Below are positions 1 to 64,000 of a stretch of 64,000 nucleotides of DNA, one piece after another. Origin of the DNA: Gracilariopsis chorda (lineage: Eukaryota > Rhodophyta > Florideophyceae > Gracilariales > Gracilariaceae); contig NBIV01000241.1 in assembly GCA_003194525.1 (NCBI GenBank), forward strand, positions 53,948 through 117,947, given 5' to 3'. Under the pieces are notes generated by a model, which saw only the letters and a list, made by a program, of their open reading frames with translations, ran no database searches and had not been told where the DNA came from. Numbering within the stretch: position 1 is the stretch's first letter; each line of letters opens with the position of its first letter. Made by a program: the position numbers and the translations under genes.

Positions 1-1410
1 TCGCAGAGGAGCGAGTGGACAGCCCTACAGCGCAGGAAGTTTGTTCTGACTCATTATCTCTACGGTCACTCGCCTACATCCTCGCCCCTAGTCACCATGA
101 GTGCCAAGTTCGGCTCTTATACATCTGTACAGAGATATGTTGGAGCTTCTGTTCTGCATCAATTCCATACAAGCCTTTTAAGAAAGAGAGATTCCCTACC
201 GATTGTGGGAATTAGGGCAGCAACATTTCCCTCACAAGCACATAGATACCCATGATTCGCCGGTTGTTGTTGACACGGCTACACGTTTTGTCCAGATATG
301 TCAGTGCATATGTGCGTGTTTGTATGAGCTCGTGTCTCTAATTCCAAGACTTCAGTAGGGGCTAGCCCGAATAGAACCCCACTCTCTCCAGATAAACCAA
401 CAGCTTTTCTGGCCATGTTCTTAATATTGATTCGGCGTCAGAGCCTTGCCTCTCTCGGAGAGGTGGAAGTTCTCTACGTCGGGACGGCGCTCTTCGGCGA
501 CATCTAAGAACGAAATAGTCAAGTAAGTTGTGCCCACATCCGAGCGGGTGGAAACATTTCTTGTTCCGGATAAACGGAGAAATAAGGTGTAGTGCTGGGA
601 CTCAGCGCATATGCCAAACTACGAAAACACGTTAACTCTTCGTCCAGGAAGAACACCTGCCTTCCTGAAGAGATAAAGCTTTTACTGAATGCTCTCCTTC
701 AGCTTAGTAATAGAAAGCTGTTGACCACAATAAAGAAGAAGAAGAACACCTCTCTCTCCTTCATGAGTGTTGCCGGAATCTGAAGCAACAAAACTCCCTT
801 TTTTGGAGATTCAGCTCAGAAGACCTTCGTGCGGTTCGCATCTCCCTTTTGCTTGTCGTTTGGATATCTAGAAACAGTACGAGTATGAAGGCAAGCAGGC
901 AACAGCATAGAGTTCATCCGGGCTGTGCCTTGGAATTGGTTACTTCCTTCACAGCCCAGGGTTTGATGAAGACAAGAATCTCCACTCATCAGTTTTCGTT
1001 GACGCTTCCGAAACTGAGAATGATAATTACGAGCATTGTGTTGAATTTTATTGAGATATACAGGCTCTTTGCGCAGTTACGGGAGGAGCACTACTAGCTA
1101 ATTCTGTCTTCGTAGGAATCAAGAAACTTATCTCGCCTCTGTTAAATATATATCTGCCGCAGGAACCCCTTCTTTCTTTCGTACTCGGCAACTCTTTGCG
1201 TCAGACTTTGTTTGTTACTGACAGCGAAACATGCAGTGATCCAGGTCAATGATTCACGAATGCTAGGTTCAGGAGAAATACCTGGAAGCCTCTAGTATAC
1301 TGTAATCACATCGAAGCGCAGCTGTTTTCTTGCAACTGTGTTAAGCACTAAAGCTATAGTGAAGCTTGTAATAGAGAACGATCGAATGCACTCTGAAATA
1401 CTACGTCAAC
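1..1410. other. Left flank, no gene recognised
   Basis: Only short reading frames are present on either strand. The longest, about 82 codons at 849-1097 (+), has no recognisable domain, no paralogue in the window and no convincing start context. The last few hundred bases before 1411 are probably the 3' flank of the first transporter gene. I see no repeat or RNA gene here. Confidence 0.5.
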
Positions 1411-2927
1411 CTACGGCTTCGAAACCACCGCTTGCAACGGGTATTCGATATCGAAGGTCTTGTTTTTCTCAGCACTGTCATATACACTTCCATATGAGCT
1501 GAGCTTTCCTGGCATGTATGCAAACGCTTCTTCACATCGTTGCATCACAGCTATGGCCAACAATCCTAGTATACCCAGTGTTCCGAGAACCATGTACGCT
1601 TTGCAAAATGAGATAGGTGTGATGACAATACCTGAATCCATTCCCGATGCCATAGAAAACAACTTTGTCGCAAGCGCACAACCTAGGCCGATCGCAATGC
1701 CCCCGCCAAATCCAAACACAAACGAGCAGTTTGCACCACCGAAAAAATCACGTGCGAGAAGTGATGACACAGAGGTACACATATCAACATTGATCACAAG
1801 TAATGACGACAGAACTGCGAATCCTTCGTAAGACTTAGCCTGCGACATCGGGACCAGTAAGAAGAAGAATATGCTCTGAAGAAACAGTAATACAGCTGTC
1901 GTATTTTTCCCGCCTGAGAAGAAAAAACCGCTTCTCGTTCTGAGCACGTCAACCATGAAACCCGCCACCAATCGACAGATTGTTGATCCGAAAGTTGCAA
2001 GTTGAAACACGCGTACAAGTTGCTTCATAGGACGTTCGAAACTAAGACCCACTTGGTAGAAGTATCCGTAAAAGGAGAATGGCGCCATAGCGTTGAATAT
2101 CACTATTATGTAAAACCAGAACGATGGGGCTCTAACGATTGTTTGCCATGACAAACATTGTTCATTTTGAAAAAGTGATGCCTCTTCATTGTTTTGCGGT
2201 ACGTGATGAGCGTTACCTGGAATGTCCAAGTTCATTGTTCCGAGAAGTGAGCAAAGAGTAAGAACGGTTGCAGTTGCATACAACGCGTACTTGCATCCCA
2301 ACGATACTTCCAACCAGTGACAGAATGATGAAAACGACACGACACCCAGCCCAAAGGACATTTGCCCAATACCAACTGCAAGACCGGGATGAGTAGGGTA
2401 CCACATGGGTAGAAGCTCAGCACAAAGCAAGTAATCTGAGGTTGCAAAAATGTCAGATATATGCATGGCAGAACCACAAACAACAAAGAGACTTGTGCGA
2501 GCCACTTACTAATACTTAAAGGGAATGCCTGCATTACGATAGCAAAGGCGACCAAGAACCGACTAGATATTGAAACACCGTATCCTGCAAGGAACAGAGC
2601 TGCGAATCCACCAGTGGCAAGAAAGGACTGTCCACGAATGCACGCCAATGTTGAACTCTTGTCACCGGGAATTCGGCATGCAGACTTTGATCTAGAGAGG
2701 TAAAGTGCAGCAATAAGCATGACCAACGTACTCGCAACGTTCATCTTTCCAATCGACGAACCCCAAATGTCATCCAGTACATGCGGTGGGTGGGCTGAAC
2801 GTTGAATGGCATCGCTGAATACACCAAGCGCGAATGTCGAGCCCGATAGGAATTGAAGGATACACGCAAGGGCTATTTGGAAAAGGCTTTTGGCGCTGTG
2901 GTGAACGTTGGGATTGGTGAAGGTCAT
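1411..2927 (-). CDS. MFS transporter, nodulin-like/monocarboxylate-type, two exons
   Basis: This is a membrane transporter of the major facilitator superfamily; the substrate is unknown. I read two exons, 2510-2927 and 1411-2435, joined across a 74-nt intron (2436-2509, donor GTAAGT, acceptor CAG, phase 1). The spliced protein is 480 residues with about 12 hydrophobic segments. The start at 2927 is chosen because the first membrane segment follows directly and begins with the LSGSTFALGVFSDA motif, which resembles the nodulin-like signature near helix 1; an in-frame ATG at 3056 would add 43 polar residues. A second signature, HPGLAVGIGQ, follows the intron. The gene ends in TAG. The next gene on the same strand (4615-6106) is a paralogue with an intron at the same place, so this is an old tandem duplication. 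Family assignment is firm; substrate is not. Confidence 0.85.
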
Positions 2928-4218
2928 GGTGAAGATATTCGTGACGCGGGAGCGTGAACTACGGTTAGAGAGGTGAGATGCACGGCTCTGACCGGTGAAG
3001 TCAAGCTTGGTTACCGGACGACTCGTCGTTGCATGATCAATGATGCGGTCATACATCTTGCGGACGGGCTGGCGAGGTCAGTGATGGCACTGAATTCTGA
3101 GAGACACTTCAGTGATTCGGTGAACGTGACTAGCTGGCGTCACTCCCCGCGGGAGATGGAACTTCTTGAGAAAGACTGGTAGTCTTTGTAGTGGTCGGAA
3201 GAGGCGGACAGGTCAGTCATGGACTGTTGGTTTGGCCAATTGATTTGCAGAACGGTTGCATTGCACGTTACTATTGGTCGCTAATCAGAAAATATAATGT
3301 ATCTATCGCCGTTGGCCAGTCACCCGATCTTACATGCGAAGGTAGAACTGAGGCCCTCAAAGATCTCCCTGGCGTTTGAGCATTCTGCGCCGAACTTATG
3401 TCCCGCATCGCCCTGCTGAAGAATTCCAATCGTTTGCAGTCGAGTTCTTGTGGCTGTGCATGTCTCGGGCAAGCACTGGTGGGACCTCGGGCGTGACTCA
3501 TTCCTTTTACCCTGTGCACAGTCCTCCCCTCTCTCGTACGTAGGGATGTCAGACATAAAAACTGTCGTATTATGGAGACAACCCTGCCACGTCCTCTTGC
3601 ATTCCAGGATGCAAAAGAAGTTCGCGACATCATCGGTGGCTTTCTTTGCATGTGCGCAAACACACTTCGCCGAAATGGCAAGACTTTCAAGGGAATACTC
3701 CTGAACTCTGTCAACTCTTCACATCTTGAGCAGCGAACCTTCATCATGCTTCACCATGCATCTGTCCCTTTGTCTGTTCTACAAAGACGTTTTGACAAGT
3801 GCAGCTGATGTTCGAGAATAATTCGACATAAGAATGAGATGTGTGCGCGGGAGAGTGTGTGGCCGCTTTGCAAACTCGGAAAACGTGATATAATATACCT
3901 TCTTTGACTAAACCGGTTGAGAGGGTTTCGAAACCCTATACATCTGTTCTGAGGGGGCGTCAAAGTTGTCGTAGCCCATATGGAACCACGATGCTAAATC
4001 GCTTTGAGCTGGATGCCTGCTGTGATGAGGGATCACTGCAAGGTACTGGCGAGTCCCGTTAAGGGCACATGCAGTTCCGCCCGTCGCCCGTCGAGGTGTA
4101 CCGACCTTCCGAAAAGGCTACACAAGACCATGAAGTTACGCCGGATGAGGAAGCCAAATGGATATGCGATTGGGTCTATTAGGGGAACTTAGCCTCGGAA
4201 TTAGAGGCACGTGCCCGT

Positions 4219-4220
<2 letters not shown>
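2928..4220. other. Intergenic region between the two MFS genes
   Basis: The region lies upstream of the first transporter and downstream of the second. Frames of up to 158 codons occur on both strands (for example 3271-3747, -), but they overlap each other, lack domains and have no paralogues in the window. The promoter of the first transporter must lie at the left end; I could not assign motifs. Confidence 0.5.

Positions 4221-4270
<50 letters not shown>
4221..4270. repeat. (AC)n microsatellite
   Basis: This is a perfect dinucleotide repeat of about 25 units in the spacer between the two transporter genes. It produces artificial poly-Val/Cys frames on the other strand. It is likely length-variable between individuals. 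Confidence 0.97.
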
Positions 4271-4272
<2 letters not shown>

Positions 4273-4614
4273 CTGTTCTGAATAGGTCCAACGCAGTTGT
4301 TAGTGCAAATGATAACTCGTTGTGAAGTAATACCCTCAACAACTAGTATCTTCGATGAAGAGTATCCTCGCATGTCACTTGGTTTCATCGCACCGATCCC
4401 TTTAATTCAGTACGACCTGTTCCGTCCGATGTTCAAAATCCGCGATCTCCCCGTGGCTGATCGTTCTTTCATGTACTATGACTGAACAAGTCTTCAAGAC
4501 TCTGTGGAGGTAAGAGTAAGACGTATGGTACATGTGCGCTGTGCTTGAATCCGCAGTAATTTTTTATGTACCTTCGTGGCTTTATATCTTATACGTGATC
4601 CAGGACGGTCTCAG

Positions 4615-6106
4615 TTATCCACATTCTGAGTCAAGCTGTGTTGTATCCACTACGGTATCGTGGTGACCATTCGGAAAAGGCGGTTGAAACGCAAATACGC
4701 ATCTGTGCAGAAAATAGCCTGCCGTCAGACCAACTGCTGTCCACACCAGAGAAAACCAGTAATAGTTGCTATAGTCATCTGAAAACTGCTCAACCTCGAC
4801 CGCTAATTGTTCCATCATTACAACTGAAAAGGATCCTCCTAGACCCAACGCCAGGCTACCTCCCATTCCGAAAACTAAAGCACTGTTATTCTTCCCGAAC
4901 ATCTCCCGCGCTAATATAACGGCCAAGCATGTGGACCCCGAGTACAACATCATGATTGATCCGCCTATCACATTGAAAGATTCAAAGCAAGACATGGGAA
5001 TCATGAGCAGAAATAAGAACAGTTGTGAAGCCAGTACCGCCATTATCGCCTTCTTCGACGCCAGCGAGGATCCGTCTGCGTGCTTAAGCCCCTCGCAGAT
5101 ACCACCGAAAAATGGACGAGAAATTGAGCTGAGAATACTTACAATCTGGAAGCATCGCACCTGGACATGCAATGGCACGCCATAAGAATTACCAATGTCG
5201 AAAAAGTATGGAAAGAATGCATACGGCGCTTGAGTGGCGGATAGCGTAATGACATACAACCAGAATACTGTGAGGCAGGGCAAGGTTTTCCATGTTAGCG
5301 GCCTTCCATCGGGAAGGTGATTTGAAAGAAGTGGGTCATCTTCTGACTTGGACGCCTCTTCCGAACATGGCAGTTCTGGCCATTCTACGAGCATAACACT
5401 TGCAAAACAAGGTAAAGACATAATTGCTGTCGTGAGATATACTGCTCTCGCAACGTTCGTATTTGACACAAATCGGCTATATACATCAGATAGTACGACG
5501 GAACCGAGTCCGTATGCCAGTTGGCAAAGACCAATAGCAAGTCCAGGATTATTCGGAAGCCATGCGGTCGCTAGCTCTCCACCAAGTAGATAACCTGCAT
5601 CATGGGCGTTTGATCATATCATAATATGATTTGATGAGAGTTGTTAGCAAAACTAGATGTTATCTGCAAATTTCAAATCACGGTGTACAGAGTGGAACCT
5701 TACATATACCAAATCCAAAACCTAAGCTCGAAAGACCGAGTTTGATAAGTAAGGGTGATTCGAACGCAATCCCAAGCCCACCCAGGCCTAAAAGCGAAAA
5801 CGAAATCGCAGCAGTGAACAACGCGATACGTATTCGTGAAGTTCTGGAAGCCCATGGCGAAGCGGGGTCCGATTCATCACATCCTTGACTCAGGAAAAGG
5901 CCGCAGGCCATCAACGAAATAGTGCAAGTAATGTTGTTATAAGCCATAGAGGATGTCCAGACTCCATCTAGCGCATCAGAGTCACTTGCGCTTTCCTCGA
6001 TTGCTAAGTTATAGACTCCCAACACAGTGGTGCCTCCAATAATAAACATAATCGTACTGACAATGAACACATTCTTGAATGCACCAAACGAGACGACGAC
6101 TCCCAT
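4615..6106 (-). CDS. MFS transporter, nodulin-like/monocarboxylate-type, two exons
   Basis: This is the second transporter of the pair, read from exons 5704-6106 and 4615-5594 with a 109-nt intron (5595-5703; donor GTAAGG, acceptor GCAG, phase 1). The spliced protein is 460 residues. The start at 6106 puts the first membrane segment (GTTVLGVYNLAI region) close to the N terminus, as in the neighbour. After the splice the frame reads YLLGGELATAW and then NPGLAIGLCQ, aligning with YLLCAELLPMW and HPGLAVGIGQ of the upstream gene, so the intron sits at the homologous codon and phase in both. A charged stretch near mid-protein (EEASKSEDD) fits the long cytosolic loop of MFS proteins. The gene ends in TAA. 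Substrate unknown. Confidence 0.85.
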
Positions 6107-6117
6107 GAAGAAAGAGG

Positions 6118-6472
6118 TCGCAGACTGGACACAGAAACTGATTTGATCACAACGGGAGAGAGTGAAGAGAAAAGGCGAAGCGGAACGAAAGTGAAAGACA
6201 TGGTACTTTTGTCCCTCAACGATGACATTGACACAGATAAAGGTGGAGCGTAAGAAAAGTCGACGTGGCCTGATAAATGAATCGGAATAAAGAGATCACA
6301 GAATGGAAGCAAAAACTGATTTGACCCCAACACGAGAGAGTGAAAAGAAAAGGGAAGCAGAACGAGAGTGAAGGGCATGGTCCTTTATGCCCTCAACGGC
6401 CACCTTGACACAGATGAAGGTGGTGGAGCGTACGACGTTTCGACGTGGCCTGATAAATGAATCAGAATAAAC
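6118..6472. repeat. Tandem direct repeat, two copies of about 178 bp
   Basis: Two diverged units lie head to tail just upstream of the second transporter's start codon. Landmarks repeat with a spacing near 178 bases: AAACTGATTTGA near 6135 and near 6313, and GACGTGGCCTGATAAATGAA near 6260 and near 6440. The units differ by scattered substitutions and small indels. The position puts at least one unit in the likely promoter or 5' leader of the transporter. Confidence 0.85.
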
Positions 6473-7874
6473 AGCCGTAAGAAGTAATCTGAATGATACA
6501 GTTACGCGCTGCGTAGATCTGCGTATGACGGTAATATAACTTGTTTGAAGGATGGGGAATGTCCCTTCGATCCTGAAGGAAAAATGCGGCATAGCCCCCT
6601 CGACAACGTATCTGACGTGCGGATGCAGGATTTGTGGCCACATAATCAGGATCGCTATACTAGCATGGATACCGAAGGGTAGCTCATCTGCAGTTGAAAC
6701 TGGGCCACCGGACTGGTTGAAGCGACTCTACATTCAGTGGATACGACGACGACGAAAAATGGGCGTGATGTCGCGGCATGAGCAGCATTGTACTGGTTCG
6801 GGAGGAGGAAGGTGAGCATTGTTGCACAGGCATGGGATGTGGTACTCGGGCCGATGTTTAGACCGGCGCCAAGCGCGCATTCTGGCAAGTGCACCTTCGG
6901 CGGAGGTAACGGCTTGAGCACGTGCGAGCTGATGGGGGAAGGTAACAAGGTGTCAGTTTGAACGGTCATGTCATAGGCAGCTTCGGAATTGTCGTGGACA
7001 GGGTTGATTCGGCCGAGACGGCAAAGTGAAGACTGGCCTGCTTCAGAGTGGGTTACACATGAGCCGAGGCTAAGTAACTGGGGGAAAAAGTTTGTTCGTA
7101 GAGAAGGGCGTGTGACATGAACGCTCGCAACCGGGCACCGAACGACAGGGATACATAAAACGGGGCTTTCGCACCAGCTCGAACCATGTTGACATGTTAT
7201 CAAGTTGTACGATGGTCTGTGGAACGAGGGTTTTGGTGAGAGTACAAGTTCTCAAGACGAATTCAGGTTGGTAATACTAGGGGTGTTGAACAGCTCTGGA
7301 GGGTTCGTCATTACAAGGGCGCCAATGCGATCACAGCTTGAAAGCCGCAATGAAATGAGCGTGGAATTGAATGAAGCTGCGTTTGTTGGGCTCGTGTCGC
7401 CTTGGCGATGCGGAACGGTATGGTACCAGCGAGTACCTTCCACTAATCGAAGCGCTAGTTCTCCGATGGGTCTGATAAGAGCTGACCGTCTGACACACAA
7501 CTGCTTCCACGCTAAAGCATGACCGCGTTGCGTTTCACTTGTTACGGTTGAAGTGGAAAGGCTCCACAAACGCTGTAAAAAGCTCCGTTCTGTAAGCCAT
7601 GAGCGCTGCTTGTGGCCAAGTGTTGCCTCATGAGTGAGCGAAATGCAAAACAGGACGTTTTGGTTGGCTGTTCCAAGCGCAAATTAGGGTGGTAGCGCTG
7701 TCTCAGACATGGTGACATTCTATCTGCGCGCTCAATGCGCGAGCTCGCCTTCGTCATCATCCATCACGCCGCCTCTCAACCCTCAATGCAAGCCCAGTGA
7801 CTCCTGCGTCCGGACACTGCCTCCCCCAAAGGAAGTGCCGTTTCTTCCCCTTCTTTCCCCCCACTCGTTTAGCA
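6473..7874. other. Intergenic region, no supported gene
   Basis: A 182-codon frame on the - strand (6655-7203) and several shorter overlapping frames have low-complexity, Ser/Pro/Thr-rich translations with no domain, so I do not call a gene. The right end, up to 7874, should contain the promoter and leader of the one-helix protein gene. Confidence 0.45.
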
Positions 7875-8387
7875 ATGCATCCGCAACTAGCTTTCGCCAA
7901 CTCCTCGAACGTCTCCTTCAACCGCATCCGACGCTCACAAACGTGCATCAGGCCCACCACCACCACCCGAGTCGCTGTCCGTCGCTGGCGCGCCACCGCG
8001 GCTGATCCGGAACGTCCGAAGAATATTCAGCCCCCAACGCCGGATCCACTCCCGGAGCCCCCCGCACAGCAGGAATCGCAGCCCGACGCGCAGCCCGTAC
8101 CCGACGCCCAATTTGAACAGCAAGTACCAGGCAAGATTCAATTAGACGAACTCACCATAGCAAAACAACGAACCGTCCTGGAAGAATATTCGCGCGAGCT
8201 CCGTCAAAAGCGGTTGGAAGAAGAAAGAGAAGCGGCTAGAATATTCGGATGGGTGCCCTATGCAGAAACTCTCAACGGTCGTCTAGCCATGTTTTTCCTC
8301 GTCACCGGGTTACTCACCGAGTATTGGACGGGCTACACTTTACCCGAACAAGTGGAACTCATGCTGCGCACATTGGGAATAATCTAG
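7875..8387 (+). CDS. One-helix LHC-like (high-light-inducible-type) protein, likely plastid-targeted
   Basis: The 170-residue protein carries near its C terminus a single chlorophyll a/b-binding-type helix: ETLNGRLAM at about residues 131-139 followed by a hydrophobic stretch to about 153. This ExxNGRxAM signature is the pigment-ligand motif of the LHC/ELIP/HLIP superfamily, so a thylakoid photoprotection or pigment-carrier role is inferred. The start at 7875 is preferred over the upstream in-frame ATG at 7797 because it begins a Ser/Arg/Thr-rich, acid-poor leader (about residues 1-40) that looks like a plastid transit peptide. A proline/glutamine-rich linker (about 45-85) and a charged, probably helical stretch (about 88-120) separate leader and helix. 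It converges with the inositol-phosphate synthase gene, leaving only 35 bases between stop codons. Confidence 0.85.
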   Translation: MHPQLAFANSSNVSFNRIRRSQTCIRPTTTTRVAVRRWRATAADPERPKNIQPPTPDPLPEPPAQQESQPDAQPVPDAQFEQQVPGKIQLDELTIAKQRTVLEEYSRELRQKRLEEEREAARIFGWVPYAETLNGRLAMFFLVTGLLTEYWTGYTLPEQVELMLRTLGII

Positions 8388-8422
8388 TTGCCCTTGTTTT
8401 TGTTTAACTAATCGACGCGCTT

Positions 8423-10048
8423 CTACGCTTGGGTAAACGGGCATTTCGTTTCGAGTAACATGTTGTTCTCCGGTTCAAGCCCCACTAGTGCCCGTAACAG
8501 ATTTTCAATACATGACTTCTGTCGTCCTAGAGCGTTCACTATAGGTTCTCCTGGCGGCGTGCGAGGTATTTTCATATAGAACCCGAGCACGCTCATCGCA
8601 CTCTCCATGCTTGAAAACGATTCCTCCTTCACCTTTCCGTTCTCGTCCTCCACAGCGTATAGGACTCGCGAAAACAGCTCTGCAAAAATAGCCAGGTCCA
8701 GTATTAACGGAGAGCACAACGCCGAGTCCAGACATTCGTTGTGCATGATTGTCGTGTAGTGACAGTCCATAAATGTTTCAGATGTGTATTCAGATACATC
8801 TCTTTTTGAATCGCCAAGGAATGGCACATACTTTACAACCACAACATGATCCGGGGAATCGCCTCCCGCTTTATACAGCGTGCCATTAGAATCCACAATA
8901 TCCTCAATTACCCGCGACTTTGACGCCGATTTCGGTTTCCACATTACCTCATCGGTTAGTTGATACATGTCATTGTTTCCCAAGTGGTTGTACGTCACCA
9001 TTGTCTTGATCTTCACGCCGCATCCGATGAGATAATCCGCCAGCACTGATTTCATTTTCGTCTGCCCGGATTTGAAGTCATCTCCGCTTATAATTACGTT
9101 GTGCTTCTTGGCGAGCTCTACTGCGCCAGGAACAAACGTATTTTGCGGTGATCCGTTCACGTAAGGGCATCCTTCAAGAATTGACGCAACACAATACAAA
9201 GTTGATGGCGAAACTTCCTGGTGCGATGATTTGATTGAGCTGAGTAAATTATCCGCCGTATCGTTCACACCCTCGCTCTCTACAGCATATCTCTCAGAGT
9301 TGCCAGTCCACACCACCACTACAAATTCTAAGCCATTTTGTTCCTTGAAGTCACGAATGTCTCTCCTGAGCTGATCCAGTTGGACTTGCTTGTCCTGGGA
9401 TTCAATGATGTTGTCGGCTCTAGGTACCTGGTTCTTAGCGATGAATTGCCGGTCAAACGCTGCAGGAAGAGGTTTCATGGTCTCCATATGTGGTCTAAGC
9501 TTTCGTCGCAAGTCCGGTTCGAGCACACCCGCGCGGTCCATTGCGTCTGCCAAGTTAAAGCCAGAGATATCCCATCCTCCCAATACAATATTGTTCGGTT
9601 CAGCCATTGGTATGACAGATTTGATGGGCACGAACACATCCCGTCCGTGATCATCAAATCCAACCCTTAGTGTAGCCGCTTGAGTAAGAGAACCGTTGTA
9701 GTTGGGTAAGTGAACGCGATCTCTCGTTTCCCATGACACCCCTTGTTGGTTTGCTACAACGGCAGCAGTAACGGTTGATCCGTTGTTTCCTCCCCAACCT
9801 ACTTGAAGCAGACCCAGTTTCCTTGGCTGAAACTTTGTCTTGAAGCGGTAAAATCGCTCGGTAGGAATTGCCACTACGTTTCCTTCTTCATCCAGTACAG
9901 CATTTACTGTGACGTATCGAAAGCGTGAGCGTATGAAACCATCCTCTACTCTCACGTTAGGACTTTTAACAGTTAGTAACCCCGAAGCTGTGATTGCCCC
10001 GGCAACTCGACCGATGCTTCTCTTTCGTTGTTCCGTGTTATCCGTCAT
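8423..10048 (-). CDS. INO1: Inositol-3-phosphate synthase (myo-inositol-1-phosphate synthase)
   Basis: This enzyme converts D-glucose 6-phosphate to 1D-myo-inositol 3-phosphate using NAD+, the first step of inositol synthesis, normally in the cytosol. The 541-residue length is typical of eukaryotic enzymes. The Rossmann NAD-binding motif GWGGNNGST lies at about residues 84-92. Other family blocks are present in order: LPNYNGSLTQ, NNIVLGGWDISG, GDDFKSGQTKMKS, TYNHLGNNDM and the C-terminal HNECLDSALC. The GDDFKSGQTK block includes lysines of the active site. The frame is uninterrupted, starts at MTDNTEQRKR and ends in TAG. It is transcribed divergently from the INTS11-like gene across a 634-base gap. 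Confidence 0.96.
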   Translation of the reverse strand: MTDNTEQRKRSIGRVAGAITASGLLTVKSPNVRVEDGFIRSRFRYVTVNAVLDEEGNVVAIPTERFYRFKTKFQPRKLGLLQVGWGGNNGSTVTAAVVANQQGVSWETRDRVHLPNYNGSLTQAATLRVGFDDHGRDVFVPIKSVIPMAEPNNIVLGGWDISGFNLADAMDRAGVLEPDLRRKLRPHMETMKPLPAAFDRQFIAKNQVPRADNIIESQDKQVQLDQLRRDIRDFKEQNGLEFVVVVWTGNSERYAVESEGVNDTADNLLSSIKSSHQEVSPSTLYCVASILEGCPYVNGSPQNTFVPGAVELAKKHNVIISGDDFKSGQTKMKSVLADYLIGCGVKIKTMVTYNHLGNNDMYQLTDEVMWKPKSASKSRVIEDIVDSNGTLYKAGGDSPDHVVVVKYVPFLGDSKRDVSEYTSETFMDCHYTTIMHNECLDSALCSPLILDLAIFAELFSRVLYAVEDENGKVKEESFSSMESAMSVLGFYMKIPRTPPGEPIVNALGRQKSCIENLLRALVGLEPENNMLLETKCPFTQA

Positions 10049-10682
10049 TTCAAGTGTTATCTCTAATCCTCAATACCGTGATCATGAACAAGTGTTCAAA
10101 GTTCAAGAGCAAATAGCTTGAGGAGTAGCGAAGTACAAATATTATATTCAACAATCGACAACTCGGAAGACGGACATGTTTGAAGGAAACTGAAAACGAT
10201 CATTAGATACTACTTTGCTCCGGGTCAAGCCAGTCCTGTGACAGGAGATTAAATAGGAACGTGTGTCAAGATCTCAGATGTGCGTATCCCAGTGTAAACC
10301 CTTCCTAGGATTTCTGAGATATGGGATTGTGTTTTGATCCCCGTAATGAGCTCTGCATTCTGTATCAGCAAGCCCTCTCGTTCTTTCGAACTGCTCGTCC
10401 CTGCCCCCTTTATCTATCCCGCGGAGAGGCTTAGCATCATGATGGTTCTGCGCAAACCGACAATAGCCACAGGGACATTCCTTTCCCAGTCGAAGGTTTA
10501 TCCTTTTCACGCATTATCCCTCCCTTGTCGTGTGTTCTGTTTTTCTGGTGTTGACGGGGATTTCTTCGAAAATTGGGACCCCAAAAATCTTCCGTTGCCA
10601 AGACACGGCTCAAAGACGCAGTAGGCAACGCTGAACGACAACATCAGCATTTTGAAGCCCCCTTGGCTCGCGCAACTCCGGA
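10049..10682. promoter_or_regulatory. Divergent intergenic region with two inferred promoters
   Basis: The gap lies between the start codons of inositol-3-phosphate synthase (-) and the INTS11-like gene (+), so it should hold both promoters and leaders. I saw no TATA box or repeated element that I would assign with confidence. Frames of 60-96 codons here lack domains. Confidence 0.5.
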
Positions 10683-12203
10683 ATGTCGATTGAAATACAG
10701 GTTCTGGGGGCTGGGTGCGAAGTTGGACGAAGCTGTATACTGTTGACCATAAAAGATCGCCGAATCCTTTTCGATTGTGGTGCTCATCCTGGATTTGAAG
10801 ATGAAGATCGGTTTCCCGCTTTTCAGAAGTTACCTTCAGGTGTTCTCAATGAAATAGAGGCGATTCTTGTATCTCATTATCATTTTGACCATGTAGGAGG
10901 ATTGCCGTATCTGACGGAAATTCTTTCCTGCCCAGCAGCCGTGTATATGACTGAGCCAACAGAAGAACTTAGTAGACTTCTTTTGAAGGATTTTGTTGCA
11001 ACATCCAAGGGGCGAAATCAAAGCTGTCCATACACGGAAAGTGATGTTGAAAAGTGTCTTGAAAGAGTGAAGACTTTGCAATTAGGAGATCAAGTAACTG
11101 TTGGCACTCCTAACGATATTAGCGTTGCAACGTTTTATGCGGGACATGCGATAGGCGGTGTGATGTTCTTTGTTCAACATGCTGGTACGTCAGTCCTATA
11201 CTCTGGTGACTACTGCATGAGCAGCGATGGTCACTTGGGGGCCGCTCGCGTGCCGTTCGGCTTGCAGCCTGATGTGTTTATTAGTGAAGGAACGTATTGT
11301 AATGTTCTATATCCCGAAGGCCGTTTTCGGAGAGAAGAGGAACTGGTAGACACTATTGTGAAGACCGTGCAAAACGATGGAAAGGTCTTGATCCCAATTC
11401 CAGCTCTCGGGAAGACTCAAGGAATATGTTCCATGATCTCGAAACATCTAGAAAGCTCAGCTCTTGCAAACATTCCGATTTATATCACTGAAGGTTTCGC
11501 ATCCAAGGCCAACATGTCCCATATAAAGCATTCGGAGTGGACTGTAACCCGAAAACTGGGATGCTGGGAATGTGAACGCAGACAGGGCGGGAAGAAGCGA
11601 AGTAGATTCAATGATGCCTGTAGTCATGAATTGTTGAAAAACCTTCGTCCGTTCCATCGAAATGAGCACTGGAATCTCGTTTACCAGAAAGGACCTATGA
11701 TCCTTTTCGCTACACCAGGGAACATGTCAACAGGTGTATCCTGTGATGTATTTAAGGTCTGGAGTTCAAGCCCGCAGAATCTAGTAGTTATGCCCGGTTT
11801 CTTGTTAACAAATGTTGTGTCGTCTCGTGTCTCCTCGGAAGTATTGGCAGCTACTGATACATCTGCACCTGACATTCGCTGTCGAACGGTCAACCAGATA
11901 TCGCACATTCACAGCGACAAGCGCGGCATTTTGCGGATGTGTCGACAAATACAAGCCAAGGGAGTGGTTCTTGTTCACGGTGAGAAGCAAAGGCTCACCG
12001 AGTTCAAAAAGGAACTAGGCCAGACCCTGGGTGTTCCGTGCTATGCTCCTGAGATTGGAGAGTTGCTTAGAATTGATACCGGAGAGCTCAAGCGCTCGGG
12101 ATTTGGAGATGGGAGACGAAATAACCTCTCCGAGCTTACGACGAAATGGAGATCGGTTCTGTCATCGTACGAACGTATGACAAAGGGAGGCTCGAACTCT
12201 TAG
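10683..12203 (+). CDS. INTS11: INTS11/CPSF73-like metallo-beta-lactamase endonuclease
   Basis: This is a predicted zinc-dependent RNA 3'-end endonuclease of the MBL/beta-CASP family. The opening GAGCEVGRSCILL resembles Integrator subunit 11 more than CPSF73. Metal-binding motifs are complete: HYHFDH at residues 65-70, H155 in AGHAIGG, D176 in YSGDYCM, and beta-CASP histidines near 410 (HIHSD) and 432 (LVHGE). The beta-CASP insert includes ATPGNMSTG near 344. At 506 residues it is shorter than usual INTS11 proteins (about 600), mainly because it stops soon after the beta-CASP fold and lacks most of the C-terminal domain that binds INTS9. A basic, cysteine-containing insert lies near residues 293-310. 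The gene ends in TAG and converges with the SppA gene. Confidence 0.85.
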   Translation: MSIEIQVLGAGCEVGRSCILLTIKDRRILFDCGAHPGFEDEDRFPAFQKLPSGVLNEIEAILVSHYHFDHVGGLPYLTEILSCPAAVYMTEPTEELSRLLLKDFVATSKGRNQSCPYTESDVEKCLERVKTLQLGDQVTVGTPNDISVATFYAGHAIGGVMFFVQHAGTSVLYSGDYCMSSDGHLGAARVPFGLQPDVFISEGTYCNVLYPEGRFRREEELVDTIVKTVQNDGKVLIPIPALGKTQGICSMISKHLESSALANIPIYITEGFASKANMSHIKHSEWTVTRKLGCWECERRQGGKKRSRFNDACSHELLKNLRPFHRNEHWNLVYQKGPMILFATPGNMSTGVSCDVFKVWSSSPQNLVVMPGFLLTNVVSSRVSSEVLAATDTSAPDIRCRTVNQISHIHSDKRGILRMCRQIQAKGVVLVHGEKQRLTEFKKELGQTLGVPCYAPEIGELLRIDTGELKRSGFGDGRRNNLSELTTKWRSVLSSYERMTKGGSNS

Positions 12204-12581
12204 TTACTAAAGACGCAGTTTCGAAGTACGCATAAAGCAAACTATAGCCAGTCCATGGTGTTGACGGTGATAGGTAACAGATGTAGAACATGATCAATTC
12301 ACGGTGTCTGTCCATTCGAAGTCAACAGGGAGACCTATACCAAGCACTTGAAGACTCTTGTTAAGTTTATGTGGTCTACTGTCGTATGGGCAGAAGCATC
12401 TGTTCGATTTCCTATGAAAAATACCTTCAGTCGATCAGATTAACACCTATCATGATTTCACAAAAGGAGACGCTCCACCGAAGATTGCAGCCAAGGTAAC
12501 CATTCCAGTCCAGTAGAGTTGATACTATCTTCTTCCATACTTCCAAACCCACAGGTAGCTTCTTTCTCACAACTTCTCCGA
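12204..12581. other. Convergent gap between INTS11-like and SppA genes
   Basis: This spacer lies between two stop codons and presumably holds both 3' ends and polyadenylation signals. No coding sequence or repeat was seen. Confidence 0.6.
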
Positions 12582-15500
12582 TCACTCATCTACGTCAATT
12601 CTTGGTGCGAGTGCAGCTGCCCGTCCTGATGTTGCTTTGAGATTCTGCAGTTCGGCTTCAATTGCTTCGACATTTCTGGACTGAAGGATGTTCAGACCTC
12701 CAAAAATCAGACTCTCCACGATTTGCTTGACAAAAGAACGCTCATGTGCAGCAAGGAACACGTCTATCTGGGACAAGATTCTCGCAAGCATACCGTCGGG
12801 AAAATATGCGAAGCTTGTAAGGTCTCCAAAAATATTTTGAAGGGTGTTCATTTTGGTAGTTTCCTCATGGTCGCCGTGATCATTATCACCGGGTAGGAAC
12901 CAGAAACGGCGCCGTCGTTTCTTTTCACTGATAGATTCGTCTCCCTCTTCATCCAAGTGAGATGGTATCAGTCCTCGTCGACGTGCCGCGTCTTGCAACA
13001 GCATTGAAGTTGTAGGGTAGTCGATGGCGGTAATCTCCATGTCTGGAGTCAGATCGGCTAATTCAGCAGCAGCTAGAACCGCTTCACGTAGTCCACCAAC
13101 TTCATCGACGAGACCTAGTTTAACTGCATCTGAACCGGCCCAGACCCGCCCCTGAGCAACACGTTCCGTCTCTTCGGGATCGAGTTTTCGCCCTTTAGAG
13201 ACCGCACTCACGAAGTCTGCATAAAACGAATCAATCATCTTATTCACACGCTCTTCGAAATCCTCAGACCATTCCGTGACTGTGCTCAAAGCTCCGAAGT
13301 AGTCGGCATATTTTCCTCGACTGCATCGGTCCGTTGTGATTCCAATATTGTCGAACAAGTTTGACGTGTTGAACGTCGTGAAGATTACTCCAATAGAGCC
13401 AGTAATGGTAGAATTACTCGCAAGAATCTTATCACAGGGTGCAGATATGAAGTAACCTCCACTAGCGCAAACACTTGACATGCTTGCAACAACTGGCTTC
13501 TTTGCAACTTCAACCGCGCGACTAATCAGATCTGAAGCGGTTGCGGAACCTCCGGGAGAATTTATTCGAAGCACTGTTGCCTTAATGAAGGGATCTTTGT
13601 CTGCTCTTCGAATCGCCGCTCGAGTGGCGTCCGCGCTTTCGTCTGAGATTGCGTCATTGATGTGAATTATTGCAACATAGTTCCCTCTTGAAGAATTATG
13701 AAGTCTCCAGGGTGCGAAGCGATGATTGGCTCTTTGCAGGTGTAACATGGCGCTTCGATCCGATGAGTCAATCGCATCCGAATGGCGGAAATGAAACCAG
13801 GGTGTGGCCTTGTAGTGGGTAGCTCGTTTCTCGGCAGTAATTGTGTCAATGTAGTCGTTAAGTCTCACATATCGCAAATTGATTTTTTCAAAGGGCTCAA
13901 GAAGCTTCTCTTCATCTTCCTCAGCTTGCAGATCCATAAAGGCTTGTTGCATTTTGTGAATGGCGACAAGAGCCTCAGAGCCGCTGGAAGCATCTACTTC
14001 GGTTTGCTCCTCTTTCTTCGAAGCATCACCAGATTCTTCAGTTTCTTTTTCCGGTTCTTGTGTGACTTCGATTTCGTAGTCGTTCTGATCCCCGACCAAA
14101 AACAATCTGGGCCTGTAGACCTGTGATATAAGTTCAGATTGGTCTTGTTCTTGAGGAGTACCACGAGAATTGCGTTTTAACTCATCTTCCTTACTCACAA
14201 GTGTCTTGACTATGCGCGCGGCCATGCACTTAGCTCTCCAGACGCTGCGGCTCCAGCGCACCAAGTGATCGAAATCTTCTTTCTCCCATTGAAAGGTAGA
14301 TTTATCCTTTGGATCGCGATGACTAGAAATGAGTTTAGGCATACCTTCAAGTGCCTTGACGGCATTCTTGCAAACGACAATTTCAGCTTCGAGCAAAGAG
14401 GATATGTACGGGATAGCACCATAAACGCTATTCTTTCGCTGGTCCTCATCGGCGTATGCTTCCCATGGACAAGTCTCCAGCCATTTAATATGGGCGTTCA
14501 AAGCACGAATTTCCTGCTGAGTTGACTTCTCAACGACATCTTGCTGATCGTCGCAAAACAAAATTGAGCATGGAAGGGCAAAATTGATGTCATGGAGATT
14601 CGAAAGGAATCCGCCACTTTCCCAAATGTTGTACCAATTATTCTCAACTGGTTTGGTCCAAACACTTGTTAGTTCAGCCATGGCTTCTCTCCACTCTGCC
14701 TCGGCTTCTTCTCTGACCTTTTCTCGGGCCTCAACACTAGCATGTAGCCTCTGGCGCATATGTTTTGGCAGTTCATCCCGGTATAATGCTTCGTCGATCA
14801 AGCCGAATTGTTGAGCTTCTTTGACGTTCATGATACCATCATCAATGGCGTCCAGCACCTGTTTCTCGGAGAGATTGCGCCCGCGTGCAACCTCGGCCAC
14901 GATCTCCTTCATTAGTGCTTCGAGCAACGCCTCAGTAGATTCACGATGTGCTTCTGTAAACTTATCTTCAGTAAAGTTATTGGCGGCAGTTTTGAACTCT
15001 TTTCGGGCCACTTTCTTTGCCTTGAGACCAAGCTTCTCTAGCATGTTCTTGAAGAAGAGGGTACCCAGGGAAATGCCAGGTACTGTGACACTACTTGTCG
15101 GTTGTACATGTACCGAACTGAAGGCAGAGGCGAAGTAGAGAGGAACTGTGCCGTTTCCAATACTGCCCACTCCCTCCGGCACGTGAAGCATGGTATGCTT
15201 ACCACCCCAGCTTTTCGAAAAATCACGGATGGCATTCCTCAACTCACTTATCTCTGCTAATCCCACAGACTGAAGACCAGAGATACCTCGAACGACCAGG
15301 CCGGTGACGCGGGGATCTTGCTTGGCAGAGTTCAGGGCAGATATGAGATGTGGTAATTGTATTTCTTCCGTGGTCGGAAACGCAGATCGCCCTTCATTGG
15401 ACACGATCTGCACACTATCCAGATCCAGATCAATAACGGTTTGGCCCGGACGGTTTCGTGCTCCGGAAAATCGCTTGTAAATAACATTATCCGTCCGTAT

Positions 15501-15596
15501 GTATGTGTACACTTTGTAGCCGCCGATCAACAAAATTATGTTTCTGAGGCGAGGACTTCGCAGAAGGGAGGAGAAACGCTGGGATACTGATGCCAT
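12582..15596 (-). CDS. SPPA: SppA-type signal peptide peptidase (protease IV, family S49), long form
   Basis: This is a membrane-associated serine protease with a Ser-Lys dyad that degrades cleaved signal peptides; plant homologues are thylakoid-bound. The 1,004-residue protein has a hydrophobic segment near residues 18-26. A first S49 domain (about 50-290) contains the probable general base K202 in RKEFKTAANN. A second S49 domain (about 640-840) contains RINSPGGSA and the probable nucleophile S712 in CASGGYF, followed by TGSIGV. Known two-domain SppA proteins are about 600-680 residues; the excess here is a spacer of about 300 residues between the S49 domains, with an acidic Glu/Lys/Ser stretch near 510-540, plus a C-terminal extension that follows an arginine-rich patch near residue 890. 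The frame is uninterrupted and ends in TGA. Plastid location is inferred from homologues; no clear transit peptide was identified. Confidence 0.92.
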   Translation of the reverse strand: MASVSQRFSSLLRSPRLRNIILLIGGYKVYTYIRTDNVIYKRFSGARNRPGQTVIDLDLDSVQIVSNEGRSAFPTTEEIQLPHLISALNSAKQDPRVTGLVVRGISGLQSVGLAEISELRNAIRDFSKSWGGKHTMLHVPEGVGSIGNGTVPLYFASAFSSVHVQPTSSVTVPGISLGTLFFKNMLEKLGLKAKKVARKEFKTAANNFTEDKFTEAHRESTEALLEALMKEIVAEVARGRNLSEKQVLDAIDDGIMNVKEAQQFGLIDEALYRDELPKHMRQRLHASVEAREKVREEAEAEWREAMAELTSVWTKPVENNWYNIWESGGFLSNLHDINFALPCSILFCDDQQDVVEKSTQQEIRALNAHIKWLETCPWEAYADEDQRKNSVYGAIPYISSLLEAEIVVCKNAVKALEGMPKLISSHRDPKDKSTFQWEKEDFDHLVRWSRSVWRAKCMAARIVKTLVSKEDELKRNSRGTPQEQDQSELISQVYRPRLFLVGDQNDYEIEVTQEPEKETEESGDASKKEEQTEVDASSGSEALVAIHKMQQAFMDLQAEEDEEKLLEPFEKINLRYVRLNDYIDTITAEKRATHYKATPWFHFRHSDAIDSSDRSAMLHLQRANHRFAPWRLHNSSRGNYVAIIHINDAISDESADATRAAIRRADKDPFIKATVLRINSPGGSATASDLISRAVEVAKKPVVASMSSVCASGGYFISAPCDKILASNSTITGSIGVIFTTFNTSNLFDNIGITTDRCSRGKYADYFGALSTVTEWSEDFEERVNKMIDSFYADFVSAVSKGRKLDPEETERVAQGRVWAGSDAVKLGLVDEVGGLREAVLAAAELADLTPDMEITAIDYPTTSMLLQDAARRRGLIPSHLDEEGDESISEKKRRRRFWFLPGDNDHGDHEETTKMNTLQNIFGDLTSFAYFPDGMLARILSQIDVFLAAHERSFVKQIVESLIFGGLNILQSRNVEAIEAELQNLKATSGRAAALAPRIDVDE

Positions 15597-16312
15597 GATG
15601 GAGTTTGCGGTATGTGTTTGCAGTCAGAGATCGGTGAGTTGAGGGCGTGTATGCGCGACCAGGATGTGGTGTGAAGGAAGCGCGACGGACGGTACGGGAT
15701 CTTTGTTTGAATACAAAATCTGTCACTTATTGTTCCTGCTCACGCAGTGCGAGGGCGCGGCATGTGTTTAGAAGGCATGAGAAGAGTTTCATTCGATGAC
15801 GATATCAGCAAAGGGAAGCGTTATCATCATTGGAGCAGAAGTTGGCACGACTTGATGAAATCCGTTCCACAGGCGGCACACCTGGAAGCTTCCCTCCATA
15901 CAAGAGTGCATACAAGGATAGACCTTCAGATCCGGTCTGTTCTGTGCACGGGGAAGACCGCGACTGGTGTTCAACTGCGCGCACCAGCGGAGCCAATGGC
16001 GTCACTGCACTTGGGATTTACAGCTTCTTCTACGAAGGGTAGAGTTGGCGAGTGCTAGGGTTCTTGAACGCGTGTCACATCTGTGCGCCTTGTTTGAGAT
16101 CTGCTCCACGCACAGTGCAAGTACAAGCCGTATCGAACAATACTGTTTCGTTTTCCCTACAGTATCTAGAGCTAACCCTTACCCTTGTACGCTGCTACAA
16201 GAGTGCAGGCAACCGGGTGCGTACCGCTCGATCCCCGTCTCATGGAGCTCACCGCACGTCCACATCGCGCCGACGCGCCGTACACTACGCACTTGATTCG
16301 CTGCAGCTTGAA
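15597..16312. promoter_or_regulatory. Divergent gap between SppA and acyltransferase genes
   Basis: This region should contain the promoters of both flanking genes. The acyltransferase frame is open upstream to 16052, but the extra 87 codons look like translated leader rather than protein. No motif is assigned. Confidence 0.5.
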
Positions 16313-17203
16313 ATGACGTCCTTCATACTCTCAACTCCTATCGTAGGGAGTCCAAGCAAATTCATTGCAGGCTCAACATGCACTTCCTTCCGCATAACTC
16401 GAACATCGCCTTCAACCCGATCACGATTTCAAAGTCGCAATATTCCAGTGTCATCGGCTTCCCCTCCGCACGGCTCACAAAAGGTCTCTATAACGCCACT
16501 TAGCGTACTCCTATTTCTATCAGCGACCTTCTGGGCAGCGCTCGTTCTCCCACTCATGTTGATTCTACACCCCATCCTCCTACTGTTGCGCCTCACCACC
16601 ATTCATCTCTCTCTGCTACTTTTCTGGATGCGAATGACCATGCGCACAGCATTCATACCAGTCGCAGTGAAGGCTGCCGAACGCTCCGCAACGAACCCCG
16701 CTCTCATCATCTCCAACCTGCAGTCGCCACTGGACACATTTCTGCTATCCTTTGTGCGCCGACCCTTTCTCCTGCTCGTCCCAGAGCGCGCCAAATCCGC
16801 TCCGGTGATCGGGTGGATGCTGCGATTAGCCGGTGTAATATTTGTACCAGCAGATCGACGCGGTCAGATGAAGGCCCTTGTGGCCAGCGTTGATGCTTTA
16901 AAGAACGGCAAGAGCGTTGCGATGTTTCCGGAAGGCGTGCCGAAGACAGACGGCGTCATCAGACCATTCCCATCTGCGGTTTTCTCGGCCGCTCGAAAGG
17001 CGCAGGTTCCCGTTGTTCCGGTTACTATCAATGGGTCCTACCAATTGTTTGACGGTGGCGTTATGCCCAAACGACGCCCTTCAACGTCCATCCTCATCAC
17101 TGTGCATGAAGAGATAAAAGCTGACCCTGATGATAGCAAGACAGCCCTTACTACTCGCGAAATCATTCGAAATGTGTTACCGAGAGAACTACAGGGAGAG
17201 TAG
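16313..17203 (+). CDS. PlsC-type acyltransferase (AGPAT-like), probably plastid
   Basis: The predicted role is transfer of acyl groups to lysophosphatidate or a related lysolipid in membrane lipid synthesis. From the chosen start the protein has 296 residues: a Ser/Thr/Arg-rich leader (about 1-58) resembling a plastid transit peptide, hydrophobic segments at about 61-84 and 86-107, then the acyltransferase blocks. Block III is FPEGVPKTDG (205-214), block II is GWMLRLAGVIF (167-177), and block IV is VPVVPVTING (232-241). Block I, normally NHxxxxD, reads NLQSPLD (135-141): the asparagine and aspartate are kept but the catalytic histidine is leucine. Activity is therefore doubtful unless the histidine is replaced elsewhere. 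The frame is open upstream to 16052, but the start at 16313 gives the better targeting peptide. The gene ends in TAG. Confidence 0.8.
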   Translation: MTSFILSTPIVGSPSKFIAGSTCTSFRITRTSPSTRSRFQSRNIPVSSASPPHGSQKVSITPLSVLLFLSATFWAALVLPLMLILHPILLLLRLTTIHLSLLLFWMRMTMRTAFIPVAVKAAERSATNPALIISNLQSPLDTFLLSFVRRPFLLLVPERAKSAPVIGWMLRLAGVIFVPADRRGQMKALVASVDALKNGKSVAMFPEGVPKTDGVIRPFPSAVFSAARKAQVPVVPVTINGSYQLFDGGVMPKRRPSTSILITVHEEIKADPDDSKTALTTREIIRNVLPRELQGE

Positions 17204-17559
17204 TGCAATATCAAAAACGCACTCCACAGAAATGCGCTGTTGCACGAGGATGAACAGTGTTCGCTCTGCCTCAAAGCGCAGTCACACGGGCTGGCCTCTC
17301 CATTCGGTTTATGCTATTACGGTCAGTCGGAGACGCGTTACAACAATCACCACCAAGGACGCGGACGTGTTCTAAGGTTCAGCAACAGTTGCAGTTTTTG
17401 CGGGGCTTCAATCTACCCTTATATGTAAAGGCAGTATCTGAACCATAATCCGTAAGAAGGATACTTCCGCGTATCCACAAACGCTGCACAATCAGAGAAT
17501 GAGCATGCTAGGACAGTCCCTAAGGGTTAATCCCTATCAACCCTTTACCCAGGATGATA
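17204..17559. other. Boundary between gene island and repeat region
   Basis: Nothing is recognised here apart from the expected 3' end of the acyltransferase transcript. The first repeat-derived sequence, the 5' LTR of element A, begins near 17560, and no single-copy gene is recognised to its right. Confidence 0.5.
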
Positions 17560-17769
17560 TGACCCTGTACATGCTCTGGGAGGCTTACTTTTGGGTGCTT
17601 CATGTTGCAGGGCTCCCACGTGTAGAATTTTTACTGGCGTGCACGGCACGAAGTGTTTACCAACCAGTTTGATTGGCCCCCGCGGCAATCTCGCCGGGGG
17701 CTGATCTCATTAAAAGGCCTCCCCCTTCACAACCTAACGGGATGAGGCAAGCCGCTTTCGTTGCTTTCA
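17560..17769 (+). repeat. 5' LTR of element A
   Basis: About 210 bases starting TGACC and ending TTTCA align with 40431-40635. Shared blocks include ACCAGTTTGATTGGC and GGCAAGCCGCTT. A GC-rich inverted repeat near 17684-17703 (GCCCCCG paired with CGGGGGC) could form a hairpin in the transcript; it is eroded in the 3' copy. Confidence 0.8.
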
Positions 17770-17786
17770 TGGTACTCTCGAGGAGG
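17770..17786 (+). other. Candidate primer binding site of element A
   Basis: The 17-mer TGGTACTCTCGAGGAGG begins directly after the LTR, with the TGG expected of a site pairing with a tRNA 3' CCA end. The identical 17-mer follows the LTRs of C and C2. It lies in a different frame relative to gag in A and C, so it is conserved as nucleic acid, not as protein. The tRNA is not identified. Confidence 0.7.
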
Positions 17787-17800
17787 ACCTTTTCAGAACG

Positions 17801-19387
17801 ATGTCGTCATCTTCACCAATTGTGTTCAGTGGTGAACGTGACTCAGATGTAGTCCAGTTCTTCTTTTTCTTTGATAATCTTCTATTCAAAGATGCCAATG
17901 ATTCAGAAAACCCAACACAGCTTTTACTGTGTTTGACAAAAAAAAGCTTTTGACATGTAGTACAAAACTTACTTATACAATAAGCAGATGATTTAAAACG
18001 CGTATGGTTACACTGCCTTCAAACAAATAATGATGGTAGCGTTCTCACAGGTGATCAGGCAGGAGGATAATAACTGTAAAGCAATGCATTGAAAGCTCCA
18101 TCCCATAGATATAGCAGCTTGCTTAGCTGACATGGACATTTTTTCAAAACTTCCAAAGTCAATGATAAAGCCTAGTTTGGACTGCTGAGGAATGAGATCA
18201 TGAAGCATGTAGATCCAGCTCAGTATGTATTCCTCAGAGTTGCAAGTGCCTATGAGTCTCACAATTGTACGATTCGAGAAAATGTTTGCTGCTGAGAAAC
18301 TTTCAGAAAAGCACACATTTACACGAGCAAAGAGAAAAGTGAAAAAACCCACGTAAAAAAGATTCTCTGTCGTCCCAAACAAACTGTGGAGTCATTAGAG
18401 AAGAAAAGTGAAGACAGAACGTCTTAGTTAGGAACGCTATTGTGGTACTTAAACGGTAATGCGGACCATATGCAATTGATACCATGGATGGGCACAGAAC
18501 TGGCATTATGACACGGAGTTCAGTTTCCAATAATTTGGGATAGGGCCAGTTATTGGAATTGTTATGATTAAATCAATATTACTGGCAATTGCAGCACATT
18601 TGTAGTGGTTGTCACACCTATTTTTGCGGTTGTCAATATTTTAGGAACAATCACCACTACAGTGGGATGTTGTTGCCGTTGCTTAGGTGGTGGTGCACTA
18701 ATCCATCCCTCTAGGCACAAACCTATCAATCAAGTGCTTGGCTGTGACTCAGACCCCTTTTGGCGCCTATTAACTGCTTGTAGAGGGCCAGCTCTCTGTG
18801 TGGGACTAGTCATTTTTCTTTTAGAGCTTTTTAACCGCACTAGCGTTCCTTTCTCTACCGCTTGTTGCGAGTTGTTCTTTCTCGTTTGTCGTGCTAACAG
18901 TTGGCATCACGGTGTCTACTCCTGATACCACTTACCATCATTTAGTTGTCTTTGCGATCTCTCCCGTTTCAACCGTCGTCACGGCCTCTCATGTGAAACC
19001 TGTCGTACACGATAAGTGGGACCCGGTATTTCGCCTTGCTAGCGCGCACACCACAGGTGGCTCTGTTCACTACGTCAACCTCTACGGAGAAAGGCCCCAA
19101 GCACTTTCGTGCGTCTTTCCCTCTCTGGGTTTGCACCACACTTCTCAGAAAACAGAGCTCACGCTCTTGTTCAAGAAGAAACAAATTCGAAAGAAGGCGA
19201 TAAAGTTCATGTCTGTTCGTTCTGCCACAAGCCAGGACATGAGGCAATTGGCGGTGAGACGAATCCGCACTGGAACATTAGATGCCCCCGATGCGGGAAA
19301 ATGGGACATTCGAAAGCTACGTGTTGGTCAAAGCCACAGTTACTAGAGCCCTTCATCGCCGCAGAAGACAAATGCGTAGAAGCATAA
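17801..19387 (+). pseudogene. Element A gag with tandem zinc knuckles, decayed
   Basis: The capsid-like part starts at 17801 (MSSSSPIVFSGERD) and shifts frame at an A-run near 17940. It continues with several in-frame stops to about 18400 and can be followed by alignment with gag of element C. Two CCHC knuckles, starting CSFCHKPGH and CPRCGKMGH, lie at about 19214-19335, matching CSYCKKPGH and CPRCGKIGH of C. Between about 18440 and 19100 the match is lost. The product would be the structural protein of the retroelement particle; this copy cannot make it. Confidence 0.75.
18440..19100. other. Unexplained segment inside element A gag
   Basis: This stretch of about 650 bases interrupts the alignment of A's gag with C's gag between the capsid-like part and the zinc knuckles. 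It may be a small inserted element. I found no convincing terminal repeats, domain or target duplication. Confidence 0.35.
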
Positions 19388-20425
19388 GTAAATAAACTGA
19401 TGTACCCTGGAAAAGGTAAGGAATACCCACTCGGGATAGTAACTGCAGACAATGCAGAAAAGGAAGCTGGTAATGCCACAAAGAAAGATACTGAAGGCAG
19501 AGCTCTGCTGTAACAGCCGAATACGAGACAAATGGCCGTCAAAAAGTTGCTGAACCCTACGCCTGGTCCTGTCATGGACCTTACAAAAGTTCTAGCAATT
19601 CGAAAGAGGGTTAAGCCCAAATCCCCCAAACTCAACTGGTAGAACGCCCAGTAAGCCCAAAAAGGTGGAATTTCAAACTTTGTAGAACGGTACAATGTAC
19701 TCATCGAGTTAACAAACGCTTCATGTGGACTCAAGCTTGGACAGCTGCTTCATTAAGAAGCTCAGGAGGCAAAACAATTGATTCAGGAACTGTTTTCACC
19801 GTTTACTAGAAGGCAGAAGATTTCTGTCGCCCATGGGCCCGGTAGTATTCGAAATACTAAATTTTGTGAGAGTGAAGCTGTTTGGAACCAAATTCAACGC
19901 AATTTGAGACTCAGGAGCCGTGCAAAACCTCCTCTCCGCTTCTCTGATGGGTGAACGTATGCTCTCGCCAGAAGCAACGAGGAGGAAGATTAATGGCGCC
20001 GATGGACGCTCTAGTGTAGTTCGAGTCGTTTTCAAAGACGTTTATGTGCTGTTTGGGAGGTCGGAAACTCTGTCAAGCTTTTTAGTTGTGGATGACCCAC
20101 CGATGGATGTGATTATAGGTTCTTCAACCTTGGAAAACATTCAAAATTGCATTGACATCGGAAATCATACTGTGACCGTGACTATAGAAGAAAAAGAATC
20201 TGTATTAGATCTAAAGTACCATGAACGTATCCCAAGTAAGGAAGGATCCGAGACCAATAAGTAGGATCTAACCTCAGGCTTAGAGATATATCCAGAGTCT
20301 TCCAGTTCAGAAATTGACAAGGATATGGAGCTTGTTGTTGCTATTGCGAAGGAGATCGAATCTCACCCGATGATGAATGGTGAGTGCGAAGGGGAAGAGA
20401 CTATTGTGGTATACCACACTTTAAC
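19388..20425 (+). pseudogene. Element A protease and linker, decayed
   Basis: The stretch corresponds to the region after the zinc knuckles in element C. About 19690-19760 matches C's linker (RYNVLIELTNASCG against KYNVLTELANASSG). From about 20040 to 20210 it matches the C-terminal half of the protease (FLVVDDPPMDVIIG against FLVIDGPPFDIIVS). The DSGA active-site segment is not readable. Stops and frameshifts are frequent. The coding sequence stops where the LTR of element B begins. Confidence 0.7.
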
Positions 20426-21084
20426 TCAAAGGGCTCGGTAGTGAGGTAGCCACAGTAACAACTGTACGAGAGGGGCGCTGCCTTGCGTGAAACTATCCTG
20501 GATGCGAAAGGGGTCGAAGGTCACACGGGCACGTTTGGGAGCCCACGAGGGCGATGTGGCAAACGTCACGGTCACAGGACTCCTGTTTCAGTGCGGTAGG
20601 TGGCGGAGAGTGGGATTCCACACGTAGCGCTATAATGTAGCAAGCTACGGACAAGGACACACCCGAGATAACAGAAACAACATCACCAACGGAGAGAGAG
20701 TCTTCGAGCAGTTCTCCAATCCCGGTAGGCCGATACGGCTCCGTGAAGGCAGGGCTCTATGACCTCTTGGTCAGAAGGATCCTCTTAGTTGAGGGCATTG
20801 GGGTTTTTGTCTCTTTTACTGAGTGAGCCGCCGGCAGTAGCCGCACTAAGTAGCGTCATGGGAATTCCCAATATAAAATATCTGAAAAGTATCCTAGATT
20901 TGGCCACAAGCACGCCGTACACGTGGGGCTGTCCACAACCAGTGTCTGTTACCAATACATCTGTGAAGATTTATTCTCATAAACGTCTCGACCGTCACAT
21001 GATTGCAGTACCAATTTATGAGTGGCTCCCCCCACCACTTAATCATTTTCAGTGACCTGAACCATCAGTAGACGGAATACTACA
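20426..21084 (-). repeat. 3' LTR of element B
   Basis: About 659 bases align in direct orientation with 35190-35836. On the - strand it begins TGTAGTATTCCGTC just after a purine-rich tract (GGGCGGGATA). Shared blocks include GTGGGATTCCACACGTAGCG and CTCTTGGTCAGAAGGATCCT. The outer end is degraded relative to the TGTAAG end of the other LTR. Confidence 0.85.
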
Positions 21085-21190
21085 TATCCCGCCCGCGAAG
21101 CACGGAGCACTGCGAGGCAAGAGTGCATAAAACATTTTGCGCGATCCCGGGCATCCGGCTTTTTCGGTTCGCTCAGAAGTACATATGTAC

Positions 21191-22846
21191 TTAAGTCATT
21201 GACGAATTCGTCCTCTTCTCTTCACTTCTTGTTCCTGAGCTTCTTTTGCTTCTTCTTCCTTCTATCCATCTTTTATTGTTCTTCTTTGCATCTTCGCGCT
21301 TCCTTCTTACCTTCGTATTAAAACATTGGATAATAGGGTCTTGAGATGAATTAACCGACCAGTGCGGAGTCAACATTGACTGGGAGCGCCAGCTAAGCGC
21401 AGTTGCAGTAGCAAATGAAGTGAGATCGTGGTAGATGATAAATAGTCTTCCAAGTATGCTAGCTAGACGGATCACCGTACCAATGAGTCGGAAGCGTAAA
21501 CGGTTTTCATTTTCATGTATCGCATGGTCGACCATGCGTTCCAGCACATATTCTCCCGGTTTGACGGGCTGTTCTGCACCTGGCTCGCTTTTCCCGGACG
21601 CAGGTTTAGGCAAGCCCTCATGCACCGTCGCGTCCAGTCGTCTGACTTCTCGGTTAAAGTTCACCTCATTTTGAGCTCGAGCCCGCTCCGTAGCGCATGG
21701 GTGCAGGGAGTTTCCATCACCATTGTGGTGTCTGACAGCTAGCACTCTAGTGTCCTTTCGGGGCGTTGTAGAGGTAACTCTCACATTGCCGTTCGATCGA
21801 TCCGATAATTTTGGCCCCCTGGGGGTTTCAGGGACCCCGGATGGGCCGAGGATCTCCGGTAGCGGTCGCGTCTCATCTCGGGCTTACGATAGCCGGCGGT
21901 TAGGGAGTGATCCAAGTTAAATCTGTATCCACGAATTTTGGGTCGGCAGATACAGTTTTCTGCGCACGGCGTGGCCTCCCCACAACAGTTATGCTCACTG
22001 AGTTCACATCTGATGTTCAATCATCGTTCTCCTTCTCTCCAGTAGAGCTTCCAACCTTGTCGAGCTACGCTTGTCCTTTCGGGAGCACGGAGATAGGCGG
22101 CGTTACCACCTCGAGTGGATGAGGCCCTTCCGGCTAGGCGCCTTCGCCAGTGGGTGAGTCGCCACGCGGTTCCTCGCTGACGGGTGCCTTGGGTGCCATG
22201 GCGACCGTTTGCAAAGATATGGCGTCCTGAGATGAGTGAACCGTGGCTTTGATTATAGCGCTCGCCGTGGACTCGCCACGATCGATGATTTTGTTAAATA
22301 AATCGCCGTGGTGCGGCGCAGATTGTTCTCTAACGGAAGTGCCAGGTGTTGCACGTGCTTTCACGGGTTGGCTGCTCGGTGGCAGATCGCTAGACAACGT
22401 GTTCGCGTCATTTGCCTTTCCCGGTGGCGATTCACTCCCTTGTGCAGAGCGCTGTAAGTCAGCAGTGGTTTCCAAGTGTTCCGGGGCCGCTTCTGGCTCC
22501 TATATAGGCTCGCTCACCACCCTATCACGCAAAATGCGTTACAATTCGTCTTCTCGTCTGATCAAGACTGTGTCGGTTTTGAATTCAACAACTTCATGCA
22601 CTCCGGTTGCGATGGGCGACAACTTGTGCCTCTTCGGTTCTTCGCCCTTGTCACCGGGGTTCTCCCCGCCCGGCTTCTCGATGCGCACGAGTACGTGTCC
22701 TCCCACCCGAATATCCGGTACATGTTTGCACCGAGACGCATCTTAGTTGCGTTTGTAGCGAGCCTGCGCCTTGCCATGTTGGCCGCTGCTTGTTCAGCTC
22801 TCTGACGTAATTCATTCCTCCAGCGTAGAGGAAATAGTGTCGGCAT
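21191..22846 (-). pseudogene. Element B integrase C-terminal region with chromodomain
   Basis: Reading 3'-ward on the - strand, a basic segment (about 22846-22560) carries the end of the integrase. A Ser/Pro-rich linker follows (about 22475-22140). A chromodomain-like module lies at about 21560-21400: YVLERMVDHAI, then after a one-base frameshift HWYGDPSS, HTWKTIYHLPRS. These match the YVVERIL, WYGYP and TWEP elements of integrase chromodomains. Such modules bind modified histones and direct integration. The frame is broken and has a stop inside the chromodomain. Confidence 0.7.
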
Positions 22847-23053
22847 CGGAGTTTCGTCGGGTTGATCTGATTTTAACTCGATAAGCAGTGCTGGGGGCTA
22901 GCGTGACAGTACTAATTTGAATCGTTTGAACTTCGTTGTCAAACTTACATGCCTATTGTATGCGTAGCACAACGTACCCGTATAGAAGTCCCAATCTTTC
23001 GGGTGATCCTCGATGTAGTGTCCACTAGCGACAATCAGCGTGCGGTTATACCG

Positions 23054-23616
23054 TTATACTTGAACGTTGCATGGCGGGTGGTAGGTCGTGGTAAACACGT
23101 TCTTAATACCCAATATTCGGCAGAAATCCTGGAAGAAGCTTGCAACAAATTGCTTGCGATTATCTGAACGCAGAGTGTCTGGGGGTGCGTAATAGTAGAC
23201 CCAATGCTGTATGAAGGCGCATGCTATCAAGGGAGCTGAGATCCGTTTCAGACGTACCGTCCAAACTAGTTTCGAGAAACAATCCGTAAGTACCAAAAGG
23301 TATCGACTACCGCGATTAGAGCGGATCAGTTCGCCTAGGATGTCGATACTGACATACTCCAATGTCGAAGTTGCCGGAAAGGGCTTCAGGGGCTTCTCCT
23401 CTTTCCAGAGTTTCATTCGATTCTTTGCTCATGCGACGCATAGTTTAGCCGTTGCGTGGCAGTCCAGAGGCAGTTTAGAACAATAGGAATCCTGTCGAAG
23501 GGAAAGATAGAACGTTTCGTTCCTCCTGGGTGTCCAGATAACTGTGAGTATTGAGATAGATGCAAGACTCTGCTTTTGAGGTTGAGAGGTATCAAATTTT
23601 GCTTGTAGGCCTCCAC
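23054..23616 (-). pseudogene. Element B integrase, zinc-binding and core domains
   Basis: The N-terminal HHCC region is visible as LHLSQYSQLSGHPGG, but the cysteines have become tyrosine and serine (LNYASHEQ). The core has the first aspartate in SIDILG and the second in LRSDNRKQF. The frame stops in TAA (23051-23053) where the catalytic glutamate should follow HPPCNVQV. The product would insert retroelement cDNA into DNA; this copy cannot. Confidence 0.8.
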
Positions 23617-23839
23617 AGTACGAACAACGATTCCTCGATCGTCAAAATAGGACGGTACATCCCCCCTCCCCCCTGTAAAGACGAGAGGGACCGCCGCACA
23701 GAATATCTCAGCATGTTCTTCGCGCAGTACTTCGTCTAGCGAGATACGCTCGAGCTGCTGTTCTTAATCTGTGTCCGTGTTCTAGACAATAAGTAGGTCA
23801 GAGGCGAAATCTTCGTTACCTAATTTATCCATGTGATGA

Positions 23840-25050
23840 GGTGACTATTGTTCCTCAAAAAGCAGGCAGAAAATGTCATCATCAATCTCGAATTGGGTCT
23901 CACCCAAAGTTTCAAAGCGTAAAAGTGCGTTTGCATGGTTATTACGGCATCCCTTTTTGTATTGGACTGGAAATTCAAACTCAGAGAGGAGTAATGGCCA
24001 ACACATTAGACGAACAGACGGATCATTAATGGACTTAAGACAAAGTAAGCAAGAATGACCCGTATTGACGGTAAAGTGAACTCTCTGTAAGTAAAGTCGG
24101 AGGGTTGTTATAGACCATACAACTGCAAGGCCTTCCTTTTCTGATACAGAATAATTCTTTTCAGCTTGTTGCAGCGACCGAGACCAGTACCCAATAGGTT
24201 TTCGCGTTCACCGTCCAGATGGGTATGAAAGAGGACACACCCGATTTGATAACTACTGGCGTCGGTATGAACCTAGTACCGCAGGCTAGGTTTGGGTAGT
24301 GCTTAAACATTGGGTGATATAAGCATCGCCCTCAGCGTATGAAACGCGTTAATCTCGGCTTCCTCAAATTCCTGCAGATGTACCGGTTGTTCCTTTCGCA
24401 ATAATGCGTTTAGAGGCGCAGCAATATGCGAGTATCGTGGTACCAATCGTCTGTAGATGTTACAAAGGCCTAAGAAGGCTCTCAGTTATGTCTAAGTTTT
24501 CGGCGGCTTTGACTGGTGGATGGCCGCTGTTTGAAGGTCTTCCATTTCCGGAAAACCTGGTCTAATATTGTGTCCGAGAAACCTCACGGTATCTGTGAAC
24601 CATTCGAAATTCTTGATCTTCAGGGTGGTCCCGGCTTTTTAGATCCTTTTTAAGATCTGTTTGAAATGTGCGAAGTGTTCCTCTACAGCGTTACTGATGA
24701 TAATTATGTCATTTAGATACACTAAACAGGTCTTGTACTTGTGTTGGGAACGAATAATATCGATAACGCGGTAAAAGGTCACGAGGGTGTTGGTGAGTCC
24801 AAAAGATATCCGCTTGAAGCGGTGAAGACCAGAGTGACATAGAAACGTTGTGTTGTCGCGATCGTTTGGCGCTACGGGGATTTGCCAGGAACTCCAATTA
24901 GCTTCAAGCATCGCAAAGATGGTGGCTTCACCAAGTCTCTCGATACATTTGTCCATACGAGGTAGCGGGTATGTATCTGTGTGGAGGCTGCATTCAGTTT
25001 TCTCTAATCCACGCAGAAGCGTGAAGAACCGTCCCCTTTAGGAGCGGAGA
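23840..25050 (-). pseudogene. Element B reverse transcriptase and RNase H, decayed
   Basis: A reverse transcriptase palm fragment at 24639-24956 reads from MDKCIERLGEA through the fingers/palm to VYLNDIIII. The catalytic YxDD motif is YLND, so one of the two essential aspartates is lost. RNase H and its tail can be followed with frameshifts to about 23850, where PVQYKKGCRNNHANALLR corresponds to the conserved end of the domain. Confidence 0.75.
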
Positions 25051-26449
25051 GGACTGGGGACGCCCAGGCAGACTGAGCTGGCTCAATAAACCTCTTCTCC
25101 AGCATGGATTCCACATGTTCCTATTCGATATCTCTGGACCGGGGCCCTGGCCGAGAAGCCAGTTGTGAAATAGGCCTTGTGCCTGGCTGAACGTCAATGT
25201 GATGTTCCACAGCAGCAACCTGTCCAATATTTCTACTCCACATGGAAGATTACTTCAGCAAGAGCGGGCATAAGCGAGACCGAATTTGCTCTGGTGGGTG
25301 GGAAAGGTCCACATCTGGTAACGGTTCCGCTCGCTCTTCCGTACTTGCAGTCGTCTGTTCCGAAAAGGGCGGTTGCTCTTCGTCCGGAATCGCCGGGTAC
25401 TCCTTGTCCGGTAACGATATCCGCAGGACATCGACTGTCGATATGTGAGTATATCTTAACACTGAAGGGTGTGGCAGCGCCATAGCTACCACTTGATGCT
25501 TGTGCAACGGGCACTCATGAGATTTAGGACAACCTAAGAGAACCTTCAAAGGTTTGTTGTGTTCGACTTGAGCGATGCTGTTGGCGACGAATATTCCATG
25601 GGTCTCATATATCGTGGCGTTGGGCTGCGTGGCAATGAGTCCATGTTGTTTTGTGCTAGCCGGAATTCATGCCTGGAATTTGGGTGGTATCAACACAGGA
25701 CTACAGACGTGAATCTCCAGGTAAACTCTATCGAATACGGGGCCATACTCCTGTGATGGGGGGAAGGGTACCAAGTCCCATGCCCTTTGCAGGGGCTTTC
25801 GCACTATGGGTACGGTGGACCCGTCGTCCATCTCCATTTTACGACTTTGTGGCCTGATGGATTCCCCAAACTTGTCAAAATAGTCACATCTAAGCACCAC
25901 TGGCGCCGCAAACGTGATACACACGATGAATGGCTGCATGAAAACATGATGACCCAGCTTCACCACTAGCCGAATTCTACTAATTGGCTTCAAAAGCATC
26001 TTGTTTGCATCCCGTATGTCCGATTATTGCACTGTTTCAACTCGAAGGCGTTCGTCCGGACGTAATTCGTAAACCCGAATGAAGCTAGGCCCGGCGCCTG
26101 TATCTAACACTGCGAGACGTCGCACCAGGAGATTTCGTGAGGAAACATCGTTAGAGTATACCTTGTAGTTGTGCTTTGCCATTACCAGAACGTAGCTAGT
26201 TCTCCTCCTCGGGCACGTGTATCGTTTACAAGGACTTTGTAGGGCACAGTCAAACTGTCCTTGGGTTAGGACATTCGGATTACTCTGCCGTAAGAGTATC
26301 TTAGGCCTCCATATTGCGGAGCAAGGAGTGTCGTTCTCCTCGACCGGGATGACCAGAACCGCCCGTGCCGACTCCCAAGCGGCTCCTCCCTCTCGTTGCC
26401 CGAATGCAGTTGGTTCTGGGCTCCCGCAGGCGCGGAAAATTCCTGACAT
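25051..26449 (-). pseudogene. Element B protease and start of reverse transcriptase, decayed
   Basis: The aspartic protease active site is intact at the residue level (VLDTGAGPSFIR, about 26120-26085). It is followed by the DYFDKFGESIR segment and a linker that leads into the reverse transcriptase (near 25100). Frames switch several times. The same modules are less damaged in element B2 at 46.9-48.3 kb, which was used for comparison. Confidence 0.75.
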
Positions 26450-26502
26450 CCAGGCTCTTGGACCTGGGTGGGCTCAACCGACATAGCAGTCTTCTGTTCT
26501 TC

Positions 26503-28334
26503 TTAACGGACGGCACCAGTAGCATACCACGTGCTGGTCTTCCAGGAGGACGTAGCGGGTACACGATTGCGGTTTTCTGCAACTAAGCCCTCATAGTTCA
26601 ATTTAATCTTGTATATATCCCTCGTGGGCAAAGTACACTCCACAGATAAGTGGTGCCGACCATAAAAGTTGTAACAGATCAGCCTGTTTCTATGGGGGCG
26701 TTTTAGAGCGGAATTGCGGGGTACCGTACGGGTGTCAACCCATCCGGGTTTCTTAATCGCGAAACCTCCGGGCAGCGGAACCATCCCAGCCCTGTACTGA
26801 CCTCGACGGGCCTCCATGGTCATTAACGTGCCCTCCTGGGTCGCCTCGGTGGTTGGGAGGTCGGCAGTCGGAATGGAACTGTCTTGGTCGTCCAGAAAAT
26901 GCATCGCCTCGTGGTGCGAAGAACTCCCTTTTAGACTTGATATCGAGGACTCCCTCGAGTCTTCTGGAGATTAGACCAGTAATACTTTGCCGGACCCAGG
27001 CTGAAATGGTCGCTTGAGGCCATGCGTTTTGATGTCGTATGTACCCAGGTAACGGATACGGGTACGCCCACGGGCACTATTGGTGTCGGTTTCGGCTTGT
27101 GCGAATTTCGCCAATTCCAAAGAGCTCATATGACTATGCCGGTCTCCGTGTTTAGCCACTAAGGACTTGATAGTCGGATCAATTCCGTCCCCAAACAGGA
27201 TTCTCTTCTCGTCTATCGAGTGGACATTACAATACCGCTTGGAGGCACTGTTGAGCCTCAAGCTTTACTCGACTTCATCTTCATCAGGTTTCTGAACAAT
27301 ACCCGTGAGTGCCATGTTAGCTGCTCGAATCGCGTTGGAGGTGGCGTAGCAGTAGGTATTGTACTGCTTCTGGCAAATATGTGACTCCACCTTCGTCCAC
27401 GGTTAATGAACCACAAATAGCACGGTACTGTCCTAAGGCAAACCCAGATAGAAAATGTGTTAAAGCCCCATAGGCTTGAGGTTCAATCATCTACAGTGCG
27501 TCCGCCTCCGCAGCAAAGCGTGCCAGGAAGTTGAACAAAAGAATGGGGTCCTTTCCATTTACAACCAAGTCATCCATGGCTACTTTCATCCTCCTGATAT
27601 GATCTTTCACTTTGCCTGTACGGCAACCAGTCCGTGGAAGTTTCCCGATTTTCAATCGGTACAGGCGATAGTTCATGATTTTCTCGTAACGAGAGTTTGC
27701 GCGTGGAAGAGGCTTAAGTCCTCGACAGGCAGTCTTTTCTTCCTTATCAAATACGAAGCAACGTTCTTCCTTCTTCCTCTCGACCTCCGAGTTTCCTCCT
27801 CACTGGAACTCGAACTTTCATCAGATCATGTTTCACTGTTGGAGTCGTCCAAGCTAGAGCTGTCGTTCTCTGACTCTTGACAATCCAAATATTCCTTCCA
27901 GGCGGACTTTCGGGACTTTTTAGAGCGCGTGGGGTGTCCCGACGTCACTTTTTTCGAGCGCACCTCCATGAAATCGGGATATAATGCCTGCACTTCAGGC
28001 TCTGCAGTGGCCGATTGAGCGACTGCGTTTTCTAACCGTTCAAGGCGGGTGTTTACACGGGTGAGGACTTCCCCTGTGGTGACCGGCACTGTATTTATTG
28101 CCCCTGCAGCAGCACCTTGAGCTTCCATCAGTTGAGTCAAGCCTTCACGGACCGTCCGAACACAATCAGCGATCTGAGTATCGACATTTCCTCTCGTTCT
28201 GACAATCATTTGCTCTCTTCGTAGTTTGTCTGAAGACAGGTCCATCGTTGTAATCCGACCTTTCACTACTTCCAGACGGATCTTCTGCGTCACAGATTCT
28301 GCACGGAGAAGCTGTAATTCAGCGCGTAAGTCAT
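26503..28334 (-). pseudogene. Element B gag, C-terminal portion
   Basis: This contains the bulk of gag: a helical, charged region (about 28334-27830), a Ser/Glu/Asp-rich stretch (about 27900-27830), the capsid-like part and a zinc knuckle reading CYNFYGRHHLSVEC. In B2 the knuckle is a canonical CX2CX4HX4C; here the second cysteine is phenylalanine. The N-terminal gag portion lies on the other side of the nested MULE (34557-34767), and the frame is continuous if the MULE and one target copy are removed. Confidence 0.8.
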
Positions 28335-28344
28335 CCTCGATGGA
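28335..28344. repeat. Left 10-bp target duplication of the MULE
   Basis: CCTCGATGGA directly abuts the left terminal inverted repeat and is repeated exactly at 34557-34566. MULEs typically duplicate 9-11 bases. Confidence 0.95.
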
Positions 28345-28720
28345 GGCCAGGGGATAATCTACACAGCGTAGCCGGCGTAAAAAATTGATTGATAAGGAAC
28401 AGCTCAGCACGACCTCTCCATAAAACTGACCCAGCTCAATGACCCGCATATGCACATTCTGCTGCGGCCAATCGCAGCCCTCTATTGTCCCAGTAGACCA
28501 AAAAAACAAAAATGAGCAACTCAAACCAGCAACAACGTACCCCTAAGTGTTCATCCGTCTTTGATCCCTGATCGCATACCTGAAGACACATTCGCACACC
28601 ATCTCTCCCGCCGTCGCACCTGAAGACACATTTGCACTGTTTCTCTCCCGCCGTCGATGCTAGATCTCTAGCAATACAATCACGCACTACTCCCACTCCC
28701 ACCTCCTTCATCCTATTCAG
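28345..28720 (+). repeat. Left terminal inverted repeat of the MULE
   Basis: It aligns with the reverse complement of about 34205-34556 with only scattered differences. Shared blocks include ACACAGCGTAGCCGGCG and ACCCGCATATGCACATTCTG. Unlike the right copy, it contains a tandem duplication of about 39 bases (28578-28616 and 28618-28656). The transposon's promoter should lie in or next to this repeat. Confidence 0.93.
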
Positions 28721-28817
28721 ATCTCATTTCCATCCATTACTAGCGTCTCCGACTACGCTATACTCATACTCTGATTACTATAGCTTCACTTTTTTTTTAT
28801 GTCTCGCCTCAAATGCC

Positions 28818-29644
28818 ATGGGAGACCTCAGTGCGCATGTTGGTAAGTACACACAAGACACACTCCTAAGAAACACGTCTCATTCTAACAAAATATTTGC
28901 TCCAATTCTGCTTTCGATACAGCCTCCAATTTGAAGTTCGGAACGCAGCTTGATATATTAATGACAAGCGATATCGATAAACGGGTAAGCAAGATCTGTA
29001 GATCTTTTTATATAAATGTAGAGAGAAACACAGGACTGCGAATCACAACTTCCTTACCTCGGTTTAAGTTGATTCATGATCATGTTTACTCTATCGTAGA
29101 TGCAGAGCAGAAAGAATTACATCCTGTTTCTCTCGTTCACAGCTCAAAAATGCGATCTTATCTTTGCAGTGACCCCATCACAAGCGCGATTATGGACATG
29201 AAACCGAAGCCTGGTGTATGTTTCTGTCCGTGCGATACAGGTTTTGCGCTGTCTGGCTTCTCGAAGCGGCAAAAGAAGTTATCTAACGAGGAAGAAAAAG
29301 CATTTTGGTCCATGGTGAAGAAGTCGTTTTCGGTTGACGTATCAGAGCACTCTGGTGAGGTTCTCACGGTTATCGTTCCCTTGAACCTGCGCAATGAACA
29401 TTGGGGTATACTACTAGGAACGCGATATATGGATGTTGATGGAAACAAGGTAGAGAAGCCCACGGTCTACTTTGGGGATAGTCTACGTTTCAAGTGTCCA
29501 CCACCAGTCTTGAAGCTTTTTAAGAAAGCATATGACTACAGCATTCTTCATGGAAACAGTAAGGCTATCGCTTCACGGAAAAATGTAGTCTTGGACGTCA
29601 AGAATTACTACCGCCAAGCGGACAGTTACAGCTGTGGATGCTAA
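28818..29644 (+). pseudogene. MULE frame, part 1: Ulp1/SENP-like (C48) cysteine protease
   Basis: Ulp1-family enzymes cleave SUMO or related tags and occur in some plant and fungal MULEs. A short first exon (28818-28842) begins MGDLSAHV and is joined to 28923 across an 80-nt intron (donor GTAAGT, acceptor ACAG); the splice keeps the frame. All catalytic elements are visible: histidine in NEHWGILL, aspartate in VYFGDSL, glutamine in RQADSYS and cysteine in SCGC. The frame then meets TAA (29642), two codons after the glycine that follows the nucleophile, but stays open beyond it in the same frame (VISFFTEFASDRG), as expected for the rest of the domain. This is therefore a nonsense mutation rather than the natural end. 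Confidence 0.85.
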
Positions 29645-30958
29645 GTAATCTCATTCTTTACTGAGTTTGCGTCTGATCGAGGATGCGCTCCGGACCAAAC
29701 CTATGCACAGGGGTATAGTTCTGAGCTCTCCTAGCGATATCGTTGGATGTCGATAAGGAGCCGGTTGGTACAAACTTTGATGGCAGGTCAGTACTTTGCC
29801 ACTGAAACAGTGACGGAAACAATGGTCAGCGAGTACCGAATTCAACACCGAGAGCACATGTTTGAGGCTAGGGATCGAGGTTTGTCGCGAATAAAAGAAA
29901 TTCAGAGTCAGACAAGCCAGCGAGGCCAAAAACTAAGTCCAGGGTCCGAGGCGGTGTATAAAGACGCCACCGTCCGAGAAGAGAAGGTGCAGGAGTCCAA
30001 CAGTCCGAGAAAAGCGAATGGGGGCACTTGTGAGCGCATATAAATGGTAGAACAGAGGGACGATTCTACAGAATTGGGGACACTGGAATCTCTTGGAAGC
30101 GAGTCGGGCACTGGGAATGGTAAATTCGACAGCGACGAGGTTTACGCCGAGACATCTGACGATATATGTATAAAAATAAGAGAGGAGAAACGGTCGAGAC
30201 TGGAAGCTCGTCTTGAGAAAATTGAGCTGCTGAATAGAGGTCTCTCCACGGTTTCTATGGGCCGTGTACCTCGAAAGATACGTTTCGAAGATAGCTACAA
30301 TGTAGCTTCTTCCGTCGTTCAAGACCTACTTCTCACCGTTTTGAGTAGTTTGGATAACGGTTGTGTCCCGCAGCTACACCTGCCAAATGAAGTGGATCAT
30401 GTGGACGACTTAGTAGGAATCCTAAAGTCACTGGCCACAAAGAATGGTTGGATGTATGGTGTCCACTACTTTCGAACAGTTTGCAGGAGAGTTAAGGGAA
30501 ACGATAGGGCTGCTACAGGAAGGATGCGCTGTATGAATTCGAATTGTCCTTCGAACATCTCTTTCCACCTCATTAGACGTACAAAGAAGTGGGAGATATC
30601 TTATTGTCTGAATCACAACCATGACCCTCTATCGAGCATCAGAAAGAAGATTGACAAGCGAATTGAGATTATTAGGCGATCTCTTATCGCGCGCTATAGG
30701 ACTTGGAGAAAGGATGGAGTACCTGGGATGAATGAACTGCATTGGAAGATGTTGGAAAACCGTTTGCTGCCGAGGACAGGGTTTTTACCAGAAAGACCTT
30801 TTCGTTGGGATAATGGACGACTGGAAAGAGTGTCTAATGGAAAACCTCTTGAACCAGGTTCAAACAAACGTTTGACGTCTAAAATAGCAGTAAAGCCACT
30901 TTCTTTATCCCATGCCAACCGCTTTCATCCGGACTCTGAGCAATTCACATCGCTCTAG
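29645..30958 (+). pseudogene. MULE frame, part 2: first FLYWCH/FAR1-like zinc finger region
   Basis: The frame continues through stops at 29732 (TAG) and 30041 (TAA) to a stop at 30956 (TAG). A zinc-finger-like module reads MRCMNSNCPSNISF, then YCLNHNHDPLS, giving a C-C-H-H pattern of the FLYWCH/FAR1 DNA-binding type found before MULE transposase domains. It is preceded by a helical stretch and followed by a basic segment. A similar module is repeated in the next part, which suggests an internal duplication. Confidence 0.75.
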
Positions 30959-33892
30959 AATACCAATACAGCCTCTGCGCATAGAAAGCTCGCGACTGGA
31001 GAAGGTGGAGAAGATGCTATCGGGCTCGGTGTAGGAGACGTGAGAGAGAATGATGACAATGCTCTCATTGTAGGAGACGTAGTGGACCAGGTACATAATC
31101 GAGTCATTGTAGAGGACGTATCTGGCTCCAAAATTACCTCTGCTGTTTTGAAGAATGGGAAGGAGCCTTTCGAGATTGACAGAGGATCGCCTCCAGACGA
31201 CAGACCTGGGGTTTTGGAGAAGCGTGAAGAACGATATCCGGAAACTTCACTTGAGAACTTTGAGTTGAGTGTAGCAATGGCCTCTGGAGTCTCTATCGAT
31301 AAGGCTGCCATGGAGGAGGATGGGTCGCTTTCCACAAGCAGTATTGAATTGGGTGATGAACGAAGCTCCGAAGGCGGTGAAGATCCAATTGAGCTTATAG
31401 AACGCTTTTTGGACGACGATGAGGAGCTCCCTCTCGACTTATTTCACGTCCCTATGGTGGACTTGGAACGCATTATTAGTGCTACTGGCCAGATTAAGAT
31501 TCTGGAAACTGATGGGGAGGATGGCAAACAGGATGACGACAACAGTTCGACTGTTGAGTACTATCAGAACGAGGATATAGAAGAGTGCTTTAAGGCTGCT
31601 GTTCTCGCATTTCTTCAATCGCTTCCTTTGAATTCCCCTGGCCATGATGTTCTGAAGGAAGTTCAACATATTGCCGACTGTATGGGATTCTACATATTTG
31701 TGAGAACTTCTATCTATGTTGGTTTTAAGGAGAAGGAAAGGAAAAGTAACGGAGTAGCCGGAGATCAGCGAGTTCTACAAAAAAGCATTCTGAAGTGCCA
31801 GAAGTACAACGATAAGAAAGACCGTTGTTCTTTTTCGATGAAGATCAAGACGGTTTCAGATAGTACTCGTGGACGAAGCTACGTCGCTGATCTCACAGCG
31901 GCGAGGCATACACACCCGTCAACCCAACACGGAGCTGTGAAGTATTTAGCTCCGAAAATTAGATCTGAAGCAATTCACATGACAGGAAAGCCACACATGT
32001 CTTTCCAGGACACCATTCGGTACCTCGAAGACAAGTACAAGAAGCCGATCAATCCTATATCTGCACGAAAGCAACTAGGATATGCGGGCTCAGTGAGTAA
32101 CCCGAAAGACTTGGAGTGCATGCGGTTGAGCGAGATTCTTATTGAGCTCAATAGAGATGATCCAAGAAACAAATTCTTCTTTAAGTGTGATTCCGCTGGA
32201 CGAATGAAGCTGGCTTGCTGGTCATTGAAAGAGTGGTTGGAGGACTACGAAAATTTTAGGATAGTACCCAGTGTATCCGTTGATTGCAAAGCCATAGCAA
32301 ATCGATATGGTTATCCACTCTTCACTGTGAATGGAAGAGCAAACGATGGATTCACCTTAGCTTTCTTTATGGGCTTCATTTCAGGAGAAACGACGGCTGA
32401 CTTCACTGAGGTGCTGTCCTGCTTTAGGTCGATCGTTCCAATGTCACCGGCAATGATAACCATGGACCAAATCATTCCATGCACCAACGCTGTGGAGCAG
32501 GTGTTTGATAGGTCATTCGTGTCTTTAGATGAATGGCATCTTAACCAGAACCAAATGCGCAACGTGACATCATGCTGCGCCCATATAAAACGCCAGTCTT
32601 GGTGTGACGATATGTCGAGGGACTTGTTTGCTATGCAAAGATCACGAACGGTACAAAACTTCTTTAGACGCAGGGAGTCTTTCCAAAGAAAGTACTTTGA
32701 ACATTTGGGGGAAAGACCTCCAGTTTGGTATCGATACCTTTACTTGAAGAAGCCCCACATGGTCGTGAGCTGCTTTAAAGACCTAGCCGTCCCTAAGAGG
32801 TACCTTTTCCAAGGTACTGGCTACACGGAGGCATCCAACTTTGGGTACAAGGCCTATATTCTGTCTAAGAAGGTTCCCTTCTCTCATATTCCCTACGAAA
32901 TTCGTCGACAAACGTTGAAAAGAAACGACAGGCGACAGGAAGCACGCACAAAGTCAGTATCTTCTTTGAGCAGTAGATATTGATCTCTACGAGATTGCCA
33001 GCTACCGTTACCTGACGCAGTTCTGAACTCCCTTCTACTAGATTACAAGACGTACTCTCTCACGAAGTTCAAAGAGCTGAGCATCGAAAGCGCAAAATAC
33101 TTTGCAGTTATCTCAACATCTGTGATCGAGTACGACACCAAGACCTGTTCTGGACTGGTTTTAGAACACGGGAGCTCAATTGCTCCAGTAGCGCGATTTG
33201 AACTGCAACCGCGAAGACCTCCGACCTCTTAATCCACGATTTTGCAGCCACAGTCTACACCAGTTGTCGTCTTGTTCGCAACTACGGTTACTCCAACTGA
33301 TAATGGCCCAGAGAGCAATGTTCTCGCATTATGCAGCTGTCGCATGTCCATAACAATGGGGTTTCCGTGTAGACACATTGTGAGATGTGCATATGTATAC
33401 CCAGAAGAACTTCTCAGACTACCAGATCTAAGTCACGTTTTGGACGACTGCATCCCCATTCACCAACTTTTTGATCCCTACTGGAAAGCATCTGATCGCG
33501 TAATTTCTGTTCAACATAAAAGCGAAGCACGAAAGCAGGCAGGAGTGTATAAAGAAGAAGAGTTAGAAAAGCTGCTGCGCACATCCGCTACAAAAGAGAC
33601 GGATATTGATTTCGATGACATAGGGTGCAAAAAAGAAGACGCGGAGGTGCAGAACTACGTGACGAGAGCAGCTGGAATCGCGCTGTTTTATCAATGCCAC
33701 AAACTTGTATCAAGCATGACTATGAACGCGGTGGAGCGCGTCCACCAAATCTTGGAAAAAGTCCGTGACGTGTTATCTCAAGGATCGGTGCCACCACTTT
33801 CTTTAGTCTCAGACTTAGAGAGCCTTCCTGGTTTGCAAAGAAACCTCGTTGTGACTTCCGCTTCTGGAAATAAGGAACACACAGCGATCTAA
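30959..33892 (+). pseudogene. MULE frame, part 3: second finger, DDE transposase and SWIM finger
   Basis: An acidic stretch (about 31290-31570) leads to a second FLYWCH/FAR1-like finger (KCQKYNDKKDRCSFSM, then RHTHPST, about 31790-31925). The MULE transposase core follows: first aspartate in SVDCKAIANRYGYPL, second in ITMDQIIPCTNAVEQVF, then the conserved DEWHLNQNQMRN block. Stops lie at 32981 (TGA) and 33230 (TAA). After them a SWIM zinc finger is intact (CSCRMSITMGFPCRHIVR, 33331-33384). The part ends at TAA 33890. Cut-and-paste transposition is the inferred function; this copy cannot make the full protein. Confidence 0.9.
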
Positions 33893-33916
33893 CCACCAAA
33901 TAAAGGATATGTTAGA

Positions 33917-34105
33917 ATGAAACGCAGAATCAAAGGATACACGGAGAGATTCAACTCGAAGAAAAAACGTACATCTTCTTCATCTTGGGAGCTACGACAC
34001 GTATCTCAGAATTCATCGCAACGGCAATCGAGTCTCTCTTCTTCTGATATAGACAGAGCACAGCGGAAGGCTCTGAGCATAGTTGAAAGCATTTCAAGAG
34101 GTTAG
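33917..34105 (+). pseudogene. MULE frame, part 4: basic C-terminal tail
   Basis: After the TAA at 33890 the same frame stays open to TAG at 34103. It encodes a lysine/arginine/serine-rich tail (MKRRIKGYTERFNSKKKR). Staying in frame, with nuclear-localisation-like composition, suggests it was once the C terminus of the fused protein. It could instead be a short separate frame. Confidence 0.5.
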
Positions 34106-34204
34106 GAGGTGTTAGTAGTTGAATCAAAATAAATTCTTGTTTCAAGAGCCTCCAAGTAACGTACGAGAATGACATTGGACGATTAAAGGCGCATGAAGCG
34201 TGCA

Positions 34205-34556
34205 AGAAACGCGGGGATCTGGATAGAATGAAGGAGATGGGAGTAGTGCGTGACCGTGGTGCTAGAGATCTGGCATCGACGGCGGGAGAGATGGTGTGCG
34301 AATGTGTGTTCAGGTGCGCGATCAAGGATCAAAGACGGATGAACACTTGGCGCTTAGGGGTACGTTGTTGCTGGTTTGATTTGCTCATTTTTGTTTTATT
34401 GGTCTACTGGGACAATAGAGGGCTGTTATTGGCCGCAGCAGAATGTGCATATGCGGGTCATTGAGCTGGGTCAGTTTTTATGGAGAGCTCGTGCTGAGCT
34501 GTTCCTTTTCAATCAATTTTTTACGCCGGCTACGCTGTGTAGATTATCCCCTGGCC
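34205..34556 (-). repeat. Right terminal inverted repeat of the MULE
   Basis: This is the reverse complement of the left repeat. The outer end reads GTAGATTATCCCCTGGCC on the + strand and is followed at once by the target duplication. It lacks the 39-base internal duplication of the left copy and has a short extra segment near 34347. Confidence 0.93.
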
Positions 34557-34566
34557 CCTCGATGGA
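34557..34566. repeat. Right 10-bp target duplication of the MULE
   Basis: CCTCGATGGA is identical to 28335-28344. Confidence 0.95.
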
Positions 34567-34767
34567 GGGTTGCTGACGGATTGAGGTAGTAGCCTCGGGT
34601 TGAGCTGCGTCTGGCACTGGTACATCAAAGGTAACTCCTGGTGCTCCAGTAGATTTGGATTTGGCTCTCGCCTGTTGATACAGACGGTTTCCAGCCCCCG
34701 TAGAGGTGCACCAGCAGGGTGCCGCAGACAAACCGGGCTTACCAGAGCTCGACTCGCTTCACTTTAT
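34567..34767 (-). pseudogene. Element B gag, N-terminal portion
   Basis: The stretch aligns with the N terminus of gag in element B2 (SSGKP, then TGAGNRLYQQA against TEAGNRLYQQA). The start codon position, near 34765-34767, reads ATA instead of ATG, and the third codon is TGA, so translation could not begin here. The frame runs up to the MULE insertion and continues at 28344 on its other side. Confidence 0.75.
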
Positions 34768-35189
34768 GGCGAAAACTCTTCAGGTAGCCCTGAATAATAA
34801 CACACAAACACAGAACCTTCAAAATGCCACTGCAGGCTTCAAACTTCGTAAATAAAACCAAAACAAGACAGCACCCTTGCACAAAACAAAAACAGTACAC
34901 AGCTGAAAAAACTCAACGCAAACAAAAAAAGCTGAAGATAGCCTCAAACAAACCTCGTATCGGTGAAGTGAATCGAATGTATACACGGATCGAGGAAGAT
35001 CTCTTCTCACAAAACCGTAAAGACGGTTCTAATTCGTTTCCGGTGCGATATCCAACGCACTAAGTCCAGTATCCTTCTCAGAAACGATCTCATTGGCGAC
35101 ACCGCAAACTGCGTGATCCGTTGAGCTAGAATCCTGCACTGGGCTTTCTAGGTCGGGAGACCAGTTTTTGTGGTACACCATCATTGGAC

Positions 35190-35836
35190 TGTAAGAGCTC
35201 GGTATCGGGGCAGCCACAGTAATACCTGTTCGACATGGGCACTGCCTTGTAGGCAACTGTAATAGAGACCGAGGGGGTTGAATGTCACATGGGCACGAGT
35301 GAGCGATGGGGAAAACGTCACGGTCACGGGACTCCACTTCCAGTGCAGTAGGCGGCTGAGAGTGGGATTCCACACGTAGCGCTATAATTTAGCAAGCTAC
35401 AGACAACGACACATTGTAAATAACAGAAAAAATAACACCGACAGAGAGGGAGTCCTCGAGCAATGCTGCAATCCCGGTAGGCCGGTAAGGCTCCTTGAAC
35501 GCATGGCTCTCTGACCTCTTGGTCAGAAGGATCCTCTGAGTTGAGGGCAATGGGGCCATTGTCTCCGTTACTGAGTGAACCGTCAGTCAAAGCAGCACTA
35601 AGTACCGTAGTGGGAATTCTTAATATTGAATATCTAAAAAATATCCTAAATTTAGGCACAAGCCCGCCGTAGACGTGGAGCTGTCCACAACCGGTGTCTA
35701 TTCCCAGTCCATCTGTGATGGTTTCTTTTCATAAACCACTCAACCGTTGCATTATTCCAGTGCCAATTTATGAGTGGCTTCCCCCACCACTTAACCTTTT
35801 TCAGCGATCTGATCCATCAGTAGACGGAATATTATA
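35190..35836 (-). repeat. 5' LTR of element B
   Basis: About 647 bases are homologous to 20426-21084. The inner end is TGTAAGAGCTC on the + strand, giving a terminal CTTACA on the - strand, as in the LTR of B2 (50937). Divergence between the two LTRs is substantial, so the insertion is not recent. Confidence 0.85.
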
Positions 35837-37770
35837 AAAATCCCCGGGCTCTTAGAAGAGGATGAAGATAGTGATATTTAGGAAAAAGAACTACATGTGC
35901 TAAGCCTAGCCGAAGAAAAAGAAGACCTTTAATCGGCAGTACTTGCGACAAAGGTCAAGCATCTCTTGGAAAGCGCGCAAACTCAGCTCTCTGGAACACT
36001 GATAGACTTGAAGGCCGTTGCTTGGTCTTTGGAATACTTTGGACCTGCTGATGTCCCAGCCAGGCATTCTTTCGAGCTGAAGGATCGAGAACCATTTTCG
36101 TTTCGGATAAGACTTCTCCCACTGCTACATAATGGTGTAGTAAGAAAAGAGATTGATAAAATGCTTCGGGTAGGAATCGTCACACCAGCAAGCTCTGCAT
36201 GCTATTTTCCTATTGTAATCGTAACAAAGAAAAATGGAAGCCCGAGATTTTTGCGTAAACTAAGGTGCATTGAATGCCAAGATGAAGTCCAATCGTTGGC
36301 CATTACCACGCAAAGAAGAAGTGTTTGATGACCTTCGTCGATCTTCACTATTCACAACTGTAGATTTGTTTTCAGGATATTGAAAAGCGAAGATAGCCGA
36401 AGAGTGTAAATATATGTCGAATTTCATCTGCAGATTTGGTAAATTCAAGTTCGAAGTTATACTATTTGGATTGATGAATGCACCTGCTACCTTTCAGAGA
36501 ATGATGGAAGCCGTGTTGAAAGAGGTATCCTTCGTTTCTGTCTATCTGAATCACGTCGTGATCTACTCTGATAATATAAAGAATCACCTGATGCATTGCG
36601 AAAAAGTTCTCCGCAGAATTGCTTTGCATTGGTTGAAGATTAAGCTGGCTAATTGTACGTTTGCGCAGCCTCAAGTGAAGCGCTTGGGACATATCATCGA
36701 TAAGATGGTAATTGTGACGGAACCAGAAAAGATCAAAGTTATACAGGAAGCTCCACGTCCAGCCTTCGCAACAGAACTAAAAAGTGTCTTTGGACTGGCC
36801 AGTTACTATCGACGGTTTATACCCAGGGTTTGCCGAAGCATCCGCTGCCCTGCAAGAGGCCACGTCACCAAAGAAAAAGTGGCTCTAGACTCCAGAAATG
36901 CAAGGAGGCTTCCTATATCGCACGGCGAAGTTGGCGAAACCCACTGTTCTGGGATTTCTAAAATCTGATGAACCCTTCGTAGTTGAAACTGATGCACCCA
37001 GTGTGTCGCTAGGGGCTGTTATTTCTCAGAAAAGAGATGGAAAACTACATCCAGTACAGTTTGCTAGCCGTACGATGACAGCAGCAGAGAAAGACTATTC
37101 AGCATGCCAACGCGAAGCATTAGTAGTCCTCTTTGTATTGATAATGTTTCGTTTTTATTTGCTGTCCTCTCTTCCATTCACATTCATTACTGATCCCCAG
37201 GCCTTGCATTATGCGTTTAAGAAAAGAGATAATCATGGGAGACTTGCAAGATGGATGGATTTTCTTTCAGAGTATGAGTTTGAGATAAAGTACAGACCGG
37301 GGGCAAGTAACCATGTTGCTCACTACTTGTCACGTATAGAACTATCTGCAGAACAGGAAACCGATGAAGTCGTAATTGCAGTTTCCTCAGAAGAATCAAT
37401 GTTCGAAGACTTCGAACAGTATCTTGTTGATACAGGTAACTACATCTTGGGATTGACTTTGAAGGAAAAGGATCCCCTCGAACGCCCTAAAATTAAAAAA
37501 AAAGCTAAAAAGTATATGGTGTGGAATAGCAGGTTCTTCCGCAGGATGAAGAAAGGGCTTCTGGTGATCTCAAGAATAAGAACCCGACTGCAGGTCTTAA
37601 GGAGTTTTCATGACGATATTGGACACTGTGATATTGGTGGTACAGAGAAAGTCGTCTTAGAACGCTATTGGTGGCGAAGAGTATACCGGCAGGTTGCCGA
37701 GTATGTAAGCAGCAGCTGTGATGGGCTCCAGTTGGCAAAAGATATCCCGACGTATCGAACTATGCTCTGA
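35837..37770 (+). pseudogene. Element A reverse transcriptase and RNase H, decayed
   Basis: Coding sequence resumes after element B with an acidic stretch containing two in-frame stops. It then reads AVAWSLEYFGPADVPARHSFEL (split here: AVAWSLEYF, GPADVPARHSFEL), matching C. The reverse transcriptase is in a second frame (36414-36968) and reads YLNHVVIYSD where YIDDVFIFSR stands in C, so the catalytic aspartates are gone. RNase H follows in a third frame (from 36898) with VETDAPSVSLGAV and GRLARWMDFLSEYEF, and the integrase zinc-binding region lies near 37610-37740. Confidence 0.85.
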
Positions 37771-37776
37771 CATCCC

Positions 37777-38625
37777 TTGACGTGCTTCTTTAATACGTTT
37801 TCTATGGATTTTGCTGGACCTTTACCCACGAACGTTCGCAGGAATTGTTTTATGTTGGTGGGAGTGGAGCATGTAACTGTTTGGGCGATAGCGAAGGCCA
37901 CGCAGACATCTACCGTCAAGAAAGTGACCAAGTTTCTAGAAAACGAGATCATAGCTCCATTTGGCTCGCCTCGTATAGTAATATCAGATAATGCTACCAG
38001 CTTCACCGCGAAAGCTCTATCAGACTTCAACAAACGCCACGGCATCTCCTGGAAGACGATGATGGCATATGCACAAATGTCGAAGGGTAGAGCCAAATAA
38101 ATGATTGTCATTCTAAAGAAGTCTTTGACAAACAGATCTTAGAATGCCCAGAGCCTTGGGATTGGAACGAAGTTTTGGGGAACGTACTATGGGGATACTG
38201 AAGCCATCATCGAGAGATGGACCTTCTCCATTTGAATTGTTGTATGGTGTTACCCCTCATATGTCTCAAGATGATCTGTATACCCTTGTTATATACAGTG
38301 ATGACTTACATCGTGTAGTGGAACTAGACTCTGCTGTGCGTGAAAGAGCCACAACAGGCTTGATGCACTCGGGACCTCAAGTAAATACTGAAGATAAGGA
38401 GTTCCAAATAGGGAATGAAGTGCTAGTGGCTCGAGGAGCAAGTCTGAACAAAGCCAAGAAATGACCCCTGTTTATGTCCAAGTGCTATGGTCCTTGTACG
38501 ATCATCAGCGCTAAGCATTCCACATATGTTCTCACTTCAAGGCATGGAAAGATAAACAGGAGCTCTTTTCACGCTCGACCCATTATCCCATATGTAAGAA
38601 GACCAACAATTCTCAAGAACTGAAG
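37777..38625 (+). pseudogene. Element A integrase core and C-terminal domain, decayed
   Basis: The core starts with FSMDFAGPLPTN and continues to VISDNATSF, giving the first two catalytic aspartates. The third acidic residue is lost: the NGRAERMVG motif of element C reads KGRAK followed by TAA (38098). Frame changes follow at 38144 and 38462. The C-terminal GPY/F-like domain is recognisable (YGPCTIISAKHSTYVLTS) near 38480-38545. Confidence 0.85.
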
Positions 38626-38777
38626 GAAAGAGAACAAGGATGAATAGTTGGTTAAACGAATATAGTTTGAAACGTTGATATATGACTTTAGGAAAGAAGA
38701 TGCATGTATGCATTCTTTTTGCGCGGTTTATGGAATCAATTCATATGGGGTGGAGAGCTAGTACCTGATGAAAAAAC

Positions 38778-40013
38778 CTAATCGAGGACTACAACATCCT
38801 CCTCACGGTGTGATGCATGCCTACGGCGACCCTTGCTGTGGTTGTTGTGACGATGATGGGTGTGCTTCGAGTTGCTTCTTGGTGTTAGAACCGGATTCTG
38901 GATCTCAGACACATACATGAACATCGGACCGCCACCAACACAACCTTCCAAAGCTTGGTCACAAAACTGAAGCTGGTAGGCCTCAGCACAGTCCCAAATG
39001 TGTTTGCGATCGGTATCGATCGGAACGGTATGATAAACTCCGCCAGAACCACGAAATGTTAGTGGATAGAAACCTGCAAAAAGGTTGATAATCTGGCGAA
39101 GAGAAATTGCAGTACCAAACTGAACTCTTTCCAGATTAGCATCCCTCTACGAAAGTTGTTTCTGAAGATCGCGAAGGTCCATAGTACATGGAGAAGGAAT
39201 CCCAAAGATCTCGAATGCTTCCAAGTAATCAAGGAACGTACCTAAATGATCATGACATACAGGGAGTGCAAAAAATCCGTTACAAACCAATGCAGGGAGA
39301 CAAAGGCTCGTCTCGTCCAGGAAGAGAATAGGATGATCATTCTGTAGTTCGTAACCCCGAAGATTAGGATTCTCTTCATGGGACCGTCCGATGGACATTT
39401 TCAAATAACGTACCAGATGGTGAGAGCACCACTCGTCAATTCCAGAGATTGCTATGATTCGATCGTCAGTTCCAAACCTGAATCGATCAGAAGAGGAGAC
39501 GTTTTGAGTATGACTTCCGGGAGTAGCGAAGATACAAAGAGTATACAAATCGATCGCATGCTTCTGTTTGGTGACTTCGGCGACACCAAAGTACCAGTGG
39601 TCCTTGTATACGATCTTTTCTATCATCCAGTCACATCCTGGTAGCGTTGAATAAATGGTGTTGTCTCGGACAGATAAAAGTAGCCCAAGACGATACAGAT
39701 CCTCAAATGAATACTCACGCCATGGACTTTCATCGAGAAAGAGAAGGATATGAGAGCCAAGCAATCGAAAGATGTCTTCCTGGGAGAACCTATCCTCATC
39801 GCCGTTAGAACATCTGACAACGTACTTTCTCGGCCCTACATTGCCCGACAGGATGGAGACTTTGTTCACGTCCCATCAACTGGAAAATTTACTAACGATG
39901 CCCTCGAGAAGACTATACGGTCCTTTATTTGTGGATTTGTTAGCGATTCGTTTTTCCAGAACCTGGCCTCCAAGAGTTTTCTCGGTCGTGGTGTGGGTCG
40001 TGCCATCGTTGGT
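38778..40013 (-). pseudogene. Unknown antisense frame inside element A
   Basis: A coding-like - strand frame of 412 codons lies between A's integrase and its 3' LTR. It is open except for TGA (39876-39878) and TAG (39147-39149) and ends in TAG at 38778. I do not recognise the family. Visible traits are an N-terminal part with a Tudor-like pattern (RKYVVRCSNGDEDRF), hydrophobic-aromatic segments around HWYFGVAEV, a tail region with RQIINLFAGFYPL, and a His/Arg/Lys-rich C terminus. No counterpart exists in element C. It may be a captured gene, an extra retroelement gene read in antisense, or a remnant of another insertion. The start is unknown; an in-frame TAA precedes 40013. Confidence 0.55.
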
Positions 40014-40430
40014 TTATGTTCTGCTACGATGAATCCGTAAGTCAATGTGTGTTAAGAGTATAGTAGGGGACTGAAAAACCACCCTAGTACGTCTCAATTA
40101 ATACGGATTTGGCTTACAGTAAGTTTACAGTAGCTGCACTAATGAAGGAATCCACTCAGGTAGACAAGCATGGAGGAATGAGAAGTAAGAGAATTCAAAG
40201 GACGAGGCGCCGAAGTGCAGGTGCACAATGGCAGCACCGGAGCGTGAAGCGAACGCCAAAGCAGTGTGTTTCCGTTAAGGAAGTGGACGCTGGAGCGCGA
40301 AGCGGGCAACCGCAGGAATGGAAGTGAAGGCAAAGGCTGTAAGGAGCAAGAAGAAAACTGCACCTTGTAGTCGGTGTGAGAGGGTAGTGGTAAGAAGGAG
40401 AAGAGTGAGGAGAAAGAGATTGCACTAATA

Positions 40431-40635
40431 TGACCACCCGTGGCGGCGTTTTAGGGTTGTTGCACGGCTGCTACGTGTAGGATGTTTACTGGCTTGCATG
40501 GCACGCAGTGTTAACCAACCAGTTTGATTGGCACCCCTGGCAATCTCGACGGCGGGCTGATTTCAATAAAAGGGCCGGCCTCTCCCTTCAAACCCGAAGT
40601 GGAGGAGGCAAGCCGCTTCCGTTGCCTCCCCTTCA
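40431..40635 (+). repeat. 3' LTR of element A
   Basis: About 205 bases are homologous to 17560-17769, starting TGACC and ending CTTCA. It is preceded by a purine-rich run (AAGAAGGAGAAGAGTGAGGA, about 40391-40410, and more after it), which is a good polypurine tract candidate. It is followed by TGCTA, close to TGATA at the other end. Confidence 0.8.
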
Positions 40636-41462
40636 TGCTAAAACCATACACCAAACATCCCGGTGGTCCTCTATTCTTTTTCTTGTGTTGTGAGTTACAT
40701 AAGAAATCTCCAACTATGCTGCCCTCAATGAGATCCGTGGTACGTAACTCTAGCGTTGGCTTCGTTATTACCAACGTTAGCATGTGTAACACAACCAATC
40801 TTTTATCAAGCGTAGGAAACAAGTGATGCTGTTTAGGTTTCTCATGTACTTCAGCCCAGTCGTTTGAACTTTCTTGGTGAACGCATTTGATGGAGGTTCA
40901 CACTTGTACGTTGCAAATGCACTCTTTTGCAAAAGAGAATCCACTTCAAAAAAGGTCGTTTTGCATGATCTTTGTTGTGCTGACTTGGCGAGTGAGAGTG
41001 TACCTACAAAGCACCAACGCAGAAAAGATTCGGATACAAGACGTAGAATGCTATGGTTAAAGAGGGTTACCAGGGTACAACTGTAGCGTTTACCCTTCTA
41101 CCCGTTTACCCTTGGTAACTGCGACGTGTATCAGGGTCTTTCCATGAGTTGATGTAGGTGATAAGCAGAAACAGGAAAGTTTGTTCTGCCCAATACGAAG
41201 CATCCACGTTTTACAGAATAATATCGAAGTCTTCATCATTTCCGCACTCTTCAGATTTCCGACGAAAAGGAAACAACTACCCATACATTGCATATACCCT
41301 CCCCAACCAAAGATGACAATTTGTTCTCCTCCACTTCATTCTACATTGATGGATGTTTCGGAAGCGCCATTGCACGAGTCCAATTTTCGTTCTTAGTCTT
41401 GGCACAATGAAGAAACTGTTTCTGATCATAGCCGCGGCTATTGTACAAATCCACCCCCGGAA
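40636..41462. other. Segment right of element A, nothing recognised
   Basis: There are only short frames without domains. The part from about 41100 may be the 5' flank of the unknown frame at 41463. Confidence 0.45.
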
Positions 41463-42134
41463 TTGGAAGCACATTTTGTCGTAAACTTCAATGATTCTCC
41501 CGCAACTGCTGATCAAGCTTCTCGAAAGTTTGTAAATGCACGCTTTGACAACCATCATTGCAAAGAAGTGCTTATATCCCTAAAACTTGTTGGGGCTTAC
41601 AGCACAAAAGTTGAAACAAAACAACGGGTTATAGCGCAGATAATGGTGCAAAAGCAACTCACGCCAGACTGGTTGCACGATTTTATAGCTCCGCAATCAG
41701 GAAATAACGCACAAAATATTGAACTGTATCGACTTCCGTCGACAACAGTCAAAATACAACGTACAGAGGACAAATCGGAGATTATAGAATGGGTACGTGG
41801 CGATGCACCGGAAGCTGTGGATGGGAAGATTATGACAAATAGCTCAAATTTGAGTGAACCGGAGCAGAGCATGGGCGTATCTGTGGATGGTAGACGTCCA
41901 GATTTCAAAGCGAGGGAGTTCGGCAGACTACTATATGTTCTTGCTGGCACCAGAATGACAGCAGCCCGACAAAAGTTAATGGAGTGCTATGATCGAGAGC
42001 AGCTTGACCAGGAAATAGGCAATCCATGGGAAGAAGAAGTCGCATCTCTTTTCCGCGACATGGAGTTCAAACCACAAGCAAATGCAGTTCTAACAGGGGG
42101 TGCGACAAAGAGTGATAGAGTGATAATTTCATGA
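41463..42134 (+). CDS. Hypothetical protein, 223 codons, family not recognised
   Basis: This is an uninterrupted frame with balanced, hydrophilic composition (MEAHFVVNFNDSPATADQ to TKSDRVIIS). It contains no membrane segment and no motif I can name. Downstream, coding-like pieces in shifting frames continue to about 42720: a Gly-rich GRGIGGYGFGVPELP, a helical ERDKMRLKTLEAQ, and EEEAAFQGMMEKLM. This suggests the frame is the intact N-terminal part of a longer, broken gene, perhaps the accessory protein of a transposon. It lies between element A and a hAT remnant. Confidence that it is or was protein-coding is moderate. Confidence 0.45.
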   Translation: MEAHFVVNFNDSPATADQASRKFVNARFDNHHCKEVLISLKLVGAYSTKVETKQRVIAQIMVQKQLTPDWLHDFIAPQSGNNAQNIELYRLPSTTVKIQRTEDKSEIIEWVRGDAPEAVDGKIMTNSSNLSEPEQSMGVSVDGRRPDFKAREFGRLLYVLAGTRMTAARQKLMECYDREQLDQEIGNPWEEEVASLFRDMEFKPQANAVLTGGATKSDRVIIS

Positions 42135-42722
42135 ATAATCCTGCTCTGAGACCTCATGTTCAAGATGGCAGTGTGTTGAAAAGGAAGTTTGGAGAATTCA
42201 AAAATCTTTATTGAACTTGTCTCTCTCGCGACGAAGCTTCTGGTCAGAGTGATCCGGAAGCTTCTTCAACGTTTTGCGATGGGAAAAGTTATATTATGTA
42301 CGCCTTTTGTATCCTAAAACAACACGAATTTCTTCATCCACCTGCGAAAAGGGCATTGACAAGAGAGGCACAACCGGAGGAAAGAGTTGGACGTGGCATT
42401 GGTGGATATGGCTTTGGCGTTCCGGAGCTCCCAGCACGGCACAAAAAGGGAAGCCAAACAATCAAGAAACTAATGTGATGGGAGTGGGCCACCTTGTGGC
42501 TGCAGTGCGGGGTCCTGATGATTTCGTTTCAAAAGAGCTCCAGATTGCAGAGAGGGATAAAATGAGATTAAAGACTCTTGAAGCCCAAGTGCGTTCCACC
42601 TGATATAATCTGAACGCAATTTCCAAGACGAAAGAAGTATCTGACAGGCATCAAATGATGAAGAGGAGGCTGCTTTCCAAGGAATGATGGAGAAACTAAT
42701 GAGTAGGCTGGGTTCTAAAGAG
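42135..42722 (+). pseudogene. Possible frameshifted continuation of the 41463 gene
   Basis: At least three frames carry coding-like segments in order: 42296-42478 (Gly-rich), 42479-42602 (helical, charged) and about 42640-42722 (acidic, ending at TAA). No family is recognised. The link to the upstream frame rests only on order, strand and similar composition. Confidence 0.3.
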
Positions 42723-44523
42723 TAATTGTATCATATGCGCGCATGTTGCTTAAGCACGCTTGAGTACTGTTGCGTAAGGACGAGAATATGTATCGGCATT
42801 TGTATGTTTTATTGCTTTCATGCTACTTGGTGAAATTGTGGACGGCTCTCACATGGGTGGTTGTCTTGGATTCTCATGCTGAAGTTCAAAATTTCGTACC
42901 CAAAAGCGGCGCCCAAATGAATCATGTATAGGGCCACTGGTAAGTGGAAGAAGTGTTGTGAAACGTGCAATAAGCTCGTAGTCAGGAAGTGGGAAGCATG
43001 GGTGCGGAAGGAGGTTCATAAAAGGCTATGAAACAAAGGCCGAATGATGGAAAAAGAAAAGGGAACAAGAGGCATTGGCACGTTTAGTCGGACAGTGTCT
43101 CAGGTGTTTGGGCGCGTTCCAGCACGAACAAAGTGGCGAAATTGAGTAGCATGGTGCAGCATGACTTGTATGCAGAACAAGCGTGACCGAACGCCGTTGA
43201 AACCAGTCTGCATGGAGATTTAACACAAGTTGCATAAAAAGAGAAATCGATATGAGATTGACGAACGCCTCGACTAATCGAGCGGAACCGCGATTAGGAT
43301 GGTTTTTGTTTGCGGAAGGGCATAAGATAAATAGATAGCATGCTAGAAAATGAGGCTTGAAGATGTCTGCATTGAAGTGATAGAGGTTCTACTAAACAGG
43401 GCTTCTTCTGTTGAGAACGAATGGGAGCGGAAACGGGGGAGGTATGCGGAGGGTGTGATGGAGGCAGTTCATTGCCGTCAGACCGGAGATGATGTGCAAA
43501 TAACTTCGAACTCGGTTTGGTATCGCCCTATTAATTCGTTTTATTCTCATACAGACCTCTAGATGGATGCTTAGTCTCATATTATTGTTGTAGAACTCTT
43601 TGTTTTCTATCAACGAGTAGTAGATATTGTTCACATCTTGCGACGGTGTCTCTTGCGTGCAAATCCTAATCTGGATAGCTGTTCGGCAGGGGAATTTCTT
43701 TTGATACTCATTTCTCTCGTCCATTGTCGCGGCCTTTTCTTTTCCCTTTCAGTGTGCAACATACCTCAGAAGTGGATAAACGGAGAGCCTCGTATACAGT
43801 TAAGTTCATGTGTTGGTATCATATCAAACAGTGAGCAGTCCGCATTGCCAATTATGAGATTGTGCAGCTTCACTGCCACAATAATTATAAGTGTAGACTT
43901 TGCTATAGGGTACTGCATTGTCGACCAAAACACGCCAGAAACCAACATACCAAAGGACTGCTCTACACGAGTCCGACAAGATGAATGATAATATTTTAAC
44001 GCGCCTTATTCGACTGTTAAGTCTTTCCAGCGTAGGGAGTCAAGATTCTAAGATTATTCGAGTACGCATCATTTGCAACCACGCTATTCCAGCGTGGAAG
44101 ACAATCAAATTTCAACAAATGGTAAAGTCGTGATGCAGAAAAGTGATGGAGTCATGCGTACTGCCCGCATGCCGTGCAGATATGAACGAGAACTTGTAAT
44201 TTGCTTCAACTGCTGCTTGCACAACAATTGCAAAAACCCCTTTTATTTTGTAGTAATTTCGTAGATCTGCAACTTCCAATAGTGAAAGTTGGTGTATCTG
44301 AATACCAATACCGTCTAATGCTCCACAACTCTATCAAATGGACATTCTTGTAGCTGTTGAAATATTTGTGCGCTTAATAAATATTCTGAATCTGTTAAAG
44401 GAAAGAGCACATCGGCGAGAGTCCTTTTCAAAGCCCACCATGTTTCCACAAATACTTGATAAAAGGTCGGAACTGCTGTCTTATAAGGTCAACACAAGTC
44501 TACGTAGCTAGCTCCGGCTAGTA
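42723..44523. other. Region without recognised features
   Basis: Frames are short (at most about 116 codons) and overlap on both strands, with no domain, paralogue or repeat structure identified. Confidence 0.45.
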
Positions 44524-44531
44524 CCCTTAGC

Positions 44532-46173
44532 CAGGGATGCGTTCCAATTAATTGCAATCGAGAGATTGCAATCTAAGATTGCGATCTCTTTGCGCGATTG
44601 AAATCTGATGGCTGGCAAACGGCAATCTCTCCATCATATTGCATTTCATTACTGCAGCAAGTAGTAGTTACTGTACTGCAAACCCCGGAAATGGGTGACG
44701 GCATGGCACTGTAGCCCACGCGCACACGCGTCCATCATTCTGCAATCCACTCCAGATTCTTACCTTCCTAAGTGAACTTGCACAAACTAAACCATCCACT
44801 TGGTGCCACTTCACGCCAGTCCAACTCATATACCATAGAGCCATTGAGGCGACTACGTCTCACTCTTATGAGTTGCATCTGCGCGGATATTACGCAAACG
44901 CGTTGCTCCACAGTTACCACTTCAAACTCACTGTTTTAAAAACTTCCAAGCCGTTCAAACCATGTTTCCTAATCGGCCACATACAATTACAGTCAGAGCA
45001 AGGCTCATATGTCCAAGCGATTTCAGACAATGAAACTGATACCAATATCATGTCCTTTTCCTCTTCATCTTTCTTACCAAATAAATCAAGATGAGCACCA
45101 TACTTCCACTTCCAACCCCATAACAAGTTGTCTACGCACTAGAAAAGTACGTTCGCACAGAAACCAGGCCCATCAAATGCAAACTAGGTGGGAATATCCC
45201 ACGAGTCCACTTAGTATTTCAATGTCCAAATGTGTGCTGCAAAGAAAAGAAGGGCAAACTTTTATGGCAAAATAACAAAGGCATTAACAAAACGGCAAGG
45301 ATCCTCAGAGCTTTTCTTGCAGAAGGAGAACAGGAATAATTGCTGCAAATCTACCACGATGTTATCGAACGACGAACGTTACACCCTGAGCAAGGCACAT
45401 GCTCTTCATTCTTTTGTAGTATCACACCGAGAGAGAAAGAACTTCACGATTACATACGACTCGTTGTGGTTAGCAACATGCCGTTACCTGCAGTGGAGAA
45501 TAATACTATAAGAAGCTTTTCCAAGCATAATGACCGCTTCTCTCGGGAAACAGTTCGCAACGTCATCCTCAAACTCACCGAACTTGTAGAACGGGAAATT
45601 GCCAAGGAATTGAAACAAGCCAGAAAGGGTGCGATTCTTCAAGACAGCTGGAGTTGCAGTGGAATCCATTATAGTGCAATGTATGCGTCATACACTTTGG
45701 AAGTGATAAATGGTGCCCCCGGCACTGGAACGACATATTGCGAAGCCGTGAAGCTAGCGCTGTTGTCGTGTTCACCAATGGCTAAGATTGAAATGAATGA
45801 CCGTAACAATGATGAATCTGAACTCGATAATGAAGAGGCTGCTACAATCTGTGTCAAAACTCATGCTACGCATATTAAGTCGATTTTTGACTTCTACGAC
45901 ATCAAAGTGCTCTCATGGGCAGTATGTCAAACTGCCGACAAATATAAGGTCAACAAGAAGGTGGCCACACTACTGCGCATACCGCATGTCCCATGCAAAA
46001 GCCATCTATTGAATCTAAAGGTCAACTACATGGTCCGTATGACGTCTGATTTCTGTGGAGCAACGTGTAGAGCAAAACCTGGAAGCGGGAAGTACCCTCA
46101 AGGTGTTCGATACCTCGCTCTCTATGGGATGGTGTCTCAGTTGAGAGAGCGCTCTGCGCCACGTAAAGTCTAG
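44532..46173 (+). mobile_element. hAT transposon, 5' half
   Basis: A hAT-type end, CAGGGATGCGTTCC, begins at 44532. It is followed by clustered subterminal repeats of GATTGCAATC-like words (about 44550-44640), the sort of sites hAT transposases bind. A transposase remnant follows in the same orientation and is cut off near 46173, where LTR-like sequence begins. No matching 3' end was found, so the target duplication (candidate CCCTTAGC at 44524) cannot be checked. Confidence 0.6.
45130..46173 (+). pseudogene. hAT-type transposase, N-terminal part
   Basis: The frame has Cys-rich sequence upstream (IKCKLGG, FQCPNVCC, a possible degraded BED-type finger), an in-frame TAA at 45337, and then a long open part. 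That part resembles hAT transposases of protists and algae: FFCSITPREKELHDYIRLVV, then ENNTIRSFSKHNDRFSRETV, and ILQDSWSCSGIHYSAMYASY, which corresponds to the first catalytic aspartate region (D in LQDSWS). A later segment, VPCKSHLLNLKVN, matches the conserved C-x-x-H block. The C-terminal dimerisation part is missing. Confidence 0.7.
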
Positions 46174-46874
46174 CTTTTAAGACCAACGTGGTTCTGGCTA
46201 TACCTGCAGAGGTTCGGGAATGGCCCAGAAAAAGGGTAAACTCCAGGAACGGATGGTACACACGTGAGTGTATAATGACACGATATCCTGTGAAGGAAAG
46301 CAAAAGGAAAAAGGGAAAACCCAAGAGAACCGGCAACGGGGCGTGCAACACGCGGCAACAGACCCGGCGACGGGGCGAACCAAAATAAAGAACGAATCCC
46401 AAACGGGAATGTGGTAAACACCATGACGAAGAACCCAATACTGGGGCGGAATCCAAGACTGACAGTGGAACAAATAACCAATACCGAACACGGTGATACT
46501 GTAGCAGTAGTGACGCCTGAATGTTCCCAAGGGGATGGTAAACGGAATCCACTCGTGGATACTCTCCGCGAGGAGTCGTAATCCCTACGAGGGCCTTTCT
46601 TACCAGAGCCTTACTCTGCAAAGAGTATATCTCGAAAGAGAACCAAGGTTACCATTTACTGGTGGTGCTGACGGCGAAGCCGTGATTACCTAACTAGGTT
46701 TGCACCACAATAAACTAAATAAACTAACTAATTTGGTGCACACCTCTTGAGGTCCATACACGTGGAGTTCCCACTTTCTGGGCCACAAGTGGCGATAACC
46801 ATAAAATTAAATATCCAAAATTGGAACCGAAATTACCACACGCGTACAGCGTACCATCTGGCACTAGAATGCCA
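46174..46874. repeat. LTR-like sequence of uncertain family
   Basis: No gene is present. Position between a truncated hAT and a truncated gypsy element, plus AT-rich and GC-rich blocks and a run of AAACTAAATAAACTAACTAA near 46711, suggest a diverged LTR. It has only weak resemblance to the LTR at 50937-51426. Confidence 0.35.
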
Positions 46875-48295
46875 CTAGTAATACCTTTCCAGGTCCCTCA
46901 AGTGCCACCTCATCGCTATCCCGCGAGGGATCAACTCATAAATGAGGTATCGAACCAATCCACCAGTGGATACTCCTATGAACAGGAACAACTCCCAACC
47001 GACGGGAAAGCGTTGCTCCACAGGTGAGGCCCATGCTGATTGAGCTGGCTCAATAATTCCTTTCTCCAGCATGGAGTCAACATGTTCCTGTTCAATTTGT
47101 CGAGCTCGCGGCCCTGCCCGATACGGTAGTTGGGCGATGGGTCTAGTGCCCGGCAACACGTCGATGTGATGCTCTGTAGCAGCGATCTGGCCAAGGTGGC
47201 CATTCCACATATGTGAAAACTTCAGCAGTAGCCTGCGTAATCTCTCGCGATACTCCTCAAGAACGTGTTCTATCTTCACGCCCTCGAGGGCTTCTTCAGA
47301 TTCCTCCTCGAAAACCTTCTCCTCCTTCACGTTGTTCGTCGCTGTTTGTGCCGGTGCTGGCTGCGAATCACTCTCAGGTGAAATTCCCAAGACGTCTGCC
47401 GTCATAACATGAGTAGGTATGACTACCGAAGGGTGTCGCAGAGCAGTCCCAAGAACCTGATTCTTGTGCAGTCTGCACTCATTGACTCCGGTGTTGCTCA
47501 CCAGGATTTTGAACGGCCTGTTGGGCTCCACTTGGGCAATGCCGTTAGCGACCAATATTCTATGGGTATGATAAAGTGCCGAGTTCGGCGGAATGACCAC
47601 AAGTCCATGCTTCGCAGTCGTAACTGTTATCCAAGCCTGATGTTGGGGAGGCACCACAGTCATCTGAGACACACGAATACGTGGTGAAGTCCTGCCCTTC
47701 GGGGCTTCGTATTCCGGCGAAGGCAGTAATGGAGCAGCTGCGTTTGAACGCTTCAATGGCTCAGTAATATCGGTATAGTGGACCCATCGTCCAACTCAAC
47801 TTCCTGATTCTTCGTACGAATTGCTTCGACAAACCTGTCACAATAATCACACCCCAGCAAAATTGGTGCAGCTAACGTGGTACACACGATAAACGGCAAC
47901 ATGATAACATGATTTCCAAGTTGAATGACAAGGTTTATCGTTCCAAGAGACTTGATGGGTCTCTTGTTTGCATCCCGGATATCCGATAAGCATGCCTCCT
48001 GGATTCGAGCTCGCTCGTCAGACTGTATTTCAGACAATCTGATGAAATTTGGCCCAGCGCCAGTGTCTAGAACTGCGACCCTGCGTGACAGGAGAGACTT
48101 TGACGAGCCAATGTCGGCATAGACCTTATAATTCCTGCGGGCCATGATCATGACGTAGTCCGTCCGTCTTCCTGGGCACACATATCGTCTCCAAAGGCGT
48201 TTCAAAGGGCAGTCGAGCTGCACTCGTTTTCCGACATTCGAAGATCTCTCTGGTCTCAGAAGGACCTTCGGTTTAAAATCCCGGGAGCGGGGCAA
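46875..48295 (-). pseudogene. Element B2 protease and truncated reverse transcriptase
   Basis: The retroviral-type aspartic protease begins near 48140 with VAVLDTGAGPNFIRL as the active site, followed by LGCDYCDRFVEAI. A one-base shift near 47755 moves to a second frame with a linker and the start of reverse transcriptase (LPYRAGPRARQIEQEHVD, then ASPV). The frame then runs into unrelated sequence. A normal element would continue with the palm domain and YxDD, which are absent. Confidence 0.8.
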
Positions 48296-48357
48296 TGTCG
48301 CAACCCCGGCCGGTAAGATGGGATCGATCTTTACCGACCGCCTGAGGACTCCCTCCT

Positions 48358-50463
48358 CTAGTTTCCCGATTGAGCGGGCCTAGGAACCACCACCAGTGCG
48401 TTCCCCATCTTTGCGTCAGCGCGTCCTTGCTCCACCTTCTGGATTTCCGCTTGGCGTCTGGAGTCTGCTGTAACCCAAGCTTTGGCCTGCCAATACGAAT
48501 TAGCCGGTACACGGGCACGTTCAGCTTCCGAAAGGGCTTCATAATTCAGGATGACCTGACCAAGGTTTCTGACAGACAGCGTGCACTCTGCCGACAGATG
48601 GTGTCTAGCATAGCAGCTATAACAAATCAGGCCTTCCCTGTTCTGTCGCCCCTGGTAGTTGCCTACCAAGCGATTGTTTACCCAACCGGGTCTCTTCTCA
48701 GTTATCCCTCCTGGGGGCGGAACGACCGCATTTATTTGGTACGGATACCTGCGTGGTTCCATAGCCATCAGTTCAGAATCCTGAAGAGACTCAGTTGAAA
48801 GCAACTCCGTGGTCGGTATCGACCCAAGTGGTTCATCCAGATACTGCACAGCATCATGCTCTGCATGGCTTTCCCGTGGCGTCTGCGTCGAAAGGCGCGA
48901 ATCCTCTGGCGATTCCAGATACATGGCTTTGCCCCTCTTCGCAGCACGCTGCACACTTGCATCCTTAGTGGTGTACATCCCAAGACGTCGGGTTGCAGAG
49001 CACACTCCACTGCGGGCTCGGACCGCATCTCCTTCCGCCTGTGCGAATTGAATAAGCTCCAAGAAGCGAATTCGAGGATGCCGTTCCCGATGAAGGGCAA
49101 CAAGTGACTTGATAGTCTTATCTAGCCCATCGATGTAAAGCGTCATCTTGTCATCCATACTGTGAACATTTCCGCAACGAATTGCTGCACTACTCAGCCT
49201 CGAGCTGTACTCCACCTCTGTTTCTATATTCTTCTGGGTAACATCCCTGAGATCCAAGATTGCCCCACGAATGGCGTTCGAAGTAGCGTAACTACGCAAA
49301 AAATACTGAACAGCCTCGGACCAACAGGTGAATCCACCATCATCTGCATTCAGCGAACCGCTGACAGCACGATACTTTTCCAGTGCGAGCCTTCGCAGAA
49401 AGTGTGGTTAAGCCACGAACGCCTGCGCTTCGCTAACCTTGAGAGTGTCTGCCTCTATGACAAACAGACTCAAAAACTCAAAGATGAGTACGGGATCTGT
49501 CCCATTAAAGGTGAGTTCATCCAAACCAACTCTCAATCGGCGAATGTGATCCCTCACTTTTCCCGTCTTGCGACCTGATCGCTTTGTTTTACGAACGCGT
49601 AATCGATAGTACCGATAATCGGTAACCTTCCCATAAAGTGGATTCGTACACGAAAGGCGCTTCATTCCCCGGTGGGAAGGTCCCTTCTTGAGACAGGAAA
49701 CTGAGTTACCACTCTTCCTCCTTCTCGTGCGGCGAGATTCTTTCTCGTCACTTGAGCTACTGTCGTCCTCTGACGAATCGTCCTCAGAACTCTCCGAAGA
49801 GGAGTCATCATCATTGGAATACTCCGAATTCTCATCAGAATCAACAGGCCTTGTGGACTTCCACTTCTTAGACCGCTTTGAAGACTGCTTCTTCCGTTCT
49901 TTCCTTTTCGAAAGGGCTTCGGTTGGACCGACCGCTTGCGCTTCGGAACGTTCCGCTTGCACAGGTGTGTTCATCACGTTCTCAAGTCGTTCCAGGCGTG
50001 GATTAAGGCGTGAGAGGACCTCCTCAACAGTGATCGGTATTGCCGATGGGGTACCCAAAACGTTTCCTTTCATTTCCATCAGGCGGTTGACGTCTTCTCG
50101 TATGGTCCGAACGACATCAGCCATCTGAGAATCATCTCTTCTGTTCTTCAGAGCAATCTGCTCTCGCTTCAACGTCTCCAATGACGATTATAACAAGTTC
50201 ACTTGACTTTGCATTTCCTCCAGACGGAACTTCTGTGAAACAGATTCCGCACGGAGCCGCTGTATTTCAGCACATAGAAAGTCCGTTGACGACGAACCCT
50301 CACGGGCAGCGGGTGTTGGTACCTCGGAAGGTGTTCCAGCCCCTCCTGTCGACCTCGACTTCACTGCTTGCTGATATAAGCGGTTGCCCGCCTCTGTAGA
50401 CGTGGCTAAACGACTACCAGCCGAATCAGGCTTTCCTGAACTACACCGGCTTCTTGTCTGCAT
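48358..50463 (-). pseudogene. Element B2 gag with CCHC zinc knuckle
   Basis: One frame runs from MQTRSRCSSGKP (50463) to 48358. It is interrupted only by TAA at 50182-50190 and TAA at 49408-49410, and the translation continues in the same frame after each. It includes a coiled-coil-like N-terminal part, a Ser/Asp/Glu-rich stretch (about 49855-49730), a capsid-like region and a canonical knuckle (CYSCYARHHLSAEC, CX2CX4HX4C, near 48620-48580). The product would be the particle protein that packages retroelement RNA. Confidence 0.85.
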
Positions 50464-50936
50464 AACGACTGAATACCCACTGGAGTTCCAGATCGTTCAG
50501 CGAAAAAAGCAATACAGAACGAACACGTATCGCAAAGAGAGTCGCAATCGACACAAACCAACAACATCGACAACGACGACTCCTCTGCACTCAGAAAACA
50601 AAACAGAAAACAAACTTCACAACAAATCGATAACGATAACAACAAAGCACTTCTGCACTCAGAAACACAACAGAAAACAAACTTTCCAAACTTCAGATCT
50701 CTGATATAACGAGTGAACAGTATGGTTCAGACCTGTGAGCCTTCTGTCTCAACAGAGTCCGTAACGACGGTTCCAACTGCGTTCCAAATATCAATGACGC
50801 GAGTAAAGTCCGACTCCGGAAAAGACGATGTGAACAACACACAAAACTTCTCGAAAGCGAGTAACCGAACTACACCAAAGCGGCAAACTGATCGTCTAGG
50901 TCCGGAAAGCAGTTTATGTGGTATTGCACTATTGCC

Positions 50937-51426
50937 TGTAAGGGCCTAGGTAGCGGGGTGGAAAGCCACAAACGAACCACGAATGTGGGTGTTGCCTTGC
51001 AGGCAACGGGGCTAGAAGATCAGTGCCAAGGTGGGAGCACCAGCAGTACGAATGTCACGTGTGTGAACAGCGTATCTGAGAGCGGAGACTCAGCGTAGCC
51101 AAAAGATAAGAATATCAGACGGTCCTGTGGCAAACAAAACAATATCAATAAACAAAAGAGCAAAACGAGAACAGTCAGCTGTAAAACACGTGAGGATATC
51201 CTCGGAACAAAGAGCTATAGCTCAGAAACGATTAAGTACTGATACTATAGGTGCCCCTGTGTCGTAAACGACTTAGGATTCCTGACGGTCTGACCAAAGG
51301 GTCCAGAGCTGAGGGTGTTGGTTGGCCTTCGCCTCCCTCACCTGGGCAGGTCGCCCTTTACTAGGCTGCGAAGCCATTCAATAGTCTGACAGTAGTTTCT
51401 AAATGTGTGGCTCTCCACTAACTACA
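50937..51426 (-). repeat. 5' LTR of element B2
   Basis: Boundaries are set by similarity to element B: inner end TGTAAGGGCC on the + strand against TGTAAGAGCT in B, and outer end ACTACA in both. Shared internal words include TTGCCTTGCAGGCAAC against CTGCCTTGTAGGCAAC and GAATGTCACGTG against GAATGTCACATG. Length about 490 bases. Confidence 0.65.
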
Positions 51427-51470
51427 ATAATAAAATATAAGAAAATAATTAATTAATTAGTGGCGGCCCA

Positions 51471-51577
51471 CTACAGTACCATGCACAGCAGTGCAGTGCC
51501 AGATTCCCATCCATGGTTCACATTCCTCCATAAATGGGTTACATTCATAGTCCTTGCTGGACAGCCATGTACTGTAG
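51471..51577. repeat. Small inverted-repeat unit, MITE-like
   Basis: CTACAGTACCATG (51471-51483) and CATGTACTGTAG (51566-51577) are near-perfect inverted copies about 82 bases apart. The unit lies at the truncated end of element D. No target duplication was confirmed. Confidence 0.4.
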
Positions 51578-51609
51578 CACCATACTATGAATGTCGTCCT
51601 CGACTCAGC

Positions 51610-52797
51610 TCACGATCCGGCATACCGATACCAATGCATTCCAAATGCTACACGTTCCACAGTTCCATTTGCCGAAGGCGAGTAGGCAGTTGTAAAATGG
51701 TGATGAACGCGAAATTCAGAAGACAATTCTGACAAGATTTGGTTCTTGAAATTCGAACCTTGGTCGCTCACTAGCCACTTCATTCCACCGAAAGAACCAA
51801 TCCATGCCGTAAGAGCATTTGCTGCTTCCTCGCTAGTGGCAGCCTCAGTAGGCCACAGCCACACATAGGAAGAGTGATCGTCTCGAATAATGAGAAGGTA
51901 AGACTTGCCTTCCGTACCCTTTCCCATAAACAGGTAGTCCATATGAATGACATCGTTGGGCCGTTCTCCGTGCAGTGCGTGCGCGAGTGGTCGCGGAATG
52001 ACGTTGCCAGAACGGGTGATAGGGCAATGCAAGCACCCTTTTACCAACTCCTCGACGTCCTTGTCGAGAGATTCCCAAAAAAAGTTTTCTTTCAGAATGC
52101 TTCGAGTTGCTTCTATACCTCGGTGCCCCATTGAGCCACAGTGGGAAACAATAATGAGCTTGAGTTGCAACTCGAGGTCAGCACCCGGAATCCAAGTACG
52201 ACTGTTGTGCTTCCAAATATTCTCTTCCGAGTCCAGAATAATAATCTGTTTAGATATTCGTTGAGAACTGAATTTCTCCTGTGACGACCTCATGCTCTCT
52301 AGGTCGGGCCATATGAAGTCTTCAGCGGCCGGGATAATCTGAGAGGATGATTCGATGAGACTGTAGAGGGTCTTCATCGATTTGCATTGCTTCCTGTAAC
52401 CCTTGGTCCAGCGGGTCAGGATGTCTGCGAATATGTTCGATTTGCCTTCAATGTGTTCGATAACGTACGGAAATCTTGACAGAAAGAGCGCCTACCGCTG
52501 CACTTTTGAGACAATGTGTCGTCCAAGGGCAGGTTGGAGTGCTAACGGAGCGAACACAAAAAGAAGGTTACGATGGTCGGTGTGGATATGAGTCGGTTGT
52601 GAACCCATCAGACTGTAGTCCAGCTTGTTGAATGTTTTGAATATAGCGAATCCTTCCTTCTCGAAGGTACTCCATCCAAACTGTGCGCCCTTGAATTCAG
52701 CTCCGAGGAATGCGAGAGGTTCGTGTCGTTGCTCTTCCAGCGGTAGCTCGAGGCTCTCGGGCGTACTCTGCGTCACAACGGCGGACCAGAATCGTTC
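51610..52797 (-). pseudogene. Element D RNase H and integrase
   Basis: RNase H follows the reverse transcriptase in the same frame after a TAA at 52798-52800. It reads AFLGAEFKGAQFGWSTFEKE and then HIHTDHRNLLF, and is interrupted by TAG at 52489-52494 where a tryptophan is expected. Integrase has the HHCC motif (SHCGSMGHRG, then GCLHC) and the acidic residues in IHMDYLFMG, LVSDQGSNF and NGTVERV. The phrasing LLIIRDDHSSYVWLWPTE and KWLVSDQGSNFKNQ resembles integrases of oomycete gypsy elements as I remember them. Nothing follows the core domain. Confidence 0.8.
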
Positions 52798-53796
52798 TTA
52801 AGCATCAGTGTAAACACATATTTCCATTCCTGGCTTCGGATAGGAGAGCTTCACGGCGTTGCGCAGCGTGTCTTGTAAATCAAGAAATGCAGTGAGGTGG
52901 GTTGTGCCCCAAGACAAGGTGCTCAACGCAATTTTCTTAATCGATCGCTTCGTCCGCTTACCAGATTTGTCAAAAGCCTCTTCGAGGATGTTGTTGAGAG
53001 GTTCGACACGGCGAGAAAAATCGGGGATCGTGTGCGACATCCAGTGGCAGCAGTAGATGAATTCACTGAGCTCGTCGGCTGTGACGGGAATGTTCATGTT
53101 TCGGAGTCCTTGGAGCCGTGCCGGGTCCAGAGTGTACCCATCGGCGCAAATGACACGACCGCACCATTTGACACTGCGGGCGAAGAATACAGATTTAAGG
53201 GCAGAAAGGAAGAGTCCATGCTCGGAACAAATGGCGAAAAATCTTGCAAGAAGGTCAAGGAGCTCGGTCTCTCCCATTGTATGAAGGTTAAAATCATCAA
53301 GCCAAACCTTGAGCTTTGCTCGCAATTCGCTGAAAAGGGGCCCGACGGTGCTTTGAAAATAGGAGGTGGCGTTGGCGAGTCTGGGGAGTACCCATTTCGA
53401 GGCTAGCACACTCTTAGGGGTAACGATACCGCAAGCAGAATAAGATTCTGAATGCAAAGGAAGTTGCCAGTATGCTGATACAAAGTCCAAACTCTCATAA
53501 CAAGTGCTTCCCGCGAAGTCCATTACCCCGGAGTCTACATGAGGCATCGGCCATGATTCCTTTACTGTTGCGGCATTGACCGGTCTCAGGTCAATTGCCA
53601 TCCTGTATTTTGACCGTGATCCAAGCTTTGGAACTATAAAAGGAGCAGCTTGCCAGGCAGCAGTAGGCATGAAGACACAGAAATCCATCTCCAAGAGTTT
53701 CTCGGCATATTTCTCCATGAAGGAGCGCTGTTCCGGAGAATAGCGACGTGCCTTGACGCGAACAGGGGATTTTCCTGTTTTGAGTCGTAACCTCAT
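52798..53796 (-). pseudogene. Element D reverse transcriptase
   Basis: The domain is complete: AAPFIVPKLGSRSKYRMAID (fingers), DFVSAYWQLPL (first catalytic aspartate), LPRLANATSYFQ and KVWLDDFNLHT (catalytic LDD), then the thumb/connection (SEFIYCCHWMSHTIPDF). Catalytic residues are intact. It ends at VYTDA, the start of RNase H, in a stop codon. The frame begins after a one-base loss in a T-run near 53835 that separates it from gag-protease. Confidence 0.85.
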
Positions 53797-53831
53797 CGGT
53801 TTGACATTGGCTGGTCGGGATTTGCCAAGCC

Positions 53832-55529
53832 TTAGTCGAAAATCTGCTTGTGCTGTTGAATGATATCGGCGAGCTTCTTCGCTCCCTCGGCAGACATGCC
53901 GTTGGCACGTGCCTGCTCTACTCGAGTAGCGAGAGCGACTTCGAGATCTTCAGGCGAATCCTCTCCTAGGTCGATGTAAATGTTGCAATTGTCCAATTTG
54001 TCGTCTTTGGTACCTCCATGACTGTGGAACATGCTTCCAAAATCGAGGTTTCGACTTTGTAGCAGACGGTGGATGGAGCCACCCAATGCAGCATCAACAC
54101 GTTTATGCTTTTCCAAAAGGTCAGGTACATCAACAGACCCTTTGAAGCGTTCAGTGGCTGCGGCAAGCAAGACGGGGTTGTCAAGTCCCAGAGCTCTTAA
54201 GACATGTCGGCTTATCAACACGTGGCCAACCGGCTTATCGCTGACCAGCCACTCAACACCACGTAGCGATAGATGGGTTCCATGTCGGAGGCGAAGTAGA
54301 ACACTGGCTGTAACCTTGCGACTGCAAGGCAGAGACGGGGCAGACTTGTCGACCGTATCGTAGTGCGCAGTGCGCTCCAAATCGATAACAGTCAGATCGG
54401 GATTGGAAGTCAAGATCTGTGACAGTATGTGAGGCGGTAGAACGTTAGCGTCGGATCCTTGGTCTGCCATGACAGTTGTCTCTACAGCTCCATTGCAGAA
54501 GGTTGCAGAAGAGAGTGAGGAGTCATCCTCAACGTCTTGGGAACCGAGGTGTCCTACAGTCCCTTTCGATCTTTTAGATTCTCGATAAGCGGCTAAGAGG
54601 CGTTGCTTCTCTTCGGCGGAGGTTGTCTCGCACTCATTCAGATAATGTTTCTGATTACAGTTTTTGTTCAAGCAGTCCGAACGCCACCTTTTCTTGGAAA
54701 CCGGAATTGACATGGCGTGGTGGTCCCTATGCGAACGAAGAGCAACTTTTTTCTGATTTAACTTGCCCTTGTTCCGGTTACGCGAGCGGCAGCGACCTTC
54801 GGACGATTTAAAATCACCAGAATTTGGATTTGGAATGTCGATATCAGAGTCAGAGTTGTCAGACTCGTCAAAATTACTAGCAGCATCACGCCTGTCAAGT
54901 GCACGCGCTCCTTTGGCAGTCTCCCTCATAAACAACTGGTAGTCTTTCTTGAACTACTCCTTCCGATGTTTGAGCGTTAGCTTCATACGCTTGCGAAGTT
55001 GCAAATGACTGATCCTTCTTAGGATGCGCCCTATCGCCAATTTCGGTTGCATCTGTATGACCTTCGAGTAGCCAATTTCTTCCAGCTTCGTTGCGTACTG
55101 TAGACCCAATTGCCAAACTTGCATCTCCAATGTCTTTACGGATCTGTCCATGCATATCTTGCAGATACCCTTCTCAATTTGTGCCAAGTCATAGTCTTCC
55201 GGGTTGACCTTAGCACGCTCCTCAATAGAAGCTTTGAGGTGATCTTCCGTGATATCATCTACGGAAGACACATAAACCCATTGGGCGGAGACAAACATCT
55301 CCAGAACAGGATTCTGGATAGAATTTCGGTAAGAAGTAGCAGGAATAGTGGTGCCGTGCTCACTGCTCTTTTCGGTCACGCGGCGTTCGTATATCTCACG
55401 CTTCTGTTTGAATGAAAGAAATGCTTCGGTCGATATTCCCGTGAGCCTTAGAGCTTTTGAGCGTCTCAACAATTGTCTAACGGAATTGCGCCGAATCTCC
55501 CGAAGCATCTGTCCTTCTCGGCGCGGCAT
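53832..55529 (-). pseudogene. Element D gag and aspartic protease
   Basis: One frame runs from MPRREGQMLREIRRN (55529) to 53832 with an internal TAG at 54954-54956, after which the same frame continues (FKKDYQLFMRETAKG). The N-terminal part is helical and charged. A zinc-knuckle-like segment reads CLNKNCNQKHYLNEC. The protease active site is TVMADQGSDANVLPP, with DQG in place of the usual DSG/DTG. It leads directly to reverse transcriptase. Confidence 0.75.
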
Positions 55530-56099
55530 GATAGATTGATATCCTACACTTTAATGGCAACAAGCTCTTCGCGCGAAAGAGTAATTACTGTAACAACTTG
55601 TGTTATTCGCTAACGCGTAGGCGTGGATAGGTACTGTAGTTTCCCGTAGGGATTTAAAGAGAATGGTTGTGAAGGAGCGAAAGCAAAAAGAGGCAATGTC
55701 GCTCAGCACGAATGTCATCTGCGTGCGCGATGCCTTTACTCAGACCTGCTTAGTCTGTGGCTTAGTACTACACAGACATGAACTCGCCGCCCACGAAGTT
55801 GATCGGTCCTACAGTTGCAGTCCAAGTCCTATCCGGAAGACCGCATCAGGATAGAACCAGTTCCTCTGTTCGGAAGTTGTCCGAACAAGAGAAATTATCT
55901 GATTAAGGGCGCACTGCCGTGTGGTAAACAGAAATATTATTCTCTTTAGTGAACGGTAGTGATCTATCGAGCACATCAAAACAAGCTCACCCAGCCTAAG
56001 CGGGAGCTCAACTGCCCAGCTCACCTGCCATCCATACACGTACCACTAATGGGTAGCCACGTTATCGAGCTATCCCCGCTATTGCTGGTCTTATCCCAC
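55530..56099. other. Segment between elements D and C
   Basis: It lies upstream of D's gag on D's strand, so it may include D's 5' LTR and leader. No second copy of this sequence exists in the window to prove it, and no gene is seen. Element C's LTR begins at 56100. Confidence 0.4.
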
Positions 56100-57163
56100 T
56101 GTCGGTCGCTAATGTTGCGGAATGTGCCAGAAATTGCTGGACCACACGTGTAGAATGTTCCAGTAGTGTCTAGCACATTGCACGCTTTGTTGGCCGAGCA
56201 AAGACTACAGTATTTTAGTGCTGCTGGCGCAAATTGTCGCTTTATTATTGGTTAGTGTGCAGCTCCAGAGGTCTCTAGAAGCCAATGGAGTAACCTAGAC
56301 GCACACATGAGTAACTAGCAAGTAGAAATGCGTATTTGGCTCGTTTGTAGTGCCTCTAAACACTATAAAAAGAGGTTCTGAGCTTCGGACTTTGGTCTGA
56401 ACTCACCTCAACAATCGACCAACATCTAAGCCCCACCCCCTATCAACCTTCAGCCACTTCAACTATCATCAACAACCAGTGAGGCGTTCGCCACTGGATA
56501 AAGGGCTTCTAGTGAGGCGTATGCCGCTAGTTGTCCAATAGGGTGGGGACGTACCGTCGCTAAGACCGGTTGAAGCGCCTTAGGCGTGGACGGGAGACGG
56601 GTAGTGTGTACCAAAGGTGTTTCTGTCGTCTGTGAGCCCCACCGGAGCTTTGCTCGGATAACGGTGTCGGTCGAAAGACCTGGTGATTTCCGGACGGAAG
56701 TACTTGACGGGAAGCTATCCGCAGGCCGACGTGCCGTGCAACCTTTCCTGCAAAGGGCCAGCTTGGGTATAGAGTGAAAGCATATCCCGCCGTTAGTAGC
56801 TCTCCTCGGGAAGCCCTGTAAGGATTGTATGCGTCTGCTTCTGGTTAGTGCAGAGGTAGGTAGGCTGCAGAATCCACTTCACATCCGGAGTGTCTGACCG
56901 GAAGCCGAGGGTCTGACGCTTAGTGATCCTTGACATAATTCTTGGGTTGCGCGCCGTTTCAACAAAGAAGTTAAGAAGTTTTATTTGGGGATTGAGCCTC
57001 TTGCTCTCCTTAGTGTTGTTTTATTTCATCGAGTGGGTTTAGTTCTTTTGATCCCACTGTTTTCAACTTGTTTTGGGGCTTTTAGCTACGAAGAGCACCC
57101 TTTTGGCTTTTATTATTACAACTTTTTGGCCCCCTGCATCACCGTCTCGTGATGGCGCCCACA
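56100..57163 (+). repeat. 5' LTR of element C
   Basis: The LTR has 1,064 bases, TGTCGG to CCCACA, and matches 61778-62835 with about six substitutions and six one-base deletions. The match begins exactly at TGTCGG in both. A TATA box (TATAAAA, 56364-56370) is the likely promoter of the element's RNA. Confidence 0.92.
56364..56370 (+). promoter_or_regulatory. TATA box in the LTR of element C
   Basis: TATAAAA lies within the 5' LTR about 265 bases from its start. The same box is at 62042-62048 in the downstream LTR. RNA would start some 25-30 bases further on. Confidence 0.6.
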
Positions 57164-58216
57164 TGGTACTCTCGAGGAGGGAGCTCTTCTGACTCTAACG
57201 CTGCATTTACTTCTTATGACGGTTCTTCTATTGACGTCGTAAAGTTCTTCTTTTACTTTGAGAATGTTGCGATGAGAGGAAGGACTGACGAGGACATGGC
57301 ACTTGAGTTGCTTGGTTTCCTTGAGAACAAAGCGTTTGAGTTCTACTATGATTCTTATGCGGTTCATGGTTCACTTTCGGAAGAAGCAAAGGACTACCGC
57401 TCCGTTAAGCAAGCTTTCATCGATCGTTTTGGAAAAGCCGAGGAGCCTGAGGAAGATATACGCCTTGCAATATCTGCTAAACTGGATTATGCAGACTTGG
57501 TTGGTTCTTTGACCTATATGGACAACCTCTTCTTAAAGGCAGGATTCAACGCTAAGGCTAAGTTTGGTCTTTTGAAGAAAGCTGTAATGGAATACGCTGA
57601 TCTAGCCCAGTTCGTTGTTTTCCGTGGCGCTGATGATTATGATGAGTTGAAGGTTCAAGTGAAAGCCTTCGATGCTGCCCGGAAAGCAATGGAGAACTAC
57701 GTTTCATTAAGTACCCCACCTAAGCGTATTGTCCAAAACCACAGGTCTTCTGAAGAAACTACCTCTCATGCTCTGGAGTCTAAGGTCGACAAACTCTCTG
57801 AGCAGTTTGCTCAGCTGTCATTAATGGTTAAGAAGACACAGACGGAGCGTCGAGACTACGAAAAGGTTTGTTCATACTGCAAGAAGCCCGGACATTATGC
57901 TTCACAATGTGACTCTAATCCGCACCGAGATACGCGATGCCCGCGTTGTGGGAAAATTGGACACTCAGAGATCACTTGTTGGCGAAGAATCCGGCCCGAA
58001 GAGACCCGCAAAGTACGGGATGCCAATGAGGAATCTAAAGAGTCAGCATCTAATCTTCAGAAAGGATCCGACCCCGTATCAATTGTCACCGAAAACGCCG
58101 GGAATGCTGATGTAGTCGCCACAACCAAGAGAAGTGCTGACGGTGAAGCGTTGCCCAAACAGCGCCGTTCAGACGGTGGTGCACCCATCCCGCTTTTGCT
58201 CGATCCAACAAGATAA
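57149..58216 (+). CDS. Element C gag with two CCHC zinc knuckles
   Basis: This 355-residue particle protein has a helical capsid-like domain (about 20-200: VVKFFFYFENVAM, then LTYMDNLFLKAGF and the rest), a Ser/Thr-rich hinge, and two knuckles near 240-285, CSYCKKPGHYASQC and CPRCGKIGHSEITC. The first ATG is in the last bases of the LTR and the frame crosses the primer site; the next in-frame ATG after the primer site is about 25 codons further. The frame ends in TAA (58214-58216), but the protease follows in the same frame without a break. Confidence 0.9.
   Translation: MMAPTWYSRGGSSSDSNAAFTSYDGSSIDVVKFFFYFENVAMRGRTDEDMALELLGFLENKAFEFYYDSYAVHGSLSEEAKDYRSVKQAFIDRFGKAEEPEEDIRLAISAKLDYADLVGSLTYMDNLFLKAGFNAKAKFGLLKKAVMEYADLAQFVVFRGADDYDELKVQVKAFDAARKAMENYVSLSTPPKRIVQNHRSSEETTSHALESKVDKLSEQFAQLSLMVKKTQTERRDYEKVCSYCKKPGHYASQCDSNPHRDTRCPRCGKIGHSEITCWRRIRPEETRKVRDANEESKESASNLQKGSDPVSIVTENAGNADVVATTKRSADGEALPKQRRSDGGAPIPLLLDPTR
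57164..57180 (+). other. Candidate primer binding site of element C
   Basis: TGGTACTCTCGAGGAGG directly after the LTR is identical to the sites in A (17770) and C2 (62836). In C the gag frame runs across it. Confidence 0.7.
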
Positions 58217-59377
58217 GAAGAGAGAGTTCGGAGACCTAAGGTTCATGAACAGAAAGTCAAGAAGCCGAAACAGAGGAAGTCAAAGAAACAGAGTCTTCAA
58301 GACCATGCAAGCAAATATAACGTTCTCACTGAGCTCGCGAATGCCTCTTCCGGACTAACCTTTGGACAACTTATCAGAGGAGACGCAGATGATGCGAAGA
58401 AAGAGATTCGTAAGCTCATCGGTCGCAAAAGCAATGTTCGACGCCCTTTTGTTGGGCCAGTCGGTAAGCAGCCTAGACGTCTTAAGGCGGTCCCCGTTAT
58501 GATATATGGGACTGAGACTGAAGCTTTGCTCGACTCTGGAGCTGTTCCAAACCTTATGTCAACCAAGCTGTGTGACAGGCTAGCACTGGAACCCAAGCAT
58601 ACGAAGAAGAAGATAACTGTTGCCAATGGACAGAGCGCCGTGTGCAGAGGAATACTATACGATATCCCTATATCCTTCAGGGGCGTCTCCGTTCCATCAG
58701 ACTTTCTTGTTATTGATGGTCCGCCATTCGACATCATTGTGAGTTGTCCAACACTTGAATCGTTACAAGCCTGCCTTGACCTCGGAAATCAGCACGTGAA
58801 GATGAATATTGATGGAAAAAGAGTAACAATTGGCTTTGACTATGCTCGCGTCGAGATTTCAGACGAAGAGGGTTCCCAGACGGATAGCGACGACTTCACT
58901 TCAGATTCTGACGCCGCTATTGACTCTGATACTGCTTCTGAAAATGATGAACAACTCGTGGTTGCTCTAACAGAAAAGAACCATGGCGAGACTCCCGAAA
59001 TGATCCCGCAATTGGACATCACTACCGATGAGCAGCACGAGAAGTTACTCTTTTCAAAACTCTCGCACATTTCAGAGGATGAAAGAGACGACTTGGTTTC
59101 TTGTCTGAAGGACTCGAATGTAATCGCTTGGTCATTGAAAGACTTACGCCCAGCCGATGTGCCTGTTTCTCACTCTTTCGAGTTGACAATTGACAAACCA
59201 ATCTACTTCAGAGCCAGGAGGATGTCGCCGAAGCACAACGAGTTCGTACGAAAGGAGATTGATCTTCTTCTCGAAGCTGGTATCATTACCCCTTCAGCCT
59301 CTGCTTGGTCGTTTCCAATTGTCATTGCTCGAAGAAAGATGGAAGCGCAAGTTTTTGTGTCGATTACAGAGAGCTGA
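58217..59377 (+). pseudogene. Element C protease and start of reverse transcriptase
   Basis: The frame is that of gag, opened by the TAA at 58214. A basic linker (EERVRRPKVHEQKVKKPK) leads to the aspartic protease with ALLDSGAVPNLMS as active site and FDIIVSCPTLESL later. An acidic Ser/Asp stretch (about 58855-58950) and the start of reverse transcriptase (NVIAWSLKDLRPADVPVSH) follow. A one-base loss near 59335 throws the frame to a stop at 59375; the continuation is in the next frame. Confidence 0.88.
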
Positions 59378-61371
59378 ACAGAGTCATGAAAGCTGACCGC
59401 TGGCCTTTGCCACGCATGGAAGAGATCTTTGACGAACTTGGAGGTTGCTGTGTCTTCACTACGCTCGATCTGTTCTCTGGATACTGGCAAGTGAAGATGT
59501 CTGAGGATTGCAAAGAGATGACGACCTTTGTGTGCAGATACGGAACTTTCATGTTCGAAGTCATGCCATTTGGTCTCATGAATGCCCCTTCCACCTTTCA
59601 ACGGATGATGGATCATGTGCTAAGAGGACTTCCATTCGTTCGGGTTTACATTGATGACGTTTTCATATTCTCAAGAAGCCTCAGAGAGCACGTGATTCAC
59701 TTGAAGGCTGTGATTGGTCGGATTGCGAAGCATGGATTGAAGCTCAAACTGTCCAAATGTTTCTTTGCACTATCGGAGGTGTCTCTTTTAGGCCATGTCA
59801 TCAACGGAGATGGAGTGCACGTGGACCAGGAGAAGATTGCTAAGATCCAGGATGCCCCAATTCCTGCCACCACTACGGAACTACGATGTTTTCTGGGACT
59901 AGCCGGATACTATCGAAGGTTCATCAGAAACTTTGCTGAGACCTCCGCCGTGCTTCACAGTGCTACCTCGGGGAATAAAAAGCTGCGTTGGACCGGAGAG
60001 ATGCTAAAAGCTTTCCACGGTCCGAAGAAAAAGATGACTGAGCCTCCGGTACTTTCATTTCCAAACTTCGAGCAGCCTTTCATTGTGGAAACGGACGCCT
60101 CTAGTGTTTCACTCGGCGCAGTTCTCTATCAGAAAAAGGAAGATGGGAAAATACATCCTCTGCAGTTTGCCGGTCGTACTATGACCGCTGCGGAAAAGAA
60201 CTACTCGGCATGTGAAAGAGAAGCATTGGCAGTTATCTTTGCTCTCAAGAAGTTCAGATTGTATCTACTCTCGTCTGTTCCATTCAAGGTAATCACGGAC
60301 CATATGGCTTTACGATATGCATTTCAGAAGCGCGATATACATGGACGCTTAGCTCGCTGGCTAGACTTTCTGGCCGAGTATGACTTTGAAATAGTGTATC
60401 GCGCAGGCAAGGAGAATGGCGCAGCAGATTATCTGTCAAGGATAGTTCACGGAGACGAGGTCGAGCCGTTAGAAGATGAAGGCGACCTTGCTTGTATGGC
60501 TGTTGAGCCTGACGACTTCTCCGGTCTTGAACCATACTACGCAAACATTGCGCGCTTCTTCTGTGGTCTGCCTACATATGAGACTGATGCACGTCTCCGC
60601 CAAGCAATCCGACGAAATGCGAAGAAATTCCTGGTCTGGGAAGGAAAATTGTTCAGAAGGATGCCAAACGCACTGCGAGTTGTTCCTGTTATTGGTCGGC
60701 GACAGATCATTATCAAGTCATTTCATGATGAGATTGGACACTGGGATTTGAAGACTACAAGGAAGTTCATCACTGAGAGATACTGGTGGCCCACTATGCA
60801 TGAAGATATCGGCAACTACGTCAAGAGTTGTGACGAATGCCAGAGACTCGCACCACTACCAAGGTATTACAGCAACCTTCGGACTCCCATTTCCTCTCTC
60901 TTTGACGTCTTCTCGATTGATTTTGCAGGTCCTCTTCCGACTACCGAATCCGGAAACCGTTTCATTCTGGTTTGTGTTGAGCATTTGACTGGTTGGCCAC
61001 TTGCCGTAGCGACAAAATGGTCTACGTTACAGGAGGTCATAGACTTCGTGAGAAAAGAGATCATTGCCGTGTTTGGTTTCCCTCGTATCGTGGTGTCGGA
61101 CAATGCTACATGCTTCACTTCTAAGTCGCTCGTCTCATTCATGGAGGACCATGGTATCAAATGGAAAACGGTCTTGGCGTACGCCCCCATGTCCAATGGC
61201 CGAGCTGAAAGGATGGTTGGTACTCTGAAAAGAGCAATAGGAAAGAAAGTTCTGGATAATCGTTCAAGTTGGGACGAACACCTGCCTTCGGTTCTGTACG
61301 GATACCGGTGCAGACATCTTGCCAGTGGGATCTCTCCGTTCGAGTTGCTTTACGGCGTGAAACACGTATGA
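59305..61371 (+). pseudogene. Element C reverse transcriptase, RNase H and integrase
   Basis: This frame is open from 59305, but the element's own sequence joins it near 59337 (KKDGSASFCVDYRELNR). Reverse transcriptase has the catalytic YIDD at 59647-59658. RNase H has VETDASSVSLGAV, CEREALAV and the GRLARWLDFLAEYDFE tail. Integrase has the zinc-binding SFHDEIGHW and CDECQRL, then the catalytic residues in FSIDFAGPLPTT, VVSDNATCF and NGRAERMVG. All key residues are present. The frame is lost at 61357 by a one-base deletion (GTGAAACACG), ending at TGA 61369. Confidence 0.93.
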
Positions 61372-61733
61372 CCTCCGATGAAGGTGGTGTCGTGGCACGA
61401 GTTGGGGACTCCTCCGACCGGTTCCGCTCAGTGGAGCTGCTCGCATCAAGGTATCATAGAGCTAAACGTTCTGCTCTGAGGCCTTTGAAGGAAGTCGATG
61501 CAGTCTCCATTACGAAGTTTGAAGTCGATGATGTGGTCCTTGTGGCTCGTGGAAAGGCCCTGAACACTACCGTGAAATGGCCTGCTTTTTCCTCTAAGTA
61601 CTTTGGTCCATGTCGTGTGGTGAGGGCTCACCATCCAAGGTACACGTTGGTTTCTCCACACAACCGGTACACTCGCCATGGAATACACGCCCGTCGTTTG
61701 AAGAAGTATATTGCGCGCCCGATGGAAGGTTAG
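61372..61733 (+). pseudogene. Element C integrase C-terminal domain
   Basis: The frame continues the integrase after the shift near 61357 (RMTSDEGGVVARVGDSSDR). It carries a GPY/F-type module (FGPCRVVRAHHPRYTLVS, then GIHARRLKKYI). It ends in TAG 44 bases before the downstream LTR. There is no chromodomain, unlike in element B. Confidence 0.85.
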
Positions 61734-61761
61734 GTTTTCAGGTTGCCGCGGAGTGGCAACC

Positions 61762-61777
61762 CTTGAGGTTGGGGTTG
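61762..61777 (+). other. Candidate polypurine tract of element C
   Basis: A G-rich run (GAGGTTGGGGTT) lies immediately 5' of the LTR at 61778, where second-strand synthesis would be primed. It is interrupted by thymines, so the call is tentative. Confidence 0.5.
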
Positions 61778-62835
61778 TGTCGGTCGCTAATGTTGCGGAA
61801 TGTGCCAGGAATTGCTGGAACACACGTGTAGAATGTTCCAGTAGTGTCTAGCACATTGCACGCTTTGTTGGCCGAGCAAAGACTACAGTATTTTAGTGCT
61901 GCTGGCGCAAATTGTCGCTTTATTATTGGTTAGTGTGCAGCTCCAGAGGTCTCTAGAAGCCAATGGAGTAACCTAGACGCACACATGAGTAACTAGCAAG
62001 TAGAAATGCGTATTTGGCTCGTTTGTAGTGCCTCTAAACACTATAAAAAGAGGTTCTGAGCTTCGGACTTTGGTCTGAACTCACCTCAACAATCGACCAA
62101 CATCTAAGCCCCACCCCTATCAACCTTCAGCCACTTCAACTATCATCAACAACCAGTGAGGCGTTCGCCACTGGATAAAGGGCTTCTAGTGAGGCGTATG
62201 CCGCTAGTTGTCCAATAGGGTGGGGACGTACCGTCGCTAAGACCGGTTGAAGCGCCTTAGGCGTGACGGAGACGGGTAGTGTGTACCAAAGGTGTTTCTG
62301 TCGTCTGTGAGCCCCACCGGAGCTTTGCTCGGATAACGGTGTCGGTCGAAAGACCTGGTGATTTCCGGACGGAAGTACTTGACGGGAAGCTATCCGCAGG
62401 CGACGTGCCGTGCAACCTTTCCTGCAAAGGGCCAGCTTGGGTATAGAGTGAAAGCATATCCCGCCGTTAGTAGCTCTCCTCGGGAAGCCCTGTAAGGATT
62501 GTATGCGCCTGCTTCTGGTTATTGCAGAGGTAGGTAGGCTGCAGAATCCACTTCACATCCGGAGTGTCTGACCGGAAGCCGAGGTCTGACGCTTAGTGAT
62601 CCTTGACATAATTCTTGGGTTGCGCGCCGTTTCAACAAAGAAGTTAAGAAGTTTTATTTGGGGATTGAGCCTCTTGCTCTCCTTAGTGTTGTTTTATTTC
62701 ATCGAGTGGGTTTACTTCTTTTGATCCCACTGTTTTCAACTTGTTTTGGGTCTTTTAGCTACGAAGAGCACCCTTTTGGCTTTTATTATTACAACTTTTT
62801 GGCCCCTGCATCACCGTCTCGTGATGGCGCCCACA
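61778..62835 (+). repeat. LTR shared by elements C and C2
   Basis: The 1,058 bases are nearly identical to 56100-57163. It is both the 3' LTR of C and the 5' LTR of C2, since internal sequence with a primer site and gag follows directly at 62836. The length difference of six equals the number of one-base losses I counted, all in short runs of C or G. Confidence 0.9.
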
Positions 62836-64000
62836 TGGTACTCTCGAGGAGGGAGCTTTCTGACTCTAACGCTGCATTTACTTCTTATGACGGTTCTTCT
62901 ATTGACGTCGTAAAGTTCTTCTTTTACTTTGAGAATGTTGCGATGAGAGGAAGGACTGACGAGGACATGGCACTTGAGTTGCTTGGTTTCCTTGAGAACA
63001 AGCGTTTGAGTTCTACTATGATTCTTATGCGGTTCATGGTTCACTTTCGGAAGAAGCAAAGGACTACCGCTCCGTTAAGCAAGCTTTCATCGATCGTTTT
63101 GGAAAGCCGAGGAGCCTGAGGAAGATATACGCCTTGCAATATCTGCTAAACTGGATTATGCAGACTTGGTTGGTTCTTTGACCTATATGGACAACCTCTT
63201 CTTAAAGCAGGATTCAACGCTAAGGCTAAGTTTGGTCTTTTGAAGAAAGCTGTAATGGAATACGCTGATCTAGCCCAGTTCGTTGTTTTCCGTGGCGCTG
63301 ATGATTATGATGAGTTGAAGGTTCAAGTGAAAGCCTTCGATGCTGCCCGGAAAGCAATGGAGAACTACGTTTCATTAAGTACCCCACCTAAGCGTATTGT
63401 CCAAAACCACAGGTCTTCTGAAGAAACTACCTCTCATGCTCTGGAGTCTAAGGTCGACAACTCTCTGAGCAGTTTGCTCAGCTGTCATTAATGGTTAAGA
63501 AGACACAGACGGAGCGTCTAGACTACGAAAGGTTTGTTCATACTGCAAGAAGCCCGGACATTATGCTTCACAATGTGACTCTAATCCGCACCGAGATACG
63601 CGATGCCGCGTTTGTGGGAAAATTGGACACTCAGAGATCAATTGTTGGCGAAGAATCCGGCCCGAAGAGACCCGCAAAGTATGGGATGCCAATGAGGAAT
63701 CTAAAGAGTCAGCATCTAATCTTCAGAAAGGATCCGACCCCGTATCAATTGTCACCGAAAACGCCGGGAATGCTGATGTAGTCGCCACAACCAAGAGAAG
63801 TGCTGACGGTGAAGCGTTTGCCCAAACAGCGCCGTTCAGACGGTGGTGCACCCATCCCGCTTTTGCTCTATCCAACAAGATAAGAAGAGAGAGTTCGGAG
63901 ACCTAAGGTTCATGAACAGAAAGTCAAGAAGCCGAAACAGAGGAAGTCAAAGAAACAGAGTCTTCAAGACCATGCAAGCAAATATAACGTTCTCACTGAG
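62836..64000 (+). pseudogene. Element C2 primer site and gag, partial and frameshifted
   Basis: This copy repeats 57164 onward of element C to the end of the window. Gag is broken by about eight small changes, nearly all one-base losses in homopolymers (for example near 62861, 63000, 63103, 63207, 63463, 63530), and two one-base gains late on. The knuckle region and the in-frame TAA between gag and pol are recognisable near the end. The rest of the element lies outside the window. Confidence 0.9.

What the first reader, a model, noticed from the sequence alone, without database searches (positions are those of the whole stretch)
28818..34105. One 1,735-codon MULE frame: Ulp1 protease, two FLYWCH-like fingers, DDE transposase, SWIM
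Frame arithmetic shows that all pieces between 28923 and 34105 share one reading frame, with exon 1 spliced in phase. The ancestral gene was probably a single fusion of a SUMO-protease-like domain with a MULE transposase carrying a duplicated N-terminal finger. Ulp1 genes are known as separate or read-through passengers of some plant MULEs; a full fusion with a double finger in an alga would be a distinct architecture and is my best candidate for a new element family.
Basis: partly seen in the sequence, partly recalled or inferred. Interest (0 to 1): 0.75.

Follow-up and report, generated by a model that had tools for sequence, protein, structure and literature searches.

The report
SUMO-protease-fused jumping gene in red alga
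The stretch is a worn-out copy of a DNA transposon in a red-algal genome whose transposase is encoded as one very long protein that begins with a SUMO-cutting-enzyme-like domain; unbroken copies elsewhere in the same genome show that the fusion is real and has been maintained.

Summary
Window 28345-34556 is one Mutator-like element (MULE) with long terminal inverted repeats and a perfect 10-bp target-site duplication. Its pieces share one frame: the window copy aligns over 1,738 codons without an indel to two copies in the same genome (L031, L032) that carry one uninterrupted 1,738-codon frame, TIRs at least 99% identical and perfect 10-bp TSDs. The window's seven in-frame stops are decay. Pfam finds Ulp1/C48 (just over cut-off), MULE and SWIM in that frame. 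Two finger-like C..C..H.H patterns are conserved, but Pfam finds neither and nothing shows a duplication. Between sub-clades the Ulp1 part is constrained (dN/dS 0.21; DDE 0.15; linkers 0.58-0.73). The pairing is widespread here: 60 of 111 listed MULE hits have a same-strand Ulp1 hit upstream, 9 in one open frame, from four divergent families. A 1,587-aa public protein has the same order. Ulp1-bearing Mutator transposases are in print for hydra, lancelet and plants, so this is a new variant, not a new kind. Most likely mechanism: cut-and-paste transposase whose N-terminal peptidase removes SUMO or a relative from the transposase or nearby proteins (inferred). Structure prediction failed; activity is untested.

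The parts
28335..28344 (.). left 10-bp target-site duplication
   Evidence: identical to 34557-34566; joined flanks match three sites without the element, C211, C136, C213, at 81-84%
28345..28723 (.). left terminal inverted repeat, with a ~40-bp direct duplication at 28578-28656
   Evidence: inverted-repeat arms I1-I5 and direct repeat D1
28818..28842 (+). exon 1: 8 codons from ATG plus one base
   Evidence: ATG in 10 of 10 copies that cover it
28843..28922 (+). intron, GTAAGT...ACAG
   Evidence: donor GT in 10 of 10, acceptor AG in 12 of 14 copies that cover them; splicing itself not observed
28923..34105 (+). exon 2: one frame with 7 nonsense codons in this copy; final stop 34103-34105
   Evidence: gapless alignment to the open 1,738-codon frame of L031
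28955..29848 (+). Ulp1/C48-like domain (codons 23-320 of the L031 frame); H 29399, D 29477, Q 29615, C 29633
   Evidence: PF02902 over its cut-off in L031, L037, L054, P0002; the four residues invariant in A10; the window piece alone gave no Pfam hit
30530..30622 (+). finger 1, C-x4-C-x22-H-x-H
   Evidence: corresponding C..C..H.H (H.C in P0002) in L037, L054, P0003, P0002; no Pfam hit
31388..31432 (+). conserved hydrophobic-acidic motif, possible SUMO-interacting motif
   Evidence: recognisable by eye in L031, L029, P0001, P0002 and P0003; the SIM label is recalled, not tested
31796..31915 (+). finger 2, C-x9-C-x26-H-x-H
   Evidence: corresponding residues in L037, L029, P0001, P0002; no Pfam hit
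31979..33148 (+). MULE DDE transposase region; proposed triad D 32282, D 32465, E 32828
   Evidence: PF10551 2.6e-6 in the window, 3.6e-7 in L031; triad placed from recalled MULE motifs; its spacing (61, 121) is near but not equal to that of Muta1 (69, 136; PMC5225508 passages)
33302..33382 (+). SWIM zinc finger, CxC...CxH
   Evidence: PF04434 1.7e-4 in the window, 4e-5 in L031
34216..34556 (.). right terminal inverted repeat
34557..34566 (.). right 10-bp target-site duplication

Best explanation
The feature is a decayed copy of a red-algal MULE whose only gene (in intact copies) encodes one protein of about 1,735 aa (about 197 kDa): an N-terminal Ulp1/C48-type peptidase, finger 1, an acidic linker, finger 2, a DDE transposase and a SWIM finger. 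SHOWN: TIRs, 10-bp TSDs, intact single frames in two sister copies, selective constraint on the peptidase part, and the same order in several families. INFERRED: one spliced mRNA is translated as one protein; the fingers bind the long TIRs; the DDE core cuts and pastes the element; the peptidase removes SUMO, or a related modifier, from the transposase itself or from chromatin and repair proteins at the element, so that transposition escapes SUMO-dependent silencing or control. Because protease and DNA-binding transposase are one chain, the protease is delivered to the element.
For: Two copies with one open 1,738-codon frame, TIRs 345/345 identical and 99.1% identical, perfect 10-bp TSDs. Window copy collinear without indels. 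Ulp1 dN/dS 0.209 (95% bootstrap 0.13-0.31) between clades A and B; DDE 0.152 (0.09-0.25); linkers 0.729 (0.47-1.15) and 0.575 (0.37-0.91). Window against L035, two decayed copies: 1.07, as for neutral decay. All 22 contigs with a family-1 DDE row (75% identity or more) also have a family-1 Ulp1 row (the two lists compared by reading; one search scored 40 of 63 candidates). 60 of 111 listed MULE hits have a same-strand Ulp1 hit within 8 kb upstream, 1 pair has it downstream and 1 on the opposite strand; in 9 both lie in one open frame of 1,302-1,914 codons, judged by equal frame length and phase. P0002 is collinear in both halves. H, D, Q, C invariant over L031, L037, L054, P0004, P0002. The source names P0004 'Papain-like cysteine peptidase'.
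Against: C48 scores are only just over the cut-off (21.7-26.4 bits against 20.7); the whole L031 frame scored under it (18.2); in the genome search with PF02902 only one family-1 locus (C244) reached E 0.001; P0003 and P0004 gave no Pfam hit, and the annotated P0003 lacks the segment with the catalytic Asp. No match to solved structures by sequence, single or profile. Structure models failed (mean pLDDT 37.8 and 34.9). No transcript of this family was seen; the one transcriptome relative, P0001, is an 873-aa 'complete' ORF without Ulp1. 51 of 111 MULE hits showed no Ulp1 upstream (both lists were capped). Finger 1 is not clearly constrained (0.642, 0.34-1.38). Substrate and activity are untested.
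Confidence: 0.8

Rival explanations
1. Polyprotein: the Ulp1-like domain cuts the chain itself, releasing protease, finger-1 protein and transposase.
For: Very long chain with long, weakly constrained linkers; P0001 is a stand-alone finger2-DDE-SWIM protein.
Against: The L031 frame has di-glycines only at codons 378, 706 and 829 and by eye none is kept in the other families. Ulp1-type cutting after di-glycine is recalled knowledge.
Confidence: 0.1
2. Two genes: a protease passenger beside a transposase gene, joined in one frame by chance or by recent read-through, as in plant ULP-carrying MULEs.
For: ULP domains in plant MULEs occur as passengers in both orientations (PMC2528002 passages). P0004 is annotated as a 382-aa protein alone and P0001 as a transposase alone.
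Against: 9 loci from four families hold both domains in one open frame; 60 same-strand upstream against 1 opposite; the linkers stay in phase in L031, L032, the window, L035 and L037.
Confidence: 0.05
3. The Ulp1-like domain is a dead protease kept as a binding domain for a ubiquitin-like protein.
For: Weak profile scores; in family 1 catalytic residues are lost in some decayed copies.
Against: H, D, Q and C invariant over five sequences down to 25% identity. In family-1 copies with data, window included: H 16 of 18, D 19 of 20, Q 15 of 20, C 16 of 20; the losses lie in L034, L043, L044, L047-L051, none of them an intact copy.
Confidence: 0.07

Closest known systems
Ulp1-bearing Mutator transposons of hydra, lancelet, Arabidopsis, maize, rice and melon (named in PMC2836005, passages read)
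   Same: Ulp1/C48 domain in elements with a Mutator-type transposase; a figure legend there speaks of Ulp1 domains in 'Mutator TPases'
   Different: Position and strand of the domain in those proteins were not given in the passages I read; none named there is from a red alga
KAONASHI (KIU) MULEs of Arabidopsis (PMC2528002 and PMC13317346, passages read)
   Same: MULE with a ULP protease domain that is said to be strongly conserved
   Different: They lack TIRs and carry ULP in reverse orientation to the transposase, as one of three genes; here long TIRs, same strand, fused N-terminally to the transposase
Rhodophyta MULE-Cc groups 36 and 38 (Dupeyron et al. 2019, PMC6446971, passages read)
   Same: Red-algal MULEs with TIRs of 192-640 bp, one ORF, SWIM; group 36 is noted to have 'various inserts, potentially host derived'
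   Different: The words peptidase, ULP and protease occur 0 times in the text held; the relation was not tested because those sequences are not in the tools
Ginger1 transposons (PMC2836005, passages read)
   Same: Transposase fused to an Ulp1 protease domain
   Different: Gypsy-integrase-like core, and Ulp1 at the C terminus

Membership tests
Mutator-like elements (MULE) | MULE-type DDE transposase domain (PF10551) | tested here: met
   28.2 bits in the window, 31 bits in L031, cut-off 27.6
Mutator-like elements (MULE) | 8-11 bp target-site duplication | tested here: met
   of 7 copies with both ends: perfect 10 bp in window, L031 and L032; imperfect in L035, L037 and L040; weak in L044 (flanks printed, compared by eye)
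Mutator-like elements (MULE) | TIRs, often of hundreds of bp | tested here: met
   about 340-380 bp in the window, 345 bp in L031 and L032
Mutator-like elements (MULE) | CH motif and W between second D and E (as described in PMC5225508 passages) | tested here: inconclusive
   LDEWH lies between them in L031 and L029, that is D-x-x-H, not C-x-x-H; the W was not assigned
Ulp1/C48 peptidases | Profile match over the curated cut-off | tested here: met
   21.7, 26.4, 25.4, 22.8 bits against 20.7 in L031 (N-terminal piece), L037, L054, P0002; none for P0003, P0004 nor the truncated window piece
Ulp1/C48 peptidases | His-Asp-Gln-Cys catalytic set in order | tested here: met
   H171, D197, Q243, C249 invariant in A10; that these form the set is recalled; P0003 lacks the Asp segment
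Ulp1/C48 peptidases | Ulp1 fold | tested here: inconclusive
   model pLDDT 37.8, not usable
Ulp1/C48 peptidases | SUMO or ubiquitin-like isopeptidase activity | not testable with these tools
   needs a biochemical assay
KAONASHI (KIU) MULEs | non-TIR element with ULP in reverse orientation to the transposase | tested here: not met
   TIRs present and ULP on the same strand in one frame
FLYWCH / FAR1 fingers | Pfam match | tested here: not met
   no match up to E 10 for the four finger pieces given
FLYWCH / FAR1 fingers | C..C..H.H(C) zinc-ligand pattern | tested here: met
   kept in both fingers across the sequences aligned; a loose criterion, recalled
Ginger1 | Gypsy-type integrase core | tested here: not met
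   core is PF10551 MULE
Rhodophyta MULE-Cc (groups 36, 38) | monophyly of the transposase with those groups | not testable with these tools
   no Chondrus MULE sequences were available

The most novel reading that the evidence does not exclude
A large, old MULE lineage, widespread in this red-algal genome and present beyond it (Gracilaria domingensis P0003/P0004, and P0002 of unnamed origin), carries a deSUMOylating protease as a fixed part of the transposase. With a conserved SUMO-interacting-like motif before finger 2, the element would read and erase SUMO at its own insertion sites: a transposon-encoded, cis-acting counter-defence built into the transposase.
Probability: 0.2. Interest if true: 0.75.

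Novelty: new variant of a known kind. Interest (0 to 1): 0.5.

Why it matters
It has been suggested in print that Ulp1 and OTU proteases carried by transposons act in transposition (PMC2836005, passages read), but the plant cases I saw described are passengers or reversed genes. Here protease and transposase are one chain, intact copies exist in one sequenced genome, and the protease is about as constrained as the catalytic core. That makes the question testable: does transposition need SUMO removal? It also points to a red-algal element with two near-identical, structurally complete copies, a possible starting point for a genetic tool in that group.

Tried and rejected
Structure: both AlphaFold jobs (Ulp1 part, 9 sequences; finger1-to-DDE part, 9 sequences) gave mean pLDDT 37.8 and 34.9, so no fold search was run. 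PDB by sequence: the 335-aa query gave two matches at E 0.63 and 0.71, taken as chance; profile A10 gave none. The whole 1,738-aa frame against 5.8 billion proteins gave no hit among the 7,992 candidates scored; the transposase-half alignment then found P0001 and P0002, and the mixed alignment P0003 and P0004 among 7,991 scored. NCBIfam: nothing for 4 proteins. Transposase-half alignment in viral contigs and in prokaryote genome contigs, and the Ulp1 part in phage records: no relative. 'The second finger is a copy of the first': hhalign score 11.6, against a mean of 11.3 and maximum of 15.5 in 50 column shuffles, rejected as unproven. 'Natural stops separate the modules': rejected. Whether P0002 has a closer match in the window's own genome could not be tested. 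One anomaly kept in view: dS between clades A and B is higher in Ulp1 (0.445) than in DDE (0.221), which could mean past recombination between sub-families. Several copies are not independent: L040/L041 share their left flank and L045/L046 look alike.
Full report
WHAT IS THERE. Window 28345-34556 (6,212 bp) is an element with both ends: inverted-repeat arms at 28345-28723 and 34216-34556, flanked by a perfect 10-bp duplication at 28335-28344 and 34557-34566. The flanks joined over one duplication match three other places in the genome that lack the element, C211, C136 and C213, at 81-84% over 128-130 of 135 bases. A real insertion is shown.

THE FRAME. In the window the frame is broken by seven stops: 29642, 29732, 30041, 30956, 32981, 33230, 33890. 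Against L031 it aligns over 1,738 of 1,738 codons with no gap, at 94.9%. L031 (contig C33) and L032 (C41) each hold one uninterrupted frame of 1,738 codons, are 99.8% identical to each other over 6,184 bp, and have 345-bp TIRs that are 100% and 99.1% identical and perfect 10-bp TSDs. With exon 1 (28818-28842) spliced over a GT-AG intron the product is 1,735 aa. ATG and donor GT are present in 10 of 10 copies that cover them, the acceptor AG in 12 of 14 (lost in L034 and L050). Splicing itself was not observed.

THE REFUTATION TEST. Of the window's stops, that at 29642 occurs in 0 of 19 other copies with data, 29732 in 1 of 18 (L035), 30041 in 2 of 18 (L044, L049), 30956 in 0 of 20, 32981 in 1 of 21 (L051), 33230 in 0 of 20 and 33890 in 0 of 17 (22 other copies examined, L031-L052; those without data at a place are left out of its n; some copies are near-duplicates of each other). 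The window and L035 differ from each other with dN/dS 1.07, as expected for neutral decay.

DOMAINS. On the L031 frame Pfam finds MULE (31 bits, cut-off 27.6), SWIM (23.5, cut-off 19.6) and Peptidase_C48 (21.7 on the 335-aa N-terminal piece, cut-off 20.7; 18.2, under the cut-off, when the whole frame is scanned). In the window alone only MULE and SWIM are found, probably because a stop falls inside the C48 match. C48 is also over the cut-off in L037 (26.4), L054 (25.4) and P0002 (22.8), but not in the Gracilaria domingensis proteins P0003 and P0004, the second of which its source names 'Papain-like cysteine peptidase'. Searching the genome with PF02902 gave 18 hits: four strong ones (88-114 bits), likely ordinary host genes, and 14 weak ones (24.8-30.2 bits), several in frames that also hold MULE; only one family-1 locus (C244) was among them. 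H171, D197, Q243 and C249 are invariant over L031, L037, L054, P0004 and P0002; P0003 as annotated lacks the Asp segment. That these are the catalytic residues is recalled knowledge of Ulp1. Structure prediction failed, so the fold is not shown.

FINGERS. Two C..C..H.H patterns (C548/C553/H576/H578 and C970/C980/H1007/H1009) recur in the relatives aligned (H.C in finger 1 of P0002). Pfam finds nothing in the four pieces given. Comparison of the two finger profiles scores no better than shuffled columns. 'Two zinc-finger-like motifs' is justified; 'FLYWCH' and 'duplicated' are not shown.

SELECTION. Between clade A (L031) and clade B (L037), Nei-Gojobori dN/dS by module is: Ulp1 0.209 (bootstrap 0.13-0.31), linker 1 0.729 (0.47-1.15), finger 1 0.642 (0.34-1.38), linker 2 0.575 (0.37-0.91), finger 2 0.186 (0.07-0.41), DDE 0.152 (0.09-0.25), SWIM region 0.259 (0.13-0.52), C terminus 0.242 (0.14-0.42). 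L037 has four stops itself, so part of the divergence is decay and constraint is probably understated. The peptidase part was kept about as strictly as the catalytic core. Finger 1 was not clearly constrained. This is one pair of copies.

HOW GENERAL. Family 1: all 22 contigs with a DDE row of 75% identity or more (40 of 63 candidates scored) also have an Ulp1-region row (on C82 the two lie about 29 kb apart; C265 and C275 have an Ulp1 row only). Family 2 (C206, C14 and others; 40 copies scored of 84 candidates) has the same order, with 42-43% identity in Ulp1 and 48% in the transposase, and two loci with open frames of 1,914 codons that hold both domains. Genome-wide, 60 of 111 listed MULE hits have a same-strand Ulp1 hit within 8 kb upstream (median 2.7 kb), against 1 pair downstream and 1 on the other strand. 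In 39 of the 60 the two are in phase, and in 9 both report the same open-frame length in phase: C190 (1,789), C63 and C384 (1,702), C14 and C206 (1,914), C369 (1,528), C33 and C41 (1,738), C427 (1,302) (from the lists, which scored 150 of 156 and 108 of 270 candidates). Of these nine only C33, C41 and C427 were read as whole sequence here. The 51 MULE hits without Ulp1 may be fragments, diverged, missed by the cap, or truly without it.

OUTSIDE THIS GENOME. P0003 and P0004 are Gracilaria domingensis proteins with the Ulp1 part; P0003 runs on through finger 1 to the stretch before finger 2. The best matches of P0004 in the window's genome are about 50% identical, so this is another genome. P0002 (1,587 aa, ENA, one 5,599-bp contig, organism not named) aligns to L031 in two collinear blocks, residues 94-571 and 831-1694, and has C48, MULE and SWIM over their cut-offs. 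P0001 (EukProt transcript, 873 aa) has finger 2, DDE and SWIM but no Ulp1. Identity to L031 falls in parallel in both halves (Ulp1: family 2 42%, P0002 25%; transposase half: family 2 48%, P0002 32%), which fits co-descent of one fused gene. No tree was built.

HOST. Seven phycobilisome-linker matches over the cut-off on seven contigs, four of which (C12, C427, C144, C60) also carry MULE hits, and one phycobilisome match, point to a red alga; the nearest named proteins are from Gracilaria. The species is not known to me.

MECHANISM. Shown: mobility in the past (TIRs, TSDs, near-identical copies), one frame, constraint. Inferred: translation as one protein, zinc fingers on the TIRs, DDE cut-and-paste, removal of SUMO or a like modifier from the transposase or nearby proteins. 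A hydrophobic-acidic motif ahead of finger 2 (window 31388-31432) recurs by eye in the five sequences that cover it and resembles a SUMO-interacting motif (recalled); this is only an idea. Self-processing is less likely, since the three di-glycines of the frame are not kept in relatives by eye.

WHAT IS KNOWN. Passages of PMC2836005 state that Ulp1 occurs in Mutator transposons of hydra, lancelet and several plants, show it in 'Mutator TPases' in a figure legend, place it at the C terminus of Ginger1 transposases, and suggest a role in transposition. Passages of PMC2528002 and PMC13317346 describe plant ULP-carrying MULEs, with KAONASHI reversed and non-TIR. Passages of PMC6446971 list red-algal MULEs with one ORF and SWIM, one group with 'various inserts, potentially host derived'; the words peptidase, ULP and protease are absent there. 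Passages of PMC5225508 gave the MULE triad of Muta1. Term searches inside PMC13359780, PMC10398659 and PMC5735166 found nothing on Ulp1, and PMC6431247 mentions red-algal CACTA, not MULE. The ten library searches (listings seen) and these nine papers (passages only) showed no red-algal Ulp1-MULE. Most subscription papers and Repbase are not held, so absence from print is not established. A source recalled from memory, Babu et al. 2006 on WRKY-GCM1 fingers, is not held and may describe similar fusions.

VERDICT. Observation confirmed; interpretation partly supported; a new variant of a known kind, with a clear experimental handle.

Noticed in passing
27826-28524 (-), 26024-27261 (-) and right flank from 34567: The element sits in an antisense ORF that, with flanks joined, reads on across the insertion point; a neighbouring antisense ORF has a DTGAG motif like a retroelement protease. 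Probably a retroelement gag region (by eye, no family search).
   Followed up: partly
35966-37770 (+): Ty3/gypsy-like reverse-transcriptase and RNase-H-looking ORFs just right of the element (by eye).
   Followed up: no
28578-28656: A ~40-bp direct duplication inside the left TIR, which makes the left TIR longer than the right.
   Followed up: no
L037, L040, L044 (clade B copies): About 400-580 bp extra between the end of the frame and the right TIR, absent from clade A (from the coordinates). Content not examined.
   Followed up: no
window and L035: They share the stop at codon 282 (29732), as if both descend from an already broken copy moved by transposase supplied from elsewhere.
   Followed up: no
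G000 contigs C190, C83, C63, C384, C249: Further divergent MULE families with open frames of about 1,000-1,790 codons; Ulp1-like match 27-33% in C190, C63, C384, C249, and none listed for C83.
   Followed up: partly
L031 against L037, codons 23-320: Synonymous divergence in the Ulp1 part (0.445) is about twice that of the DDE part (0.221); possible past exchange of modules between sub-families.
   Followed up: no
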